From an uncultured Gammaproteobacteria bacterium (GTDB lineage Bacteria; Pseudomonadota; Gammaproteobacteria; DRLM01), in NCBI GenBank assembly GCA_947259075.1, contig CAMYKQ010000051.1:1-64000 (forward strand): DNA of 64,000 nucleotides. The letters run 5' to 3'. The notes beneath the pieces are model-generated. The model was not told where the DNA came from. It searched no databases and saw nothing but the letters and a program-made list of their open reading frames with translations. Every line of letters begins with the position of its first letter. The stretch's first letter is position 1. Both the position numbers and the translations under genes were made by a program. Positions 1 to 64,000 of this stretch are shown here, piece after piece.

Positions 1-242
1 ATGGCTCAGCACCAAGTCACCGCAGTGCAGGCCGATGCGGGTGGGCAGCTCGGGGTGATTGGGACGGCGACGCCATGCTGGCGCTGTGGCCCGCGCCGCG
101 CGCCGAGGCCGCGCCGCGCGCGCAAGCGCTGGCCGCCGCCTTGGACTTGCGCGTAGCGGCGGAGAACTTCTGCCGCCGTCCCAATCACCCCGAGCTGCCC
201 ACCCGCATCGGCCTGCACTGCGGTGACTTGGTGCTGAGCCAT
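1..242. repeat. 69-bp perfect inverted repeat at the window edge (fold-back)
   Basis: Bases 1-69 are the exact reverse complement of bases 174-242, with bases 70-173 as the loop; base 70 no longer pairs with base 173. The right arm is normal coding sequence of the cyclase gene. The left arm replaces what should be the upstream part of that gene and joins it at a four-base overlap (ggcg, 66-69). A copy of a gene's own coding strand reversed at a sequence end is typical of an amplification or assembly fold-back, so a biological hairpin is the less likely reading. Confidence 0.9.
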
Positions 243-680
243 GTCGGCGCGCTGGATCATTTCGAATACCGCGCGGTGGGCGACATCGTCAACACCGCCA
301 ACCGCATTCAAGCGCTCAATAAAGCCCTGGGCACCTCGCTGCTGATCTCCGCCGAAACCTTGGACGGCGTGACGGGTTTCGTCACCCGGCCGCTCGGGCC
401 TTTTTTGCTGGCGGGTAAACAGCAAAGCGTGGTGATTCACGAATTACTCGGCCGCGCGCACGAGGTGGATCTACATCAGCGGCAACTGATTGAGCAATTC
501 GCGCGCGCGCTGCACCATTTTGAACACGGCCGCTGGACCGAGGCCAGCGCCGCCTTCGCGGCCCTGCATACCGCGTTTCCCGCTGACGGCCCCAGCCGCT
601 TCTTCGCCGAGCGTTGCGCGCATTTCCTCGCCCAGCCGCCCGCGCAGTGGCAAGGCGTATTGCGCCTCGATCACAAATGA
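66..680 (+). CDS. Class III adenylate/guanylate cyclase, C-terminal part (5' truncated)
   Basis: This is the 3' end of a class III nucleotide cyclase, which would make cAMP or cGMP from the nucleoside triphosphate. The frame opens with Gly-Asp-Ala (66-74), matching the second metal-binding Asp loop of the family. It continues through the IGLHCGD segment, then FEYRAVGDIVNTANRIQ, which carries the transition-state Asn/Arg region of the catalytic fold. After the catalytic domain come about 85 residues of helical tail without a recognisable domain. The N-terminal part with the first metal Asp, and any sensor such as CHASE2, is missing because the window starts inside the gene at the fold-back junction. 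The next gene is a FecR-domain protein in the same direction, 109 bases downstream, so the two may work together. Substrate choice cannot be read from this fragment. Confidence 0.85.
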   Translation, partial: GDAMLALWPAPRAEAAPRAQALAAALDLRVAAENFCRRPNHPELPTRIGLHCGDLVLSHVGALDHFEYRAVGDIVNTANRIQALNKALGTSLLISAETLDGVTGFVTRPLGPFLLAGKQQSVVIHELLGRAHEVDLHQRQLIEQFARALHHFEHGRWTEASAAFAALHTAFPADGPSRFFAERCAHFLAQPPAQWQGVLRLDHK

Positions 681-681
681 C

Positions 682-711
682 TTGGGCGCTATCGTGAATA
701 TTCACTATACT
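682..711 (+). promoter_or_regulatory. Candidate sigma-70 promoter for the FecR-TPR-barrel gene
   Basis: TTGGGC (682-687) and TATACT (706-711) are separated by 18 bases, just after the cyclase stop codon. The -10 is close to consensus and the -35 moderate. It would give the following gene (ATG 790) its own transcript with a leader of about 70 bases. Confidence 0.4.
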
Positions 712-789
712 TTCCCCCAATAGCGCACAGACCCGCCCGCTCGCGAGGGCGTATAAAAAACAATAACTGGTTAGGGAGGACCGATTTCC

Positions 790-3700
790 ATGAGAAATCG
801 CAGCTTGACGTTTTGTGTTGCTGTAACGCTACTCGGCGGTTTACCTCACCTCAGCGCCCACGCTGACAGCGCGCGTTGCGCCGCGCCGGTGGCCAATCTC
901 GCCAGCGCCGAAGGCCGCGTCGAAACCAGCGAAGGCGGCGGCGAACAGTGGCGCGACAGCACGAACGCCGAAGCCTTCTGTCCCGGCGACCGCATCCGCA
1001 CCGGCGCCAACAGCCGCGCCGCCCTGGTGCTGAGCAATCACACCGTCCTGCGCCTCGGCGCGCAGAGCAGCATGAACTTCAGCGCGCCGAAAGAAGAAGG
1101 CAGCCTGTGGGTCGAATTGATGCGCGGCATCGGTTATTTCATCAGCCGCGTGCCGCGCCGCCTCGATGTCTCCACGCCCTACGTCAACGCCGGCGTGGAA
1201 GGCACGGAGTTTTTAGTGAAGAGCGGCGAGCACGAAGGCACGGTCATCGTTTATGAGGGCCGCGTCGCCGCCAGTAATCCCGGGGGACAAATCGTACTCA
1301 CCAGCGGCCAATCCGCCGTCGCAGCCGCAGCCGCCGCGCCGGAGCGGCGCCTGCTGCTCAAGCCCCGCGAAGGTTTGCAATGGGCCCTGCACTATCCCGC
1401 CGTGACGCAATTCAGCGCCGCTGATTTCGCCAGCGATGCGGCCGCATCGTGGCAAAACCAAGTAACCGCATCGCTCGATGCCTATCAGCGCGGCGACAGC
1501 GCCGCCGCCCTCGCCGCCTTGGCCGAGCTGGGCGATGACATCCGCGAGGCGCGCTTCTTCAGTTATCGCGCCTCGCTGCAGCTCGCCAGCGGCCGCATTC
1601 AAGAGGCCAACGCCGATCTTGCGCGCGCGCTGGAACTCGCGCCCGACGACGGCGCGGCCCTCGCGCTGCAAGCCGTCGTCGCCCTCACCCAAAATGAAAA
1701 GGCGCGCGGACTGGAATTGGCGCAACAAGCCGTGGCCGCCGCGCCCGATGCCAGCGGCCCGCATCTCGCACTCTCTTACGCCTGGCAGGCGCACTTCGAA
1801 TTAGAACGCGCCCGCGCCCAGGCGCAAACCGCCAAGGACTTGGAGCCGCACAACGCGCTCGCCTGGGCGCGGCTCAGCGAATTGCACCTGATGTCCGGCG
1901 AGCGCGGCGGCGCGCTGGCCGCCGCGCACGAAGCCGAGCGCCTCAACCCGCGCCTGGCCCGCACCCAAAGCGTACTCGGCTTCGCGCAACTCAATGCCCT
2001 GCGGCTCGCCGAGGCGCGCCAGTCTTTTGAAAAGGCCGCCGCGCTCGATCCCAGCGACCCCATGCCGCAACTCGGCCTCGGCCTCATCCAAGTGCGCGCG
2101 GGCGACATCGCGCAAGGCCGCCGTCACATGGAACTCGCCGCCGCCCTCGACCCCGACAATGCCCTGGTGCGCAGTTATCTGGGCAAGGCGTATTACAGCG
2201 AAGACCGCAACGGTCGCGCCGCCGCGCAATTCGACACCGCCAAGCAGCTCGACCCCGCCGACCCCACGCCGTGGTTTTACGACGCCATCCTCAAACAAAG
2301 CGAGAACCGCCCCGCCGAGGCGCTGGACGATCTGCAAACCTCCATCGCGCTCAACGACAACCGCGCGGTCTACCGCTCGCGCCTGCTGCTCGACAGCGAC
2401 GCCGCCGCGCGCAACGCCAGCCTGGCGCGCATCTACGGCGACCTCGGCTTTCAACAACTGGCGCTGGTCGAGGCCTGGAAATCCCTCGCCGTCGATCCCG
2501 GCAATTATTCCGCGCACCGGTTTCTGGCGGACGCCTACACCGCCCTGCCGCGCCATGAAGTCGCGCGCGTCAGCGAAGTTCTGCAATCGCAACTGTGGCA
2601 GCCCAGCACCGCCCGCCCCGTCAATCCCAGCGCCGCCGAGACCAGCCTCTTCGTCTTGGAAAGCTCGGGGCCGACCCGTTCCGCCTACAACGAATTCACC
2701 CCGCTCTTCGCCCAGGACCGCGCGGGCGTGCAAGCCACGCTCAGCGGCGGCAACAACGAGACCTGGAGCGACGAGGCCGTGCTCTTCGGCAATTACAAAA
2801 ACTTCTCGGCCAGCCTCGGTCAACTGCATTACTCCACCGACGGCTACCGCGACAACAACGACTTCGACCAAAACATTTACAATGCCTTCCTGCAATACGA
2901 CCTGAGCGAAGACAGCAGCGCGCAGATCGAATGGCGCCGCCGCGACATCCAAGGCGGCGACGTCTCGCAACGTTTCGGCGAAAACAACTTCGATCCCTTC
3001 CTGCGGCAGCATTACGATCAGGAATCCGCGCGACTGGGTTTTCGGCATGGCTTTACGCCGCGGCATACGCTGCTGGGGTCGGTGATTTATGATAGGCAGG
3101 AGCGGCACAATGCCTCTTTCCCCTCCGACATCACCGCGTTGACAGAGGGTTATAACGCCGAACTACAAGGTAATATACAGCTGGCAGCGAGCGACTTGGT
3201 TATCGGCGCTGGTCATGCCGATCAACGCGAACGCGCCCTCTTTTTGCTTGATTTCTTTGGCTTTCCCTTGCCCATTGAAGACAGCAGCGGTAATAGCACC
3301 GATAACAATTTTTACGTCTATGACACCTTTACGCCTCAGCATAATATGCGCCTGACCCTGGGTTTGAATTATGCGCAAGTAGAGAGCAATAGATTCGACC
3401 AAGCAACTGGCCTTCCAATCAAAGAAGACTATGAGCAGTACAACCCTAAATTCGGCTTGTTATGGGCTCCGACCCAACAAACCACCGTACGCCTCGCCGC
3501 CTTTCGCACTTTGCGGCGACTGACACATTCAAATCAAAGCATCGAGCCCAGCCAAATCGTCGGCTTTAATCAATTCTTCGATGACATCATCGGCACCAAG
3601 GCGAAGCGGTATGGTCTTGGCATCGATCATCAATTTTCGCCTTCACTCTTTGCAGGAGTCGAACTCACGACACGCAACAGTGAAAAACCGGTTTTCGATC

Positions 3701-4194
3701 CCAGCCTAAGCGTGATGATAGATGAAACCAACAATGAAGCCTTGCATCGCACTTATCTGTATAAAATATTGAATCCACGCTGGAACATCGCCACCGAATA
3801 TTTCTTCGGGCGCCACACCAGGGAATCTACCCCTGGTGTAGCTGATGCGAGCAACCCAGTAGAACTAACAACGCATTACCTGCCCCTGAGCTTGAATTAC
3901 CATCAACCGCGTGGTTTTTTCGCTAAGACATCACTCAACCTTGTCTCCCAGCACGTGGGCTTCTCCACATTGACGGGCCTGACCACTGACAAGGACGAAT
4001 TCACCACCATGGACATAGCCCTGGGCTATCGCCTCGCCGACCATAAAACAATAGTCTCCCTAACAGCGCAGAATATTTTTGATGCCCAGTTTAATTTTCA
4101 TGATACCAGTCTAAGTACCGAGACCCCCACCCCTCTCCTGGCTCGCTTCCGCCCCGAGAGAAGTCTTTTCGCCTCGGTGGCATTCTGGTTCTAA
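790..4194 (+). CDS. FecR-domain / TPR / outer-membrane beta-barrel fusion protein
   Basis: The 1134-residue product has a signal peptide (about 1-26, cut near AHA). A FecR-type domain follows (about 35-185, with the GDRIRTGANSRAAL and VSTPYVNAGVEGTEF segments). Then come about ten TPR repeats (roughly 215-600, recurring ALELAPDD/AALDPSDP-like turns). The last 490 residues are rich in alternating aromatic strands with N/D-rich turns and end in Phe, as in TonB-receptor-like outer-membrane barrels. GGAGGA at 775-780 supports the ATG at 790. FecR domains normally relay surface signals in the periplasm, and TPRs bind proteins. Having both on one barrel suggests a surface receptor or scaffold that talks to a periplasmic partner, possibly the upstream cyclase (inference). 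There is no visible TonB box or plug, so siderophore uptake should not be assumed. Codon choice is strikingly GC-rich up to about 3,050 and more relaxed afterwards. Confidence 0.85.
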   Translation: MRNRSLTFCVAVTLLGGLPHLSAHADSARCAAPVANLASAEGRVETSEGGGEQWRDSTNAEAFCPGDRIRTGANSRAALVLSNHTVLRLGAQSSMNFSAPKEEGSLWVELMRGIGYFISRVPRRLDVSTPYVNAGVEGTEFLVKSGEHEGTVIVYEGRVAASNPGGQIVLTSGQSAVAAAAAAPERRLLLKPREGLQWALHYPAVTQFSAADFASDAAASWQNQVTASLDAYQRGDSAAALAALAELGDDIREARFFSYRASLQLASGRIQEANADLARALELAPDDGAALALQAVVALTQNEKARGLELAQQAVAAAPDASGPHLALSYAWQAHFELERARAQAQTAKDLEPHNALAWARLSELHLMSGERGGALAAAHEAERLNPRLARTQSVLGFAQLNALRLAEARQSFEKAAALDPSDPMPQLGLGLIQVRAGDIAQGRRHMELAAALDPDNALVRSYLGKAYYSEDRNGRAAAQFDTAKQLDPADPTPWFYDAILKQSENRPAEALDDLQTSIALNDNRAVYRSRLLLDSDAAARNASLARIYGDLGFQQLALVEAWKSLAVDPGNYSAHRFLADAYTALPRHEVARVSEVLQSQLWQPSTARPVNPSAAETSLFVLESSGPTRSAYNEFTPLFAQDRAGVQATLSGGNNETWSDEAVLFGNYKNFSASLGQLHYSTDGYRDNNDFDQNIYNAFLQYDLSEDSSAQIEWRRRDIQGGDVSQRFGENNFDPFLRQHYDQESARLGFRHGFTPRHTLLGSVIYDRQERHNASFPSDITALTEGYNAELQGNIQLAASDLVIGAGHADQRERALFLLDFFGFPLPIEDSSGNSTDNNFYVYDTFTPQHNMRLTLGLNYAQVESNRFDQATGLPIKEDYEQYNPKFGLLWAPTQQTTVRLAAFRTLRRLTHSNQSIEPSQIVGFNQFFDDIIGTKAKRYGLGIDHQFSPSLFAGVELTTRNSEKPVFDPSLSVMIDETNNEALHRTYLYKILNPRWNIATEYFFGRHTRESTPGVADASNPVELTTHYLPLSLNYHQPRGFFAKTSLNLVSQHVGFSTLTGLTTDKDEFTTMDIALGYRLADHKTIVSLTAQNIFDAQFNFHDTSLSTETPTPLLARFRPERSLFASVAFWF

Positions 4195-4280
4195 TGGCTT
4201 AAGGAGCGACAAGCGTTTTACGTGCAGAAATGGATATTTCCGGCAACAAAAGACAACCATCAACCACAGGAGAACACATT

Positions 4281-4691
4281 ATGCAGCGTTTTTTAATCAT
4301 CGCAGGCAGCGTATTGGCGCTCACCGCTTGCAGCCATATGGATGGCATGACTAAGCACCACGACACGGGATACACGAAGCTCGCCAAGATCGCAAAACAA
4401 TATGATGCACAAAATGCCCTATTACTCACCCGTGAGGGCGAGCTCGTTGTAGTCAACGTGGATACCGGTGACTTGATAGAGCCCGGCGAAAAACGCAAAG
4501 AAATTTCTAAGGATGGGATGGCCACTAACGACAGCAAAGTGACTGATGAGGAGTTCGCGGAGATTCAACGTAGATTTGATCGCACGATTACGCTCAAAGC
4601 TACCAAAGGTAGCGTTTGCATGAATGTCGCAATGCAACCACCGGGAAGACAATGGATCATATGCAGCCCACCCTACCCGCAATGGTGGTAA
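4281..4691 (+). CDS. Small lipoprotein of unknown function (paralogue of next gene)
   Basis: The 136-residue product has a lipoprotein signal ending in LTAC (Cys17). A start at 4281 is preferred over the upstream ATG at 4230 because AGGAGA at 4267-4272 precedes it and it gives a clean signal. The C-terminal third, from TDEEFAE to the end, matches the next gene nearly position for position: (S/T)DEEFAE-x-QR-x-FD-x-TIT-x-K, then KGSVC, then QPPG and a second Cys before the end. The conserved Cys pair may form a disulfide in the periplasm or at the outer membrane. I do not recognise the family. It lies 86 bases behind the FecR-TPR-barrel gene in the same direction, so it is probably part of that surface system. 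Confidence 0.75.
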   Translation: MQRFLIIAGSVLALTACSHMDGMTKHHDTGYTKLAKIAKQYDAQNALLLTREGELVVVNVDTGDLIEPGEKRKEISKDGMATNDSKVTDEEFAEIQRRFDRTITLKATKGSVCMNVAMQPPGRQWIICSPPYPQWW

Positions 4692-4799
4692 AGGTTCAGC
4701 CATGCGACTTATAAAACAATGGATTTTTAGTCTTCGCGCTCGCGTGTTTCCATACCGGCCTAGGCCACTTTCATATACATACATCACGGAGGATATAGC

Positions 4800-5474
4800 A
4801 TGCTTTCTAAAAACAGACCGTTCCAGCTCGGCTTACTCTGCTGTTCGTTTTTCCTCGCCGCTCAGTCTCACGCGGCGGGCGGCATTTTTTATGCCGAAGA
4901 CGGCAGCACCATCACCATACCCAACGGTGCCGAAGCCATCATTTTATTGAAGAAAGGCGCGGACATTACCGCACTGGATTCACGGGGCAACCCCATCGCG
5001 CCCTGTGACACCTGTGATGAGGAGTTGGACAATACCAAACTCCTACTGACCCTGAACAAAAATGGCAAGATGAACCTCATCGGCCCCTCGGCGGATAAAC
5101 CGGGCAACAAGGCTGGCGCGGCCCAAGATGATTTCGCGAAGACCGTGAGTCATGGCCTCAAGCTCGGCAAGCTCGCCGAGAAAACCAAAGCCCATGTCGG
5201 CTTCGCCTTTTCGAAAGACGGCGATCTGTCGGTGATGAATTTTGAAAATGGCGAAGTGGTCAAACCCGTGGACAAGAGCAAATCCCCCGACCAATTAGCC
5301 CAGGAACACGCCCAGGAGATGGCGGGTAAAAAACACGCGCAACCCAGCGACGAAGAGTTCGCCGAACTTCAGAGAAAGTTCGATAGCACCATCACGACCA
5401 AGGTGAGCAAAGGCAGCGTTTGCATCGAATTCTCGAAACAGCCCCCCGGCCAAAGATATAAGATTTGCTGGTAA
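4800..5474 (+). CDS. Secreted cysteine-containing protein of unknown function
   Basis: The 224-residue product has a type I signal peptide (about 1-25, SHA cut). The ATG is supported by GGAGG at 4788-4792. The mature protein has a CDTC pair (Cys69, Cys72) after a short beta-rich segment. Its C-terminal block (DEEFAELQRKFD, KGSVC at Cys208, QPPG, Cys223) is clearly homologous to the preceding lipoprotein. It is therefore a duplicated family in which one copy is lipidated and the other is soluble with an added N-terminal half. I recognise no enzyme motif. The position behind the FecR-TPR-barrel gene suggests a shared envelope role (inference). Confidence 0.8.
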   Translation: MLSKNRPFQLGLLCCSFFLAAQSHAAGGIFYAEDGSTITIPNGAEAIILLKKGADITALDSRGNPIAPCDTCDEELDNTKLLLTLNKNGKMNLIGPSADKPGNKAGAAQDDFAKTVSHGLKLGKLAEKTKAHVGFAFSKDGDLSVMNFENGEVVKPVDKSKSPDQLAQEHAQEMAGKKHAQPSDEEFAELQRKFDSTITTKVSKGSVCIEFSKQPPGQRYKICW

Positions 5475-5873
5475 GCATCCGGCAAAGGCTATCACCAAAC
5501 CGTCAATCACTTGCAGGCACCGCCTTCACTCGGGCAAATCAAATGACAGCATGATTACGGAAACCTTCCGGCCCCTAGCAAGCCTAGCCCGGGTTGAGCG
5601 CCGCTCGCGAAACCCGGGGCTTTTGGGCTCGAAGACGGCGAACCCCGGGGTTCACTGCGGCTCGACCCGGGCTAGTTATTGAAACAGTGTCTTTATCCAA
5701 GCCCGCTGTTTATAGACCACACCAGCAAGGGAGGGCGCGAATGATCGATGAAACTCGCCATCGATTTCGCCTCTCCCTGCTCCCCATTCATCACAAAGCC
5801 AACACCCTCGTCCCGCGTCTTACGCACCGCGCCGCCGCTTGGTCTAAACTTAATCAAGACCCTCACTGATACT
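5475..5873. other. Intergenic stretch before the repeat field
   Basis: About 400 bases with no convincing gene. An open frame at 5594-5869 has no ribosome binding site and runs through the palindromic repeats, so I do not call it. The notable content is the CCCGGG-rich inverted repeat at 5584-5675, listed separately. Confidence 0.6.
5584..5675. repeat. CCCGGG-rich palindromic repeat (REP-like)
   Basis: An outer arm beginning CTAGCCCGGGTTGAGC (5584-5599) is matched in inverted form by GCTCGACCCGGGCTAG (5660-5675). Inside lie AACCCGGGG (5611-5619) and the perfect 12-base palindrome AACCCCGGGGTT (5641-5652). The whole segment can fold into a long hairpin between the secreted-protein gene and the tandem repeat. 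It resembles dispersed intergenic REP-type elements and could also end transcription of the upstream operon. Confidence 0.6.
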
Positions 5874-6480
5874 GCCGCGCCCCACCACCCCGCCCCTACG
5901 GGGCACCCCTCCTCATTTGAGGAGGGGAAAAAGATTGATCCCTCACCGCCTTTCCAAGGTGGGGCGGATGCGTAGGGGAAAAAGGTTCACCACTCCCCTC
6001 CTTTCCAAGGAGGGGTGGACGCGTAGCGGACGGGGTGGTTTTGCTTGCCACGGCGCGGTGAACCGCTTTGATATTCACACTGGCGGTGTGCCGCGCCCCA
6101 CCACCCCGCCCCTGCGGGGCACCCCTCCTCACTGAGGAGGGGAAAAAGATTGATCCCTCACCGCCTCTCCAAGGCGGGCTGGATGCGTAGGGGAAAAAGG
6201 TTCACCTCTCCCCTCCTTTCCAAGGAGGGGTGGACGCGTAGCGGACGGGGTGGTTTTGCTTGCCACGGCGCGGTGAACCGCTTTGATATTCATACTGGCT
6301 GCGTGCCGCGCCCCACCACCCCGCCCCTGCGGGGCACCCCTCCTCAATGAGGAGGGGAAAAAGATTGATCCCTCACTGCCTTTCCAAGGAGGGGTGGATG
6401 CGTAGGGGAAAAAGAATCACCTCTCCCCTCCTTTCCAAGGAGGGGTGGACGCGCAGCGGACGGGGTGGTTTTGCTTATCA
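5874..6480. repeat. Tandem 215-bp MITE-like repeat, about 2.8 copies
   Basis: Units start at 5874, 6090 and 6305 (spacing 216 and 215), each with gccgcgccccaccaccccg; the third copy stops near 6480. Each unit holds a roughly 170-bp element with imperfect terminal inverted repeats (ACCACCCCG...CACCCCTCCT on the left, AGGAGGGGTGG...CGGGGTGGT on the right) and two inner hairpins built on CCCTCCT/AGGAGGG. A constant linker of about 45 bases (tgccacggcgcggtgaacc...) separates the elements and is repeated too. Open frames cross the repeat on both strands with similar translations, but they have no start signals and are by-products of it. A fourth copy with a different core is at 34611-34780. Confidence 0.9.
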
Positions 6481-6567
6481 CCGCGACATAGGCGGGGTAA
6501 TTGTGTCGTTTCATGAGGCTCCAACTATGGAGCGCTGAGCAAAGCAACATCACGAGGCCGTGACGCA

Positions 6568-9267
6568 ATGATTTCAGCCGACACCACCGAACACCACCGC
6601 ATTAAAGACAATACCGGCGAACCGCCGCGCTGGTGGCGCTGGGGGCCTTATGTGAGCGAACGCAGCTGGGGCACGGTGCGCGAAGATTACAGCGCCGATG
6701 GCGATGCCTGGCGTCATCTCACCCACGACCAGGCGCGCAGCAAGGCCTATCGCTGGGGCGAGGATGGGCTGGCGGGATTCTGCGACCGTTATCAATTGCT
6801 GGTGTTTGGCCTCGCGCTGTGGAATGGCCGCGATCCCATTCTGAAAGAACGCGCCTTCGGCCTCACGCCCTGGGAAGGCAATCACGGCGAGGACGTGAAG
6901 GACTACTACTTCTACCTCGACAACACCCCCACCCACAGTTACTGCCGCTATCTCTACAAATACCCGCAGGCGCCCTTCCCCTACACGGAACTGGTACACG
7001 AGAATCAAGCCCGCGCCGGGGCCGGGGCGGAATACGAATTACTCGACAGCGGCGTGTTTCAGGAGCAGCGGTATTTCGATGTGGAGGTGGAATACGCCAA
7101 GGCCGCGCCGGATGATATTTGCATCCGCATCACCGCGGTGAACCGCGGTCCCGAGCCCGCGCCGCTGCATGTGCTGCCGCAATTGTGGTATCGCAACACC
7201 TGGGCCTGGCGCGAGCCCCGCGGCGGCGTGCCGGACATCCGCCTCGACTCCGCACCGCTGCGCAAGGGCACGGCGCCGCTGTGTTTGCTCGCCGACAGTG
7301 AGGCCATCGATCCGCTGCCGGGTCTGCTCACGCCTTACAATCTGGGCACGTATTATTTGTACGCCCAGGCCGGAGCCACGCCCTTATTCACCGGCAACGA
7401 ATGCAATAAGGCGCGCCTGTACGGCGCGGCGAACGGCAGCCCCTATGTGAAAGACGCCTTTCATCGCCGCATCATCCATGGCGAGGCGAGCTGCAACCCG
7501 GCGCAACACGGCAGCAAGGCGGGTTTGCATTATGTGAACGATCTCGCGCCGGGTGAGACGCTGACACTGCAATTGCGTTTGACCTCGCAGGCACTGCGCG
7601 CGCCGCTGGACGAAGTAAACAGCGTGATCGCGCGGCGCCGCGCCGAAGCCGATTCTTTTTACGCCGCGCTGCATCCCGCGCGCGCCAGTGAGGAAGAAAA
7701 GCAGATACAACGCCAAGCGCTCGCGAACCTGTTGTGGAGCAAACAGGTCTATCTCTTCGACGTGCGCAAGTGGCTGAGCGGCGACCTGCCCAGCGTGCCG
7801 CCGCCCGCCGGGCGCGAACACATCCGCAACCGTCATTGGCGTCATCTCAATTCCATGCGCGTGCTGGCGATGCCGGACAAATGGGAATACCCGTGGTTCG
7901 CCGCCTGGGACACGGCCTTCATCAGCCTGCCCTTGGCGCTGGTCGATCCCGCCTTCGCCAAGGAGCAATTATGGTTGATGTTGTTCGAGCAGTTTCAACA
8001 CCCCAACGGCCAGATCCCCGCCTATGAATGGGAGTTCTCCGAGGTCAATCCGCCGGTGCACGCCTGGGCGGTGTGGCGGATTTATAACATGGAAAAACGC
8101 CAGCACGGCCGCGCCGACCGCGCTTTTCTCGAACGCTGCTTTCACAAGCTGCTCATCAATTTCGCCTGGTGGGTGAACAAGGTGGACCGCCACGGCAACA
8201 ATGTCTTCGAAGGCGGCTTTCTCGGCCTGGACAACATCACCGTGGTGGATCGCAGCGAACCGCTGGCCGACGGCTCGGTGCTGGAACAATGCGACGCCAC
8301 CGGCTGGATGGGCATGTTCTGTCTCAATATGATGCGCATCGCCTTGGAACTGGCACTGGAGAATAAAAGCTACGAAGGCCTCGCCACCAAATTCTTCGAA
8401 CACTTCGTCTACATCGGCGCCGCCATGCAGCACATGGACGGCCGCGATTATCAATTGTGGGACGAGGAAGACGGATTTTTTTACGACGTGTTGCGCCATC
8501 CCGACGGCCGCTTCACCAAATTCCGCGTGCGTTCCATCGTCGGCCTCATCCCTTTGTTCGCCGTGGAACGATTGGAGGACGACTGGCTGCAACCCTTCCC
8601 TTCCTTCCGCGCCAATCTGGCCTGGTTCATGGAGAACCGGCCGCAGTTCGCGCGTTATTGCTGTCACCCCGTGCAGCGCGGCGGCCGCACCACGTATGTG
8701 CTCTCCATCATGGACCGCTCACAACTGCGGCGCGTGCTCACGCGCTTATTCGACCCCGAGGAATTTCTCTCGCCCTACGGCGCGCGCAGTCTTTCCAAAT
8801 GGCATCAGGCGCACCCCTTCCAATTCAATCATCACGGCGTCAGCTACGAGCCGGGCGAGGCCGTTTCCAAAATAAAGGGGGGCAATTCCAATTGGCGCGG
8901 GCCGGTGTGGCTGCCCATCAATTTTTTGCTGATCGAGTCGCTGCGAAAATTGGACAAGGCCTTGGGGCCGGACTTCCGCGTCAAGCTGTCGCTGGAGCCG
9001 CAGGCGGCGGCGAGTGACTATAGCCTGCGCGCCCTCGCGCAAATCCTGGCCGATCGCGTCACCACTTTATTTACCCCCGACGCAACCGGGCGGCGCCCGC
9101 TGCACGGCGATAATGGCGTATTTCAACATGACCCCCACTGGCGCGGCCATTTGTTATTTCATGAATACTTTCACGGTGACAGCGGCCAAGGGCTGGGCGC
9201 CAGCCATCAGACCGGCTGGACCGCGCTGGTGGCCTGCCTCATCGACGAGTGGCGGCGATATAAATGA
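6568..9267 (+). CDS. Glucosidase, GH63 (MGH1-type) family
   Basis: The 899-residue cytoplasmic protein has no signal peptide and the length of bacterial GH63 glucosidase/mannosylglycerate-hydrolase-like enzymes. Recognisable blocks include the N-terminal [10 protein letters not shown] and [14 protein letters not shown] beta-domain segments, then the (alpha/alpha)6-barrel motifs [49 protein letters not shown] and [16 protein letters not shown]. These enzymes are inverting hydrolases that release glucose or hydrolyse alpha-glucosides such as glucosylglycerate; the exact substrate here is unknown. GAGG about 10 bases upstream supports the start. The gene stands alone between the repeat field and a convergent gene, with a terminator-like hairpin 17 bases past its stop. 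Confidence 0.9.
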
Positions 9268-9283
9268 CGCCGGACAAAACAAC

Positions 9284-9310
9284 GCCGCGCGACCATTGCC
9301 GGCGCGCGGC
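9284..9310. terminator. Hairpin between convergent genes
   Basis: GCCGCGCG (9284-9291) pairs with CGCGCGGC (9303-9310) around an 11-base loop, between the stop codons of the glucosidase (+) and the synthase fusion (-). The position suits a bidirectional terminator; the T-run after it is weak. Confidence 0.5.
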
Positions 9311-9312
9311 GG

Positions 9313-12198
9313 CTATTTTGCCAATTGCGGCTCACCACCAGGACTCTCACCACGCAACCGCCGTTGCGCCTCCTGATACAGCGGCGAGGCAGGCGAGATA
9401 CGCAGCGCCATGACGCGCGCCTCTTCATGGCGCTGGAGTCGCAGCAACGCCGTCGCCCGCAAGAGACTCACACTGTCTTGCTTCGCGCCCGCCTCGCTAA
9501 TTTTATCCAGGGCGGCCAGCGCCGCCGCCGGCGCATCTTGCGCCAAACGCACACGGGCAATGCCCTCCAACGCCAAATCATTTTCCGGATCCAATTCGCG
9601 CTCGCGCCCATAGGCCGTCAAGGCGCGGGCAAAATCGCGCAGCGCCTCATAGGATGCGCCCAGATAGAAATGGGTACGGGGGCTGTTGCTATCGCGGCGC
9701 AGCGCGTCCTGAAACGCCGTAATTGCCTGCGCGTAGTCGTGACCCATGAATAATTCTTCGCCCAATATTTCATAAGCCTCGGCGCTATCCGCGGTGCGGG
9801 CATAATAACGCGCATAGTCCAGACGCAAGGTTTGATAGTCCGCGGCGAAGCCGGGCGACCTGTCCGCCAAAATGGAATGCCAGCGGCGGGCGTACACGCT
9901 GCGTTTACTGAGCACAATCTCGGCATGCAGGGCCAGGGGCAGGGGCCCCCACTCCGCCGCCGGCGATAATACATCCCGCATTTCGTCAAAATTCATCCGC
10001 GCCAGCAGGCGTTTTTGAAAGCCCGGGAAACCTTTGTTTTTCAGCGCGGCGATCTCGAACTCCAGCGCCGGATAATCCAAGGTATTGAGTGGCGCCGTGC
10101 CATCCTCGATTAAAGACAAGGCATCGGTCGATAACACGCCGTACGGCAGCCATTCAGCGAGCACGCCGTAGCGTTTCAATAGGTGTTCGCGCAGCACGGG
10201 CTGCTCCATGGCGATACGCGGGTGATTTATCTTGAGCGGCGCGGGCGAGCACGCAACGAGATAATAGGCCTCCTTCACATATCCCAACCAACAATGCTCA
10301 AAGACTTCGCCCAGCGTTTTCAAAATAATATCGGCGCCGCGATCGCCCACGCGCGAATCCATCCAGGTGACATAGACGCCATCCGGCGTCAGCCGCTGGC
10401 GCGCCAATTCAAGGAAATCGCGGGTATAGAGTTTGGCGGAACTGAAATAGTGCGGACTGGTGACGGTATTGAGTATTAAGGAATAGGGCTGATCGCTAGT
10501 CTTGATGTAATGGATACCATCATCATGAATGATATTCGCCCGCGGCGATTCATATACTTTGAAATTGTACTCCGCCAAACGCCAGAGATTGGCGATAACC
10601 AGCGGATTGATCTCCACCGCATCGGTGTGTTCGAACAATAAATCCACGGCGCCCGCACTGGCGCCGCTCCCCGCCCCCAAGACCAAGGCATTGTCCGTGC
10701 GCGGCGCCAGCATGGCGGAAAAGGCGCCGACAAGTTGTTCCGCCGGGCTGTTGAGATAAAAACTCACGTAACCATTAAGAAAGAAAAACTCATTGCCATC
10801 GGCCGATTTATTGAGCGCGAAAACATCGCGCTGCCCTTTAAAGACCTTAACTTCCCGCAACTGTTCGCGCTTTTTTTCCAGCCCGGCGGACGAGGTGAAC
10901 GCCGCGTGACTCACATATAATAAACGCTCATCCCAGCGGGTCTGCTGCAAACCCACGGCGCACAGCGCCATCACGGTGACGCCCAGCACGGCGCGGGCGC
11001 GCCCACGTAAATAAATCAACGCCGCCAGCGCGCTGAAGGCGAAGGCCACCAAGATAATCACGCCGAAATCCAGTGACGGGTGCAGCACCAGAATCATTAA
11101 CAAAAAACCGCAGGCATTGGCCAGGGATGACAGGAACAACAACTGCCCCGACTCACGGGCGACATGCCTTTCCTCGGTCATCAAGGCCGGCACGGTGGCG
11201 CCGAAGCTCACCACCAACGGCGCCGCCAGCAAGAATAAAAACGCGAGCTTCAAGGCCGTCACCGCCAAATGGCTGTCCTGCGCCAAGGGATAGATATGCG
11301 CGTACCAGGCGCTGATCTGATCGAACAAGCCGATCGCCCAAATCAATCCCGCCAAATTGATTCCCAGCACGGCGGTGAAACTTAAACGCCAGCGTTTGAC
11401 CATCGCGGCGCCCAAGGCGATGCCGAACAAGACGACGGCCAGCAGCAGGGCGAAGGTCTCGCGGAAGGGGCCGATCACGAACTCGGCCACCGAGAGCAGC
11501 CATAACTGGAATACCGCCGATGCCACGCTCACCAAGGCCAGCGCGATAAGGCTGCGCTTGGGACAGGGATGAAACTGCTCCGCCGGGGGCGGGTCTCGGC
11601 GCAAGGCGGGAAAGGCGAAAAATAAGATCACGCCGGCGAGGCTATTGAGCAGGGCGGTAAACAACACGGTCTGCTCCAAACCCAGCAATCGCAGCAGGCC
11701 GAATTCCATGACCAGCACCGTCAACGCGGCGCCCAGGCTGTGTAATCCATAGGCGCGCGCAAAGGCTTTACCCGGCCATATGCGCGCCAGATAACCGGCG
11801 TAAAGCGGCAATGCCGCGCCCACTAAAAATGCCGGAGCGCTTAATAACAGCACGCATTGCGCAAGCTGCCCCGCCAAGGACTGGCCGAACATGGCGCCGC
11901 TGGCGTAGAGCCAAGCCTCCACATGATTCATGCCCAGTGCGAATGCGGCAGCATAAATGCCGACACCCAGCTCGATGAGCCAGAGATGGGGCCACAAGCG
12001 ATGGGCATACCAGGTGCCCGCGCCGATACCCAGCAGAAAGGTTAACAATACCGAGGCGCTGACCAGCCACTGGTCACCGATAAGATTCCCGAGCAGCCGC
12101 GCGTACAGCACTTCATAAGCGATGCCAGCGAAGCCGGATAACAACAGGAGCACGGCGAAGATCAGGCGAGTAAGACCGCGATTCATAACAAAGCCCAT
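9313..12198 (-). CDS. MFS / spermidine-synthase-like / TPR fusion protein
   Basis: With the start at 12198 the product has 961 residues. About twelve hydrophobic segments, beginning LIFAVLLLLSGFAGIAYEVLY, form an MFS-like half (about 1-440). A spermidine-synthase-like Rossmann domain follows (VLGAGSGASAG, AVEINPLVI, HDDGIHYI). The C-terminal 150 residues contain TPR repeats (AITAFQDALRRDSNSPRTHFYLGASYEAL). An ATG at 12264 is possible but adds 22 polar residues; at 12198 a GGAGA sits just upstream and the first membrane segment starts soon after. The fused MFS/spermidine-synthase family is widespread and mostly uncharacterised. The Asp pair of true polyamine aminopropyltransferases is not clear (LILNTVTSPHY at the catalytic position), so polyamine synthesis is unproven. 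The gene is downstream of, and codirectional with, the beta-CASP operon. Confidence 0.85.
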   Translation of the reverse strand: MGFVMNRGLTRLIFAVLLLLSGFAGIAYEVLYARLLGNLIGDQWLVSASVLLTFLLGIGAGTWYAHRLWPHLWLIELGVGIYAAAFALGMNHVEAWLYASGAMFGQSLAGQLAQCVLLLSAPAFLVGAALPLYAGYLARIWPGKAFARAYGLHSLGAALTVLVMEFGLLRLLGLEQTVLFTALLNSLAGVILFFAFPALRRDPPPAEQFHPCPKRSLIALALVSVASAVFQLWLLSVAEFVIGPFRETFALLLAVVLFGIALGAAMVKRWRLSFTAVLGINLAGLIWAIGLFDQISAWYAHIYPLAQDSHLAVTALKLAFLFLLAAPLVVSFGATVPALMTEERHVARESGQLLFLSSLANACGFLLMILVLHPSLDFGVIILVAFAFSALAALIYLRGRARAVLGVTVMALCAVGLQQTRWDERLLYVSHAAFTSSAGLEKKREQLREVKVFKGQRDVFALNKSADGNEFFFLNGYVSFYLNSPAEQLVGAFSAMLAPRTDNALVLGAGSGASAGAVDLLFEHTDAVEINPLVIANLWRLAEYNFKVYESPRANIIHDDGIHYIKTSDQPYSLILNTVTSPHYFSSAKLYTRDFLELARQRLTPDGVYVTWMDSRVGDRGADIILKTLGEVFEHCWLGYVKEAYYLVACSPAPLKINHPRIAMEQPVLREHLLKRYGVLAEWLPYGVLSTDALSLIEDGTAPLNTLDYPALEFEIAALKNKGFPGFQKRLLARMNFDEMRDVLSPAAEWGPLPLALHAEIVLSKRSVYARRWHSILADRSPGFAADYQTLRLDYARYYARTADSAEAYEILGEELFMGHDYAQAITAFQDALRRDSNSPRTHFYLGASYEALRDFARALTAYGRERELDPENDLALEGIARVRLAQDAPAAALAALDKISEAGAKQDSVSLLRATALLRLQRHEEARVMALRISPASPLYQEAQRRLRGESPGGEPQLAK

Positions 12199-12408
12199 GG
12201 GCTCTCCATTCAACATAAAATCACGCGTCCGGGCGGCCATGGCGCGCACAACGACACCGGACAACTTTTATCCCTGACGCCGCTATTCCCTGCAGGTCTA
12301 AATTGATGTGCGCGTCTGAAATTTAATTTTTCATTAATCTATAGACGCGAGATAACCAGCCTCACCCAGCGACACGTGAACACCTACGCCGCCAGCGCAC
12401 GCGCGCCA

Positions 12409-13815
12409 TCACGACTCGTTCATATTAACGAGATCGATCTGCGCGCCCGCCGCGGGCTGGAAGACGCGCCGCACCCCGGCGCCCGTCAAACGCGCCGCGA
12501 ACGCGCCCATCGCGTTCGCCTCGCCATGCACCAAAGCCACCGGCGGCCGCTCCGCGAAAGCGGCGTACCACTCCGCGAGACCATTGCAATCAGCATGCGC
12601 GGAAAAGCCGCCTATGGTTTGCACCTTCGCCGCGACGCGGATGGACTCACCCCAGAGCTTGATGGTATCGGCGCCGTCGACCAAGGCACGCCCCAAGGTG
12701 CCCTGCGCCTGATACCCGACGATCAGCACACGATTCTTGGCACGCCAAATATTGTGTTTGAAGTGATGACGGATGCGGCCGCCCTCGCACATGCCGCTGC
12801 CGGCGATGATGATGGCGCCGGACTCGATACGGTTAATGCGCATGGATTGCTGCGCGGTACGGCTCATATGCAGATTCGGCAGATCGAATAGACCACCCTT
12901 ATGCTCATGTTCCGCGGTCGCTTCACGATCATAGAGCGCGGCGTGACGGCTGTAGGTGGTCGTGGCTGCAATCGCCATGGGGCTATCGAGAAAGATCGTC
13001 CACCGCTCTAAATTCCAGCGCTGGTAATTGCGCTTGAAGGCGTAGAGTAACTCTTGGGTCCGCCCTACCGCGAAGGCCGGAATTAAAATATTGCCGCGCG
13101 CCTGGGTGGCCACGGAGAAGATTTCATCCATCTCAGCCCATGTCGCCTCCCAGGAACGGTGAGCGCGATCACCGTAGGTGCTCTCCATGATGACGAGATC
13201 GGCCTCGCTCAACTTGACCGGGTCGCGCAAGATCGGCGCGCCTTTGTGGCCGAGATCGCCGCTGAACACCAGCTTACGTTGCACGCCGCCTTCCTCCAGC
13301 CACATCTCGACGATGGCGGAACCGAGGATGTGACCAGCATCCTGGAAACGGATCTTCACGCCTTTAGTGATCTCGATGATCTCATCGTAGTCCACCGCGC
13401 GAAAATGACGCAGCGCCGCCTGCGCGTCTTTTACCGTATACAAGGGCTCTAGCAAAGGCAGGTGTTTACGCTGGCGTTTGCGATTATCCCATTCGACGTC
13501 TTTTTCGTTGAGAAAACCGGCGTCCTTGAGCATGATGCGCGCCAGGTCGCGGCTGGCGCGCTGGGTGTACACCGGGCCGCGATAACCCGAGTTGAACAGC
13601 AAAGGTAAACGGCCGGAATGATCGAGATGGGCATGGGTTAACACCACGGCGTCGATTTTTTCAGGATTGAAGGGGAAAGGATCGCGGTTGCGGGCTTCGT
13701 CTGAATGCGAGCCTTGAATCAAGCCACATTCCACCAAGACGTGCCGGCCCGCCGCCTCCACCAGAAAACACGACCCCGTCACCTCACGCGCCGCGCCCAG
13801 AAAATGTATCTTCAA
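12409..13815 (-). CDS. MBL-fold beta-CASP metallohydrolase (RNA-processing type)
   Basis: The 468-residue protein has the metallo-beta-lactamase motif HAHLDH (His61, His63, Asp65, His66), a later GHILGSA and SGDLG segment for the remaining metal ligands, a beta-CASP insert (MESTYGDRAH, AFAVGRTQELL), and the C-terminal VQTIGGFSAHAD and PVALVHGE motifs. This is the layout of bacterial and archaeal CPSF-like ribonucleases, so RNA endo- or exonuclease activity with two Zn ions is likely by family. Its start codon overlaps the stop of the upstream TPR gene by four bases, indicating translational coupling. It has no signal peptide and acts in the cytoplasm. Confidence 0.9.
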   Translation of the reverse strand: MKIHFLGAAREVTGSCFLVEAAGRHVLVECGLIQGSHSDEARNRDPFPFNPEKIDAVVLTHAHLDHSGRLPLLFNSGYRGPVYTQRASRDLARIMLKDAGFLNEKDVEWDNRKRQRKHLPLLEPLYTVKDAQAALRHFRAVDYDEIIEITKGVKIRFQDAGHILGSAIVEMWLEEGGVQRKLVFSGDLGHKGAPILRDPVKLSEADLVIMESTYGDRAHRSWEATWAEMDEIFSVATQARGNILIPAFAVGRTQELLYAFKRNYQRWNLERWTIFLDSPMAIAATTTYSRHAALYDREATAEHEHKGGLFDLPNLHMSRTAQQSMRINRIESGAIIIAGSGMCEGGRIRHHFKHNIWRAKNRVLIVGYQAQGTLGRALVDGADTIKLWGESIRVAAKVQTIGGFSAHADCNGLAEWYAAFAERPPVALVHGEANAMGAFAARLTGAGVRRVFQPAAGAQIDLVNMNES

Positions 13816-14426
13816 GGTAATTCCTTTCCCGCATCACGCGACTGGGCGGGCAAGGTGCGCAGCACCGCATCCAATTGCGCTATCGCCTGCTGATATTGGT
13901 GAAAAACGCTTAAGGCTTTTTCATTATAACGCGCCTCTACCTGCGCATCCTCTCTGACCTGATAACGATGTAGGGCATCCTGCAAGCGCGCGCGCTGACC
14001 TTCGAGCAACATTCGCGCCGAGGCGGGCTGCCCCTTCTCCAAATACATTTGAGCCAGGGTGATCGTCGCGGGATACCACAAGGCATCCATATCAATTAGC
14101 CCCATCAACACCCCCTCGGATTCAGCGCGCTCACCGAGCATATAGAGGCTGTTGGCATACAGGTAACGCGCCTCCTGCGTATAGGGGTCGATCGCGAGAG
14201 ACTGCTCCAGATAACGGCGCGCGGCCTCGGGATCACTCTCCTTAACCAAGGACCGCTTGGCACGTTCCAGCAATACCTTTTCATGACCCTGCCCACTGAT
14301 CTGACCTTTAATATAGAGGGGAAGCTGCGTCCATGCCCAGTGCAATTCCTGACGATTCAACACGGCCGTTAGCGCCACCGCGGCGTACACCAGCGCCACC
14401 GTCAGCCCAAGTCTAATAAGTCGCAA
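13812..14426 (-). CDS. Membrane-anchored TPR protein
   Basis: A short protein (204 residues from TTG 14426) with one N-terminal membrane segment (LGLTVALVYAAVALTAVL) followed by TPR-like helices (EAARRYLEQSLAIDPYTQEARYLYANSLYMLG) and a coiled C-terminus. The TTG has a strong GGGGAGAG just upstream and overlaps the preceding gene by only 14 bases. ATG codons at 14450 and 14462 lie deeper in that gene and lack a good site, though they remain possible. It sits between a phosphatidylserine decarboxylase-like gene and the beta-CASP gene with overlaps on both sides. A scaffold role for those two products at the membrane is inference. Confidence 0.75.
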   Translation of the reverse strand: MRLIRLGLTVALVYAAVALTAVLNRQELHWAWTQLPLYIKGQISGQGHEKVLLERAKRSLVKESDPEAARRYLEQSLAIDPYTQEARYLYANSLYMLGERAESEGVLMGLIDMDALWYPATITLAQMYLEKGQPASARMLLEGQRARLQDALHRYQVREDAQVEARYNEKALSVFHQYQQAIAQLDAVLRTLPAQSRDAGKELP

Positions 14427-15207
14427 GAGTACTCTCCCCCGCGTAGACATAATCACCGACATCCACGGTGATCTTCAGTGTTGGGCTGGCTTCGATGAGC
14501 ACATCGGTCTGAGAACCCCAGGTGATCATGCCTAGCTTCTCACCCGTGGCGAGACGCTGCCCCTCACGCACCCAGGTTAGAATGCGCCCGACGTAATAGT
14601 CGGCGATGCGGGTAACGTAAATATAACCACCGCGCGCATCACGGATGGCCAAGGTCTCGCGCGCGCTTTTCAAGATGTAGTCAGCATCGTCTTCGATAGC
14701 GTAAGGGGCAAGACCTAGAAATTTCTTCAACGACACCCAGCCCGGGATGAGCTGGCCGAGGATGATCCGCGTTTCCGCTCGGGTCATATCCAGATGCGGG
14801 CCGTTATACACGGTTTGCTGCACCAGCTCCCCCGCCAGCGGCACGCGGTTGATATGCACGCCCTGGGTGTTCATATAAATACCGATCAAATAACCATCTC
14901 GCACCGCGCGTTGCGGCTGGGCGCGCAGATGGTAATCCACCGGTACCGCGACCCCGCGCTTCACGATCTCGGGTATGACCCCGTCACGCACGCGCCTGAC
15001 GTAGAGCACCGTGCCATCCGCCGGGGCGACCATGACCTGGCCTAAGGGAATGTGGCGCTCGGGGTCTTTGACGAACGCGGAATAAACATGGTCCGTGACG
15101 GTGCTCAGGCGCAACAGCACGAAAACCGCCGTCAAGCCGAGCACGCCCAGCCCCGCCATTAAATATAGAAGGTATCGGATACGACGGTGTTTTTTAGTTT
15201 CTGACAT
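14413..15207 (-). CDS. Phosphatidylserine decarboxylase-like membrane protein
   Basis: The 264-residue protein has one membrane segment (about 11-33) and then a PSD-type domain. The family's three key sites are visible: APADG (Asp64), GVHINR (His118) and WGSQ (Ser232), the Gly-Ser self-cleavage site that makes the pyruvoyl group. PSD enzymes convert phosphatidylserine to phosphatidylethanolamine and are cut into beta and alpha chains at that Ser. The site reads GSQ instead of the usual GST, closer to the short archaeal or type II forms. It heads a three-gene run with overlapping ends (TPR protein, beta-CASP hydrolase). It could be a second PSD or an enzyme acting on another decarboxylated head group. 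Confidence 0.75.
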   Translation of the reverse strand: MSETKKHRRIRYLLYLMAGLGVLGLTAVFVLLRLSTVTDHVYSAFVKDPERHIPLGQVMVAPADGTVLYVRRVRDGVIPEIVKRGVAVPVDYHLRAQPQRAVRDGYLIGIYMNTQGVHINRVPLAGELVQQTVYNGPHLDMTRAETRIILGQLIPGWVSLKKFLGLAPYAIEDDADYILKSARETLAIRDARGGYIYVTRIADYYVGRILTWVREGQRLATGEKLGMITWGSQTDVLIEASPTLKITVDVGDYVYAGESTLATY

Positions 15208-15568
15208 GCTTGCGCCGGACCCCGATTATTGCCGTCCTGGCGCGCGTTTTCTTCTAACGCCGGTTAACAACTGCAAGAACATATCAAGGCCCGCTATAAA
15301 AAGCAAAATCCCGCGGCCCGGTACTGCCATGGAAGACGGCGAAGCGTCCGCCGCGAACTGCGGCCATCTTAAATCGGGTGAGGGCCAAGCCGCCGCGGGC
15401 GCGCCTTGCATCGAACCACGCTCCATTCAGACGCGGCGGCGCGCCGCTTCTTGCAGCAAACATGAATCCGCAGCACCAGCGGCGCGTGGATTACCCGTGG
15501 CCAGCCATGGCGGTTTACAACGCGGAAAATCGACGGCATTTAATGCCCGCCATTCCAATCCGGCTCGC
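15208..15568. other. Intergenic region without a recognisable gene
   Basis: About 360 bases between two minus-strand genes. Small open frames on both strands have no ribosome binding sites and no family resemblance. It should contain the promoter of the PSD-like operon, but I see no clear -35/-10 pair. Confidence 0.5.
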
Positions 15569-17176
15569 CTACCACAGGGGCTGTTCGCTAACAGCGCTGG
15601 TGGTGGTGATGCGCGACAATGAACCATTCACCTGGGTATTAGCGATGAAGATATCGGTGGTTTGCGGACTCGTCAGTGAACCGCCCGCGCCGATCACGGC
15701 ATCACCGATGCCGTTGAAGAAAATATCGGTGACATCAGCGGGGATGGAACCCAAGACGGCGGTGCGCGCATGTGTCGCGGCAGCGTAAGCGGAGATAGTG
15801 CCGTTGGCGAAGAACAAGCTGGGGTTGTTATACCCCTCCAATAAGAAAAGTTTGTTGGCCTGGGTTTTCTTGGACACATCGACCGTGGCATGCAGTGACT
15901 GCCCCCACCACAAGGCGCCGTTGTACTGCGCGACGGCGCTGCCGTCCTCGCGCACGACGTAAGAAATTAAACTGTTCGATGTGCCCGCCGTGTAATAGAT
16001 CAAATCCGCGGCGGTCACCACCTTCACCCCTTCGATGCCCGAGAATATCCGCTGCGCGCTGCCGCCGGCCTTGGCGATGCGATTGAGCGTCGTCTGCAAC
16101 GTGTTGCTATCGCGCCATGAATAAATCACATAGGCATCGGTCAAATTCAATGTCAGCCCATCACTGCCGACATTGCCTTGCGTCACCAGCGAAGCGGCGG
16201 GCGCGCTGCCGTCCAGCGGCAGTTTATAGATGCTGCCGCCGTCGGTAAAAAATAAGTCGCCGCCGTCACTCTGATAGGCACCCGCCGCCGCGCTGGAATA
16301 ATGGTGCAACGGTGAGGACAAGGCGCCGCTCGCGGCGTCATAGCTATACAAATCATCATCGACGCGGATGATGACGCGCTGATTGCTGATCGCGACGATG
16401 AACGACACCGCGTTACTGAACGCGATTAACGGCGCCGGCGCGGCGAAGCTGGCGTCGTATTTATAGAGCACGCCCCCCGCGGTGCCGAGCCAGCCGGTGA
16501 CCGCGCCGCTGACATCACTACCGATGTCTATCACCGGTTTTGCCGCGCTCAGCGGCGCGTCGAATTCGCTCATGCCGAGACGGACGATTTTCCAGACATT
16601 GTCGCTGGCGGTGTTGCAGTTACCGTCCGCGCCGCCCAGTTCATACACATAAGCGGTGTTGTCATGATCGGCCAAATCGTCACCGACGAAGCTGCTGCAA
16701 AGAGTGGCGGCCAGCGTCTCGCTCGATACGCGCACGGGAACGGGCACGCCGCTGCTCAAGGCGCTCACCTTCCACAACTTGCCATCTCGCGCATAAACCA
16801 CGCTGCGCACCGATAAGCCCGACACCCGGGTCGGCGAATCTTGCTGCCCGGAAAGCGCGGTGCGCGCGCCCGAAATCGCCTGACTCTCCACCACGATGGG
16901 CGAGGCCGGATTATTGGGGTCGATCGCGATCAAGGAACCTTGATAAAAGAGATAAAACGCGGTTGGCGAAGCGCCCGTGCTACCGCCGCCATTGCCGCTA
17001 CCACCACCAGACCCCGCGCCCGCGCCACCCTTGCCGCTGCCACACCCGGCCGCCTGCATAGTGAACACGATCGCAAACAATACCATGGCGCCCCGGCGCA
17101 ACACCGAGCCCAAGCTCAACCCATGCAGGGAACAAGCCCGCCCGCGCAATATAGTTAGCGTATTTTCTCGCCGCAT
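15569..17176 (-). CDS. Large lipoprotein with beta-propeller-like repeats
   Basis: From the ATG at 17176 the product has 535 residues. It has a lipoprotein signal ending in AAGC, then a flexible Gly/Ser-rich linker (GSGKGGAGAGSGGGSGNGGGS). The remaining ~450 residues carry repeated short beta segments with D-G-x-L/I-Y and SYDAASG-type turns (GKLWKVSAL, DDLYSYDAASGAL, GGSIYKLPLDGSAP), like a beta-propeller. An upstream ATG at 17302 would add an arginine-rich leader that spoils the signal, so I reject it. The protein is probably an outer-membrane-attached binding protein. I cannot assign a ligand, and neighbours give no hint. Confidence 0.7.
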   Translation of the reverse strand: MRRENTLTILRGRACSLHGLSLGSVLRRGAMVLFAIVFTMQAAGCGSGKGGAGAGSGGGSGNGGGSTGASPTAFYLFYQGSLIAIDPNNPASPIVVESQAISGARTALSGQQDSPTRVSGLSVRSVVYARDGKLWKVSALSSGVPVPVRVSSETLAATLCSSFVGDDLADHDNTAYVYELGGADGNCNTASDNVWKIVRLGMSEFDAPLSAAKPVIDIGSDVSGAVTGWLGTAGGVLYKYDASFAAPAPLIAFSNAVSFIVAISNQRVIIRVDDDLYSYDAASGALSSPLHHYSSAAAGAYQSDGGDLFFTDGGSIYKLPLDGSAPAASLVTQGNVGSDGLTLNLTDAYVIYSWRDSNTLQTTLNRIAKAGGSAQRIFSGIEGVKVVTAADLIYYTAGTSNSLISYVVREDGSAVAQYNGALWWGQSLHATVDVSKKTQANKLFLLEGYNNPSLFFANGTISAYAAATHARTAVLGSIPADVTDIFFNGIGDAVIGAGGSLTSPQTTDIFIANTQVNGSLSRITTTSAVSEQPLW

Positions 17177-17389
17177 ACTTCGAGCTTTCCACCGATACCG
17201 CGCCCTGCCAGGGCGACGGCCACGGCGTGGTCTAGTAAACCACGCTGCCTCATTCAATACACTAGATCGGCAAATACCAGGCGTTCTGAAAGACCGCGTC
17301 AAACTGAAGGCGGCTGCACGGAGAAAGGATTTACGCTAAGACGGTGGCCTGCGGCTGCGCCCGCCTATGCTTGATATGCTTGATGTGAT

Positions 17390-17412
17390 GTGGCCAGCAC
17401 GGGACTGGCCAC
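17390..17412. terminator. Stem-loop downstream of the CopD-like gene
   Basis: GTGGCCAG (17390-17397) pairs perfectly with CTGGCCAC (17405-17412) around a 7-base loop, just past the stop of the minus-strand gene. There is no clear U-tract, so it may be a factor-dependent end or an RNA-stabilising hairpin. Confidence 0.4.
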
Positions 17413-17423
17413 GGTCTATATAA

Positions 17424-17885
17424 CTAAAACGAAAAAAACCGGCCAGCGGCGCCGACCGTGACTACGAGTAAACCCAAGGACAGATTAAGCCCCACCAGCT
17501 GCCGGATGCGCGCCAAGTGTTGCCCGCCCGCCGCCCAATCCTGAGCGGCCACCGCCGCCTTCAAACCGCGGAAAGGGGCGAAGAAGACATGGGCGAAAAT
17601 CAGCATCATCAACAAACCCATACCTTGCATGATATGCAGATACACCGGCGCCCCGGCCATGCCGCCGAAGAGGGTGAACAGCATGCCGTAACCGCTGAGC
17701 AGCAAGCCCGCGACCGCCATCCACACCCAAGGAAAGAAACGCGCCAGCACCCCCGCCCACAAGCTTAGCCGCAACGGCGCGTCTAGAATTTCAAGCGCTA
17801 CGGGACGCAACACCATATAGGCGAAAAACATCCCTCCCACCCATACCACGGCGGACACAAGATGCAAAATCAGGGCGGAGACCAT
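17424..17885 (-). CDS. CopD-family membrane protein
   Basis: The 153-residue protein has four membrane segments (HLVSAVVWVGGMFFAYMVL, FPWVWMAVAGLLLSGYGML, IMQGMGLLMMLIFAHVFF and a last one near the C-terminus). The pattern HL-x-x-A-x-WVGG near the start and HVFFAP in the third helix is that of the CopD/DUF-type integral membrane family, whose His residues may bind copper or haem. AGAAGGA about 10 bases upstream of ATG 17885 supports this start over one at 17999. No copC or other copper gene is adjacent, so a copper role is only a family-level suggestion. Confidence 0.75.
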   Translation of the reverse strand: MVSALILHLVSAVVWVGGMFFAYMVLRPVALEILDAPLRLSLWAGVLARFFPWVWMAVAGLLLSGYGMLFTLFGGMAGAPVYLHIMQGMGLLMMLIFAHVFFAPFRGLKAAVAAQDWAAGGQHLARIRQLVGLNLSLGLLVVTVGAAGRFFSF

Positions 17886-18012
17886 GTGCGTTTTTCCTTC
17901 TCGTATAAAAATATGCGATACAGGCGCGCAGCCTACTCCGTCGAACTCCGCGCGGCAAGCGGCGCGGCTATCACCATGAACTATCCGCGCGGGCAACATG
18001 AAAACGGCTGGA

Positions 18013-21000
18013 TCACGCCTTTATTTCCGCCCAGCGCTTCGCCAGTTTTTGTGCCGACACCGGTTGCGCGGTCTTGAGCTCCTGCGCGAATAATGAGACC
18101 CGCAATTCCTCCAGCAACCAGCGGAACTCCTCCAAGGCGGGATCGGCGTCAGTGCGCGCGCCACGCGTCTCGCGCCGCGCGAGATAGGCTTGCCACAACG
18201 GCGCGATCTGCGCCAGCAGCGGCGCATCACGCCCGGGCTGCTGTTCGAGTTTACTCAGGCGCGCATCGACGGCCTTGAGATAACGGCTGAGATCACGCAG
18301 CCGTTCGTACGGCGTCGCGCTAACGAAACCCGGGTAGATCAAGTGCCGCAACTGGCTTTGAATATCATTCAGCGATTTCAGCCACGCGGGCTTGAGCGCG
18401 CCCTTGAGCCGCTTGGCCAGCGCGTGATAGGCCGCCAAGGCCTCGGCGAGCCAGACGCACAGTTCGTTGGCGACCTCCATCAGCCGCGCGGCGCCGGCCT
18501 CGCAGCGCCGCTCGAAGTCCTCGGCCGTGCGCGGCGGCGCCGCGTCCCCGAGAAAGGCGCGGCGAACAATCGCGGTGAGAATATCCTCCTTGAGCGCGGC
18601 GCAGGTGCCAACGGCCGCGAAGTGCAGACACAGGGTCTGTATCCCGGGCAGGTTTTTTTCGAGGAATTTATAACGCTCGCGCAATTGCATAATGAACAGC
18701 TGACACACGCCCGCGCAGGTTGCGGCACGCGCCTTGTCCGGTTCATCCAGCAGCCGCAACGCCACGCCGCCCGCCTCCGCCACCAAGGCCGGGTAGCCGA
18801 TCAACTGCATGCCTTCGCGCTCAAACTCCAGCCGCTCCGGCAGCTCACCGAAATCCCAGACGGTGATGGCCTCGCGCTCGAAATCCGTCGTCGGCAAACG
18901 CGCGAAACTGGCGGCCGCACGCTCACCCTGCGCCTGTTGCAGCTGTAGTAAATCCCGGCCCGTGGCGACGGCACGGCCGTCGACCGCCACGACCTTGAAG
19001 TTCATGCGCAGATGCGGCGGCAAGGCCTCCACTTGCCAAGCATCGGCGGGCGTCTCCACACCGGTCATACGCTTGAGTTGCTGGCTCAGCGCCTCGCGCA
19101 AGCCACCCTCGCCGGGCGTGATCGCTTGCATACACGCATCAGCGAAATTGGGCGCGGGCACGAAGTTGCGGCGCAAAGGCTTGGGCAGCGCCTTAATCAT
19201 GGCGATGATTTTATCGCGCAACAAACCCGGCACCAGCCATTCGAAACGTTCCGCGCGCAGCTGATTGAGCAAGGCCAAGGGCACGCTCAGCGTCACGCCG
19301 TCGCGCTCATGACCCGGCTCGAAGTGATAACTTAAATTCAGGCGCACGCCATTGAACAAGAGATGGTCTGGAAATTTTTCTTGCGTCACCTCGGCGGCCT
19401 GACGCCGCATCAAATAGTCTTTACTGAGAAACAGCGCGCGCGGCGTCTGCGCTTCGGTCTCTTTGCGCCAGCGCTCGAAACCGCGGCCGTCGCAGATGTC
19501 AGCGGGGATGCGCTCTTCATAAAAGGCGTAGAGCAGTTCCGGGTCCACCAGAATATCGTGGCGCCTCACCTTGTGCTCCAACGCCTCCACGTCATGGATC
19601 AAGGCTTGATTGTGCGCGAAGAAGGGCGCGCGCGTTTCATACTCCGCCTCAACCAGGGCCTGACGGATGAATATCTCGCGCGCCTCGACGGGATTGATGC
19701 GCCCATACTGCACTTTGCGTTGCATGACGATGGGCAGTCCGTACAAGGTCACGCGCTCGTTCGCCATCACCGCCGCCGCCTTCTTTTCCCAGCGCGGCTC
19801 GGCATAATGGCGCTTAACCAGATGCGCCGCGATTTTTTCCACCCACTCCGGCTCGATACGCGCCACGCCGCGGGCATAGAGCCGCGCCGTCTCCGCCAGC
19901 TCCGCCGCCATCAGCCATTTGGGCGGTTTCTTGAACAGCGCCGAACCGGGAAAGATATGAAACTTGATGCCGCGCGCGCCGAGGTATTCCGCCGTTTCGG
20001 TTTTCATGCCGAGGTGGCCGAGCAGACCCGCGAGCAGGGCGCGATGAATGGCGTCATGGTCCACCGGCTCCACGTTGAGACGCGCGCCCATCTCCTTCAC
20101 CGCGCCCAGCAATTGGCCATGAATGTCATGCCAGTCGCGCAGACGCACATAGGAAAGAAAATTGTCCCGGCAATATTTGCGCAACTGATTCTTGCTCAAG
20201 TGCCGCGCCTGTTCGTGATAGTGCTCCCACAACTTTAAATAGCCGATAAAGTCGGAGTGCTCGTCGGCATAACGTGTGTGTTTTGCATCCGCCGCCTGTT
20301 GTTTGTCCAGCGGCCGCTCGCGCGCATCGGGCACCGCCAGCGCCGAGACAATAATCAGCATCTCGGCCAGACACTGTTGCTCACGCGCCGCCAGCAGCAT
20401 GCGGCCGAGACGCGGGTCCAGCGGCAGACGCGCCAGGTCGCGGCCGATGGCCGTCAGCGCGCGCCGCTCATCCACCGCGCCCAATTCCACGAGGATCTGA
20501 TACGCGGCATTGATCTGACGGCTGTCGGGCGGATCGATGAAGGGAAAGCGCGCTACGTCGCCGAAACCCAGCGCGGTCATTTGCAGGATCACCGCCGCGA
20601 GATTGGTGCGCAGAATTTCAGGATCGGTGAACAAGGGCCGGCGCTGATAATCCTCCTCGGAATATAAACGAATGCACACACCCGCGCTGACCCGTCCGCA
20701 ACGCCCGGCGCGCTGATTGGCGGAGGCCTGCGACACCGGCTCGATGGGCAGACGCTGCACCTTGGCGCGATGGCTGTAACGGCTGATACGCACCAGGCCG
20801 GGATCGATGACATATTTAATCCCCGGCACGGTGAGCGAGGTCTCCGCGACATTGGTGGCGAGCACGATGCGCCGCGCGCCGCGGGGCTGAAACACCCGGT
20901 TCTGCTCCTGCGCCGAGAGTCGCGCGTACAAGGGCAAGATCTCGGTGTGCGGCGGATGGTGTTTGCGCAGCGCCTCCGCGGTTTCGCGGATCTCGCGTTC

Positions 21001-21966
21001 GCCGCTCAAAAAAATCAGCACGTCGCCGGGGCCGTGACGCGCCAGCTCATCCACCGCTTCGAGTATCGCCCGTTGTTGATCGCGGTCACGGCCGTCTTCG
21101 TCCTCGGCCAGCAAGGGCCGGTAGCGCAGCTCCACCGGATAGGTGCGGCCCGAGACTTCGACGATGGGCGCGTTGCCAAAGTGTTTCGCGAAACGCTCGG
21201 GATCGATGGTGGCCGAGGTGATGATGAGTTTGAGATCGGGCCGCTTGGGCAAGAGCTGCTTGAGATAGCCGAGGAGAAAATCGATATTGAGGCTGCGCTC
21301 ATGCGCCTCGTCGATGATAAGCGTATCGTAACGAGTTAAATAACGATCGCTCTGGATCTCGGCCAGCAAAATGCCATCGGTCATCACCTTGATGTAGGCA
21401 TCCTCGCCCACCTGATCGCTGAAGCGCACTTGATAACCCGCGACCTGCCCCATGGGCGTGCGCAATTCCTCGGCGATGCGCGCCGCCAGCGTGCGCGCGG
21501 CGATGCGGCGCGGCTGGGTGTGGCCGATCAGTCCCGCGACGCCGCGGCCCAATGACAGACAAATCTTCGGCAATTGCGTGGTCTTGCCCGAGCCGGTCTC
21601 GCCGCAGATGATCACGACTTGATTCTCCGTGATCGCGCGCGCGATGTCCGCGCGCATTTGTGAGACGGGCAGCTCTTCGGGAAAATCCGGCACGGGCACG
21701 CGTGCGCGGCGTTGTTCGCAACGCGCGCGGGAGGCGTCGATCTGGGCCGCGAGCGCATCCAGCGCCCGCGGCGCGGCCTTGCCGGATTGCAGCTCGGCCG
21801 TCAGCGCGCGCAAGCGCCGCCGCAGGCGATGCTGATCGCGCAGCATGCAGGCGGAAATAGCCGCCGCCATGGCATCTATACTTTCTTGCGGGCTCAAGCA
21901 AATAATCTCGTCATGCTGCGCACGGCCGTTTATTTTACGGTAGCGGCCGCTTTGTGACCCGCCCAC
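18013..21966 (-). CDS. hrpA: ATP-dependent RNA helicase HrpA (DEAH box)
   Basis: The 1317-residue product closely follows gammaproteobacterial HrpA in length and order. It has an N-terminal MLRDQHRLRRRL segment, Walker A GETGSGKTT, motif Ia THTQPRR-like (GHTQPRRIAART), DEAH (IIDEAH), motif III SAT, motif VI QRAGRCGR, the winged-helix/ratchet region, an OB-like fold and the long C-terminal extension with PGERDG-like loops. HrpA is a 3'-5' helicase that resolves stalled or collided ribosomes and processes some fimbrial mRNAs in E. coli. The ATG at 21966 overlaps the upstream gene's stop by 37 bases. An ATG at 21870 is also possible but would cut the first conserved helix. It follows the GNAT-deacetylase gene in the same direction. 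Confidence 0.92.
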   Translation of the reverse strand: MGGSQSGRYRKINGRAQHDEIICLSPQESIDAMAAAISACMLRDQHRLRRRLRALTAELQSGKAAPRALDALAAQIDASRARCEQRRARVPVPDFPEELPVSQMRADIARAITENQVVIICGETGSGKTTQLPKICLSLGRGVAGLIGHTQPRRIAARTLAARIAEELRTPMGQVAGYQVRFSDQVGEDAYIKVMTDGILLAEIQSDRYLTRYDTLIIDEAHERSLNIDFLLGYLKQLLPKRPDLKLIITSATIDPERFAKHFGNAPIVEVSGRTYPVELRYRPLLAEDEDGRDRDQQRAILEAVDELARHGPGDVLIFLSGEREIRETAEALRKHHPPHTEILPLYARLSAQEQNRVFQPRGARRIVLATNVAETSLTVPGIKYVIDPGLVRISRYSHRAKVQRLPIEPVSQASANQRAGRCGRVSAGVCIRLYSEEDYQRRPLFTDPEILRTNLAAVILQMTALGFGDVARFPFIDPPDSRQINAAYQILVELGAVDERRALTAIGRDLARLPLDPRLGRMLLAAREQQCLAEMLIIVSALAVPDARERPLDKQQAADAKHTRYADEHSDFIGYLKLWEHYHEQARHLSKNQLRKYCRDNFLSYVRLRDWHDIHGQLLGAVKEMGARLNVEPVDHDAIHRALLAGLLGHLGMKTETAEYLGARGIKFHIFPGSALFKKPPKWLMAAELAETARLYARGVARIEPEWVEKIAAHLVKRHYAEPRWEKKAAAVMANERVTLYGLPIVMQRKVQYGRINPVEAREIFIRQALVEAEYETRAPFFAHNQALIHDVEALEHKVRRHDILVDPELLYAFYEERIPADICDGRGFERWRKETEAQTPRALFLSKDYLMRRQAAEVTQEKFPDHLLFNGVRLNLSYHFEPGHERDGVTLSVPLALLNQLRAERFEWLVPGLLRDKIIAMIKALPKPLRRNFVPAPNFADACMQAITPGEGGLREALSQQLKRMTGVETPADAWQVEALPPHLRMNFKVVAVDGRAVATGRDLLQLQQAQGERAAASFARLPTTDFEREAITVWDFGELPERLEFEREGMQLIGYPALVAEAGGVALRLLDEPDKARAATCAGVCQLFIMQLRERYKFLEKNLPGIQTLCLHFAAVGTCAALKEDILTAIVRRAFLGDAAPPRTAEDFERRCEAGAARLMEVANELCVWLAEALAAYHALAKRLKGALKPAWLKSLNDIQSQLRHLIYPGFVSATPYERLRDLSRYLKAVDARLSKLEQQPGRDAPLLAQIAPLWQAYLARRETRGARTDADPALEEFRWLLEELRVSLFAQELKTAQPVSAQKLAKRWAEIKA

Positions 21967-23681
21967 AAACCTTCGAAAAAATGGCGCGCGTTGATGCCCA
22001 AGGTGCGGGTGCGGTAACCGCCCTCTTGCACGATGAGCGTCGGCAGACCCAGCGCGCCTATCATGCGCCCGTTCACGGTGAAGTCATCGGCGCGCAAGGC
22101 CCAGGTGCCGGTGGGATCGGCCTTGGCGGTATCGAGGCCGAGGCTCAAGACCAAATACGCGGGACGGAAGGCGCGGATCTGTTTAAGCGCCGTGGCCAAG
22201 GTACGCTGATAGCGTTCCACCGTGCAATTTTCCGGCAAGGGATAATTGATATTGAAACCTTCGCCCGCGCCCATGCCGCGCTCATCCTTGAAGCCGGCGA
22301 AGTGCGGATAGGCGAAGCGCGGGTCGCCGTGGATGGAGACGGTCAAGACATCGGCGCGTTCGTAAAAAATATCCTGCGTGCCATTGCCGTGATGGAAATC
22401 CACATCGAGCACGGCGACGCGGCCGTAGGCGCTGAGGTAATCCGCCGCCACCGCCGCGGAGTTGAAATAACAGAAACCGCCGAAGGCGCGGCGCTCAGCA
22501 TGATGACCCGGCGGGCGCACCAAGGCGTAGGCGAGACGGTAATCTTCCAACAAAGTCGCGGCGCCCGTCACCGCGCAATCCACCGCGCCATGGGCCGCCA
22601 TGTAGGCGTTGCCATTGAGCGGCGTGAAGGTATCCATGCAGTAATAACCCACCTCCAGCTCGATATCCTCGGGCGGGCGCAGGATATTGCGGATGGGAAA
22701 GATGATGGGATAAATCGATTTGCCCGCGGGCAGGCGCGCGCAGGCGCGGCGCAGATAATCGACGTAATCGGCGTCGTGCACGCGCTTGATCGAACGCAGC
22801 GGCGTCTTGCGCGGCTTGATGCGGGTGAAGAGTCCGGTCTTGTCCAGCTCCTGCATGATGACCGGGACGCGCACCGGCGCTTCGACGTAACCGCGATCAC
22901 GCACATGATGAATGCTGTGGGTTTCGTTGACGAGTAAGGCGATACCTTTACCGCGCTGTTTTTTTCGCGACGCCGGAGGCGCCGCGCGTGACTTATATTT
23001 CGGCGCGCGCAATTGCGCCGGGTCGTCCTTGAAGGAGCGCACCACAAAATCAATCTGCGCGGGCTCGAGCAAGTCGCCGTATTTGCGCTCGAGGATGCCG
23101 CGCACCATTTTGCGCAGCGGTTTCAAACGCAAGGGCGCCTCGCCGCCCAAGGCGTCGTACATCAGGTAATAAATATCTTCATCGCCGGGATGGACCGGGC
23201 TGGCGTAGTCGTTGTTAATGATGGGCCGCACGCCGTAGCGCTCGTAAAAACGCAAACGGATGGCATTCTGCTTGAGCAGTTCGGGGTTCGATACCAAGGC
23301 GGGATCATCGACGCTGCACTCGAAGAACAGGGCTTGCACGCCGATGGAACGCGCTTCCTCGCGCACCCATTCATAGAGCACGCCGCCGATACCACCGCCG
23401 GTGCGGCCAGGCGCCGCGGAGATGAGTTCCAAGTAAGCGATATTGAGATCCGGCATGTGCAAGAGCATCGCGAAGCCCTTCACCTTGCCCGCGGCATTTT
23501 CGGCGACGAATAGTATCGAGCGGTAGCGGTAGCGCATGGGATCGTGCAATTGCATGGGCAGCTTTTCCACGTCGCTCAGCCGCGCATCGGGAAATTGCTT
23601 GCGCATGATGGCCTGCGCCTGCGCGATGGCGTCACGATTGGCGGCGGAAGTGTCGTCGTAAATCTTGCGGATGCGAATCAT
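21930..23681 (-). CDS. GNAT acetyltransferase / HDAC-family deacetylase fusion
   Basis: The 583-residue protein joins two opposing activities. Residues 1-170 form a GNAT domain with an acetyl-CoA loop RTGGGIGG (93-100) and a C-terminal YERYG helix (146-150). Residues about 245-580 form an arginase-fold deacetylase of the HDAC/acetylpolyamine amidohydrolase class. The His pair is in PGHHAE (393-394), the Zn ligands are Asp428 and His430 in DVDFHHGNG, and the third is Asp517 in LGLDTAKADP. Both halves keep their hallmark residues, so both look active. By family the deacetylase half may act on acetylpolyamines or acetyl-lysine. The natural substrate of the pair is unknown. AGGAA lies 5 bases before the ATG. 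The gene lies between the sigma-54 regulator and hrpA. Confidence 0.85.
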   Translation of the reverse strand: MIRIRKIYDDTSAANRDAIAQAQAIMRKQFPDARLSDVEKLPMQLHDPMRYRYRSILFVAENAAGKVKGFAMLLHMPDLNIAYLELISAAPGRTGGGIGGVLYEWVREEARSIGVQALFFECSVDDPALVSNPELLKQNAIRLRFYERYGVRPIINNDYASPVHPGDEDIYYLMYDALGGEAPLRLKPLRKMVRGILERKYGDLLEPAQIDFVVRSFKDDPAQLRAPKYKSRAAPPASRKKQRGKGIALLVNETHSIHHVRDRGYVEAPVRVPVIMQELDKTGLFTRIKPRKTPLRSIKRVHDADYVDYLRRACARLPAGKSIYPIIFPIRNILRPPEDIELEVGYYCMDTFTPLNGNAYMAAHGAVDCAVTGAATLLEDYRLAYALVRPPGHHAERRAFGGFCYFNSAAVAADYLSAYGRVAVLDVDFHHGNGTQDIFYERADVLTVSIHGDPRFAYPHFAGFKDERGMGAGEGFNINYPLPENCTVERYQRTLATALKQIRAFRPAYLVLSLGLDTAKADPTGTWALRADDFTVNGRMIGALGLPTLIVQEGGYRTRTLGINARHFFEGLWAGHKAAATVK

Positions 23682-23835
23682 GAATATTCCTAGATTTGAG
23701 CTTTATAAATGGTCAGGCCTTGGTGAATACGCCAGCGTATTATCAACACGCGCCAGGCCTTCATTGTCGCGTCGCCGTTACGCGGACAACGCTGCCTTGA
23801 AGGGCCGCTGCGATCTATCAGGCCGCCCGGCGGGC

Positions 23836-25149
23836 TTAGCCTTCATCAAGCGCCTTCACCTTTCTATATAAGGTGCGTTCGCTCAAGCCGAGTCTTTTCG
23901 CCAGCTCTCGCTTATCGCCGTGATACAGCGTCAACACCCAACGCAAATAACGGCGCTCAATATCGTCCAGCGGACTGATCTCCGCGCCGAAATCGAAATG
24001 CGCGAGCGGACGCGCTAATTCGCACTGGCAATCGGCCGGCAAATGTTCGGGCAGTATCACATCGCCGTCGGCCAAGAGGCAGGCGCGCTCCAGCAAATTC
24101 CGCAATTCGCGCACATTGCCGGGGAATGCGTAACTCTCCAGACATTTCATGGCCTGCGGCGACAGGCGCTTCGGCCGCTCAGCGCCGGCGCGCTTCAATA
24201 AATAATCCGCCAGCAAGGCCACGTCTTCGCGCCGCTCGCGCAGGGGCGGCAAGTCTATCGGAAAGGCGCTGATGCGGTAATACAAGTCTTGGCGGAATTC
24301 ACCCGCCGCCACCATCGCCTTCAACTCGCGGTGCGTGGCGCACACCAGGCGGAAATCCGCCTGCTGCGGCTCGACGCTGCCGACGCGGCGGAAGGTGGCG
24401 GTCTCCAGCAAACGCAGCAGCTTCACTTGCAAGGCCAGCGGAATATCGCCCACTTCGTCGAGAAATAAGGTGCCGCCGCGCGCCGCCTCCACCAAACCCA
24501 GTTTGCGATTGTGCGCGCCGGTAAACGCGCCTTTCTCATGACCGAACAATTCGCTTTCGAATAGCGTTTCCGTGAGCCCCGAGCAATCCACCGGCACGAA
24601 GGGGCCGCGCGCGCGTTTGCTGGCATCGTGTATCGCCTGCGCCGCCAGTTCCTTACCCGTTCCGGACTCACCCAGCAACAGCGCCGCGGCGTCGCTGGGC
24701 GCCACCCGCTCGATCAGACCCAGCATGCGGGTGAAGGCCTTGGAACGCCCCACCAGCCCCAACCCTTCCTGACCCCCCGCCACTCCGCTTTGCTTGAGCA
24801 CCTCGAGAAAGAACGCGATCTCGCCCCGCTCGTCGCGGATGGGCAGGGTCTCCACGTCCACGTGTTCTTCACCGCGCGGGGTGTAATGCAGGTGCAAAAC
24901 CCGCTGCGGCTGACCGCTGGCGAGACTGTTTTTTAGCGGACAGGTCTCGCCCGCCTGATCGCAGGGCCGCGAATAATGATGCGAGACCTCGTAACAGTGC
25001 AGACCCTTGCCGGTATCCAGCTCGCCATAGCGCCCGCGGTAACCGGCATTGGCGGCCAGCACCCGGTAATCCAAGCCGATCAACACCGCGGGATGGGGCA
25101 AGGCATCGAGCAGGGCGGTGAGACTGGGCAGCTGCACGGGTGGGGTCAT
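23836..25149 (-). CDS. Sigma-54-dependent activator with Cys-rich PAS domain
   Basis: From ATG 25149 (GGAG 7 bases upstream) the protein has 437 residues. An N-terminal PAS domain (about 10-125) carries a Cys/His cluster: Cys52, His57, His58, Cys63 and Cys70. The AAA+ domain follows, with Walker A GESGTGKE, the sigma-54 contact loop [17 protein letters not shown] (Walker B) and the sensor R-finger region FRQDLYYR. The C-terminus has a Fis-type helix-turn-helix ([21 protein letters not shown]). A PAS sensor here replaces a phosphorylated receiver, so the signal is likely sensed directly, and a metal or Fe-S centre on the Cys cluster is plausible. It faces a GG-N10-GC promoter and the sqr gene on the other strand. 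Upstream ATGs at 25203-25212 are rejected for lack of a binding site. Confidence 0.9.
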
Positions 25150-25355
25150 AGGCGTACTCCATAACTGCCATATTTGGCGCAACGGACATTGACTGGCTGC
25201 CATAAATAACATGATTACATCATCATATGCGAATCCTCGCGGCCTTGAATCCCTACCTCATCTCAGCGCCAGCATCAACTCAGACCACTCAACTTACTGT
25301 TATTTAAATACAACAATCCGCCGAGGCCGCTCGCGCCCTGCGTGTAATTCCCACT

Positions 25356-25371
25356 TGGCCTGTCAATTGCT
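25356..25371 (+). promoter_or_regulatory. Sigma-54 (-24/-12) promoter upstream of the small secreted protein and sqr
   Basis: TGGCCTGTCAATTGCT has the invariant GG (25357-25358) and GC (25369-25370) exactly ten bases apart, plus the TTGC of the -12 half. Transcription would begin near 25382, giving about 40 bases of leader that includes the GGGAGA site before ATG 25423. A divergent sigma-54 activator gene lies next door, which raises the odds that the site is used. Confidence 0.7.
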
Positions 25372-25422
25372 CTCTCAGTGGCGGAGGCAGCGGCACCGCC
25401 ATTGCGTGCAGGGAGATAGTCC

Positions 25423-25686
25423 ATGAATAAATCGAGCGCCCTTTTAAGTGCGGCAGGCCTGCTGGCCGCCACTTACACCGCCAGCGCGCAACACCTCGCG
25501 CGGACACCCGGCCAGCTCGGGCAAGCAGCCTTGCGGACCGCGGAGATGACACGGGCCGCCACGCCGCGCCCTGAACTCATGCCTGCCGTGTTCAGAATCT
25601 ATACTCCCTTAGACGCGGAGATGGACAGCATGACTGACGAAGCGCGCGGCGCGATCAAGGTACAAGCAAGCTCGTGGAAGGCGTGA
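25423..25686 (+). CDS. Small secreted protein of unknown function
   Basis: The 87-residue open frame begins with a plausible signal peptide (KSSALLSAAGLLAATYTASAQ, ASA cut) and has GGGAGA upstream. The mature part of about 65 residues is polar, with no Cys and no motif I recognise. It is the first frame after the sigma-54 promoter and is 149 bases ahead of sqr, so it may be a periplasmic accessory of sulfide oxidation. It could equally be a decayed or spurious frame, because the codon pattern is not strong. Confidence 0.5.
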   Translation: MNKSSALLSAAGLLAATYTASAQHLARTPGQLGQAALRTAEMTRAATPRPELMPAVFRIYTPLDAEMDSMTDEARGAIKVQASSWKA

Positions 25687-25820
25687 AACCCTATTCCACC
25701 CCGCAGAACGCGGATGGGATGCGGATCTGAACGGCGCGCGACACCACTGACTTTGACGCCAGCGCGTCACTGGCCGGGCCGCGTGAACACGGCTCGGCGA
25801 ATCGACACACGGTTTATTAA

Positions 25821-27113
<1,293 letters not shown>

Positions 27114-27138
27114 TCCGCATACACCCCCAACTGCTGCT

Positions 27139-27167
27139 GCGCGCCCCGCCCCCCCCGTGGGGCGCGC
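27139..27167 (+). terminator. Terminator-like hairpin after sqr
   Basis: GCGCGCCCC (27139-27147) pairs with GGGGCGCGC (27159-27167). It begins 25 bases after the sqr stop and is followed by a short T-containing stretch. Confidence 0.6.
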
Positions 27168-27379
27168 GCTTATCCGCACGCTATTTCCGTGAGCAAATTT
27201 CCGCGAACAACATGATCGGCGCTTTACCCGCGCCGGCGGATCAGGCAGTTTCAATTCATCAATTCGACACCCGCCCGCGCCAGCGATTGCGCTAGCGCCG
27301 TCCGCCGCCCGCTGGCACTATCGTTTATATGGATGCGCGGCGCGGAACTCTGCCACGGCGGCGCAGGAAAGGACCCGCA

Positions 27380-29029
27380 ATGGGCGTGTTTCCCGACATC
27401 TTCACTGAAGTAGCGATGCTGCTCTTGTTGGCCGCCGCCGTCGGCGCGGTGGGCGTGCGCCTGCGGCAACCGCTGATCGTCGGCTTCATCGCGGTCGGCA
27501 TCCTGGCCGGACCCTCGGTGCTCGGCATGGTGAGCGCCAATGACCAAATCGATCTCCTCGCCAAGCTCGGCATCACGCTATTGCTCTTCGTCGTCGGCCT
27601 CAAGCTGGACCTGCATATCATCCGCGCCATGGGACCAGTGGCGCTGGCGACGGGCCTGGGCCAGGTCGCCTTCACCAGCATCATCGGCTACCTCATCGGT
27701 ATCGCGCTGGGCATGACGGTGATCGCGGCTATGTATGTCGCGGTCGCCTTGACCTTTTCCAGCACCATCATCATCGTCAAACTGCTCTCGGACAAACGCG
27801 AGGTCGATACCCTGCACGGCCGCATCGCCCTGGGTTTTCTTATCGTGCAGGACCTGGTGGTGGTGCTGGCGATGATCGCGCTCAACGCCATCGGCGGCGG
27901 CAGCGAGACCACGGCGGCCTATGAGGCCCTCAGCGTCTTGCTCAAGGGCATCGCCTTTCTGATCGCGGTGGGGCTGGCCATGCGTTACGTCCTGCCGCGG
28001 CTGCTGCATTCGCTCTCGCATTCCCAAGAGCTTCTGGTGCTGTTCGGCATCGCCTGGGCCATGGCGCTGGCGACCCTGGGCGCCAGCTTGGGCTTCAGCA
28101 AAGAAGTGGGCGCCTTCGTGGCCGGCGTATCCCTGGCCTCGACGCCCTACCGTGCCGCCCTCGGGGCGCGGCTGGTGGGCCTGCGCGACTTTCTGCTGCT
28201 GTTTTTTTTCCTCGACCTCGGCGCGAGGCTGGACCTGGGCCTGCTGGGCGCGCAATGGCTGGAGGCCCTGGTGTTCTCTGCCTTCGTGCTGATAGGCAAT
28301 CCGCTGATCGTCATGGTCATCATGGGCGCGCTGGGTTACAAAAAACGCACCGGATTCCTGGCGGGGCTGACCGTGGCGCAGATCAGCGAATTCTCCCTGA
28401 TACTCGGCGCCCTGGGCTTGAGCCTGGGCCACATCGACGCCGAGACCCTGGGCTTGATCACCCTCGTGGGCCTCATCACCATCAGCGCCTCGACGTATAT
28501 GATCATTTACTCGCAGCCGCTGTATGAACGCCTGACGCCCTGGCTCTCGTTATTCGAACGGCGTCATCCGCATCGGGAGACCGCGGATGAGCTGGCGCCC
28601 GGCGACGCCGCGCCGCAGATCATCCTCATCGGCATGGGACGGTATGGCAGCGGTATCGCGCGCGTCCTGCGCGAGCGCGGCTGCCGGGTGATCAGTGTCG
28701 ACTACAACCCCCAGCTGGTACGCGCGCGCGACGCCATGGGCCATCCCGTGCTCTACGGCGACGCCGAAGACCCCGAGTTCATCGCCTCGCTGCCGCTGGC
28801 CCGCAGCCACTGGGTGTTGAGCACGGCGCGCGACCCCCATATCAATCGCACCCTGATCCACACACTCAGAAATCTGGGTTATGCGGGCCGCATCGCCGTC
28901 ACTGCGCAAACACCGGGCGAAGCCGCCGGCTTCGAGCAGGCGGGTGCCGATTTGGCGCTGCTGCCCTTCGAGGATGCGGCGGGCCGGGCGGCCGACCTCC
29001 TCTTAGGCGAGATGGCGCCACCTACATAA
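27380..29029 (+). CDS. CPA2-family cation:proton antiporter with TrkA-N domain
   Basis: From ATG 27380 (AGGAAAGG upstream) the protein has 549 residues. Residues about 1-390 contain some twelve membrane segments of the KefB/YbaL type, starting EVAMLLLLAAAVGAVGVRL and with the FSSTIIIVKLLSD and GFSKEVGAFVAGVSLA signatures. Residues about 415-545 form a TrkA-N/RCK Rossmann domain (IILIGMGRYGSGIARVL, LYGDAEDPEF) that binds NAD(H) and gates transport. The likely role is K+/H+ or Na+/H+ exchange at the inner membrane. It lacks the second RCK_C domain, as in YbaL-like members. The start at 27329 is rejected because it adds an arginine-rich leader. Confidence 0.88.
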   Translation: MGVFPDIFTEVAMLLLLAAAVGAVGVRLRQPLIVGFIAVGILAGPSVLGMVSANDQIDLLAKLGITLLLFVVGLKLDLHIIRAMGPVALATGLGQVAFTSIIGYLIGIALGMTVIAAMYVAVALTFSSTIIIVKLLSDKREVDTLHGRIALGFLIVQDLVVVLAMIALNAIGGGSETTAAYEALSVLLKGIAFLIAVGLAMRYVLPRLLHSLSHSQELLVLFGIAWAMALATLGASLGFSKEVGAFVAGVSLASTPYRAALGARLVGLRDFLLLFFFLDLGARLDLGLLGAQWLEALVFSAFVLIGNPLIVMVIMGALGYKKRTGFLAGLTVAQISEFSLILGALGLSLGHIDAETLGLITLVGLITISASTYMIIYSQPLYERLTPWLSLFERRHPHRETADELAPGDAAPQIILIGMGRYGSGIARVLRERGCRVISVDYNPQLVRARDAMGHPVLYGDAEDPEFIASLPLARSHWVLSTARDPHINRTLIHTLRNLGYAGRIAVTAQTPGEAAGFEQAGADLALLPFEDAAGRAADLLLGEMAPPT

Positions 29030-29180
29030 ATTAACACCGCGCGGCGCGATGGCCGCGCCACCGCGCAGGGCCTATCATGCTACAGTCCTCTTCAACACCC
29101 GCGCTTGTCACGGCGGTTGATGGCAGGGATCGCGCCCGGCAGCAGCAAACAAGACGACGGGGGCATCGAAGGAGGCATAC

Positions 29181-30149
29181 GTGGGCTTATTGATAAACGG
29201 TGTCTGGCACGATCACTGGTATGACACCAGCACAACCGGCGGCCGCTTCATTCGCGCCGACAGCGCCTTTCGCAATCGCATCAGCACGGACGGGAGTTCG
29301 CCCTATCCCGCCGCCGCGGGACGTTATCATCTCTACGTCTCGCTGGCCTGCCCCTGGGCGCACCGCACCCTTATCTTTCGCAAGCTGAAAAAACTCGAAG
29401 ACATCATTTCGCTGTCCATCGTCGATCCGCACATGGGTGAGCAGGGCTGGCGCTTCAGCGATGCGCCCGGCTGCATCCCCGACGGCGTCAACGGCTTCGA
29501 TTACTTGCATCAGCTCTACACCCAGGAAAAACCTGATTTCAACGGACGGGTCACGGTGCCGGTGTTGTTCGACAAGCAGACGCGCCGCATCGTCAATAAC
29601 GAATCCGCCGAGATCATAGAACTATTCAACAGCGCCTTCGACGCTTACGGCGACGCCAGCGTTAATTTCTTTCCCGCCGAACTGCGCGCGGAAATGGCTG
29701 CGCTCAACGCCGAGATCTACGAGCACATCAACAACGGCGTGTACAAGGCTGGCTTCGCCACGCGGCAGGAGGCTTACGAAGAAGCTTTCGATGGCTTGTT
29801 CGCCATGCTGGGCAAATTGGAAGCGCGGCTTAGCAGCCGCCGCTATTTATTCGGCGGGCGCATCACCGCCAGTGATTGGCGGCTGTTCACCACCCTGCTG
29901 CGCTTCGACGCGGTGTATTACTCCCATTTCAAATGCAATCTGCGGCGGCTGCTGGATTATCCGGCGCTGTGGGGCTATCTGCGCGACCTCTATCAGGTGC
30001 CGGGGGTGGCGCAGACGGTGAACATGGACCACATCAAAACCCATTATTACCGCAGCCATCCCAGCATCAATCCCAGCGGCATCGTGCCCAAGGGTCCGCT
30101 ACTGGATTTCACCGCGGCGCACGGGCGGGGACACCTCGCGGGCAGTTGA
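29181..30149 (+). CDS. yqjG: Glutathionyl-hydroquinone reductase (Xi-class GST, YqjG/ECM4 family)
   Basis: The 322-residue enzyme has the Xi-class motif LACPWAH with the catalytic Cys57, the NNESAEIIELFN segment of the thioredoxin fold, and the long all-alpha C-terminal domain. By family it reduces glutathionyl-(hydro)quinones using glutathione. The start is GTG at 29181, with AAGGAGG at 29169-29175. It follows the antiporter gene after 151 bases, possibly in one stress-response unit, like the GSH-linked Kef systems (inference). Confidence 0.92.
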   Translation: MGLLINGVWHDHWYDTSTTGGRFIRADSAFRNRISTDGSSPYPAAAGRYHLYVSLACPWAHRTLIFRKLKKLEDIISLSIVDPHMGEQGWRFSDAPGCIPDGVNGFDYLHQLYTQEKPDFNGRVTVPVLFDKQTRRIVNNESAEIIELFNSAFDAYGDASVNFFPAELRAEMAALNAEIYEHINNGVYKAGFATRQEAYEEAFDGLFAMLGKLEARLSSRRYLFGGRITASDWRLFTTLLRFDAVYYSHFKCNLRRLLDYPALWGYLRDLYQVPGVAQTVNMDHIKTHYYRSHPSINPSGIVPKGPLLDFTAAHGRGHLAGS

Positions 30150-30153
30150 GCTC

Positions 30154-30177
30154 GCGCCAAAAAATGCTACTTGGCGC
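30154..30177. terminator. Hairpin between convergent GST and sulfotransferase genes
   Basis: GCGCCAA (30154-30160) pairs with TTGGCGC (30171-30177) around a 10-base loop, directly after the GST stop and 30 bases from the stop of the convergent gene. It suits a bidirectional end. Confidence 0.45.
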
Positions 30178-30206
30178 CCGCTGCCGCCACGGCCAAAACG
30201 AAAATA

Positions 30207-32084
30207 CTATTCACCCGCTAAGGCCCGCCTCAGCGCGTCGAGATGTTCTTCATAGTGTTTCCAGTGACCAATGCCATATTGAGAGACTGGAACCCGCGCC
30301 GGCGCCACGCGGGTAGGCGTCAGCGGCTCTTGATTGATTTTGCCGACGAAGCTCAGGCCGCGCGGGTCCGGCTTCAACCCGCAAAATTTCAACACCTCTC
30401 GCGTCACCTGCTCCGGCTTGTTGACCAGGTCTTCATAAGATACTTCGAGTATGGGCAGGTCCAGCACCCGCTTCCAGTGCAGCATCACCCGTTGATAGTG
30501 CCGGTAGTAAAAACCCAAATCCGCCAAATCGCGGGCATAGTCGTGACTGCCGCCGAAATCCTGAAAATAGCAGGATAGACACGTATCGAGCGGATCGCGC
30601 ACGCAGTGGATGACATGGGCCAGGGGGAACAATAGCGCGATCAAGCCGAGGTGAAGAAAATTGTCCGCCATCGCGTCCACTACGCGCCGCGCCACCGGTG
30701 CGGCACGCTCCAGTTTGTCGAGATAACGCCGCGCGAAGTCGTCGCACTGCTGGCGATTGAGTTGAGTGAGCCCCTCGCCGCCAGGCATCGAGGCGCAGCT
30801 CATTTCACACTCCAGCGCCAGTTCGGCCATCAGCTGATTTTCCCCCGCGCCCGCCACCTCCGGATGCGCCCCCAGGATTTGCGCCAGCAGGTTCACGCCG
30901 GAATGCGGCATACCTACCACGAACACCGGCCGTTCGCTGCAATTACCGGCGCGCGGCGCGCGCGCGATGGCCCCGGCGCTAAAACTCTCGACGATGCCGT
31001 CAATGCGCCGCGCCCAGCGCGCGCGGTCAAAGCGCGCCGGTTTGATCTTGTTGCCTTGTTCGAAGTGTTGAAACGCCCGTTGATATTGCGCCTGCGCCTC
31101 GTAGATTTCGCCGAGACGAAAATGCGCCAGCTCGCGTTGCGGCTCAGTCAGCTCCACCTCGCTCAACAGCGTTTCGAGCCGCCGCGCCGCGCCGCCAAAA
31201 TCACCGCTGCAATCGCAGAGCCGGGCATAGATCAAGGCCAGTTCGGGCACGGTTTTATGGTGGTCCAGCACCGACGAGAGCCGCCGTAAGGCCGCCGCCG
31301 CGTCACCTTTGCACAACAAGGCGGAGGTCTCCAAGGCCACGGCGGCCAGCAATTCCGGTTTGAGCTGCTGGGCCAAACGCGCATAACGCAGCGCCTCGTC
31401 GGCGCGGCCCAAATCCAAATACACGCCGCCGAGCGCATACGCCGCATTGGCGTCGGCGGGCGCGGCGCTCAGCGCGTGTTCAAAATGGGCGAGCGCCTGT
31501 TCCAGCCGGCCCATGCGTTGCAGCAACCGGCCCGCGGCGAGGCGCGCGCTGATTCGCGTGGGATTGAGCTGGAGTGCATGTTGATAATGTCGCAGGGCGC
31601 CGTGGCTATCACCGCGGTGCTGGCAGACCCGTCCCAACGATTCATGGGCATCGCTTAAATCCGGCTTGTGGCTCAGGGCGCGGCGATAATAATCCTCGGC
31701 CTCCGCGTAACGGCCTTGCAATTCCAAGGCGTGACCGAGATTGAGCTGCGCCTGCGGAAAGCCGGGCGATAAATTCAGCGCCGCGCGCAAAGCCACCTCG
31801 GCGGCGGTCACGTCCCCCAAGCGGCCGCACACCGTACCGAGCATGAACCAGGCATTGCTGTCCTGCGGGTCACGCTCGCAGATAGTCTGATAAAGAACCC
31901 GCGCCTCGGGCAAACGCTGCGTTTGCACGCAGAGAAAGGCGTGTTTCTTCTTCGCACGGGTGAGGACGTTGTGTTTACTCATGAGCGCAGGGTCCGCGCC
32001 GCCGCGGCTTTCTTTGTCCAGCAGGCTGATGTCTTTAACGTGTTCGGCCACCCGCGGTCTTCCCTTGAATTCCATTTGGGTCAT
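30207..32084 (-). CDS. TPR-repeat sulfotransferase
   Basis: The 625-residue protein has about ten TPR repeats (residues ~50-370, e.g. AEDYYRRALSHKPDLSDAHESLGRV) followed by a sulfotransferase domain. The 5'-phosphosulfate loop is PVFVVGMPHSGVN and the 3'-phosphate site is CVRDPLDTCLSCYFQDF. LEVSYEDLVNKPEQV is the usual closing helix. By family it moves sulfate from PAPS to an acceptor, which could be a carbohydrate, peptide or lipid. The TPR part would select or hold the acceptor. The P-loop reads MPHSG where many have MPRSG. There is no signal peptide. It follows mazG by 83 bases on the same strand. Confidence 0.88.
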   Translation of the reverse strand: MTQMEFKGRPRVAEHVKDISLLDKESRGGADPALMSKHNVLTRAKKKHAFLCVQTQRLPEARVLYQTICERDPQDSNAWFMLGTVCGRLGDVTAAEVALRAALNLSPGFPQAQLNLGHALELQGRYAEAEDYYRRALSHKPDLSDAHESLGRVCQHRGDSHGALRHYQHALQLNPTRISARLAAGRLLQRMGRLEQALAHFEHALSAAPADANAAYALGGVYLDLGRADEALRYARLAQQLKPELLAAVALETSALLCKGDAAAALRRLSSVLDHHKTVPELALIYARLCDCSGDFGGAARRLETLLSEVELTEPQRELAHFRLGEIYEAQAQYQRAFQHFEQGNKIKPARFDRARWARRIDGIVESFSAGAIARAPRAGNCSERPVFVVGMPHSGVNLLAQILGAHPEVAGAGENQLMAELALECEMSCASMPGGEGLTQLNRQQCDDFARRYLDKLERAAPVARRVVDAMADNFLHLGLIALLFPLAHVIHCVRDPLDTCLSCYFQDFGGSHDYARDLADLGFYYRHYQRVMLHWKRVLDLPILEVSYEDLVNKPEQVTREVLKFCGLKPDPRGLSFVGKINQEPLTPTRVAPARVPVSQYGIGHWKHYEEHLDALRRALAGE

Positions 32085-32167
32085 TTTGCATTAACGTCCG
32101 CCGCCGCAGGACGGGGCGGCGCGGTGCAATCCGGCTGAGGGCGCGGGTCAAGGCTTGCGTGCGTGAC

Positions 32168-32989
32168 TCAACCCTTTTCCTCGCGCTTGGCCTGGCGCCA
32201 CAGCGCCTCCATTTCCTCCAAGCTCACGCGCTGGGGGTGCAACTGTTTTTCCGCGAGCAAGGATTCAACGCGGCGGAAGCGGCGCTCAAAACGCAGATTG
32301 GTCTCGCGCAAGGCGGTTTCCGGGTCCACCTCCACATGCCGCGCGAGGTTGACGCAGGAAAATAATAGGTCGCCGATCTCGTGGCGCAAGCGCCCGGGGT
32401 CGCGCGCCTCCAGCTCCTCGCGTACCTCCTCGCTTTCCTCAGCGATTTTCTCCAGCACCTTGTGCGGGTCGTTCCAATCAAAGCCGACGCGAGACACGCG
32501 GCGCTGAATTTTCACCGCGCGCGTCATGGCCGGCAGGGTCACCGGCACATGATCGAGCGCACCGGGCGGGCGGCCTTGCGCCTTGCCGGCGCGTTCGGCC
32601 GCTTTGTGCGCCTCCCAGGCATCCGCTTGTTCCGCGACGCTGCCGATCTTGGCGTCGCCGAAGACGTGAGGATGGCGGCGGGTGAGTTTGTCGACGCTGG
32701 CCCGCACCACGTCCTCGAAACGGAAATGTCCGGCCTCCTCGGCCATGCGCGCGTGGAACACTACTTGAAACAAGAGGTCGCCCAATTCGTCCTTGAGCTC
32801 GGTCATATCATCGCGGGCAATGGCGTCCGCGACCTCATAGGCCTCTTCGAGGGTATGGGGGGCGATGCTGGTGAAATCCTGGGCGCGATCCCAGGGGCAA
32901 CCCTCGCGCGGGTCGCGCAGGCGGGCCATGATGGCCAGTAGTTCCTCAATCTTACTCACAACGTCAAAACCTCGATCGAAAAAAGCCAT
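32168..32989 (-). CDS. mazG: Nucleoside triphosphate pyrophosphohydrolase MazG
   Basis: The 273-residue protein has two tandem MazG domains, each with the EExxE...ExxDxL-type metal site (EEAYEVADAI...ELKDELGDLLFQ and EESEEVREEL...LRHEIGDLLFS) and the PREGCPWD opening. It hydrolyses NTPs to NMP and pyrophosphate and influences (p)ppGpp and oxidised nucleotides. ATG 32989 with GGAGG 10 bases upstream is the start. The longer frame to 33274 lacks a start signal and would overlap the divergent symporter's promoter. A GTG at 32959 is an alternative. Confidence 0.93.
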   Translation of the reverse strand: MAFFDRGFDVVSKIEELLAIMARLRDPREGCPWDRAQDFTSIAPHTLEEAYEVADAIARDDMTELKDELGDLLFQVVFHARMAEEAGHFRFEDVVRASVDKLTRRHPHVFGDAKIGSVAEQADAWEAHKAAERAGKAQGRPPGALDHVPVTLPAMTRAVKIQRRVSRVGFDWNDPHKVLEKIAEESEEVREELEARDPGRLRHEIGDLLFSCVNLARHVEVDPETALRETNLRFERRFRRVESLLAEKQLHPQRVSLEEMEALWRQAKREEKG

Positions 32990-33088
32990 GGTACGCACCC
33001 CTCCGGCGCATGGGAATAGCGCGCCGCTGTTCCCAGGTGAACGCCTTATCAGTACCATGGCGCGAGCACGCCGCAGGGAGCCGCCGTT

Positions 33089-34474
33089 TTGGACAATTTG
33101 CTGACCCACCTCACCGATCTCAGCGGCCAGCTCGCCGGCCTGCTGTGGCAGAACCCCTTCACCCTGATCGCCCTGCTGGGCACCGGCCTTTATCTCACCG
33201 TGCGCATGGGCTTGGTGCAGATCCGCGGTTTCCGCCACTCGATTCACCTCATCGGCGGGCGTTACAGCAGCCACAAGGACGTGGGCGAGGTCTCACACTT
33301 TCAGGCCCTGGCGACCGCGCTGTCCGCCACCGTGGGCACGGGCAATATCGCCGGCGTGGCCACGGCGATCACCTTGGGCGGGCCCGGCGCCCTGTTCTGG
33401 ATGTGGGTGACGGCCTTCATCGGCATGGCCACCAAGTTCACCGAATGCACCCTGGCCCTGAAATTCCGCCAGATCGCGCCCGACGGCACCGTGGCCGGCG
33501 GCCCGATGTACACCCTATTGCACGGCCTGAAGATGCCCAAGCTGGCGGCGCTGTTCGCGACCTTCGCCCTCATCGCTTCCTTCGGCATCGGCAATATGGT
33601 GCAGGCCAATTCCGTGGTAGACGGTCTCGGCTTCATCTTCCCCGCGGTGAAAGAAGACGGCTGGCTGCTCGGCATCGTGATGGCGGTGCTAGTGGGACTG
33701 GTGATCGTCGGCGGGGTGAAACGCATCGCCAAGGTCGCCGGCACCTTGGTGCCGTTCATGGCGATCTTTTATGTCGCCGGCGCCTTGCTGGTGCTGCTCA
33801 ACCATCTCGCCGACATCCCCGCCGCCCTCTTTACCATCGTCAATCACGCCCTCAACCCCTGGGCGGTGGGCGGCGCGGCGGTGGGCGAGGCCATACGCTG
33901 GGGCGTGGCGCGCGGCCTGTTCTCCAACGAGGCGGGGCTGGGCTCCTCGCCCATGGCCCACGCCGCGGCGCGCACCAACGAACCCGTGCGCGAAGGCCTG
34001 GTGGCGATGATGGAACCCTTCATCGACACCTTGGTGATCTGCACCATGACCGGCCTGGTCATCGTGGTCACCGGCGCCTACCTCAACCGGCCCGAGGACG
34101 CGGTGGGCGCGGCCCTCACCGCCTATGCCTTCAGTGAAACCCTGGGGGCGGGCGGCGGCTGGGTGGTGGGCATCGGCCTGTGCCTGTTCGCCTTCTCGAC
34201 GATTATTTCCTGGTCGTATTACGGCGACCGCGCCGCGCAATTCCTCTTCGGCGCGCGCGCGGTGCTGCCCTACCGCGTGGTGTTCACCGTGATGGTGGTC
34301 TTCGGCGCGGCGGTACCCCTGCCCCTGGTGTGGAACCTCGCGGACATCACCAACATCCTCATGGCCCTGCCCAATCTCTTGTGCCTGATTATGCTCGCGG
34401 GGCTGGTGCGCAAACTCCATGACGAGTACTTCGCCCGCACGCACGCGCGCACGGACCGCAACGGCGAGGGCTGA
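33089..34474 (+). CDS. Alanine/glycine:cation symporter (AGCS family)
   Basis: The 461-residue protein has about eleven membrane segments and the AGCS signatures GGRYSS-x-x-DVGEVSHFQALATALSATVGTGN, KFTECTLALKFR, GGPMYTLL and GLFSNEAGLGSSPMAHAAA. It imports alanine or glycine with Na+ or H+. The start is TTG at 33089, with GCAGGGAG 8 bases upstream. It is divergent from mazG across a 99-base gap that must hold both promoters. Confidence 0.9.
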   Translation: MDNLLTHLTDLSGQLAGLLWQNPFTLIALLGTGLYLTVRMGLVQIRGFRHSIHLIGGRYSSHKDVGEVSHFQALATALSATVGTGNIAGVATAITLGGPGALFWMWVTAFIGMATKFTECTLALKFRQIAPDGTVAGGPMYTLLHGLKMPKLAALFATFALIASFGIGNMVQANSVVDGLGFIFPAVKEDGWLLGIVMAVLVGLVIVGGVKRIAKVAGTLVPFMAIFYVAGALLVLLNHLADIPAALFTIVNHALNPWAVGGAAVGEAIRWGVARGLFSNEAGLGSSPMAHAAARTNEPVREGLVAMMEPFIDTLVICTMTGLVIVVTGAYLNRPEDAVGAALTAYAFSETLGAGGGWVVGIGLCLFAFSTIISWSYYGDRAAQFLFGARAVLPYRVVFTVMVVFGAAVPLPLVWNLADITNILMALPNLLCLIMLAGLVRKLHDEYFARTHARTDRNGEG

Positions 34475-34610
34475 ACGCGCCGCAGGCCAAAACCTTCGGG
34501 ACATTGCCGCCTTCTTCACCGCCCCGCCCCCGCGGCGCACTCCAGCCCGGGCTGCGCTGAGCGCGTAGCGGATGGGTTATCACCTCTTCGGCTAAATTGC
34601 GTGCCCGCGA

Positions 34611-34780
34611 CACCCACCACCCCGCCCCTGCGGGGCACCCCTCCTCAGAGAGGAGGGGAGAAAAATAATAGTCCCCTTTCCATAAAATATTCCCCCTTTC
34701 CAAAGAGCGAAGAAATAAAAGAATAGATCTCCCCTCCTTTCTAAGGAGGGGTGGACGCGCAGCGGACGGGGTGGTTCCGC
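34611..34780. repeat. Fourth copy of the MITE-like element
   Basis: The ends match the units at 5874-6480: CCACCACCCCGCCCCTGCGGGGCACCCCTCCTC-like left end and CTAAGGAGGGGTGGACGCGCAGCGGACGGGGTGG-like right end. The core (34665-34725) is different and AT-richer. It lies between the convergent symporter and cytochrome genes. A shared end with an exchanged core is what a non-autonomous mobile repeat would show. A CAGCCCGGGCTG motif just upstream (34547-34558) recalls the 5.6-kb palindrome. Confidence 0.85.
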
Positions 34781-34933
34781 CTTTCCGTGGCGTACGGATA
34801 AAGTAGCTGCGTCTTTTCAATGGGGTCGTCGCGGCGCCAATCGCATGGCATGCATGATCCGCCACATGGGGCTCGAGCAAGACTGCGCTGAAGTCAGGCT
34901 AGGCGCGCGCCGCACTGCCAGCCGACCGCACGC

Positions 34934-36217
34934 TCAGTGCGCGATGCGCGGCCAGTATTTGCTGAAGTCGAAGGAAGGGCTATGGGGCTGGGTGTGGCAC
35001 TGCGCGCACATTTGCGGGCCGGCCAGCCCGCGCTTCGCCACGGGTTTGGCGCCGGCCGAGGCGGCGTGTTCGCGGGCCGCGCCGTGGCAGTTTTCACACT
35101 GCACGTTCATCAAGTGACTGGTGATGTTGATATCGATGAAACCGCCGGCCTCTTTGAAGCCCACCGTGTGGCACTGGATGCAACTGGGATCGAAGGATTT
35201 ATTCACATCTTCGAGGACGCTGAAGGCCTGGGCGTGGCGTGACCCGCTCCATTTATCGTAGGCCGCCTGATGGCAAGTTTTACACTCCATCGCGCCGGCG
35301 AAGGGCGTCCGGCCCGTCTCTTGCGCCTTACGCAGGACGACACTCTGCTCGTAGGCCTCTTTGATTTTACTGTTGTACTCGCCGTACCAGGCCTCGAGCC
35401 GCGCGGAATCGGGGATGGTGGCGGGCATGGCGATGACCTCGTGATGCCAGCCGGTGATTATTCCATCGCTACCGCGCTGAATATCCACCCGGCCCAGACG
35501 CATGCCGCGAGAACCGGGCTGCAACACCAAGGTGCGGCCATGCCGCTGCGGCTCGCCATACTCTTCGTATTTGGCGCGTATCAGCAAGACATCAACAGCG
35601 TTTAGCGGCAGGCGCCGTTGCGCCGTGTTTAAATCCAAGGTAGTGGAGAGCACGGTCAAGGCACCCTCGCCGCGCGCCCGCGCCAAGGCGGCGGCCAGCG
35701 CGGCCGTGTCCTCACTGACCTGGGCATGGTCACCCTGCATGGCCTTGTCCGGCGCGGCGGCGGCATCCAGCCAGGTGAAGAAACGCAGCTGCTGGCCGCC
35801 ACGCAGGATGCTCTCCTGTTTCGCGAACTGTTCGCCCCGCCAATTACTGGCCACCCACGGCAAGGGATAGAGCGCCGCCAGCTCAGGACCGTAGGTCAGA
35901 TCGGCCCATTGCACGCCCACCGCGTCATAGTCCAGCATGGAAAAACCTTTGAGGATGTATTCGTTGGTCAAACGGCCGTTGGCGGCGAAACCGCTCATCA
36001 GTCCACCGCTGGAGATCAAAAACAGATTGGGCGCTTCGGCGCGCAGATGGTCGATGAGAGTGGCGCGGCGCAGCAAGCCGCCCAAATCCCCTTCCGGACT
36101 GCACCCGCAGGGCTCCAGTTCTCCGTCGAGATTGCCGGAGTAGATCAAGGTCACGTCATCGGCGGCATAGGCCGCGCTCGCCATCCACAATACCAAAAAC
36201 AGCATGATTGAACGCAC
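34934..36217 (-). CDS. Metallophosphoesterase-like / tetrahaem cytochrome c fusion
   Basis: The 427-residue secreted protein (GTG 36217, GGAGA just upstream; ATG 36229 is an alternative) starts with a signal peptide (LFLVLWMASAAYA). Residues about 20-270 resemble the UshA/5'-nucleotidase fold: IYSGNLDGELEPCGC and GDLGGLLRRATLI at the start, LFLISSGG after it. The C-terminal 120 residues carry four CxxCH haem-c motifs (CKTCH, CIQCH, CENCH, CAQCH) with spare His residues, as in cytochrome c554-like proteins. So it should sit in the periplasm with four haems and may transfer electrons to a bound oxyanion or nucleotide substrate. Similar fused proteins occur near sulfur and nitrogen redox genes, but no partner gene is adjacent here. 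The phosphoesterase His/Asp ligands are not complete, so that half may only bind. Confidence 0.85.
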   Translation of the reverse strand: MRSIMLFLVLWMASAAYAADDVTLIYSGNLDGELEPCGCSPEGDLGGLLRRATLIDHLRAEAPNLFLISSGGLMSGFAANGRLTNEYILKGFSMLDYDAVGVQWADLTYGPELAALYPLPWVASNWRGEQFAKQESILRGGQQLRFFTWLDAAAAPDKAMQGDHAQVSEDTAALAAALARARGEGALTVLSTTLDLNTAQRRLPLNAVDVLLIRAKYEEYGEPQRHGRTLVLQPGSRGMRLGRVDIQRGSDGIITGWHHEVIAMPATIPDSARLEAWYGEYNSKIKEAYEQSVVLRKAQETGRTPFAGAMECKTCHQAAYDKWSGSRHAQAFSVLEDVNKSFDPSCIQCHTVGFKEAGGFIDINITSHLMNVQCENCHGAAREHAASAGAKPVAKRGLAGPQMCAQCHTQPHSPSFDFSKYWPRIAH

Positions 36218-36431
36218 GTGATTCTCCATTGAGCTTCAACTGTCCGCGGCCAGCGCGCGCCGACCTAAATCTTGACTGGATAGGATACGGGATACGCCGG
36301 CGACAACCCAGTCTTCATCCCCATTCGCGCGATGCCATCACGGCCTTATCTCACAACTCCATCGTACTCCACAAATCGCGGCACCCCTATCAAAATGCAG
36401 CGTAAAGAATTGAAAAATTAAAGGGGCGGGC

Positions 36432-38144
36432 TTATTCGGCGGTGTGCAGTTCGAAGACGGTAAACTCGGGTTTACTCAAACTGGGATCGCCCAAGGCGCC
36501 GGTGTAAGGATGGCCGTTGGCATACACCGCCAAGCGGTCGCCGGTCATGAAGCCATGCCTGTTATCGCACAACAACTGCAACTTGCCATTGGGGTCACGG
36601 ATCAACACCGCGGGCAAAGCGCGTTGCTCCAGCGAGTCGAGGTCTTCCACCACCACGGCGCTGATGGTTTGGCGGATGCGGGCGATCGCCACTTCCACTT
36701 CACGTTCACCCACGCGTTGCAGGCGGACAATATAGCCCAGCTTCGCCGCCGCCGCGTCCTCGCCGGCAAAGGCATAGGCCACCAAACGGCCCACTTGCAA
36801 AATCATGCCGTACTGACTTTCCTGAATACGCAATTGCACGCCACCGTCACTTTCGTTGGAGACGATCCAGCGCGGCATCGCTTCACCCGCATCATTGACG
36901 ATGATCTTGGAATGCTGGGCCAAGGTATCCCAAAAACGCTGCTCTTCGCGCGCCTCCTCGCCGTCGCGGCGCGCGGCGCTACGCAACAAACGGTACACCT
37001 CCTCGAAACCGCCATAGACACGGGCATCGCGCGCTTCGAATACCGCATGGCGTTCCTCACTGCGTTGCTGCGGACGCACTTTATGTAACAACAGATCCAG
37101 AATAGGGATGCGATCACCCTCATCGAGGTGGATAATGGGCGCGCTCAAACGCGATTCGTCTTTCGGCAAATTAAGCACGCGACGATCAGCCGCCGCACGC
37201 TGGATCAACGGCCGTACGTCCACCAACAAGGCATCACCCAACTCATCTTGACTACGATGAAACCCTGGCGGCACACCCTGGTTCTGATAAACAATGACGT
37301 GACCCGGCGGCAATACCGCGCCATCGTCACGCTTAGTAATCAACGCGGGATTGAGCTCCGCTAAATAACGGTCCACGACGTACATCAAGTGAGTGGGCCA
37401 GCTGATCACATCCAGCAAGCCAGTAAGCTGGATGGATAAATACACTTGCTCTATCGAGGCGCTATCGGAAAACAAACCGCTATCATTGCGCTTATCGGAC
37501 GCGGTGATGCGCAGTTTCAAAGGATGCTGACTCCGCGCATCACCAAAGACGCTGACGGCGAAAAAAAGCTGATTACAATCACGCCAAGCGTGTTGCGGCA
37601 ATTTTTGATAACGGAAGGCGCGCAACAGTTGTTCGACGCGGATCAACTCCATGATGCGCAGCACCACGACAATCAAACGCTCGCGCCGCGCGGGGTCAGC
37701 GCTCATCCTCGCGTATTCGTGGCGAAAGACTAATTTGTAGCAAATGGCCAAGTGCTCCACCGCGCGCACCGCCTGAGAAATACCTTCGCGCTGTTCGCGG
37801 CTCTCCGGCACCCCGCTGCCTTCGCCCATGAAACGCAGGAACAAGACGCTAATCCCCCTGTTCAACTCCGTGCTCAATATATGCGCGCACTGCTCCCGTT
37901 GTTCGGTGGCGAGGGACAGGGGGTTGATCTTTTCCAAGAGGCGCGCCATTTCAGCGAACAAAGTAAAGGGGGCGTATTCATGTTGCAGCAATTCATTGAC
38001 CAGCGCGTCGAGGTCCAGCCCCGCGAGCTTGTCCGTTTTCGCAACGACCGGGATATGCAGAGGCAAATCCGCGCGCGACGGCTCGGTCCGGCTACCGCCG
38101 CCGAACAACGACTTGAAAAAACCGGGTTTGTGGTCATCTTTCAT
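36432..38144 (-). CDS. Conserved cytoplasmic protein, possibly PilZ-like at its C-terminus
   Basis: From ATG 38144 the product has 570 residues, is soluble and charged, with no signal peptide. The first 15 residues (KDDHKPGFFKSLFGGG) look like a flexible leader, then helical segments run to about residue 350. The last ~170 residues are beta-rich, with a W-I-V-SNES-x-GG-V-x-L segment and an AVAIARIRQT-like strand that recall PilZ-type c-di-GMP-binding barrels. The RxxxR motif is not clear, so binding is uncertain. I do not firmly recognise the family. The ATG at 38144 is preferred over GTG 38195, which adds residues without a binding site. A hairpin with AGCGGGGG (38210-38217) and CCCCCGCT (38243-38250) arms lies upstream. 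Confidence 0.7.
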   Translation of the reverse strand: MKDDHKPGFFKSLFGGGSRTEPSRADLPLHIPVVAKTDKLAGLDLDALVNELLQHEYAPFTLFAEMARLLEKINPLSLATEQREQCAHILSTELNRGISVLFLRFMGEGSGVPESREQREGISQAVRAVEHLAICYKLVFRHEYARMSADPARRERLIVVVLRIMELIRVEQLLRAFRYQKLPQHAWRDCNQLFFAVSVFGDARSQHPLKLRITASDKRNDSGLFSDSASIEQVYLSIQLTGLLDVISWPTHLMYVVDRYLAELNPALITKRDDGAVLPPGHVIVYQNQGVPPGFHRSQDELGDALLVDVRPLIQRAAADRRVLNLPKDESRLSAPIIHLDEGDRIPILDLLLHKVRPQQRSEERHAVFEARDARVYGGFEEVYRLLRSAARRDGEEAREEQRFWDTLAQHSKIIVNDAGEAMPRWIVSNESDGGVQLRIQESQYGMILQVGRLVAYAFAGEDAAAAKLGYIVRLQRVGEREVEVAIARIRQTISAVVVEDLDSLEQRALPAVLIRDPNGKLQLLCDNRHGFMTGDRLAVYANGHPYTGALGDPSLSKPEFTVFELHTAE

Positions 38145-38397
38145 GGCAAAACCGTTTCCGCACGCAATCTGAACCGCATTACGCGGCATCCTCACAGCAT
38201 GTCGGCCATAGCGGGGGATTCCTTTAATATTTATATCCGCCTCCCCCGCTCATCACCCAATATGAAACAAAAGCTTGGCTCAGCACCGCGGACTCCCGTC
38301 ACAAAACACGGCGCGCGCACGCGAGACCTCCCGGCCCGCCACCCGTTAAGATGCAGCCACGCGCGGCGCGGCGCGCCATGAAGAGGCGAAAACACCC

Positions 38398-39096
38398 TTG
38401 ACCGGCCAAACTATAAAAAACCGAATCCACCCGTGGGGACTGGCCTGTATAGCCGCCTGGTTTTGCGCGGCGCCCTCGCTGGCCGCGACCGCTTTTTATC
38501 AAACCCCCTTCGAGTTCGCGGCGCAGTTCAAACGCTTCGATACCCGCCTGCGCGACGGACAAAACACCACCGCTATCACCGTACGGCGCGCCGGGGTGCG
38601 GGTGCATGAATATAGCGCCGCGCGCCTGCAACCCGGACTCGCTATCGGCTACGCCTTTCTCGACACGGACACCGCACCCGCCCTCGCCGGCATGCAAGCC
38701 CGCGGCTTTTACGCCGCGCCCAGCCTACGCGGCATGCTCTGGAATGGCCCGCGGCTGAGTCTCAGCTTGAGCGGCGGTTATCTCTACCAATGGGCGGACG
38801 AGAAGACGGATGGGCAAAACCTGAGCGTCGAATGGGAGCAGGCGCAATTGGAGGGCGATCTTCAATGGCGGATCACGCCGCGCGCACGTCTGTTGCTAGG
38901 CGGCGTGTATGGCCGCATCAGCACCACCGAGCGCGCCGAAGGACCGGTGCAATTTAAAGTTAAACGCCACGCGGGCCCGCGATTCGGCGGCCGCTACGGC
39001 CTGGAATTCAGCGTCGGCGGCGACGGCCAGGTCGGCGCCCTATGGCACGATCACTTGGAGCAGGGAATCGAGCTATACTTCCAGCGCCAGTTTTAA
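38398..39096 (+). CDS. Small outer-membrane beta-barrel protein
   Basis: The 232-residue protein has a signal peptide (cut after SLAA) and then alternating amphipathic strands with a C-terminal Phe, typical of an 8- to 10-strand outer-membrane barrel. Repeated pairs such as GPRLSLSLSGGYLYQW and RARLLLGGVYGRIS mark hairpins. Start TTG at 38398 has AAGAGG upstream. No function can be assigned. The nuclease gene starts 23 bases after its stop, so the two probably share a transcript. Confidence 0.75.
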   Translation: MTGQTIKNRIHPWGLACIAAWFCAAPSLAATAFYQTPFEFAAQFKRFDTRLRDGQNTTAITVRRAGVRVHEYSAARLQPGLAIGYAFLDTDTAPALAGMQARGFYAAPSLRGMLWNGPRLSLSLSGGYLYQWADEKTDGQNLSVEWEQAQLEGDLQWRITPRARLLLGGVYGRISTTERAEGPVQFKVKRHAGPRFGGRYGLEFSVGGDGQVGALWHDHLEQGIELYFQRQF

Positions 39097-39119
39097 CCCA
39101 ACCGCGACAAGGAGACCGC

Positions 39120-39494
39120 ATGGCCAAGCATGAAAACATGGAAGACAAGCGCTATTTCTATTCCGCGATCGTGCGAGATGTATACGATGGCGACACCTGT
39201 ACCGTGGATATCGATCTCGGTCTAGGGGCTTGGTTGCACGGCGAGAAGCTGCGCTTGAACCGCATCGACACACCCGAGCTGCGCGGCGCGGATCGTCCAC
39301 GCGGCCTCGTCGCGCGTGATTTTCTCCGCGAACTCATCGACGGCAAAACCATCATCATCGAAACCTTCAAGGATAAACGCGAAAAATACGGCCGCTATCT
39401 GGCGGAAATCTGGCTGGTCGACGCCAACAACAAGTGGAAAAACATCAACGATCTGCTAGTGTCCTCGGGAAACGCGGTGTACCGCGAGTATTAA
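39120..39494 (+). CDS. Thermonuclease-family (SNase-like) nuclease
   Basis: The 124-residue protein is a compact staphylococcal-nuclease fold. The catalytic residues are kept at the right spacing: Asp25 in DGDT, Arg45 in LRLNRID, Asp50, Glu53 in TPE and Arg92 in YGRYLA. It should cut DNA or RNA with Ca2+. There is no signal peptide, unlike most secreted family members, so it is cytoplasmic or exported by an unseen route. ATG 39120 has AAGGAG upstream; the longer frame from 39042 is rejected because it overlaps the barrel gene. Confidence 0.88.
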   Translation: MAKHENMEDKRYFYSAIVRDVYDGDTCTVDIDLGLGAWLHGEKLRLNRIDTPELRGADRPRGLVARDFLRELIDGKTIIIETFKDKREKYGRYLAEIWLVDANNKWKNINDLLVSSGNAVYREY

Positions 39495-39515
39495 AAATCC
39501 GCGGATCGTAGCGCG

Positions 39516-40361
39516 CTAGCCGCGCAAGCCGTTCAAATAGGCGGTGGTGATCGCTTGGCGCGGCGCCGCGAACAAGGCCGCGGTCGCGCCGTATTCCACC
39601 AAGACACCCACGCCGTCGCGCAACCAGAACAGCGCGGTGTAATCGGCGATGCGCCGCGCCTGCGCGAGATTGTGGGTCACCACCAGCAAGGTGTAACGCT
39701 CGCGCAGCGAGACGATCAAATCTTCCACCACGCCGCTGGCGATGGGATCGAGCGCGCTGCACGGCTCGTCCAGCAGCAGCGCCTCGGGCTGCAAGGCCAA
39801 GGCGCGGGCGATGCACAGGCGCTGCTGCTGCCCGCCGGAGAGGGCCTGCGCCGGGGTGCGCAAACGCGCGTGCACTTCACTCCACAAACCCACATCCCGC
39901 AGTGACCGCTCAATCCGCGCCGCCAATTCCGCTTTGTCGCGCAGGCCGTGTTCACGCAGCGGGAAGGCGAGGTTATTCCAAATCGACAGCGGAAAGGGGT
40001 TGGGTTTTTGAAAGATCATGCCCACCCGCCGCCGCAGCGCGATCAGATCGGTGCGCGGGTCGAGCACATCGCAATCGCCGACGCGGATCGCGCCGCTGAG
40101 CCGGGCGCCGCCCGCCAAATCGGTGAGGCGGTTGATGCAATTTAAAAAGCTGCTTTTGCCGGCGCCCGAAGGTCCGACCAGCGCGGTGATGCGGCCGCGC
40201 CGCAGCGGCAGGCTGATGTCGCGCAACACGGGCGTGCCGTGATAAGCCAGACTCAAACCCCGCGTCTCGATGAAGGGCGGTGATTCCTCGTCGGCACGGG
40301 CCGCCGCGTCCGCCTCCAAGGCGGACCGGTTCAATGATATTACTGACTCTAGGCCACTCAT
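39516..40361 (-). CDS. pstB: Phosphate ABC transporter ATP-binding protein PstB
   Basis: The 281-residue ATPase has Walker A GPSGAGKSS, the Q-loop MIFQKPNPFPLSIWNN typical of PstB, signature LSGGQQQRL and Walker B LLLDEPCSALDP. It powers phosphate import through PstCA. The ATG at 40361 overlaps the pstA stop as ATGA, so the two are translationally coupled. It is the last gene of the pst run; no phoU or phoB follows. The first ~30 residues are an extra unstructured leader. Confidence 0.93.
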   Translation of the reverse strand: MSGLESVISLNRSALEADAAARADEESPPFIETRGLSLAYHGTPVLRDISLPLRRGRITALVGPSGAGKSSFLNCINRLTDLAGGARLSGAIRVGDCDVLDPRTDLIALRRRVGMIFQKPNPFPLSIWNNLAFPLREHGLRDKAELAARIERSLRDVGLWSEVHARLRTPAQALSGGQQQRLCIARALALQPEALLLDEPCSALDPIASGVVEDLIVSLRERYTLLVVTHNLAQARRIADYTALFWLRDGVGVLVEYGATAALFAAPRQAITTAYLNGLRG

Positions 40362-41212
40362 ACGCTGACTATCCTCCCTTGCGACCAGCGCCGCGACAGC
40401 CACGCGCTCGTGGCGTTGATTATCAGCAGCAGCAACATCAACACCAGCGCCGCGCCATAAGCGAGCCGGTCACCGCCGGGCACGTTCATCGACAAATCGA
40501 AAATGTGAATGGACAAAGCGCGCCCGGAATCCAGCAGCGAACTTGGTAAGCGGTCGACGTAACCGCTGGTGTAAATCAGCGCGGCGGTCTCGGCGAGGGC
40601 GCGGCCGACACCCAGCACCGCGCCGGCCAGCAAACCCGGCACCGCCGCCGGCAGCAACACCCGCCGCAAGGCGGCGCCGCGGCTCAAACCTAAGGCCGCG
40701 CAGGCCTGGCGGTATTCATGCGGCACGGCGCGCAAACCTGCTTCGCAGGCGCGAATCAACAGCGGTAAAACCATGCACGCCAGCGTGAGGCCGCCCGCGA
40801 GTATGGAAAAACCCAAGCCCAGCACCTGCACGAAAAATACATAACCGAACAAGCCAAACACGATGGACGGAATTCCCGCGAGAATATCCAAACTGCGGCG
40901 CACCGCGCGTGCAAAGGCAGTATCTTCCACGGTGAACTCCGCCAGCAGCAGCGCCGTGCCCAGCCCCAGAGGCAAGGCCACCGCCAAACACACCGCCAGC
41001 AGCAATAATGTGGAAACCAAAATCGGGCCGATGCCGCCGGCGCGGCCCGCGTCCTGCGGCGCCGCCGTCAAGAAATCCCAAGTTAAATAAGCCGCGCCAC
41101 GCCACACGATATCGCCGGTGAGCCAGACGAACAGCGCGGCCACCACGACAGCCGCCGACCACACCAGCGCCGCGGCGGCCGTATCGCGGCTAAGATAATT
41201 ACGCGCTGGCAT
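40358..41212 (-). CDS. pstA: Phosphate ABC transporter permease PstA
   Basis: The 284-residue inner-membrane protein has six membrane segments and the EAA-type loop QACAALGLSRGAALRRVLLPAAVPGLLAG that docks PstB. SIVFGLFGYVFF and GGLTLACMVLPLLIR are PstA/CysT-like helices. ATG 41212 (MPARNYL) overlaps pstC by 14 bases; 41227 is an alternative. It forms the channel with PstC. Confidence 0.92.
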   Translation of the reverse strand: MPARNYLSRDTAAAALVWSAAVVVAALFVWLTGDIVWRGAAYLTWDFLTAAPQDAGRAGGIGPILVSTLLLLAVCLAVALPLGLGTALLLAEFTVEDTAFARAVRRSLDILAGIPSIVFGLFGYVFFVQVLGLGFSILAGGLTLACMVLPLLIRACEAGLRAVPHEYRQACAALGLSRGAALRRVLLPAAVPGLLAGAVLGVGRALAETAALIYTSGYVDRLPSSLLDSGRALSIHIFDLSMNVPGGDRLAYGAALVLMLLLLIINATSAWLSRRWSQGRIVSV

Positions 41213-42110
41213 GGGCGGACTCTCCACTCAAACGCGCGGCCAGCAACATCAAACCCGCCACCAAACCCGCCAACACCAGGCCGCTGACGAACAGCGCGGC
41301 GCGATGCAGGTCCATCGCGTAGGCCATTTCCAAGGCGATATTCGCCGCCAAGGTCCGCAGCGGCGCGAAGACGCTGTCCGGCACGGCGACGACATTGCCG
41401 GTCACCATCAACACCGCCATGGTCTCACCCAAGGCGCGCCCCGCGGCGAGCACCACGCCGGCCAGCACACCGGCGCGCGCGGCGGGCAGGGCGATGCGCC
41501 ACACCGTACTCCAGCGGCCAAGGCCCAGCGCGGCGGCGGCGCGCAGCGTGTCGCGCGGCACGGCGCCCAAGGCGGCATCCGCCGTCAAGGCCACCGTGGG
41601 TAAAATCATCAGCGCCAACACCCACACCCCCGCGAGCAAACTCGTGCCCGGCGCCTGCCACGCCGCGATCAGCGGCACCAGCACCACCAAACCCCAAAAG
41701 CCGTAGACCACCGACGGGATGCCGGCCAGCAACTCCACCAAACGCCGGTACACCACGGCGAGCGGGCGCGGCGCGTAAAAGCGTAAAAACACGGCGCTGA
41801 GCACGCCCAGCGGCACCGCCAGCAGCAAGGCCCCCGCCGCGCAATACAGCGTGCCCGCCACCATGGGCAGTAATTGATACAGGCCTTCCGCCGGATGCCA
41901 GGCCGCGTCCGTGACAAAGCGCCACGGCCCGGCCTCACGCAAGACGGGCCAGGCGGCGCTGAGCAAAAATAAAAAAATGAAAACGAGAATCAGGCCCGCC
42001 ACCGCGGCACAGCCGCGCAGCGTCGCGCGCAGTAAGGCGTCACTGCGCGAGGGGGACAAAATACTGGGCGAGGATGAGATCACGAGTCTGCTCCGCGCGG
42101 GCGAATTCAA
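41199..42110 (-). CDS. pstC: Phosphate ABC transporter permease PstC
   Basis: The 303-residue protein has six membrane segments, with ELLAGIPSVVYGFWGLVVLVP and the loop RAAAALGLGRWSTVWRIALPAAR typical of PstC. The ATG at 42110 overlaps pstS by 71 bases. A TTG at 42059 would cut this to 20 and still leave the first helix intact, so the true start is uncertain. It pairs with PstA. Confidence 0.9.
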   Translation of the reverse strand: MNSPARSRLVISSSPSILSPSRSDALLRATLRGCAAVAGLILVFIFLFLLSAAWPVLREAGPWRFVTDAAWHPAEGLYQLLPMVAGTLYCAAGALLLAVPLGVLSAVFLRFYAPRPLAVVYRRLVELLAGIPSVVYGFWGLVVLVPLIAAWQAPGTSLLAGVWVLALMILPTVALTADAALGAVPRDTLRAAAALGLGRWSTVWRIALPAARAGVLAGVVLAAGRALGETMAVLMVTGNVVAVPDSVFAPLRTLAANIALEMAYAMDLHRAALFVSGLVLAGLVAGLMLLAARLSGESAHASA

Positions 42111-42891
42111 CGAAGTCGCGCGCCAAACCCCGCAGCGGCGCGGCGCTCACCAGATTCAGCGTGCGCGCTAAGGGATAACTGCCGTCGCGCACATGCTCGC
42201 TGCTGGCGGCGACGCCGTCGAGCGCGACCAAGCGGATAGGCGCGCCATGGGCAATGTCGTATTCCGCGGTGCCGATGGAGACATAGCCGATGGCATTGGG
42301 ATTGGCGGCGACGCTCTTAATGCCTTGCTCGTTGTCGCCTATCACCACCCGCGGCCGCGTCTCGCTGTTTTTCAATCCGGTGTAAGCGAGAAATAATTCC
42401 AGCGTGGAACGCCCCTCGGCCTTGTGCACCACGGTGATGGGCGCATCGCGCCCGCCCAGCGCTTGCCAGTTGCCGAACTCGCCGGTGTAAATCGCGATGA
42501 GCTGCGCCTTGCTCAAATTGGCGATGGGATTAGCGGCGTGGACGATGATGCCGATGCCATCACGCGCCAGCGGATAAGCGGTCAAATCGCCCTCGCCCGC
42601 TTTGAGATCACGCGAGACCATGCCGAGATGCGCCAAGCCTTGGCGCGCATCGGCGATGCCCCGCCCCGAGCCGCCGCCGTGCACGTCGATGCGCGTGCCG
42701 GGATGCGCTGACTCATAACGCTTGGCGATCTCGCCGGCGAGCGGGGCGACGGTGCTCGAGCCGGTCAGCACCAAACTGTGTTGCGCACGGGCGGCGCCCG
42801 TGCTCGCGGCCTCGGGCGCCGGCATGGAATTCAACACCGTGACCGCCGCCAGCGCGGCGATCGCGCCTATCACCCAAATCAGCCGCTGCAC
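42040..42891 (-). CDS. pstS: Phosphate ABC transporter substrate-binding protein PstS
   Basis: The 283-residue protein starts at GTG 42891 and has an uncleaved or poorly cleaved N-terminal membrane segment (LIWVIGAIAALAAVTVL), then the periplasmic binding fold. GSSTVAPLAGEIAKRY and GGGSGRGIADARQG are the phosphate-cradling loops of the PstS-like short class. It delivers phosphate to PstCA. The upstream hairpin GGCGCGG/CCGCGCC (42910-42916, 42927-42933) lies in the 79-base gap to the SUMF1 lipoprotein gene. I see no PHO box. Confidence 0.9.
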   Translation of the reverse strand: MQRLIWVIGAIAALAAVTVLNSMPAPEAASTGAARAQHSLVLTGSSTVAPLAGEIAKRYESAHPGTRIDVHGGGSGRGIADARQGLAHLGMVSRDLKAGEGDLTAYPLARDGIGIIVHAANPIANLSKAQLIAIYTGEFGNWQALGGRDAPITVVHKAEGRSTLELFLAYTGLKNSETRPRVVIGDNEQGIKSVAANPNAIGYVSIGTAEYDIAHGAPIRLVALDGVAASSEHVRDGSYPLARTLNLVSAAPLRGLARDFVEFARAEQTRDLILAQYFVPLAQ

Positions 42892-42970
42892 GTGACATCC
42901 CCCATTCCCGGCGCGGCACAGCGGTTCCGCGCCGCGCGCTGCCGTCTTAGTCGCCTACACCGCGCCGGCC

Positions 42971-44035
42971 TTACACATCCGCCGCGCAGCGGAAGCCCAC
43001 GTCCTCGCCCGCCATCTCCGGTTCGGCGAATTGACGGGTGGCGCCGCGGAAGAAATAGCTCAGGGCGTAATGGCCGATGCCGCCGCCACCGCCGCGGATG
43101 ACTTTAACCTTTTCGCCGAAATTGTCGCTGCGGTAGGTCGAGTTGGGATAGGGCGCATACCAGTCGGCGACCCACTCCCACACATTGCCCGCCAAGTCGT
43201 GGGCGCCATAAAACGATTTGCTCGTGGGATAGGAACCCACGGGCGCGATACCGTCTTCCCATTCACTCTCGTCGTCATCACCGGTGTTGCTGCGCGCCGC
43301 GTTCCAATCGTTGCCCCAAGGGAACTCCAAACCGTTGGGGCCGCGCGCGGCCTTTTCCCACTCGGCCTCGCTGGGCAGACGCTTGCCGCGCCAGCGGCAA
43401 TACACATCGGCGTAGTGCCAGGAGATGCCCGTCACCGGAAAGGGGTCGCGCTTGCGCTGCTCGTGCTCCATCGCCGCCATCAAGGCTTCGCGCGGCATCC
43501 GCGTGGCGTCCATGTCCAGCTTGAAATCCTCGGCGGCGATCTGGCGCAGGCGCGCCATGTCCATGGTACTGGCCTCTTTCATGGTCAAGCCGTAACCATT
43601 GTGGCCCCATTCATAAGGCAGGGCGCGATCGGTAGTGATGATGAATTCCTTGAACTGCTTATTGCTCACCTCGTAGGCGTCGATCTTGAAGGCGGACAAT
43701 CTGACTTTGTGTTGCGGGTATTCGTCGAGATAGATCGGCGTGGCGAAGCCGTATTGCTCCTGTATGCCCTCAATGTCGGTGCGCTCGCTGCCCATGATGA
43801 ATTCCCCGGCTGGCACCGTCACCATGGCCATTTCGCTGAGGTTGCCCGGCGAGGCGGTGATGGCTTGGGGAATCTCCGCAGCATTCGCCGCGGGCACGGA
43901 CTTGGCCGCGCCACTCGCGGTCGGCGGCGTGAGCGGCGTCACCGCCTTCTCGGAAACATCATTACTATTTTGACTGCACCCCGCCGCGCCGATCGTCACG
44001 CTCACGACCAACCCCGCCCACCTCTTGAAGCTCAT
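42971..44035 (-). CDS. SUMF1/EgtB/PvdO-family lipoprotein
   Basis: From ATG 44035 (AAGGGCAGG upstream) the protein has 354 residues with a lipoprotein signal ending in GAAGC. A low-complexity linker follows, then a formylglycine-generating-enzyme-like domain (MVTVPAGEFIMGSE, DEYPQHKVRLSAFKIDAYEVSNKQF, PVTGISWHYADVYCRWRGKRLPSEAEWEKAARG, GNVWEWVADWY, GEDVGFRCA). At the position where FGE carries its copper-binding Cys pair it reads GGGGGIGHYALSYFF with no Cys, so classical FGE chemistry is unlikely; it may bind or modify a different group. An ATG at 44083 overlaps the upstream gene. It is a diverged paralogue of that gene, codirectional with it and with pstS. Confidence 0.85.
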   Translation of the reverse strand: MSFKRWAGLVVSVTIGAAGCSQNSNDVSEKAVTPLTPPTASGAAKSVPAANAAEIPQAITASPGNLSEMAMVTVPAGEFIMGSERTDIEGIQEQYGFATPIYLDEYPQHKVRLSAFKIDAYEVSNKQFKEFIITTDRALPYEWGHNGYGLTMKEASTMDMARLRQIAAEDFKLDMDATRMPREALMAAMEHEQRKRDPFPVTGISWHYADVYCRWRGKRLPSEAEWEKAARGPNGLEFPWGNDWNAARSNTGDDDESEWEDGIAPVGSYPTSKSFYGAHDLAGNVWEWVADWYAPYPNSTYRSDNFGEKVKVIRGGGGGIGHYALSYFFRGATRQFAEPEMAGEDVGFRCAADV

Positions 44036-44075
44036 GCCCTGCCCTTCTGTGCTGAGTCGATTTTTGTAACTGGAT

Positions 44076-45152
44076 TTAACCATCCTTCGCGCAGCGAAAA
44101 CCGATGGTATCGTTTTTGGTCTTGCGGGCGAAGAAGGCGCGATTATAGACCGGCGCCGACAGGCCGCACTTGTAAAATGAACAGTCGAACCACGAACCGC
44201 CTTTTAAGGTTTTATAACGTTCGCCGTAGGCCTCGGACGGCGTTTGATTGCCGGGATAGGGCTGATACCACGATGACGTCCACTCCCAGACATTGCCGGT
44301 CATGTCGAACACGCCGTAGGGGCTAGCGCCCGCCTCGAAGGCCCCGGCCGGGGTGGTGTCGCCCGCCTGCTTGAGCGCCAGCCAGCGCACCGGGGTATTG
44401 GCCTTGCGCACGTCGAAGGTATTTCCCCACGGGAAGGAACGGCCGTCGGTATCGCGGGCCGCCTTTTCCCACTCGACGTCACTGGGCAGGCGTTTGCCCG
44501 CCCACGCGCAATAGGCCTCGGCGTCGTACCAAGTGACGAAGGTCACCGGATGATCGGCCTTGCCGGCGGGGAAGGTGCGGTTGCGGAAATGATCGGGCGA
44601 ACGGCGGCCGCTGGCGTCGATGAAGGCCTTGTATTGCAGATTGGTGACTTCGTACAAATCAATTTTGAAGGCGGGGACATCCACCGTGTGCTGCGGGCCT
44701 TCATCGGGCAGGCGCTCGTCGGTGCCGCGAATGAAACGGCCAGCGGGAATCGCCGCCATGGGATTGGCCTCGCCGCCCAGCCGCGATTGCGCCGTGTATT
44801 GGGCAAAGCGCATGCCGTCACTGGCGCTGATGGGTTTATCGGGCAAGAGTTTAGATAACTCCGACTCGCGCTCGCTCGCCGCGCTCACCCTCACCACACC
44901 CTCGCGCACGGCCGGCGGCTGATGACAACGCTGACAAGGTTTATCCGGCGCCTCGATCACGGCCGCCACGTTCATGTCTTTGGGATGGCAACGGCTGCAG
45001 GCGTTTTGCTGGTGAATATGATCCCGCGGTGCGGCGCCGGAGGCCGCGGCCAGCGCGGCGGCGGGCGCCGCCAGCAGCAAAATCACCGTCCAGCACACTG
45101 TGGCGCGCACACCCCGCGCCGTCCTGGTTTTTTCACGAAACACTCTGGTCAT
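44076..45152 (-). CDS. Dihaem cytochrome c / SUMF1-domain fusion protein
   Basis: The 358-residue secreted protein has a signal peptide (WTVILLLAAPAAALA), then two haem-c motifs CSRCH (52-56) and CQRCH (73-77), and a SUMF1/FGE-like domain (about 130-358: MAAIPAGRFIRGTDE, DLYEVTNLQYKAF, WYDAEAYCAWAGKRLPSDVEWEKAARD, GNVWEWTSSWYQPY). Near the end it has Cys324-x4-Cys329 in GGSWFDCSFYKC, the same five-residue step as the copper-binding Cys pair of true FGE, offset by one residue. A haem-bearing SUMF1 protein could couple electron transfer to oxygen-dependent or copper chemistry in the periplasm (inference). Its neighbour downstream is a paralogue lacking both features. AGGATAG lies about 12 bases before the ATG. 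Confidence 0.87.
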   Translation of the reverse strand: MTRVFREKTRTARGVRATVCWTVILLLAAPAAALAAASGAAPRDHIHQQNACSRCHPKDMNVAAVIEAPDKPCQRCHQPPAVREGVVRVSAASERESELSKLLPDKPISASDGMRFAQYTAQSRLGGEANPMAAIPAGRFIRGTDERLPDEGPQHTVDVPAFKIDLYEVTNLQYKAFIDASGRRSPDHFRNRTFPAGKADHPVTFVTWYDAEAYCAWAGKRLPSDVEWEKAARDTDGRSFPWGNTFDVRKANTPVRWLALKQAGDTTPAGAFEAGASPYGVFDMTGNVWEWTSSWYQPYPGNQTPSEAYGERYKTLKGGSWFDCSFYKCGLSAPVYNRAFFARKTKNDTIGFRCAKDG

Positions 45153-45642
45153 CGAAATAAATCTATCCTGGCCTGACGGGAAAACAGCGCTACGGCGTGA
45201 TGGGGCCGCCGCGCGGGCGGCGAGCTGCTTTGGCTTTCTTTCAACTCATGGAAAGGGCCGATATTACAGGAGCTTGTCCCTCAATCCAAACGAGCCGGCC
45301 GGGGTTTGAGCCGTTGAACGCGCGGCGGCGTGCCCGCCTCATGCTAAAAACAACCCGAATCAACCCTATGCGCGCATCACGAAGGCTATCGGCCGGCCAC
45401 GGCCGCAGGGCCAGCAGAAGATGATCCCGGCCCGCAACACACGGCATTACCCACATATCTCAAGGTATCCGCACAGACCGCGCGGGCCGCGTGCGCCTGG
45501 ACCTGGCGAGGGCAAGTGTGCTAAGTAATGCGGACCAGGGAAGGGGTAACACAGGCTTGCGAGGGAATTTACGCGGACATCACGGCTCTGTACCCAAGTT
45601 GCCGCCGGCCGCACAACCGGCGCCCATTCCATCACAGGCGGT
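45153..45642. other. 490-base divergent intergenic region
   Basis: It separates the minus-strand SUMF1-pst run from luxR. Short frames on both strands lack ribosome binding sites. I see no lux-box match, no clear sigma-70 pair and no RNA structure I can name. It must contain the promoters for both sides. Confidence 0.5.
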
Positions 45643-46398
45643 ATGAACATGATAACGCCCGCGCTCTTTCACGAGCTGGTTGACGATCTCGGCAAGGCCA
45701 AGGTGATCGAGGACGTTCACGCCGTGTGTTCGCGGCTCACTCAAGAGCTGGGTTTCGATTTCTTCCTTTTCGGCGCGCGCTTTCCCACCTCCTTCGTCAA
45801 ACCGGCCACGGTCATCGTCAGCGGCTATCCCGACGAGTGGGGCCCGTGGTACTGGGAACGCCAGCACGACCGCATCGACCCCATCGTCCAGCACTGCGTG
45901 CATCACATCACCCCGCTGTTGTGGGACACCGCGCAGCGCATGAACGGCGCCGGTGAACAGGCCAATTCCTTCATGAGCGAGGCGCGCGATTTTGGTCTGC
46001 GCCGCGGCGTGAGCTTCCCCCTGCACGGCAGTTGCGGCGAGAAAATCGTCTTCAGCCTGGCCTCCGGCTACGATAACCGGGAGACAAAGGAATCGATTTA
46101 TCACGCCGTGCCCTACACGCCCTCGCTGCTCGCCCACATTCATGAAGCCATTCGCGTGATTTTCGACAGCCCCGAGATTTCCGCGCACCACATCAAACTC
46201 AGCGCCCGCGAAAAAGAATGCCTGTTGTGGAGCGCGGAAGGAAAAACCGCGTGGGAAATCTCGCAAATCCTTAAAATTTCCGAACGCACGGTGGTCTTTC
46301 ATCTGAGCAACGCCGCGGAAAAACTCGGCGTCATCAATCGCCAGCAAGCGGTCGCGCGCGGCATCTCTCTCGGCATCATCACTCCTCAACCCAGCTAA
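45643..46398 (+). CDS. LuxR-family acyl-homoserine-lactone receptor
   Basis: The 251-residue regulator has an N-terminal autoinducer-binding domain in which the residues that contact AHL in TraR are all present with exact spacing: Trp66, Tyr70, Asp79, Pro80, Trp94 and Gly122. The C-terminal LuxR helix-turn-helix (about 183-245, LSAREKECLLWSAEGKTAWEISQIL...SERTVVFHLSNAAEKL) keeps the usual Glu/Leu/Gly core. It should bind a lux box on AHL binding. A lux box lies 25 bases after its stop, ahead of luxI, so it is the likely regulator there. The site upstream (AGGCGGT) is weak; an ATG two codons later is possible. Confidence 0.93.
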   Translation: MNMITPALFHELVDDLGKAKVIEDVHAVCSRLTQELGFDFFLFGARFPTSFVKPATVIVSGYPDEWGPWYWERQHDRIDPIVQHCVHHITPLLWDTAQRMNGAGEQANSFMSEARDFGLRRGVSFPLHGSCGEKIVFSLASGYDNRETKESIYHAVPYTPSLLAHIHEAIRVIFDSPEISAHHIKLSAREKECLLWSAEGKTAWEISQILKISERTVVFHLSNAAEKLGVINRQQAVARGISLGIITPQPS

Positions 46399-46422
46399 AA
46401 AAGCACTCTCAGCCTAATTACC

Positions 46423-46469
46423 ACCTGTCAGATTTGACAGTTATGCCCGCTCGTCCCGTCCTGTCTACT
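46423..46469 (+). promoter_or_regulatory. lux box and -10 for the luxI operon
   Basis: Bases 46423-46442 form a 20-base lux-type box with perfect inverted arms CTGTCA (46425-46430) and TGACAG (46435-46440) and the CT-N12-AG core. TCTACT at 46464-46469 sits where a -10 would be if the box is centred near -42.5. Transcription would start near 46476, about 32 bases before luxI. This is the standard layout of LuxR-activated class II promoters. Confidence 0.85.
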
Positions 46470-46507
46470 TCACCCCTAAGCGCATTCACTTTCGGGGGGA
46501 AACAGAG

Positions 46508-47137
46508 ATGGACAACCGCATCCTTGTGGTACAGCCCGGCGATCCCACTCTGCACAAAGATGTTCTGGACAGTCTTTACCGTTTTCGCACCGAGATGTTC
46601 TACAAGCGCCTCAAGTGGGACTTGAGCATCGACAACGGCTTGGAGAAAGACCAGTACGACGAACTCAATCCCGTTTACCTGCTCTCGCGCAATCACCTCG
46701 ATGAAGTCCAAAGCTGCGCCCGCCTGCTGCCGACCACCGGTCCCTATATGCTGCGCGAAGTGTTTCCGCAAATGCTACAAGGCGAGGCGGCACCCGAAGA
46801 TGACGGCGTGTGGGAGCTGAGCCGTTTCGCGGTCATCCCGCCCGGCGGCACGGACAAACAGCAGGCCACGTTTCACCCGCTCACCCTCGGCATGATGCAG
46901 CAAGCGGTGCACTTCGCCGACCGCAACGGCATCGAGCGCTACGTCGTCGTCACCAGCGTGGCGCTGGAAAAATTACTGCGGCGCATCGGTCTCGGCATGC
47001 GCCGCTTCGGCCAGGGCAAGGCTATGTGGATAGGCAATGTACTGTCGGTCGCCTGCTGGATCGACATCAACGAGCAAACGCGGCGCGCCGTGGGTTGCGA
47101 GGAGTCCGCGGCGATCACCCGCAAGGAGGCGGCATGA
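46508..47137 (+). CDS. Acyl-homoserine-lactone synthase (LuxI family)
   Basis: The 209-residue enzyme makes an N-acyl-homoserine lactone from S-adenosylmethionine and an acyl carrier. All family-invariant residues are visible at the right distances: Arg27, Phe31, Trp37, Asp48, Asp51, Arg72, Glu103 and Arg106 (segments RTEMFYKRLKW, GLEKDQYD, ARLLPTTGPYML, WELSRFA). Acyl-chain length cannot be predicted. GGGGGAAACAGAG precedes the ATG. The stop overlaps the start of the receiver-like gene as ATGA, so both are made together under lux-box control, giving positive feedback. Confidence 0.95.
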   Translation: MDNRILVVQPGDPTLHKDVLDSLYRFRTEMFYKRLKWDLSIDNGLEKDQYDELNPVYLLSRNHLDEVQSCARLLPTTGPYMLREVFPQMLQGEAAPEDDGVWELSRFAVIPPGGTDKQQATFHPLTLGMMQQAVHFADRNGIERYVVVTSVALEKLLRRIGLGMRRFGQGKAMWIGNVLSVACWIDINEQTRRAVGCEESAAITRKEAA

Positions 47138-47535
47138 AAATACTCATCATCGGCAAGGATGCCAACACGGAACGTTTTTTCAGCGATCTAGGGCATGGGC
47201 ACGCCATCACCCATTGCGCGGATGGCGCCAGAGCACTCGCTGAACTAAGGAATGGTTCACCGCATTACGACTGGATCGTCGTACAAGGCATGGCGAAGGC
47301 GCTGAACAGCATGGACATCGCGAGCGCCATCCGCGCAATGGGCGTATGGGCGCCCATTGCCTTCATTTGGGACGCCGATCACCTCGGCGCCCAAACCCCG
47401 CGCGCGCCCGGCGGGTTGCGCGCACTGCTGGCGCAACTGAGCGCGCGGGACAGTCTCCGGCAGGACGCCGGCGAGGAACCGGAACTGGTATTCGAATACC
47501 ACGCCCCGCTCAAACGGCGAGGACAAGCCTGCTGA
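47134..47535 (+). CDS. Receiver-like protein lacking the phospho-acceptor, coupled to luxI
   Basis: The 133-residue protein folds like a CheY-type receiver for its first ~95 residues: beta1 ILIIGKD, helix 1, beta2 AITHCAD, GARALAEL, beta3 YDWIVV, SMDIASAIRAMG and beta4 APIAFIWD. At the position of the phosphorylated Asp it has Gln51 (IVVQGM instead of IxLDxM), and the acidic pair before it is reduced (Gly7-Lys8-Asp9). So it cannot be phosphorylated in the usual way and may act by binding only, for instance to the synthase, LuxR or a partner. The last 40 residues are a charged tail with no HTH. AAGGAGG lies 4 bases before the ATG, which overlaps the luxI stop as ATGA. I do not know a named family for this. 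Confidence 0.8.
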   Translation: MKILIIGKDANTERFFSDLGHGHAITHCADGARALAELRNGSPHYDWIVVQGMAKALNSMDIASAIRAMGVWAPIAFIWDADHLGAQTPRAPGGLRALLAQLSARDSLRQDAGEEPELVFEYHAPLKRRGQAC

Positions 47536-47719
47536 GTTGTTAACGATTTACCAGAGCGAGCGTTTGAGAATCAGGATGATTCGCGGTGGACGGCACAAGG
47601 ATGTGCCCGTCTTTTCAGTCAGTCAAACCACTACACGGCCGAGCCAGTACGGCGAAAGCGCTCGCGATGCCTCACGTCTAAACTTCTTCACCGTTCAAGC
47701 CATGCTGCACTCAGCGCGC

Positions 47720-48202
47720 TCAACGCGGCGGGAACTGATTGAGAATTTGCCGCACCACCTTCACGAGGTGTTCATTCAGGAAAAAGCCCGGCTCATCAAG
47801 CTTGGCGGGCAGCGCCTTTTCCAAGCGGCCGCGCCACACCACCTGCCGCGTCTGGCCGTCGCTGATCATCACCTCGACGGAGCGATCGGCGTTCACCCCG
47901 GAGGGCTGAGGACCCGCCACCCCATGGCGGTAACTCACGAAAAAGTCCGGGGCGCCCAAGGTTTGATATTTATAGGCGCGGGCGGTGAGTTCGCGGTGCA
48001 GGCCACTGCGGATAGCCGCATCAAGGCGGAAGGCCTCAATATCATCAACGGATACCGCCTCCTCCCCGGCATTGAGCCAATCAAAGGTTTTATAGGTGCG
48101 CAAAGGCACGTCACTCGCGAACTCGGTCTTGACCGGACCGGCCGTGCAAGCCGCCAGTGCCAGCAGGCAAGCGCACAGACTTATGATGCCCCAGCGAGCC
48201 AC
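47720..48202 (-). CDS. DUF4136-family lipoprotein
   Basis: The 160-residue protein has a lipoprotein signal ending in LAAC (Cys19) and the DUF4136 pattern: a YKTFDWL strand near the N-terminus, an acidic helix with RLDAAIRSGLHREL, then PDFFVSYRHGV and VWRGRLEKALP. Members sit in the periplasm at the outer membrane and have no assigned activity. It converges on the quorum-sensing unit with a 184-base gap that shows no clear hairpin. Confidence 0.8.
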   Translation of the reverse strand: MARWGIISLCACLLALAACTAGPVKTEFASDVPLRTYKTFDWLNAGEEAVSVDDIEAFRLDAAIRSGLHRELTARAYKYQTLGAPDFFVSYRHGVAGPQPSGVNADRSVEVMISDGQTRQVVWRGRLEKALPAKLDEPGFFLNEHLVKVVRQILNQFPPR

Positions 48203-48349
48203 GTCCCCTCCGCGCGAATATAAAGCTGTTCGAAAACAATAACGCGCCCCGCGCCAAGATGCCAGCGACAGCGCAACTTACGGCACTGAAACCAGTTAGC
48301 GCACGGCCGTTATGGCAGCTAAACACCTACGACTGGCACACTACACTCT

Positions 48350-48988
48350 ATGTCGCTCACCACCGCCCTCCTCCATCCCCAGCTGCTGCTCGCCCTGCTG
48401 ATTTATGCTGCGCTGAGCATCGCGCTGGTGTGGGCCGCGCACCGCGCGGACGCTTGGCTGCATCACAACGCGCTCACCGCCTGGCTCAGCGAACACGTCT
48501 ATTTACCCTTGGCGCGCGCCGCCTTGCTGCTGCTCTTCATCGCCCTGGCCTACCCGGCGCTGTATGGTTTGAACGAGGCGCCGCCGCTCAGCACGGTGAT
48601 GGCGGGCGGTGAACACCGCCTCAGCCATTTAATCAATCTGATGTTTCTGCTCAGTCTGTTACTCCCCCTGCTGCCGCTGATCGGCACCCTGCCCGGGGTG
48701 GTGCTGCCGCTGCAAGGCATCAGCGCGGCGGCGCTGGTGTTTCACTGGCTCGACGCCGGGCAGGGTACGGCCGTCTCGCTATTCCCGGGCTGGGCGACGG
48801 CCGCCGTGATCCTGCTGTGGATATACCTCGGGCAGCGCCTCGCCCTCGCCGCCGCCCATCGGCTGGGCGGCTGGGCCAATGCCCGCTACGAGATGCAGGA
48901 TTTGGAAAAGGCCAGCTATGAAGCATTGATTTTGGCCTGCCAGGCCCCCGCCATCCTCATTTACACCCTTGCACTCGGCCGCCAATAA
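48350..48988 (+). CDS. Integral membrane protein of unknown function
   Basis: The 212-residue protein has about five hydrophobic segments (LLLALLIYAALSIALVW, ARAALLLLFIALAYPALYGL, LINLMFLLSLLLPLLPLIG, the LPGVVLPLQGISAAALVFHW region, TAAVILLWIYLG) and a short cytoplasmic tail. A charged His-rich stretch follows the first helix (HRADAWLHHN). I do not recognise the family. It is divergent from the DUF4136 gene and is followed after 84 bases by the M16 peptidase gene, so the two may be cotranscribed. Confidence 0.75.
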   Translation: MSLTTALLHPQLLLALLIYAALSIALVWAAHRADAWLHHNALTAWLSEHVYLPLARAALLLLFIALAYPALYGLNEAPPLSTVMAGGEHRLSHLINLMFLLSLLLPLLPLIGTLPGVVLPLQGISAAALVFHWLDAGQGTAVSLFPGWATAAVILLWIYLGQRLALAAAHRLGGWANARYEMQDLEKASYEALILACQAPAILIYTLALGRQ

Positions 48989-49072
48989 TCCCAGCGCTGG
49001 CGAGGCGCATAAGCCGCCACCACAGCCGGCGCGACCACGGTACAATGGCGGTCCGCATATGAATGGTCCCCC

Positions 49073-50278
49073 ATGATAGAAACCACCCAATTGCCCAACG
49101 GCGTCCGCCTCATTACCCGCCAGCTGCCGCAGCGCCACAGCGCGGCGCTGGGCGTGTGGCTGATCAACGGCACCCGCCACGAGGCGGAGCACGAGTCCGG
49201 CTACGCCCACTTGCTGGAACACCTGCTGTTCAAAGGCACGGACGAACTGGACGCCGCCGCGCTGGCGCAGCGTTTCGACGCCATGGGCGGCCAAGTCAAT
49301 GCCTTCACCGGGCGCGAGCTCACCGCCTTTCACGGCCTGGTGCCCGCCGGCGACATCCCCGAACTGCTGCGCATCTTCATCGACATGCTGCGGCGTCCGC
49401 GCTTCAGCGCGGCCGATCTCGAACTGGAAAAACAAGTCGTCTTCCAGGAAATGGCCATGGTCGACGACACCCCGGAAGAGGCGCTGGAAGAGCAGGGCAT
49501 CGCCCATGCCTGGCAGGGCCACCCCATCGGCCGCCCCGTGCTGGGGGAACGCCAGCATTTAAGCCGCGCCACGGCTGAGGGGGTGCGCGCCTATTTGCAG
49601 TCCGTCTTGCGCGGCGGACGGCTGGTCATCGCCGCCGCCGGCGACGTCAATCATGCCGCGCTCGCCGCCGCCGTGGAGCAGGGCCTGGGCGACCTGCCCG
49701 GCGGCACGGTCGCGGGCGGCACGGCGCCGCGCTTCCACCCCGGCCAGCACCTCGAAGAGGGCGGCAGCGAACAGACCCCACTGCTGTGGCTGCTGCCCTG
49801 CCCCAGCCCCACCGACCCAGATTACGAGGCCGCGGTGATGGCCAACCACCTGCTCGGCGGCAGCAGCTCCTCGCGCTTATTCCAAGCCCTGCGGGAAAAC
49901 AGCGGCCTGGTCTACGGCATCCAATCGCGCCTGGACCCCTATTCCGACACCGGCCTGTGGCTGATCCAGACCGCCTGCGACCCGCAACGCGCCGAACAAT
50001 GCCGCACGGCGGTGGAAGACACCGTGGCGCGCCTGCTGCGCGACGGCGTGGGTGAGGAAGAATTGGACATGACCCGCCGCTACGTCGCCGCCGGCCTGCT
50101 CATCGAGGACGACGACCCCGAGTCCGGCATGGAACGCCTCGCCCGCGAAAGCATTTATTTGCACGCCCACCCCAGCCTGGAAGAACGCCTGGCGCGCCTG
50201 CGCGAGGTGGACGCCGGCCAGCTGCGCGACGCCCTCGCCCGCGCCTGGGAAAAACCGCTCTACGTCAGCACCCGCTAA
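49073..50278 (+). CDS. M16-family zinc peptidase (insulinase-like)
   Basis: The 401-residue protein carries the inverted zinc motif HLLEH (His46, Glu49, His50) with FTGRELTAFHG and EKQVVFQEMAMVDD, the latter supplying the distal Glu ligand. The second half has the matching M16_C fold (LLGGSSSSRLFQALRENSGLVYGIQS). The length is that of a single M16B half, which normally works with a partner or as a homodimer. No signal peptide is visible, so it is probably cytoplasmic. Confidence 0.88.
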   Translation: MIETTQLPNGVRLITRQLPQRHSAALGVWLINGTRHEAEHESGYAHLLEHLLFKGTDELDAAALAQRFDAMGGQVNAFTGRELTAFHGLVPAGDIPELLRIFIDMLRRPRFSAADLELEKQVVFQEMAMVDDTPEEALEEQGIAHAWQGHPIGRPVLGERQHLSRATAEGVRAYLQSVLRGGRLVIAAAGDVNHAALAAAVEQGLGDLPGGTVAGGTAPRFHPGQHLEEGGSEQTPLLWLLPCPSPTDPDYEAAVMANHLLGGSSSSRLFQALRENSGLVYGIQSRLDPYSDTGLWLIQTACDPQRAEQCRTAVEDTVARLLRDGVGEEELDMTRRYVAAGLLIEDDDPESGMERLARESIYLHAHPSLEERLARLREVDAGQLRDALARAWEKPLYVSTR

Positions 50279-50410
50279 GGCCGCGCAGTAGACGGCCAAG
50301 GACTCAGCGGGTATCCTAGCGGCCCGCGGCTGGGGCGGCTGCACGGCGTATTTAGCATCACGCCACGGCAAACCCGCCACGGAGCATCACCCCCGTTCCA
50401 CCCAAACAAC

Positions 50411-50487
50411 GCGCCCGTAGCTCAGCTGGATAGAGTACTGCCCTCCGAAGGCAGGGGTCGTGGGTTCGAATCCCGCCGGGCGCGCCA
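50411..50487 (+). tRNA. tRNA-Arg (anticodon CCG)
   Basis: A full cloverleaf can be drawn. The acceptor stem is GCGCCCG (50411-50417) with CGGGCGC (50477-50483), followed by discriminator G and an encoded CCA (50485-50487). The D-loop is TAGCTCAGCTGGATAGA, the anticodon stem CTGCC/GGCAG with loop CTCCGAA, and the T-loop GGTTCGAATC. The anticodon CCG reads CGG. Confidence 0.97.
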
Positions 50488-50844
50488 ATCATTTATACAA
50501 CTTGCACCGCCATCCAAGCACCCCCTCTATCAGCTTGAAGTTACAGCACCTTAAACCAAAGCCAACGACGCTTACGTCAGTTGCCTCTATTCTGAGCAGC
50601 CAAGCGCCACAGGGCGCCAAACATTCTTGTGACGCCCCCGCAACGTTATATGCATTCCCATGGAATGGTTTCGAGATTACGCTTATTCTTGGGTACGCTT
50701 TCCTACCCGAACGCTCCTGTAACTAGCGGACAACATGAATAGCCACACTACTTGGTGAGGCTAAGTATGGAGGGCATCGTGCGAGGCCCAGTCCATCGCA
50801 TCAATAATCATAAAAATAGTCTCTAAAAGAACGAGGGGTTCCAT
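50488..50844. other. Gene-poor stretch after the tRNA
   Basis: About 350 bases with no ribosome-binding-site-preceded frame and weaker coding bias than upstream. It leads into the broken FG-GAP gene. No copy of the tRNA 3' end was found in it. Confidence 0.5.
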
Positions 50845-51224
50845 ATGAGTGGGGGGAGATTAAGCGGGGGTGCCGTGAATCCTCATGGCGCTGCGTCGAG
50901 TTCAAAAAACAACACGAATAACTTCAAATCGCTGGCTGTAACGTTGGATGCTGGGAAACATCCTGCCCATTCAACAAACCCATGCCGATGAGCTGTTCCC
51001 CGGGCGCCTGCTCGCGGTAGGCGAGGGGCCCAAATCCGTGGCCATGCGATGTAAATAGTGATGGCCAAACGGACATCGTCACCGGCAACTCCGGGGACAT
51101 GACGGTAAGTATATTGCTCAACTTAAACAATAAGAGTGGCGGCGGCGCTCTCGACCTGCTGAGCTTGGCCTTGTTATTAGCGAGTCTGAGGTGGGACGGA
51201 TCAAGACGACTCTCTCCCATCTGA
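50845..51224 (+). pseudogene. Broken FG-GAP (VCBS) repeat protein with C-terminal sorting-like tail
   Basis: Three overlapping frames join into one protein if two single bases are dropped. Frame one runs from ATG 50845 to SLAVTLDAG. Removing one A of AAA (50956-50958) restores ILPIQQTHADELFPGRLLAV, then GEGPKSVAM. Removing C 51047 restores DVNSDGQTDIVTGNSGDMTV, then SILLNLN. The DVNSDGQTDIVTGNSGD block is a standard FG-GAP/VCBS repeat. After it comes SGGGALDLLSLALLLASLR, followed by basic residues, which resembles a GlyGly-CTERM-type membrane-sorting tail. So this is the C-terminal remnant of a surface or secreted repeat protein, inactivated by two +1 insertions or damaged by sequencing errors. 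Only about one repeat is left. Confidence 0.75.
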
Positions 51225-51666
51225 ATCTACTTTATCGCAATCACATTTCGCGAGGCCATATGGAAAACGGGTATGCCCGTATAGACCAGCGTAAATTTCA
51301 GAACGCCTTCCGATGTTGGTATAAGGGTTGGAGCGTGGCCAGGCGCTGGCGGCTAGTTTATTCCCACCATCAGGTTCAGCAGCTCAGCGAGGGAATGCCC
51401 GGCCAATCATGCGTTTGTGAATTGGTCTGCGACGGGCATACAGTTTAAGATTCTGAGGAGCTTCCGGCCGTGCCTGAATCTGGTATCGTAATGCCTGGGT
51501 ACGCACGGTGCGGCATACTCAGTAGCAGCGCATATCCTGTCGCAATGATAAACAGGGCGCTCGGCGTGGCATGGACTCCGTCATCGCCTCTACAACTTCG
51601 TTTTGCGACCTGAATACACCTAAACAATTAATAAATTAAAATTAATAAATAAGCAGAGGGGTCTCC
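51225..51666. other. Gene-poor stretch before the large lipoprotein gene
   Basis: About 440 bases with no convincing gene. A frame at 51260-51448 is preceded only by GAGG at a poor distance and has no family resemblance. The last 60 bases (51610-51650) are very AT-rich (runs of AATTAATAAATTAAAATT type) and probably contain the promoter of the next gene. Confidence 0.5.
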
Positions 51667-53964
51667 ATGTTTCACACCACGATTAGCAGCGCGCATAAAA
51701 CCAGGCTACATCATCAGCTTGGCCGCACAGCTTGCCTAACCCTATTCGGCTCTTTGACTTTCATGATGCTGCAAGGCTGTAATAGCGGCTCAGATAAAGC
51801 GGATGTCGCTCCCGGGCCGGGCATGAATGTCACGGGGAATGCCATTAAGGGCGCCCTAAATAAAGCCAAGGTGAATATTTACGGTGTGGACGCGACCTCG
51901 ACTTTTTTTGCGCTGGGCGCGGGCCTGACCGATAGCGCGGGTCATTTCAGCGTCCCCCTATCCCAATCCTATTCCGGCCCCATACTCATTAAGGTTCAGG
52001 GGCAAGCGACTGGCGAAACCACCATGCGCTGCGATTATCCTCTCGGGTGTGGCAGCTTCAACGACGTAGCCACTACCACCTTGGACGACAATGGTGATGG
52101 CCTAATTAACTTCGGCGAAAGTTTTGCGGTTAGCGATGAATTTTCTATGGAGGCCGTGGCAGACGTGGAAAATGCCACACCACCCTCATTTTCCGTTTCG
52201 CCTTTAACCCATATGGCCGCGGCCTATGCCAAGCGCAACGCTTTAACATCCGAGAGCGTGGACACGGCCAACAAGTATGTGAGCGAACAATTCGGCTTAA
52301 TCGGTGACATCACCTTAATTCCGGTCGTTGATGTAAGCCAAATTGCCGCCCTTGATGACTCAAGTCAGGCCGTGCAAACACTCACTCATGGGATATTGGC
52401 AAGCACGGCGTTTAGTTTTGGCGCTAATCCCGCTACATTGCTGAATGATCTCGCCACAAGCTTTTCCAGTGATCATTTTGTAGGCACGGCGGATCGCCTT
52501 AATCTGGAAGCTTATCTCGATGCCGCAGCCCTTACCAATCAGCGTGTCGCAGCCTTAAACCAAGTGGCGGGCTCGCACGCAAATTCTGTGGGCAATGCCT
52601 TACTGCAAGTCTCGGCGCGAGTAAAGCAGAATAAGGACAAAGAGAAAAAAGATCCGAAAAATGATGACCCAAACCCCACACCAGTTCCACTGCCCGATAG
52701 CAGCGACGGCCAGGGTGATTTACAAAAAGCCAAGAAGCTGGTGACTGACATTCGCTCCATCGCCTACCTACTCGACTCCGGCAGCAAAGACTGGCAACTG
52801 CAGGTGGATAACTTCAAATCGGAAATTGAAGTCAGCGCCAATATCGTGAACGCCGCGCTCGGCGACGCCTTGGCCTCTTTGGCAAAATTTGAACTGGAAG
52901 TCCGGCAGCTTGCAAAATTGCCCCTGGAGGCAGGATCAACATACTACATCCAAGGCGTAGCACTCAAAGCGATGGAGATATCCAATAATTCAAGCGACAT
53001 CCAATATAGCTTTCAGGCCTACGGCCCTTATGACAGCCAACTTATCGACCTAAACATCAACGCCAGTTATAAACGCGACCCTTTCAATGGCACCGTGAGA
53101 AGCCCGCTTATACTTCATGATGCCCAGTTAAATATCGAGGGCAAGGTCAGCAACGACACCTTCCACCTGAGCATCGGTTCCGGCCTGATGATAAATGGCA
53201 AGGAACACGTCGCGACCACGTTTAATTTTGAGCCTTTAATTAGCAGCACTATAAGTTTGAAAGCGAGTATTTTCCCCGTTGTAGAGGGCGCCTTTATCGG
53301 CTTCGACGGAACCGTCAAGGCGATGGCATTGGGCTACCCTAAGCGCTGGGATATACCTGTCAGTGAGGCTACGGCTGACGATATCGACTTTAAATTTCAA
53401 CACCTCAATGTAGCGGGGGACTTTATAGACGGTGACGTTAAAATCTTATCCGCCAGCATCGCCCTTAGCGACATCTATTACTCCAACCACAGCCATGAAG
53501 ACTACTGGACAACCACCAAATTTTGGTCCTACCAAGCAAGCGCCTCCATCCGCTTCAGCGTTTATGTGACGGGATTACCTCAAACTGAGTTTACAGTCTC
53601 TGGTCCCATTTCAGGCTTCAGGGAGTACTACCAAACTCGCTACTGGTGGGGGCCTGAAACTCGCAATACCGAAGCGCATAAGCAAGACTGGTCCACTTTC
53701 AGCCTTGATGTGACGGTGAATAACAAAACCTTGAATATCTCGGCCGAGCGAGAACCGGCGTATTTCATAGATCCAAAAACCATCCTGTATATTTCCAACC
53801 GCGATAGCATGCGGCTAGCCATCTACGTCGCGCCTGACGGAATAGAACAGGGCTTTCTCGGTCTTAACAGCGCCGACTCACCAATCCTGGGAACGATATC
53901 CCGTAATGACAGCGGCATCTACTTAGTGCGCTACCGTGACGGCAGCTTCGAATCGATTAACTAG
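51667..53964 (+). CDS. Large lipoprotein of unknown function
   Basis: The 765-residue protein has a lipoprotein signal ending in LQGC (Cys38). An N-terminal region resembles a carboxypeptidase-regulatory beta-sandwich (NAIKGALNKAKVNIYGV...DSAGHFSVPL). It has an EF-hand-like calcium loop, DDNGDGLINFGE. A Lys/Asp-rich linker (DKEKKDPKNDDPNPTPVPLPD, about 325-345) separates a second, beta-rich half ending in a TISRNDSGIYLVRYRDG strand. GAGGGG lies before the ATG. Codon use is less GC-biased than in the rest of the window. The next gene encodes an outer-membrane barrel in the same direction, so a surface-exposed pair is likely. No enzyme motif is visible. Confidence 0.8.
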   Translation: MFHTTISSAHKTRLHHQLGRTACLTLFGSLTFMMLQGCNSGSDKADVAPGPGMNVTGNAIKGALNKAKVNIYGVDATSTFFALGAGLTDSAGHFSVPLSQSYSGPILIKVQGQATGETTMRCDYPLGCGSFNDVATTTLDDNGDGLINFGESFAVSDEFSMEAVADVENATPPSFSVSPLTHMAAAYAKRNALTSESVDTANKYVSEQFGLIGDITLIPVVDVSQIAALDDSSQAVQTLTHGILASTAFSFGANPATLLNDLATSFSSDHFVGTADRLNLEAYLDAAALTNQRVAALNQVAGSHANSVGNALLQVSARVKQNKDKEKKDPKNDDPNPTPVPLPDSSDGQGDLQKAKKLVTDIRSIAYLLDSGSKDWQLQVDNFKSEIEVSANIVNAALGDALASLAKFELEVRQLAKLPLEAGSTYYIQGVALKAMEISNNSSDIQYSFQAYGPYDSQLIDLNINASYKRDPFNGTVRSPLILHDAQLNIEGKVSNDTFHLSIGSGLMINGKEHVATTFNFEPLISSTISLKASIFPVVEGAFIGFDGTVKAMALGYPKRWDIPVSEATADDIDFKFQHLNVAGDFIDGDVKILSASIALSDIYYSNHSHEDYWTTTKFWSYQASASIRFSVYVTGLPQTEFTVSGPISGFREYYQTRYWWGPETRNTEAHKQDWSTFSLDVTVNNKTLNISAEREPAYFIDPKTILYISNRDSMRLAIYVAPDGIEQGFLGLNSADSPILGTISRNDSGIYLVRYRDGSFESIN

Positions 53965-54028
53965 CACAAACCGCCGGCGCGTTTTTATACCTGGCCTTTA
54001 GCATGAGGGTGGCATCCCGCGACTGGGG

Positions 54029-55165
54029 ATGTCACCCCAATTCATCTTTCCGCGATTTTCACTTATGCGCAACCGCCAGCATTACCTCTCGCACGCCCGG
54101 CTGACTTTTGGAATCATATCCATACTCACCGCTAATGCCGCGCACGCAAGCGACGGGCTTAGCGCATACACCGAGATAAACAGCTTTAGTTACAGCGAAC
54201 CTGTCTCCGTCAATGCTCAAATCAACAAATGGGATGATCATCTGCATGCGGATGCGCGGCGGGCATTTACTTACAATCGCGTCGAGGCGGGAGTTAAGCA
54301 TGCGCGCGGCTGGCACATCGGCGCTATTTGGCGTTACGACTATCGCCTGTCATTCAGCCCGGACACCGCGCAAGTTTATCACTCCAGCGAAAACGATATC
54401 GCCTTAGAGAAAAGCCGCACCTATAACCTGAACCTTGAGGTGGAGCATTTCCGCGCCCATGGCGTGACCCTGGGCCATGTCTTCCGATGGCCAAAACTGA
54501 TAATTGCGCCCTCCGTGAGCTTGTTGCGCGCCGATGAATTGATGGATGGGTCACTACGAGGCTTAATGACGGTAGATGCTGACGGGGAGTACAGCGCTTC
54601 CGCCAAGGTCGATTATTACTACAGTGAAGACGCCTTATTCGACCGCCCATTAACATCATCACCCGAGGGATGGGGCTATGGCGTGGATCTCAGCTTAGCG
54701 TGGACTCCAATAGCAAACACGGAGATCACCTTAGCAATCCAGGATCTTTTCGCCACCATTTATTGGGACCGCGCGCCCTACACACGCGCATCGGTCTTAA
54801 CCGAAGCTAAACGCTCCGACGAAAATGGGTTTCTCTCGTTCGAGCCCGTGCTCTCAGGGACAGAGTCATTCGCTGACTACTCTCAACGATTGCCCAACAG
54901 GCACACCCTAACGATCAAAAGGCAATTGAACGACTATTTTCATATCAATGCGTCCCGCTGGGATTCGCATCAAACCGTAATACATACGCTGGGAATGGGC
55001 TTAGGCCATATTACGAGGCGAGCACTCGAGGTCCAGCATGGACTGGAGCCAGGGTATTGGACTTTAACTTATACGGACAAACGCATTCAGCTCTCTTTAT
55101 CCGCCGATGCCCTCCCTTTTAGCTCCGCGCATGTACTGGGCGCCAATCTAAGGATTCATTTTTAA
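54029..55165 (+). CDS. Outer-membrane beta-barrel protein of unknown function
   Basis: The 378-residue protein has a signal peptide (ISILTANAAHAS) and about 330 residues of alternating beta strands with aromatic girdles, ending LGANLRIHF with the C-terminal Phe expected for insertion by BamA. Strand pairs such as GWHIGAIWRYDYRLSF and KVDYYYSEDALF are clear. The start may be ATG 54029 or ATG 54065; neither has a strong site. It lies 64 bases after the lipoprotein stop, with similar relaxed codon use. Confidence 0.75.
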   Translation: MSPQFIFPRFSLMRNRQHYLSHARLTFGIISILTANAAHASDGLSAYTEINSFSYSEPVSVNAQINKWDDHLHADARRAFTYNRVEAGVKHARGWHIGAIWRYDYRLSFSPDTAQVYHSSENDIALEKSRTYNLNLEVEHFRAHGVTLGHVFRWPKLIIAPSVSLLRADELMDGSLRGLMTVDADGEYSASAKVDYYYSEDALFDRPLTSSPEGWGYGVDLSLAWTPIANTEITLAIQDLFATIYWDRAPYTRASVLTEAKRSDENGFLSFEPVLSGTESFADYSQRLPNRHTLTIKRQLNDYFHINASRWDSHQTVIHTLGMGLGHITRRALEVQHGLEPGYWTLTYTDKRIQLSLSADALPFSSAHVLGANLRIHF

Positions 55166-55309
55166 CGAAACAACTCACATCGAAAAGTATCGGCCTCACA
55201 AGGCTCGCACTAAGCCTCATCAGAACCGCGTCACTCCAAAAGAACAACCATTCTATATTCCGTCCGCTACGATATAACGAAAATATCATCAACATGCTGG
55301 AACCAAACC

Positions 55310-55921
55310 ATGCTCAAACTCTACGACTTCCTTGATTCCGGCAACGGCTACAAAGTGCGCCTGCTGCTGGCGCAGCTGGGTATCCCCTATGAGCTGGCCG
55401 AGGTCGACATTCTCAAAGGCGAGAGCCGCACGCCCGAATTCCTGGCCATGAATCCCAACGGCCGCATCCCGCTGCTGGAAATCGAGCCGGGAAATTATCT
55501 CGCCGAGTCCAACGCCATTCTCTTTCACCTCGCCCGCGGCAGTGCCTACTTGCCCGAGGCGCCCTTGACGCAAGCGCGGATTTTACAGTGGCTGTTCTTC
55601 GAGCAATACAGTCACGAGCCGTATATCGCAACCTCGCGTTTTTGGATCGCGCTCTTGGGCAAGGCGGAGGAATTCCGCGACGAGCTGGCGAAGAAGCGCG
55701 CCCCCGGCTATGCGGCCTTGGGGGTGATGGACCGCCATCTCGCGCAGCGGGATTGGTTCGTCGACGGCCGCTACACCATCGCCGATATCGCCCTCTACGC
55801 CTACACCCACGTCGCCCCCGAAGGCGGCTTCGAGCTCACGGGCTTCCCGCATATCCTGGCCTGGCTGGCGCGGGTGCGGGCCCAGCCGGGGCATATCGGC
55901 ATCACGCACCATGGAGACTGA
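55310..55921 (+). CDS. Glutathione S-transferase family protein
   Basis: The 203-residue protein has a thioredoxin-fold N-terminus with SGNGYKVRLLLAQLGIPYELAEVD and the cis-Pro/GSH site NGRIPLLEI followed by LAESNAIL. The all-alpha C-terminal domain has DGRYTIADIALYAYTH. By family it conjugates or reduces with glutathione in the cytoplasm. It is codirectional with uvrD after 107 bases. Confidence 0.9.
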   Translation: MLKLYDFLDSGNGYKVRLLLAQLGIPYELAEVDILKGESRTPEFLAMNPNGRIPLLEIEPGNYLAESNAILFHLARGSAYLPEAPLTQARILQWLFFEQYSHEPYIATSRFWIALLGKAEEFRDELAKKRAPGYAALGVMDRHLAQRDWFVDGRYTIADIALYAYTHVAPEGGFELTGFPHILAWLARVRAQPGHIGITHHGD

Positions 55922-56028
55922 GCGGCTGCGATAAGCGCGCGCCCTCGCCCCGGCTCATTTCCCGCTTACGGAAGAAAGACCTCAATCATCGCGGGCCAGC
56001 ACGCGCGGCCTTCTGTTAAAATGCCGCG

Positions 56029-58188
56029 ATGGATGTTTCAGACCTGCTCGACCCCCTCAATGACGCGCAGCGCGACGCGGTGAGCACCCCGCCCGGCCCG
56101 GTGCTGGTGATCGCCGGCGCCGGCAGCGGCAAGACCCGCGTGCTGGTGCACCGCATCGCCTGGCTGATCCGCGTCGAGGGCGCCTCGCCCTACGGCGTGC
56201 TCGCGGTCACCTTCACCAACAAGGCCGCCGCCGAGATGCGCAGCCGCACCGAACAACTGCTGGGCATCCCCGTCGGCGGCATGTGGGTGGGCACCTTTCA
56301 CGGCCTGGCGCACCGCCTGCTGCGCGCGCACTGGTGCGAGGCCGATCTGCCGCAGACGTTTCAAATCCTCGACTCCGACGATCAATACCGCTTGATCCGC
56401 CGCTTACTGAAGAGCATGGAGATCGACGAGGGCCAGTGGCCGCCCAAGCAGGTGCAGTGGTATATCAACGGCCGCAAGGACGAAGGCCAGCGCCCGCAAC
56501 ACATCGACGCCCGCGGCGATCTGTTCACCACGCAGATGCTGCGCATCTATCAGGCCTACGAGGACAACTGCCGCCGCGCCGGGCTGGTGGATTTCGCCGA
56601 ACTGCTGCTGCGCGCCCACGAGCTGCTGCGCGATCACGCCCAGCTCCTCGCCCATTACCAAGAGCGCTTTCAACATATTCTGGTCGACGAATTTCAAGAC
56701 ACCAACACCTTGCAATACGCCTGGCTGCGGCTGCTGGCGGGCAAACGCGGTCACATCTTCGCGGTGGGCGACGACGATCAATCGATTTACGGCTGGCGCG
56801 GCGCGCGCATCGAAAACATTCAACGCTTCAGCAAAGATTTTTCTGGCACGCGACTGCTGCGCCTCGAAGAGAATTACCGTTCCACCCGCAGCATCCTCGC
56901 AGCCGCCAACGCCCTCATCGCCCACAACAGCGGCCGCTTCGGCAAGGAGCTGTGGACCCGCGGCGCGGCGGGCGAACCGCTGCTGGTCTACGCCGCCTTC
57001 AATGAATTCGACGAGGCGCGCTTCATCGTCGAGCGCCTGCGCCGCTGGGTAGAAGAGGGCCAGCGCCGCAGCGAGGCGGCGATACTTTACCGCTCCAATG
57101 CGCAATCGCGGGTGCTGGAAGAGGCATTATTGCAGGTCGGCATGCCCTATCGCGTCTACGGCGGCCTGCGTTTCTTCGAGCGCGCCGAGATCAAGGATGC
57201 GCTGGCCTATCTGCGCCTCATCGCCAATCGCAACGACGACGCCTCTTTCGAACGCGTGGTGAACACCCCGGCGCGCGGCATCGGCGAACGCACGGTGGCG
57301 GCGGTGCGCGAACTGGCGCGGCGCAAACAAATCCCGCTGTTCAGCGCCTGCGAAGAATTAGCGGCCTCAGCTTCACTACCCGCGCGCGCCAGCGGCGCGC
57401 TGCGCGGCTTCGCGCAACTCATCGAACGCCTCGCCGCCGACACCGAGCATTTGGAGCTGGGCGACAAAACCGATCATGTGATTCATCACAGCGGCCTGCT
57501 AGATCACTATCGCAAGGAGAAAGGCGAGGTCGGCCAAGCCCGCATCGACAATTTGGAAGAGCTGGTCACCGCCGCGCGTCAATACAACATCGACGAGGAA
57601 ACGGACCTGGACCCGCTCTCGGCCTTTCTCACCCACGCCGCGCTGGAGGCGGGCGAGGGCCAGGCCGACAAATGGGACGACTGCGTGCAATTGATGACCC
57701 TGCACTCGGCGAAAGGCTTGGAATTTCCGCTGGTGTTCATCTGCGGCGTGGAAGAAGGCTTGTTCCCGCATCAAATGTCCAGCGAGGACCCGGCCCGCCT
57801 CGAAGAGGAACGCCGCCTGTGTTACGTCGGCATCACCCGCGCCGAACGCGAACTCTATCTCACGTATGCGGAAAACCGCCGCCTCCACGGCAGCGAAACC
57901 TTTCCACGGCCCTCGCGTTTCTTGAGCGAGATCCCCGCTGAATTATTGCGCGAGGTCCGTCCCCGCGCCCAGGTCAGCCGCGCCGCGCCCGTGTCGAGCT
58001 TCACCCCGCCCGTAGAGGACATGCCCGAGGGCCTGCGGCTGGGGCAGCGCGTCGCGCATCCCAGTTTCGGCGAAGGCGTCGTCACCAATTACGAAGGCCG
58101 GGGCAGCAGCGCGCGGGTGCAGGTTAATTTCGCGGGGGCGGGCAGCAAATGGCTGGTGCTGGCCTATGCGAAATTGGAGGCGGTGTGA
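56029..58188 (+). CDS. uvrD: DNA helicase II UvrD
   Basis: The 719-residue protein matches enterobacterial UvrD in length and nearly throughout: MDVSDLLDPLNDAQRDAV, Walker A AGAGSGKT, VTFTNKAAAEMR, GTFHGLAHRLLRAHW, DEFQDTN (Walker B), GDDDQSIYGWRGA, EENYRSTRSIL, LHSAKGLEFP and VGITRAER. The C-terminal Tudor-like domain (GQRVAHPSFGEGVVTNYEG) that binds RNA polymerase is present. It unwinds DNA 3' to 5' in mismatch and nucleotide-excision repair and pulls back stalled polymerase. Confidence 0.97.
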   Translation: MDVSDLLDPLNDAQRDAVSTPPGPVLVIAGAGSGKTRVLVHRIAWLIRVEGASPYGVLAVTFTNKAAAEMRSRTEQLLGIPVGGMWVGTFHGLAHRLLRAHWCEADLPQTFQILDSDDQYRLIRRLLKSMEIDEGQWPPKQVQWYINGRKDEGQRPQHIDARGDLFTTQMLRIYQAYEDNCRRAGLVDFAELLLRAHELLRDHAQLLAHYQERFQHILVDEFQDTNTLQYAWLRLLAGKRGHIFAVGDDDQSIYGWRGARIENIQRFSKDFSGTRLLRLEENYRSTRSILAAANALIAHNSGRFGKELWTRGAAGEPLLVYAAFNEFDEARFIVERLRRWVEEGQRRSEAAILYRSNAQSRVLEEALLQVGMPYRVYGGLRFFERAEIKDALAYLRLIANRNDDASFERVVNTPARGIGERTVAAVRELARRKQIPLFSACEELAASASLPARASGALRGFAQLIERLAADTEHLELGDKTDHVIHHSGLLDHYRKEKGEVGQARIDNLEELVTAARQYNIDEETDLDPLSAFLTHAALEAGEGQADKWDDCVQLMTLHSAKGLEFPLVFICGVEEGLFPHQMSSEDPARLEEERRLCYVGITRAERELYLTYAENRRLHGSETFPRPSRFLSEIPAELLREVRPRAQVSRAAPVSSFTPPVEDMPEGLRLGQRVAHPSFGEGVVTNYEGRGSSARVQVNFAGAGSKWLVLAYAKLEAV

Positions 58189-58323
58189 GCGGCGCGCCCC
58201 TTCGCACGCTTCGATAGCGGCGTCTGAGCGCGCCTCGCCCCGTTCGATTGTCATCCCGGCCTCCGCTGCGGTGAAGCGGCGGCTAAAATAACGGCGGACC
58301 GTAACCCAGCACGCCGCCCCATC

Positions 58324-58353
58324 GCGCCACCCCGCCTTAAAAAGTCGGGGCGC
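58324..58353. terminator. Hairpin downstream of uvrD
   Basis: CCCCG (58330-58334) with CGGGG (58346-58350), extended by GCG/CGC on the outside with a bulge, encloses a loop containing TTAAAAAG. It lies between uvrD (+) and a convergent gene and suits a two-way end. Confidence 0.45.
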
Positions 58354-58393
58354 TTCAGCCCTTGCGTAAAAGCCGTTAAGAAGCGGCGCCACG

Positions 58394-58822
58394 CTAGGCC
58401 GCCTGAACCCGGGTGATCAACCAGTCACAGTCACACACATTGCTGTTGACGCAGGAGGCCATGAGATAGGTGCCCCGCCCCACCTTGACGCGCACGGTTT
58501 CACTGGCGCCGGTGGGAATCTGCGTCTCTTCGCCGCCAAAACTGAAATCGCCGCGGCGCGTGCCCGTGCCGATGATCACCGAACACTTGCCCTGGTTCTT
58601 GATGCGCAGGCTGACATGGGTGTCATCACCCAGCACATTATTGAAGAGCACTTGCACCGCGTCATCGGCGCAGTTGCGATCAGTGTTCCTGTAAGTGGTG
58701 CCTATGAAGGCCTCCGCGGCGTCATTGATGGCCAGCGTGGCCGAGGAAAGCACGTCTTCCAGCCTCAGTCCGGCATACCGTGTCTCCGCGGATTTGGTGT
58801 TCATTTCCGGTGTTGTCTCCAT
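58394..58822 (-). CDS. Small cysteine-containing protein of unknown function
   Basis: The 142-residue protein starts at ATG 58822 with TAGGAGGATG, a strong site, directly before it. There is no signal peptide. The sequence is beta-rich with Ser/Thr/Gly-rich strands (HVSLRIKNQGKCSVIIGTGTRRGDFSFGG, SETVRVKVGRGTYLMASCV) like a compact beta sandwich. Cysteines occur in NCADD, GKCSV and the C-terminal SCVNSNVCDCDW cluster. I recognise no family. It is divergent from cheX across 327 bases. Confidence 0.7.
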   Translation of the reverse strand: METTPEMNTKSAETRYAGLRLEDVLSSATLAINDAAEAFIGTTYRNTDRNCADDAVQVLFNNVLGDDTHVSLRIKNQGKCSVIIGTGTRRGDFSFGGEETQIPTGASETVRVKVGRGTYLMASCVNSNVCDCDWLITRVQAA

Positions 58823-59149
58823 GATTACATCCTCCTAATTTACTATGCGAAAGCTGCGCGAAATAAAGGCGCGCACGACCTATACCCTATGCGGTAATGG
58901 GCCACGGAAGTAGTAAATACGAGACAAAGACTTCGTGAAAAAATACGCAGGACCGCGGCCGACGCGGAATAAAGCGGGTATTCCCGAACTCACCTGGCGT
59001 GAACCCGGGCCGCGGTTGCACCCCACGAAAGCCGCGCTCAGTCGACGCCAAGACAGCTAAAACCCTAGGCGGCAAACCTTTATTCAAGTAAACCCCGCGT
59101 CAACCGATGAAGCTATTAGCTGTTTTTCACAACCCAGGCGCGAAACTCT
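58823..59149. other. Divergent intergenic region before cheX
   Basis: About 327 bases with no supported gene; a minus-strand frame at 58887-59087 lacks a binding site. I looked for a flagellar sigma-28 promoter and found only a poorly spaced TAAA/CCGATGAA pair (about 59092-59118). Confidence 0.5.
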
Positions 59150-59698
59150 ATGGATCTAAGTTACGATTTTAATGATGCGACCCCGGACAATGACCGCTCC
59201 AGCATCCGCAACGCCGTCCTGGTGCCCTTCGTCAACGAGACTATTCTCACCCTCGCCAGCATGGCGGACTTGAAGGCTAGCAGCGACCTGCTCACCTACC
59301 GCGATGCCCTCGACACCTTCGTGTTCAAAGGCTTCTCCGTCGGGCTGACCACGATTAAACAAGGCAAGGTGGAAGGCAAGATCGTCATGAATCACGATTT
59401 GGGAACGGCGCTGGCCATCGGCAACCGCGTGCGCGCCAAGATGCTCGGCACCACGGAAAACGCCACGGCATTAAACGATCAAGTGAGCGAGGCCCTCGCT
59501 GAGTTCGCCAACACCGTCATCGGCTTGGCGACCCGCCACCTCAGCGCCACGCATAAATTCAGCTTCGGCACTCCCATGTACGTGAGCAACCAAGCCGATA
59601 GCGAACTCTTTTTAAACGGCGTCAAGCAGATTTTTTCCGTCCCCGTCGATCTGGAAATCGGCGGCCGCTTTTATTTTAGTTACCTGCTGCATAAATAG
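59150..59698 (+). CDS. cheX: CheX-like phosphatase for CheY
   Basis: The 182-residue protein has the CheX/CheC-type fold: an N-terminal NAVLVPFVNETILTLASM helix, VGLTTIKQGKVEGKIVMNHD strands and the phosphatase motif ExxN as Glu118-Phe-Ala-Asn121 in SEALAEFANTVIG. CheX dephosphorylates CheY-P. It is followed after 10 bases by a CheY-like gene, so the pair is a small signalling unit without chemoreceptors or CheA nearby. Confidence 0.85.
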   Translation: MDLSYDFNDATPDNDRSSIRNAVLVPFVNETILTLASMADLKASSDLLTYRDALDTFVFKGFSVGLTTIKQGKVEGKIVMNHDLGTALAIGNRVRAKMLGTTENATALNDQVSEALAEFANTVIGLATRHLSATHKFSFGTPMYVSNQADSELFLNGVKQIFSVPVDLEIGGRFYFSYLLHK

Positions 59699-59708
59699 GG
59701 GACGTGTC

Positions 59709-60092
59709 ATGCTGAGCAAAGACGCAAAAATTCTCGTGGTCGACGATACGCTCATCATGCGTGAAATGCTGCGGCGGGTCCTGGCCTCCATGGGCTACAA
59801 CAGCGTCTTGCAAGCCGAACACGGTAAGGCCGCCATCAACATCCTCGAGAAAAACGCATACAAGATCGATCTCGTGTTTCTCGACATCGTCATGCCCTTC
59901 ATGGACGGCAAAGCCACCTTGAAAAAAATCCGCGAGAAGAGCAAAACCCTCCCCGTGGTCATGCTCACCTCCGTCGCCGACAGCGACGCCATCGCGGAAT
60001 GCGTCAAGGAAGGCATCCTCAGTTACACTCTAAAGCCGATAAACGCCGCCACTGGCCCGGAGATACTGGGCCAGATATTCGGGAAGCTTTAA
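59709..60092 (+). CDS. CheY-like single-domain response regulator
   Basis: The 127-residue protein has all receiver residues: Asp12 and Asp13 (acid pocket), Asp59 in FLDIVMP (phosphorylation), Thr87 in MLTS and Lys109 in TLKPI. There is no output domain. It probably signals by protein contact and is switched off by the neighbouring CheX. GGGGACGTGTC precedes the ATG at moderate distance. Confidence 0.92.
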   Translation: MLSKDAKILVVDDTLIMREMLRRVLASMGYNSVLQAEHGKAAINILEKNAYKIDLVFLDIVMPFMDGKATLKKIREKSKTLPVVMLTSVADSDAIAECVKEGILSYTLKPINAATGPEILGQIFGKL

Positions 60093-60203
60093 GACCAAGA
60101 ACCCCCGCGCGGACAAGAGAACATATTCCAGACATGACGCTGGATACAAGGAACCGTCCCCATCACGGGCACGAATCCATTGCATCCAGCGATGACACGC
60201 GCG

Positions 60204-60314
60204 TCACGTCGTGATTGATACCCATGAACCCAATACCATCAGCAGAATGGTGATAACGGCGAGACCGACCACAATAGGCGCGTCGTCACTCGACACTAAT
60301 CTTTCCTTGGCCAT
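60204..60314 (-). CDS. Single-span microprotein (36 residues)
   Basis: This short frame is preceded by AAAGGGGGTG, a strong ribosome binding site 5 bases from ATG 60314. The product begins MAKERLVSSDDAP and then has one hydrophobic helix (IVVGLAVITILLMVLGSWV) with a short polar end. It is the second of two microprotein frames on this strand, 51 bases behind the first. Both the site and the clean membrane helix argue that it is real, although the length allows chance. No family is recognised. Confidence 0.6.
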   Translation of the reverse strand: MAKERLVSSDDAPIVVGLAVITILLMVLGSWVSITT

Positions 60315-60365
60315 ATGCTCACCCCCTTTCTGGATTTACCATCGCGCCGCTACAGCGGGCATCCG

Positions 60366-60497
60366 TCAAACACCCGCCTTCGGCTTGATGTGAAAGTGAT
60401 CCTTGATGGTACCGAGCACGTCGATTTCGGACGCCAATACGCCAATCAAGGTCGGCACCAAGGTCCAGATGAGAATCTCATACCAGGTGGCTTCCAT
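60366..60497 (-). CDS. Single-span microprotein (43 residues)
   Basis: ATG 60497 has AAGGAGGTGGGGAAC directly upstream, one of the best binding sites in the window. The product has a hydrophobic N-terminal helix (ILIWTLVPTLIGVLA) and a charged C-terminal tail with HFHIKPK. It precedes the 36-residue frame, so they likely form a two-gene unit of small inner-membrane proteins. It is 165 bases downstream of the DyP peroxidase stop on the same strand. A role as subunit or regulator of a membrane complex is inference. Confidence 0.65.
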   Translation of the reverse strand: MEATWYEILIWTLVPTLIGVLASEIDVLGTIKDHFHIKPKAGV

Positions 60498-60661
60498 GTT
60501 CCCCACCTCCTTTTCTTAGCTGATTATCACGGCTATATGAAATCAAAATCCGCGCGGCGATACAGTGATAAGGTCACCGCCTCGCGCATATAAAAGGGCA
60601 GTGGGCGCCGCTGCGCGGGATGACGAGACGGCCGCGGCATGGCGGCGTCTCGCGGCAAGAT

Positions 60662-61543
60662 TTATAAACCCAGCGCGCTCAAATCCAGCCGCCCGCCTCG
60701 TTGCGGCGGGCACCAGAAATAGGCGCCGGTGATGGGGCGGGTGAATTTGAAGAGGGCGTCGGCGATACCGTCCTCCGCGCCCACCATGCGCCGCAGTTGC
60801 GCGTCGAAGGCATCGAAGGATTTACCGAAGGCCACGAAGACCAGACCGGCGCGCGCGGCATCGGCCCAAGGCATGGAGCGGCGCAACACGAAGGCCTCCG
60901 GCGCGAAGCTCTCTTGCGCGGTGCGTTTCACATGCGCCGATTCGGGCGCATCTTCGAGCTCTTCGTTATCACGCTTGCGGCGGCCGATGCTATTGTCCTG
61001 CTCGCTCGCGCTCATGGCATCGAAGGCACGGAAGTCGTGCAGCCACTGCTGCACCGCGGCGAAACTGGCGCCATCCAAACCCCGGCCTTGGCCGCTGACC
61101 ACGGCGGCCTCCAGCGCGGCGGCGCCCTTGGGGTTCTCCGTGCCGTCTTCGTATCCGGTGAGATCCAAACCCGGGCCATGGCGGAAGGCGTCGATTACTT
61201 GATCGAGGCGGAAGGCGGGAGCCAAGGCCTGCTCGACGGCATGGGTCTGGTGCAGCAACTCGCCGCGGTCTTCGCCGCGCAGCCAGCACCACAAGGCGGC
61301 GGGGGTCGAAGGCACGTCGAAACCGGCGCCGGCGTACTGCGGGGCGGTGAGCAGCCCATCGATTTCACAATCCAACGCCTGCACCAATGACAGACCAAAA
61401 CCGAGCACGAGCTTGTCGCCATCGGCCAGCTCGCGCAGGGCTTGCAGCGGTTCGGCGAGATCAACGCCGGGTACGATACCGAAAAACAAATACCGCGCCT
61501 GCGCCGGCGGCGGCGCCAATATGCCTTTTTGAACTTCACTCAT
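60662..61543 (-). CDS. DyP-type haem peroxidase
   Basis: The 293-residue protein has the family motif GxxDG as GYEDG (130-134, Asp133 catalytic), the proximal haem ligand His204 (AHVKRT) and the distal Arg in LRRSMPW. It oxidises dyes and other aromatics with H2O2. There is no Tat or Sec signal, so it is of the cytoplasmic/encapsulin-cargo-like length class, but no encapsulin gene is adjacent and no cargo tail is clear at the C-terminus. Confidence 0.92.
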   Translation of the reverse strand: MSEVQKGILAPPPAQARYLFFGIVPGVDLAEPLQALRELADGDKLVLGFGLSLVQALDCEIDGLLTAPQYAGAGFDVPSTPAALWCWLRGEDRGELLHQTHAVEQALAPAFRLDQVIDAFRHGPGLDLTGYEDGTENPKGAAALEAAVVSGQGRGLDGASFAAVQQWLHDFRAFDAMSASEQDNSIGRRKRDNEELEDAPESAHVKRTAQESFAPEAFVLRRSMPWADAARAGLVFVAFGKSFDAFDAQLRRMVGAEDGIADALFKFTRPITGAYFWCPPQRGGRLDLSALGL

Positions 61544-61689
61544 CGCTCACGCCTTTCTCCTTGATGCATGGCAACTACGTTAGCAGATGTTCATGCCCGG
61601 TAAAACGCCGGCGCCATCGCGGCGGGTTTGGCCGCCGCGCCCCGCTGCGCTAGTATGGCCGCCAGGATAAATACATCAGCCACAGGATT

Positions 61690-62775
61690 ATGAAAATGAA
61701 ACGCCGTGACTTCGTGAAAAAGATTGGACTGGGCGGCTTGGCCACCGGCGGTTTATTGGGCGCCGCGCCCAGTCACGCCGCCAAACGCGTCAACTGGAAG
61801 ATGGTCACCACCTGGCCGCCGAACTTCCCGATTTTCCAAGACGGCGTGGAGCGTTTCGCCAAGGACGTGCGCGCCATGAGCGGCGGCAAGATGAGCATTC
61901 ACACCTTCGCCGCCGGGGAACTGATCCCCGCGATGCAAAGCTTCGACGCGGTGTCGCAAGGCACGGTGGAGATGGGCCACGGCGCGGCCTATTACTGGGC
62001 CGGCAAAATCCCCGCCGCGCAATTCTTCACCGCCGTGCCCTTCGGCATGAACGCTCAAGGCATGAACGCCTGGCTCACCTCCGGCGGCGGGTTGGAACTG
62101 TGGCACGAGGTGTACGCGCCCCATGGCCTGATCGCCTTTCCCATGGGCAACACCGGCGTGCAGATGGGCGGCTGGTTCCGCAAAAAGATCAATGCCCTCG
62201 CCGATCTCAAAGGCATCAAGATGCGCATCCCCGGCTTGGGCGGCAAGGTCATCGCCAAGGCCGGGGTCAATCCGGTGTTGCTGGCGGGCGGGGAAATCTA
62301 CACCGCGCTGGAGCGCGGCACCATCGACGCCACCGAATGGGTCGGCCCCTATCACGATATGCGCCTCGGCCTGCACCGCGCCGCGAAATATTATTATTAT
62401 CCCGGCTGGCAGGAGCCGGGGCCGACCTTGGAGTTGAGCATCAATCTCAAGGCCTGGAATGAATTGCCACGCGACCTGCAGCTCATCGTGCAGACCGCCG
62501 CCGCCGCCAGCAACGCCTGGATGGGGGCGGAATTTCAGGCCCGCAACATCGAGTCGCTGCGCAGTTTGCGCGATGACAAGAAAATAGAGATCCTGCCCTT
62601 CCCCGACGACGTGCTCCGCGGTTTACGCGGCTTCACCCAAGAGACCCTCGACGAACTCGCGGAAAAAGATGCCCTGTTCAAAAAGGTCTATAACGCCTAT
62701 CGCAAGTTCAGCGCCGGCAATGAAGACTGGAACGCCATCTCGGAAGTGGCCTACGCCCGGACGTTCACGCTGTAA
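61690..62775 (+). CDS. TRAP transporter substrate-binding protein (DctP family)
   Basis: The 361-residue protein starts with a twin-arginine signal (KRRDFVKKIG, then a hydrophobic stretch ending SHA). The DctP fold shows in MVTTWPPNFPIFQDGVERFAKDV, GEIYTALERGTIDATEW (the ligand-contact strand) and GGKMSIHTF. The Tat signal suggests folding before export, perhaps with a cofactor or ligand. It is related to TakP-like binders of 2-oxoacids or similar organic acids; the substrate is not set by sequence alone. It converges with the permease gene, with only 20 bases between the stops. Confidence 0.9.
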   Translation: MKMKRRDFVKKIGLGGLATGGLLGAAPSHAAKRVNWKMVTTWPPNFPIFQDGVERFAKDVRAMSGGKMSIHTFAAGELIPAMQSFDAVSQGTVEMGHGAAYYWAGKIPAAQFFTAVPFGMNAQGMNAWLTSGGGLELWHEVYAPHGLIAFPMGNTGVQMGGWFRKKINALADLKGIKMRIPGLGGKVIAKAGVNPVLLAGGEIYTALERGTIDATEWVGPYHDMRLGLHRAAKYYYYPGWQEPGPTLELSINLKAWNELPRDLQLIVQTAAAASNAWMGAEFQARNIESLRSLRDDKKIEILPFPDDVLRGLRGFTQETLDELAEKDALFKKVYNAYRKFSAGNEDWNAISEVAYARTFTL

Positions 62776-62795
62776 TCAAGCCGGCGCCGCCGCGC

Positions 62796-64000
62796 TTACC
62801 ACTGCGCCATAAAGGCTGGCAGGGCGGTGACCATATCCGGGAACACGATCAACAGGATCAAACACGCCACTTGCAACAGCACGAAGGGGATGATGCCGCG
62901 ATAAATCTGCATGACCTTCACCTGCGGCGGCGCGGCGGCCTTTAAATAAAACAGGGAAAATCCGAAAGGCGGGGTGAGGAACGAGGTCTGCAAATTCATG
63001 GCGATCAGCACCGCGAACCACAGCATATCAATGCCCAGCAACTGGGCGATGGGCGCGAGTATCGGCACCACGATAAAACAGATCTCGATGAAGTCGAGAA
63101 AGAAACCCAGCACGAAGATGATGAGCATGCTCGCCGCGAGAAAACCCCACTCCCCGCCGGGCAGCGCGGTCATGACCTCTTCCACCAGCATGTCGCCGCC
63201 CATGCCGCGGAACACCAGCCCGAACGCGGTCGCCCCCACCAAAATCAGGAACACCATGCTGGTCATGCGCGTGGTTTGCGCCAGGGCGTGATGCAGCTTG
63301 GCGAAACTCAAACGCCGTTTGACCGCGGCCAGCAACAGGGCGCCGAGCGCGCCCACGGCGGCGGATTCGGTGGGTGAGGCGATACCGAAAAAGATCGAAC
63401 CCAGCACCGCCAGCACCAAGATCAAAGGCGGCAGCAAACTCTTCAACACCGCGCCGGTCATGCCGCCAGTGCTGGGCGAGACCGCCATCGCCGGCGCCGT
63501 GTGCGGGCGCCACCAGGCCAGCGCTAAAATATAAATGATGAACAAGCTCACCAGCAGCAGACCGGGCAGCACGGCGCCCATGAACAGCTCGCCCACCGGC
63601 ACGCCGATGACGTCACCCAGCAAAATAAGAATGATGCTGGGCGGAATGATCTGCCCCAAGGTGCCCGCGGCGGCAATGGTGCCCGTGGCCAGCTCCGTGC
63701 TGTAACGGTGTTTGAGAATCGCGGGCAGGGCGATCACCGCCATGGTCACCACGGTGGCGCCGACCACGCCGGTGGTGGCCGCGAGCAAGGTACCGACCAA
63801 AACGATAGACACCGCCAAACCGCCGCGCACCCGCCCGAACAAACGGCCCATGGTCTCCAGCAATTCCTCGGCGATACCCGATTTCTCCAGCACGATGCCC
63901 ATGAATACGAACAGCGGCACCGCCAACAGCGTGAAGTTGGTCATGATGCCCCAGATGCGCAGGGGCAGCAGATTGAAGAAATCGAGATCGAGAAAGATGC
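62796..64000 (-). CDS. dctM: TRAP transporter large permease DctM (5' end outside the window)
   Basis: The frame runs past base 64000 without a stop; its first visible residues read IFLDLDFFNLLPLRIWGIM, which is internal to DctM, so the gene is truncated by the window. The visible ~400 residues have about eleven membrane segments and family blocks LLAVPLFVFMGIVLEKSG, GIASPTESAAVGALGA, FFLDFIEICFIVVPILAP and TPPFGFSLFYLKA. DctM is the transport subunit that works with a DctQ and a DctP; dctQ probably lies beyond the edge. Confidence 0.93.
   Translation of the reverse strand, partial: IFLDLDFFNLLPLRIWGIMTNFTLLAVPLFVFMGIVLEKSGIAEELLETMGRLFGRVRGGLAVSIVLVGTLLAATTGVVGATVVTMAVIALPAILKHRYSTELATGTIAAAGTLGQIIPPSIILILLGDVIGVPVGELFMGAVLPGLLLVSLFIIYILALAWWRPHTAPAMAVSPSTGGMTGAVLKSLLPPLILVLAVLGSIFFGIASPTESAAVGALGALLLAAVKRRLSFAKLHHALAQTTRMTSMVFLILVGATAFGLVFRGMGGDMLVEEVMTALPGGEWGFLAASMLIIFVLGFFLDFIEICFIVVPILAPIAQLLGIDMLWFAVLIAMNLQTSFLTPPFGFSLFYLKAAAPPQVKVMQIYRGIIPFVLLQVACLILLIVFPDMVTALPAFMAQW

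Follow-up and report, generated by a model that had tools for sequence, protein, structure and literature searches.

The DNA analysed here (the window) is a stretch of 64,000 nucleotides from the genome of an uncultured gammaproteobacterium (contig CAMYKQ010000051.1). It carries a quorum-sensing unit of three genes on the same (+) strand: a luxR-type regulator, the AHL synthase gene luxI, and a small open reading frame, ORF3, the features of which are collected in Table 1. The LuxR and LuxI of the window far exceed the Pfam cut-offs and are thus genuine, and LuxI keeps every column that is invariant among its relatives. The first-pass annotation had described ORF3 as translationally coupled to luxI, and its ATGA overlap with the luxI stop codon, together with a Shine-Dalgarno sequence lying within the last luxI codons, bears this out. 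Like the gene for CinS, ORF3 is a small gene 3' of an AHL synthase gene; from its ATGA overlap and the single lux-box-like dyad 5' of luxI we infer co-transcription. The dyad, CCTGTCAGATTTGACAGT, is likely a LuxR site that would drive luxI and ORF3 jointly, a reading based on established knowledge of LuxR systems; an identical dyad is present in a congener. No histidine kinase gene lies beside ORF3 in the window, and the gene downstream of ORF3 is an opposite-strand ORF (47720-48202). Further genes of the window were recognized by eye on the minus strand: adjacent, overlapping ORFs resembling formylglycine-generating-enzyme-type proteins (42971-44083 and 44076-45152), the latter with CxxCH haem-type motifs near its N-terminus, as well as a phosphate ABC transporter-like permease and a PstS-like binding protein (41199-42110 and 42040-42891).

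Table 1. Features of the luxR-luxI-ORF3 locus, in coordinates of the window.
Feature	Position	Strand	Basis
luxR-type regulator, 251 aa	45643..46398	+	Pfam Autoind_bind 9e-31, GerE 1.1e-18; autoinducer-binding domain and GerE DNA-binding domain
Lux-box-like dyad CCTGTCAGATTTGACAGT	46424..46441	.	5' of luxI; putative LuxR-binding site controlling luxI-ORF3
luxI, AHL synthase, 209 aa	46508..47137	+	Pfam Autoind_synth 2e-36
AAGGAGG, Shine-Dalgarno sequence of ORF3, within last luxI codons	47123..47129	+	Sequence reading
ATGA, ORF3 start overlapping luxI stop	47134..47137	+	Sequence reading; likewise in 46/49 partner loci
ORF3, luxI-coupled pseudo-receiver, 133 aa	47134..47535	+	Fold, family alignment, pocket residues
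ORF3 truncated receiver core, residues 1-82, beta-alpha x3 plus beta4	47134..47379	+	AlphaFold2 model; dN/dS 0.28 vs congener
Gln51 codon at phospho-acceptor Asp position	47284..47286	+	Alignment with receivers
ORF3 variable linker, residues 83-112; region of the Cys pair of relatives, which ORF3 lacks	47380..47469	+	dN/dS 0.95; family alignment
ORF3 conserved C-terminal tail with VFEYHAPLKRRGQA, residues 113-133	47470..47532	+	dN/dS 0.16; EY tail in family

The congener (genome G001) has luxR, luxI and ORF3 in identical order with the ATGA overlap retained, at 69% identity for ORF3, 74% for luxI and 78% for luxR. The dyad is unchanged there, while the rest of the intergenic stretch diverges. 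In this two-species comparison the Nei-Gojobori dN/dS was 0.39 for ORF3 and 0.135 for luxI and luxR. The value for ORF3 is unevenly distributed, being 0.28 in the core, 0.95 in the linker and 0.16 in the tail, which is almost identical in the two congeners. Based on these regional values, the core and tail are under purifying selection and the linker nearly free. The congener, the dN/dS values and the family described below rule out a spurious ORF.

The AlphaFold2 model of ORF3 (pLDDT 78, pTM 0.68) predicts three beta-alpha units followed by beta4. Its structural matches by Foldseek and VIA-align were receivers almost throughout, with a VIA-align Z of 11.2 for CheY4 (95 residues, 2.5 A). On its own, the ORF3 sequence fell below threshold for every Pfam family and for the NCBIfam response regulators (E 0.16), and reached E values of 0.12-1 against PDB receivers and 1e-3 against plasmid response regulators. 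A profile of the family matched a solved receiver in the PDB at E 1.2e-5, and essentially all of the matches listed were receivers. For the member from Nitrotoga the model was weaker (pLDDT 73); receivers still ranked first (Z 8.9), and the CikA pseudo-receiver was among the matches (Z 8.3, 78 residues). A flavodoxin-like identity was considered and dropped: one member gave a Pfam E of 0.006, which is below the cut-off, and with the Nitrotoga model flavodoxins ranked no higher than receivers. Taken together, model and profile provide solid support for the view that ORF3 is receiver-derived, and the CheY-like fold assigned in the first-pass annotation survives the check that had been named as able to overturn it, namely a prediction of some other fold. 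Since beta5-alpha5 has no clear counterpart in the model, ORF3 is best described as a predicted truncated receiver, followed by a variable linker and then a conserved tail.

Pocket residues were read from an alignment of the family with seven real receivers. ORF3 has Gly7-Lys8 at the acidic pair, Gln51 at the position of CheY Asp57, Trp79 at that of Thr87, and no equivalent of Lys109, so that Gln51 does replace the phosphorylated Asp, as originally proposed. None of the features of a phosphorylatable response regulator (Asp, acidic pair, Thr/Ser, Lys and a kinase nearby) is found for ORF3. Among 36 members, the D12 column holds Gly in 33 and Asp in none, T87 is mostly lost and K109 is absent from all, and the pocket is broken in every one. 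The idea that Asp is always lost failed: the Asp57 column reads D20 E9 N4 Q2 A1 (Asp or Glu in 29 of 36), and it is the remainder of the pocket that is always lost. Homologues combining an intact Asp with a cognate kinase had been named as evidence against an unphosphorylatable receiver; the Asp is present in 20 of 36 members, and a histidine kinase gene 3' of the partner was found only at L053 among the partner loci scanned by Pfam and not at the window. Judged from the alignment, loss of phosphorylation in the normal way is the rule across the family, and loss of the Asp is a trait of the window genus and no family rule.

A luxI profile run over 369 Gammaproteobacteria genomes was positive in 11, and in 9 of these an ORF of 75-160 aa with a tail of the EY(H/N/Q/R) type, or a fusion of such an ORF, lies beside luxI. 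Nine LuxI proteins proved too divergent, when aligned, to yield a pattern; four were therefore used for a pattern scan of genome contigs, which provided the 80 nearest named luxI loci. A family member lies directly 3' of luxI in 49 of the 80; 2 are ambiguous (a remnant at L087, and L090) and 29 have none. Conserved pairs of luxI with a receiver-like gene, a prediction of the first-pass annotation, therefore exist, and the partner begins with the 4-nt ATGA overlap in 46 of the 49. The hosts belong to the Gamma- and Betaproteobacteria and the Desulfuromonadales, and include Thiohalobacter, Arhodomonas aquaeolei, an Ectothiorhodospiraceae bacterium, Nitrosospira, Nitrosovibrio, Candidatus Nitrotoga, Gallionellaceae and Hydrogenophilus. 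Members share the truncated receiver core and a C-terminal FEY(H/Q)AP tail; L4 and G7 are near-invariant, EY falls within the last 30 residues in 37 of 40, and most have a Cys pair, CG(V/I)E...(R/H)C, the Cys column of which is nearly invariant. ORF3 displays the position directly 3' of luxI, the ATGA overlap, an MKIL..G N-terminus, the receiver core and the EY tail.

On a LuxI tree the presence or absence of a partner requires 6 changes, compared with 25.5 for shuffled labels, and none of 500 shuffles was as low; near-copies inflate this result, and the tree is a quick one with long branches. The partner trait is nevertheless clearly inherited along with luxI. Among the matches listed for the 369 Gammaproteobacteria, every one that extends as far as the tail lies next to luxI, except for one in a decayed luxI fusion (genome G085), and the other family-profile matches end in the receiver part at about position 84-105, like ordinary response regulators. 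For ten representatives of the family, neither Pfam nor NCBIfam gave a match above cut-off. The family surfaced only by walking out from luxI, as single-sequence searches (Pfam, NCBIfam, PDB, plasmids, genome contigs) gave no firm match, at most weak ones to receivers. Viral contigs searched with luxI and ORF3 patterns held no relative, and an open-access literature search returned no description of a luxI-coupled pseudo-receiver family; the family is apparently undescribed.

Several loci depart from the common arrangement. At L029:2310-3317 (genome G244), a second LuxI-like ORF 3' of luxI carries a C-terminal fusion to a family member (MNLLVIS...FDWVFID...ILEYRATCRRD). At L117:1375-1824 (genome G085), an in-frame deletion has joined an initial portion of luxI with the pseudo-receiver's C-terminal half; a short luxR ORF (889-1236) lies upstream and an intact EAL-type gene downstream. 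A 75-aa luxI-linked relative at L027:1144-1371 (minus strand) has no receiver core, two CxxC pairs and an LEYHMPC tail, which suggests that the tail region is able to stand alone. In three loci of gammaproteobacterial MAGs (L042, L047 and L048), luxI falls within the partner-bearing part of the tree and is flanked by two luxR genes with no partner, as if a second luxR had taken the place of the partner.

The gene 3' of the partner is frequently one encoding an EAL domain, of the c-di-GMP phosphodiesterase type. By Pfam scan, EAL was found in 17 of 20 such loci, including one that has a remnant of the partner, and the other 3 had genes for a histidine kinase, for a NarL-type regulator and for a REC protein. 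The EAL genes mostly also encode GGDEF and PAS or REC domains. Their EAL signature and their DDFG motif are for the most part preserved, and at several loci there is an overlap or near-overlap between the EAL gene and the stop codon of the partner. By tblastn, 27 of the 49 partner loci have a same-strand EAL gene no more than 3 kb from luxI, compared with none of the 29 partner-less luxI loci, counts in which related loci are non-independent and the effective n is lower, with the loci spanning several classes. A luxR relative lies upstream in 30 of the 49. Outside the Nitrosospira group, EAL is present in 27 of 32 partner loci (in three of them two genes down), and all 17 partner loci that lack both EAL and luxR nearby are from Nitrosospira or Nitrosovibrio (L060-L062, L065-L069, L071, L072, L074, L076, L078, L081, L083, L086 and L088). 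The window genome contains just 24 EAL matches altogether, which makes chance adjacency of partner and EAL gene unlikely. In Nitrospira, luxI and a divergent GGDEF/EAL gene have one lux box in common (PMC8553950), an analogy that provides an independent hint of luxI and EAL genes travelling together.

The first-pass annotation had suggested a new antagonist or adaptor of AHL signalling. The downstream EAL genes point away from a pure AHL antagonist and towards an adaptor between quorum sensing and c-di-GMP. We tentatively propose, with somewhat less than even confidence, that the pseudo-receiver is a phosphorylation-independent adaptor which is produced alongside LuxI and links AHL output with c-di-GMP signalling through an inferred binding partner. 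LuxR-AHL would turn on the operon, and LuxI and the pseudo-receiver would rise together in a fixed ratio. The pseudo-receiver would then act through stoichiometric binding, not phosphorylation, with its receiver face and FEYHAP-K/R tail either controlling a c-di-GMP enzyme or reading c-di-GMP itself, and the outcome would be a coupling of the quorum state to the c-di-GMP state. A c-di-GMP enzyme is the favoured target because of the EAL linkage. The contact is a predicted one: operon neighbours can share regulation without contact, and such genomes hold many EAL/GGDEF genes. An EAL neighbour is not obligatory either, since the window genus and about 17 Nitrosospira-group loci pair luxI with the partner and have no EAL gene nearby.

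The window genus is an unusual member in this regard. It has no Cys pair, has Gln in place of Asp and has no adjoining EAL gene, and it retains the core, the coupling and the tail with VFEYHAPLKRRGQA. Because these parts are kept where EAL gene, Cys pair and Asp are not, the function has probably either been kept with its target elsewhere or been narrowed to quorum-sensing proteins. Given that no EAL gene is adjacent, the target would be another EAL protein, perhaps one of the 24 matches mentioned above, or the quorum-sensing proteins themselves.

The adaptor is favoured over a local brake on AHL production, its main rival. On this rival view the pseudo-receiver, acting either as an anti-activator or as an accessory subunit, would bind LuxR or LuxI and damp or sharpen AHL production. 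Such a modulator is unlikely on balance, but it has more than one observation on its side: the pairing with luxI persists without neighbouring luxR or EAL in the 17 Nitrosospira-group loci, the partner is fused to a LuxI-like protein in one locus, and the window genus has retained luxR, lux box, luxI and partner but no EAL. It leaves unexplained, however, why EAL genes accompany 27 of the 32 partner loci beyond the Nitrosospira group and 0 of 29 controls, and no kinship with RsaM-type regulators was found in either sequence or fold. If the partner instead titrated, independently of AHL, a transcription factor encoded at some other locus of the genome, it would be an antirepressor; the precedent is CinS, a small protein made from the cinI transcript that needs no AHL to bind the repressor PraR (PMC5977203). 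The partner loci have no linked candidate repressor, and we regard this as quite improbable.

A c-di-GMP- or EAL-protein-binding switch, through which c-di-GMP would gate quorum output, is distinctly unlikely; it draws on the Y-x-(A/G)-P-x-(K/R) tail, which is like half of the Arg-rich motif of Cle proteins. Of the 22 gamma-type tails, 10, that of the window among them, carry a relaxed motif, [YF]X[AG]PX[RK][RK], compared with 0.008 expected from shuffled tails, a contrast to be read in light of the motif having been picked afterwards and of the tails being mutually related. We therefore treat the likeness as a weak lead. The nearly invariant Cys column, and the 75-aa relative that retains two CxxC pairs and the tail with no receiver core, are consistent with a redox- or metal-sensing adaptor in which the Cys pair would gate the tail through metal binding or a disulfide. 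Since the window genus has lost the whole pair but retained the tail, sensing of this kind cannot be the core function there, and it is the reading to which we assign the least credence. Finally, ORF3 in the window genus may be a relic, drifting after the loss of EAL gene, Cys pair and Asp and kept mainly through its coupling to luxI. Its dN/dS exceeds that of luxI and luxR about threefold, the linker is at 0.95, and the locus has truly decayed in a related closed genome; the low values for core and tail, and the near identity of the tail in two species, argue against this, making a relic very improbable.

If the pseudo-receiver is indeed a c-di-GMP- or EAL-protein-binding switch, luxR-luxI-pseudoreceiver-EAL would be a self-contained module joining two signalling systems in several bacterial groups. 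Known wiring from AHL to c-di-GMP follows mostly indirect transcriptional routes, and a pseudo-receiver that is translated with LuxI and usually encoded between luxI and an EAL enzyme is a concrete candidate for a direct link. The hosts, among them ammonia and nitrite oxidisers and sulfur bacteria, are environmentally important, the family is without a Pfam or NCBIfam model, and culturable hosts such as Nitrosospira multiformis and Arhodomonas aquaeolei make the question testable.

Other LuxI partners differ from the ORF3 family. The first-pass annotation cited unrelated enzymes and RsaL/RsaM-type repressors as the usual partners; that list omits the CinS antirepressor (PMC5977203). CinS of Rhizobium leguminosarum (PMC5977203; PMC4149787) is, like ORF3, a small protein made with an AHL synthase from a downstream gene. 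Compared by description, it is about half the size of ORF3 at 67 aa (PMC3356288), and its target PraR is not implicated for ORF3. BCAM1871 of Burkholderia cenocepacia lies directly 3' of cepI, is co-transcribed with it and affects AHL activity (PMC3356288), but it has 254 aa, a 52 bp spacer and a reported partial HMG-CoA-reductase-like domain, and is confined to Burkholderia (PMC3356288); identity with it was dropped on size and domain. RsaM/AbaM proteins are luxI-linked in beta- and gammaproteobacteria and are not DNA-binding (PMC10710839). RsaM has a five-stranded antiparallel sheet around two helices and a Trp quartet, and is usually its own unit upstream of luxI (PMC10710839), whereas ORF3 has a predicted parallel beta-alpha receiver core and overlaps luxI from downstream; this identity was dropped on predicted fold. 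Neither RsaM nor CinS appeared in the structure or sequence match lists of the family, which is no proof of absence. As far as tested, none of CinS, BCAM1871, RsaM/AbaM and the Nitrospira luxI arrangement is the ORF3 family.

Other likenesses are to proteins of receiver fold. The Cle proteins of Caulobacter are CheY-like, freed from phosphorylation, and carry a c-di-GMP-binding C-terminal Arg-rich motif, [Y/F]XGP[D/E][R/K]R (PMC5677366), and c-di-GMP-binding pseudo-receivers are a recent theme according to a review (PMC10333796). ORF3 likewise combines a receiver without phosphorylation with a C-terminal extension, and its YHAPLKR resembles half of the ARR motif; however, the exact core [YF]XGPX[RK]R occurs in 0 of 40 family members, no tandem copy is present, and membership in Cle was dropped for that reason. 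The CikA pseudo-receiver resembles the family in its receiver fold and lack of phospho-transfer, but it belongs to a hybrid kinase of the cyanobacterial clock and is no partner of LuxI. Compared with REC domains of the CheY/OmpR type, the family has lost the acidic pair, the Lys and mostly the Thr, its phospho-Asp is variable and beta5-alpha5 has no clear counterpart; what it has in common with them is a like fold and sequence ancestry, and what it has in addition is the conserved C-terminal tail.
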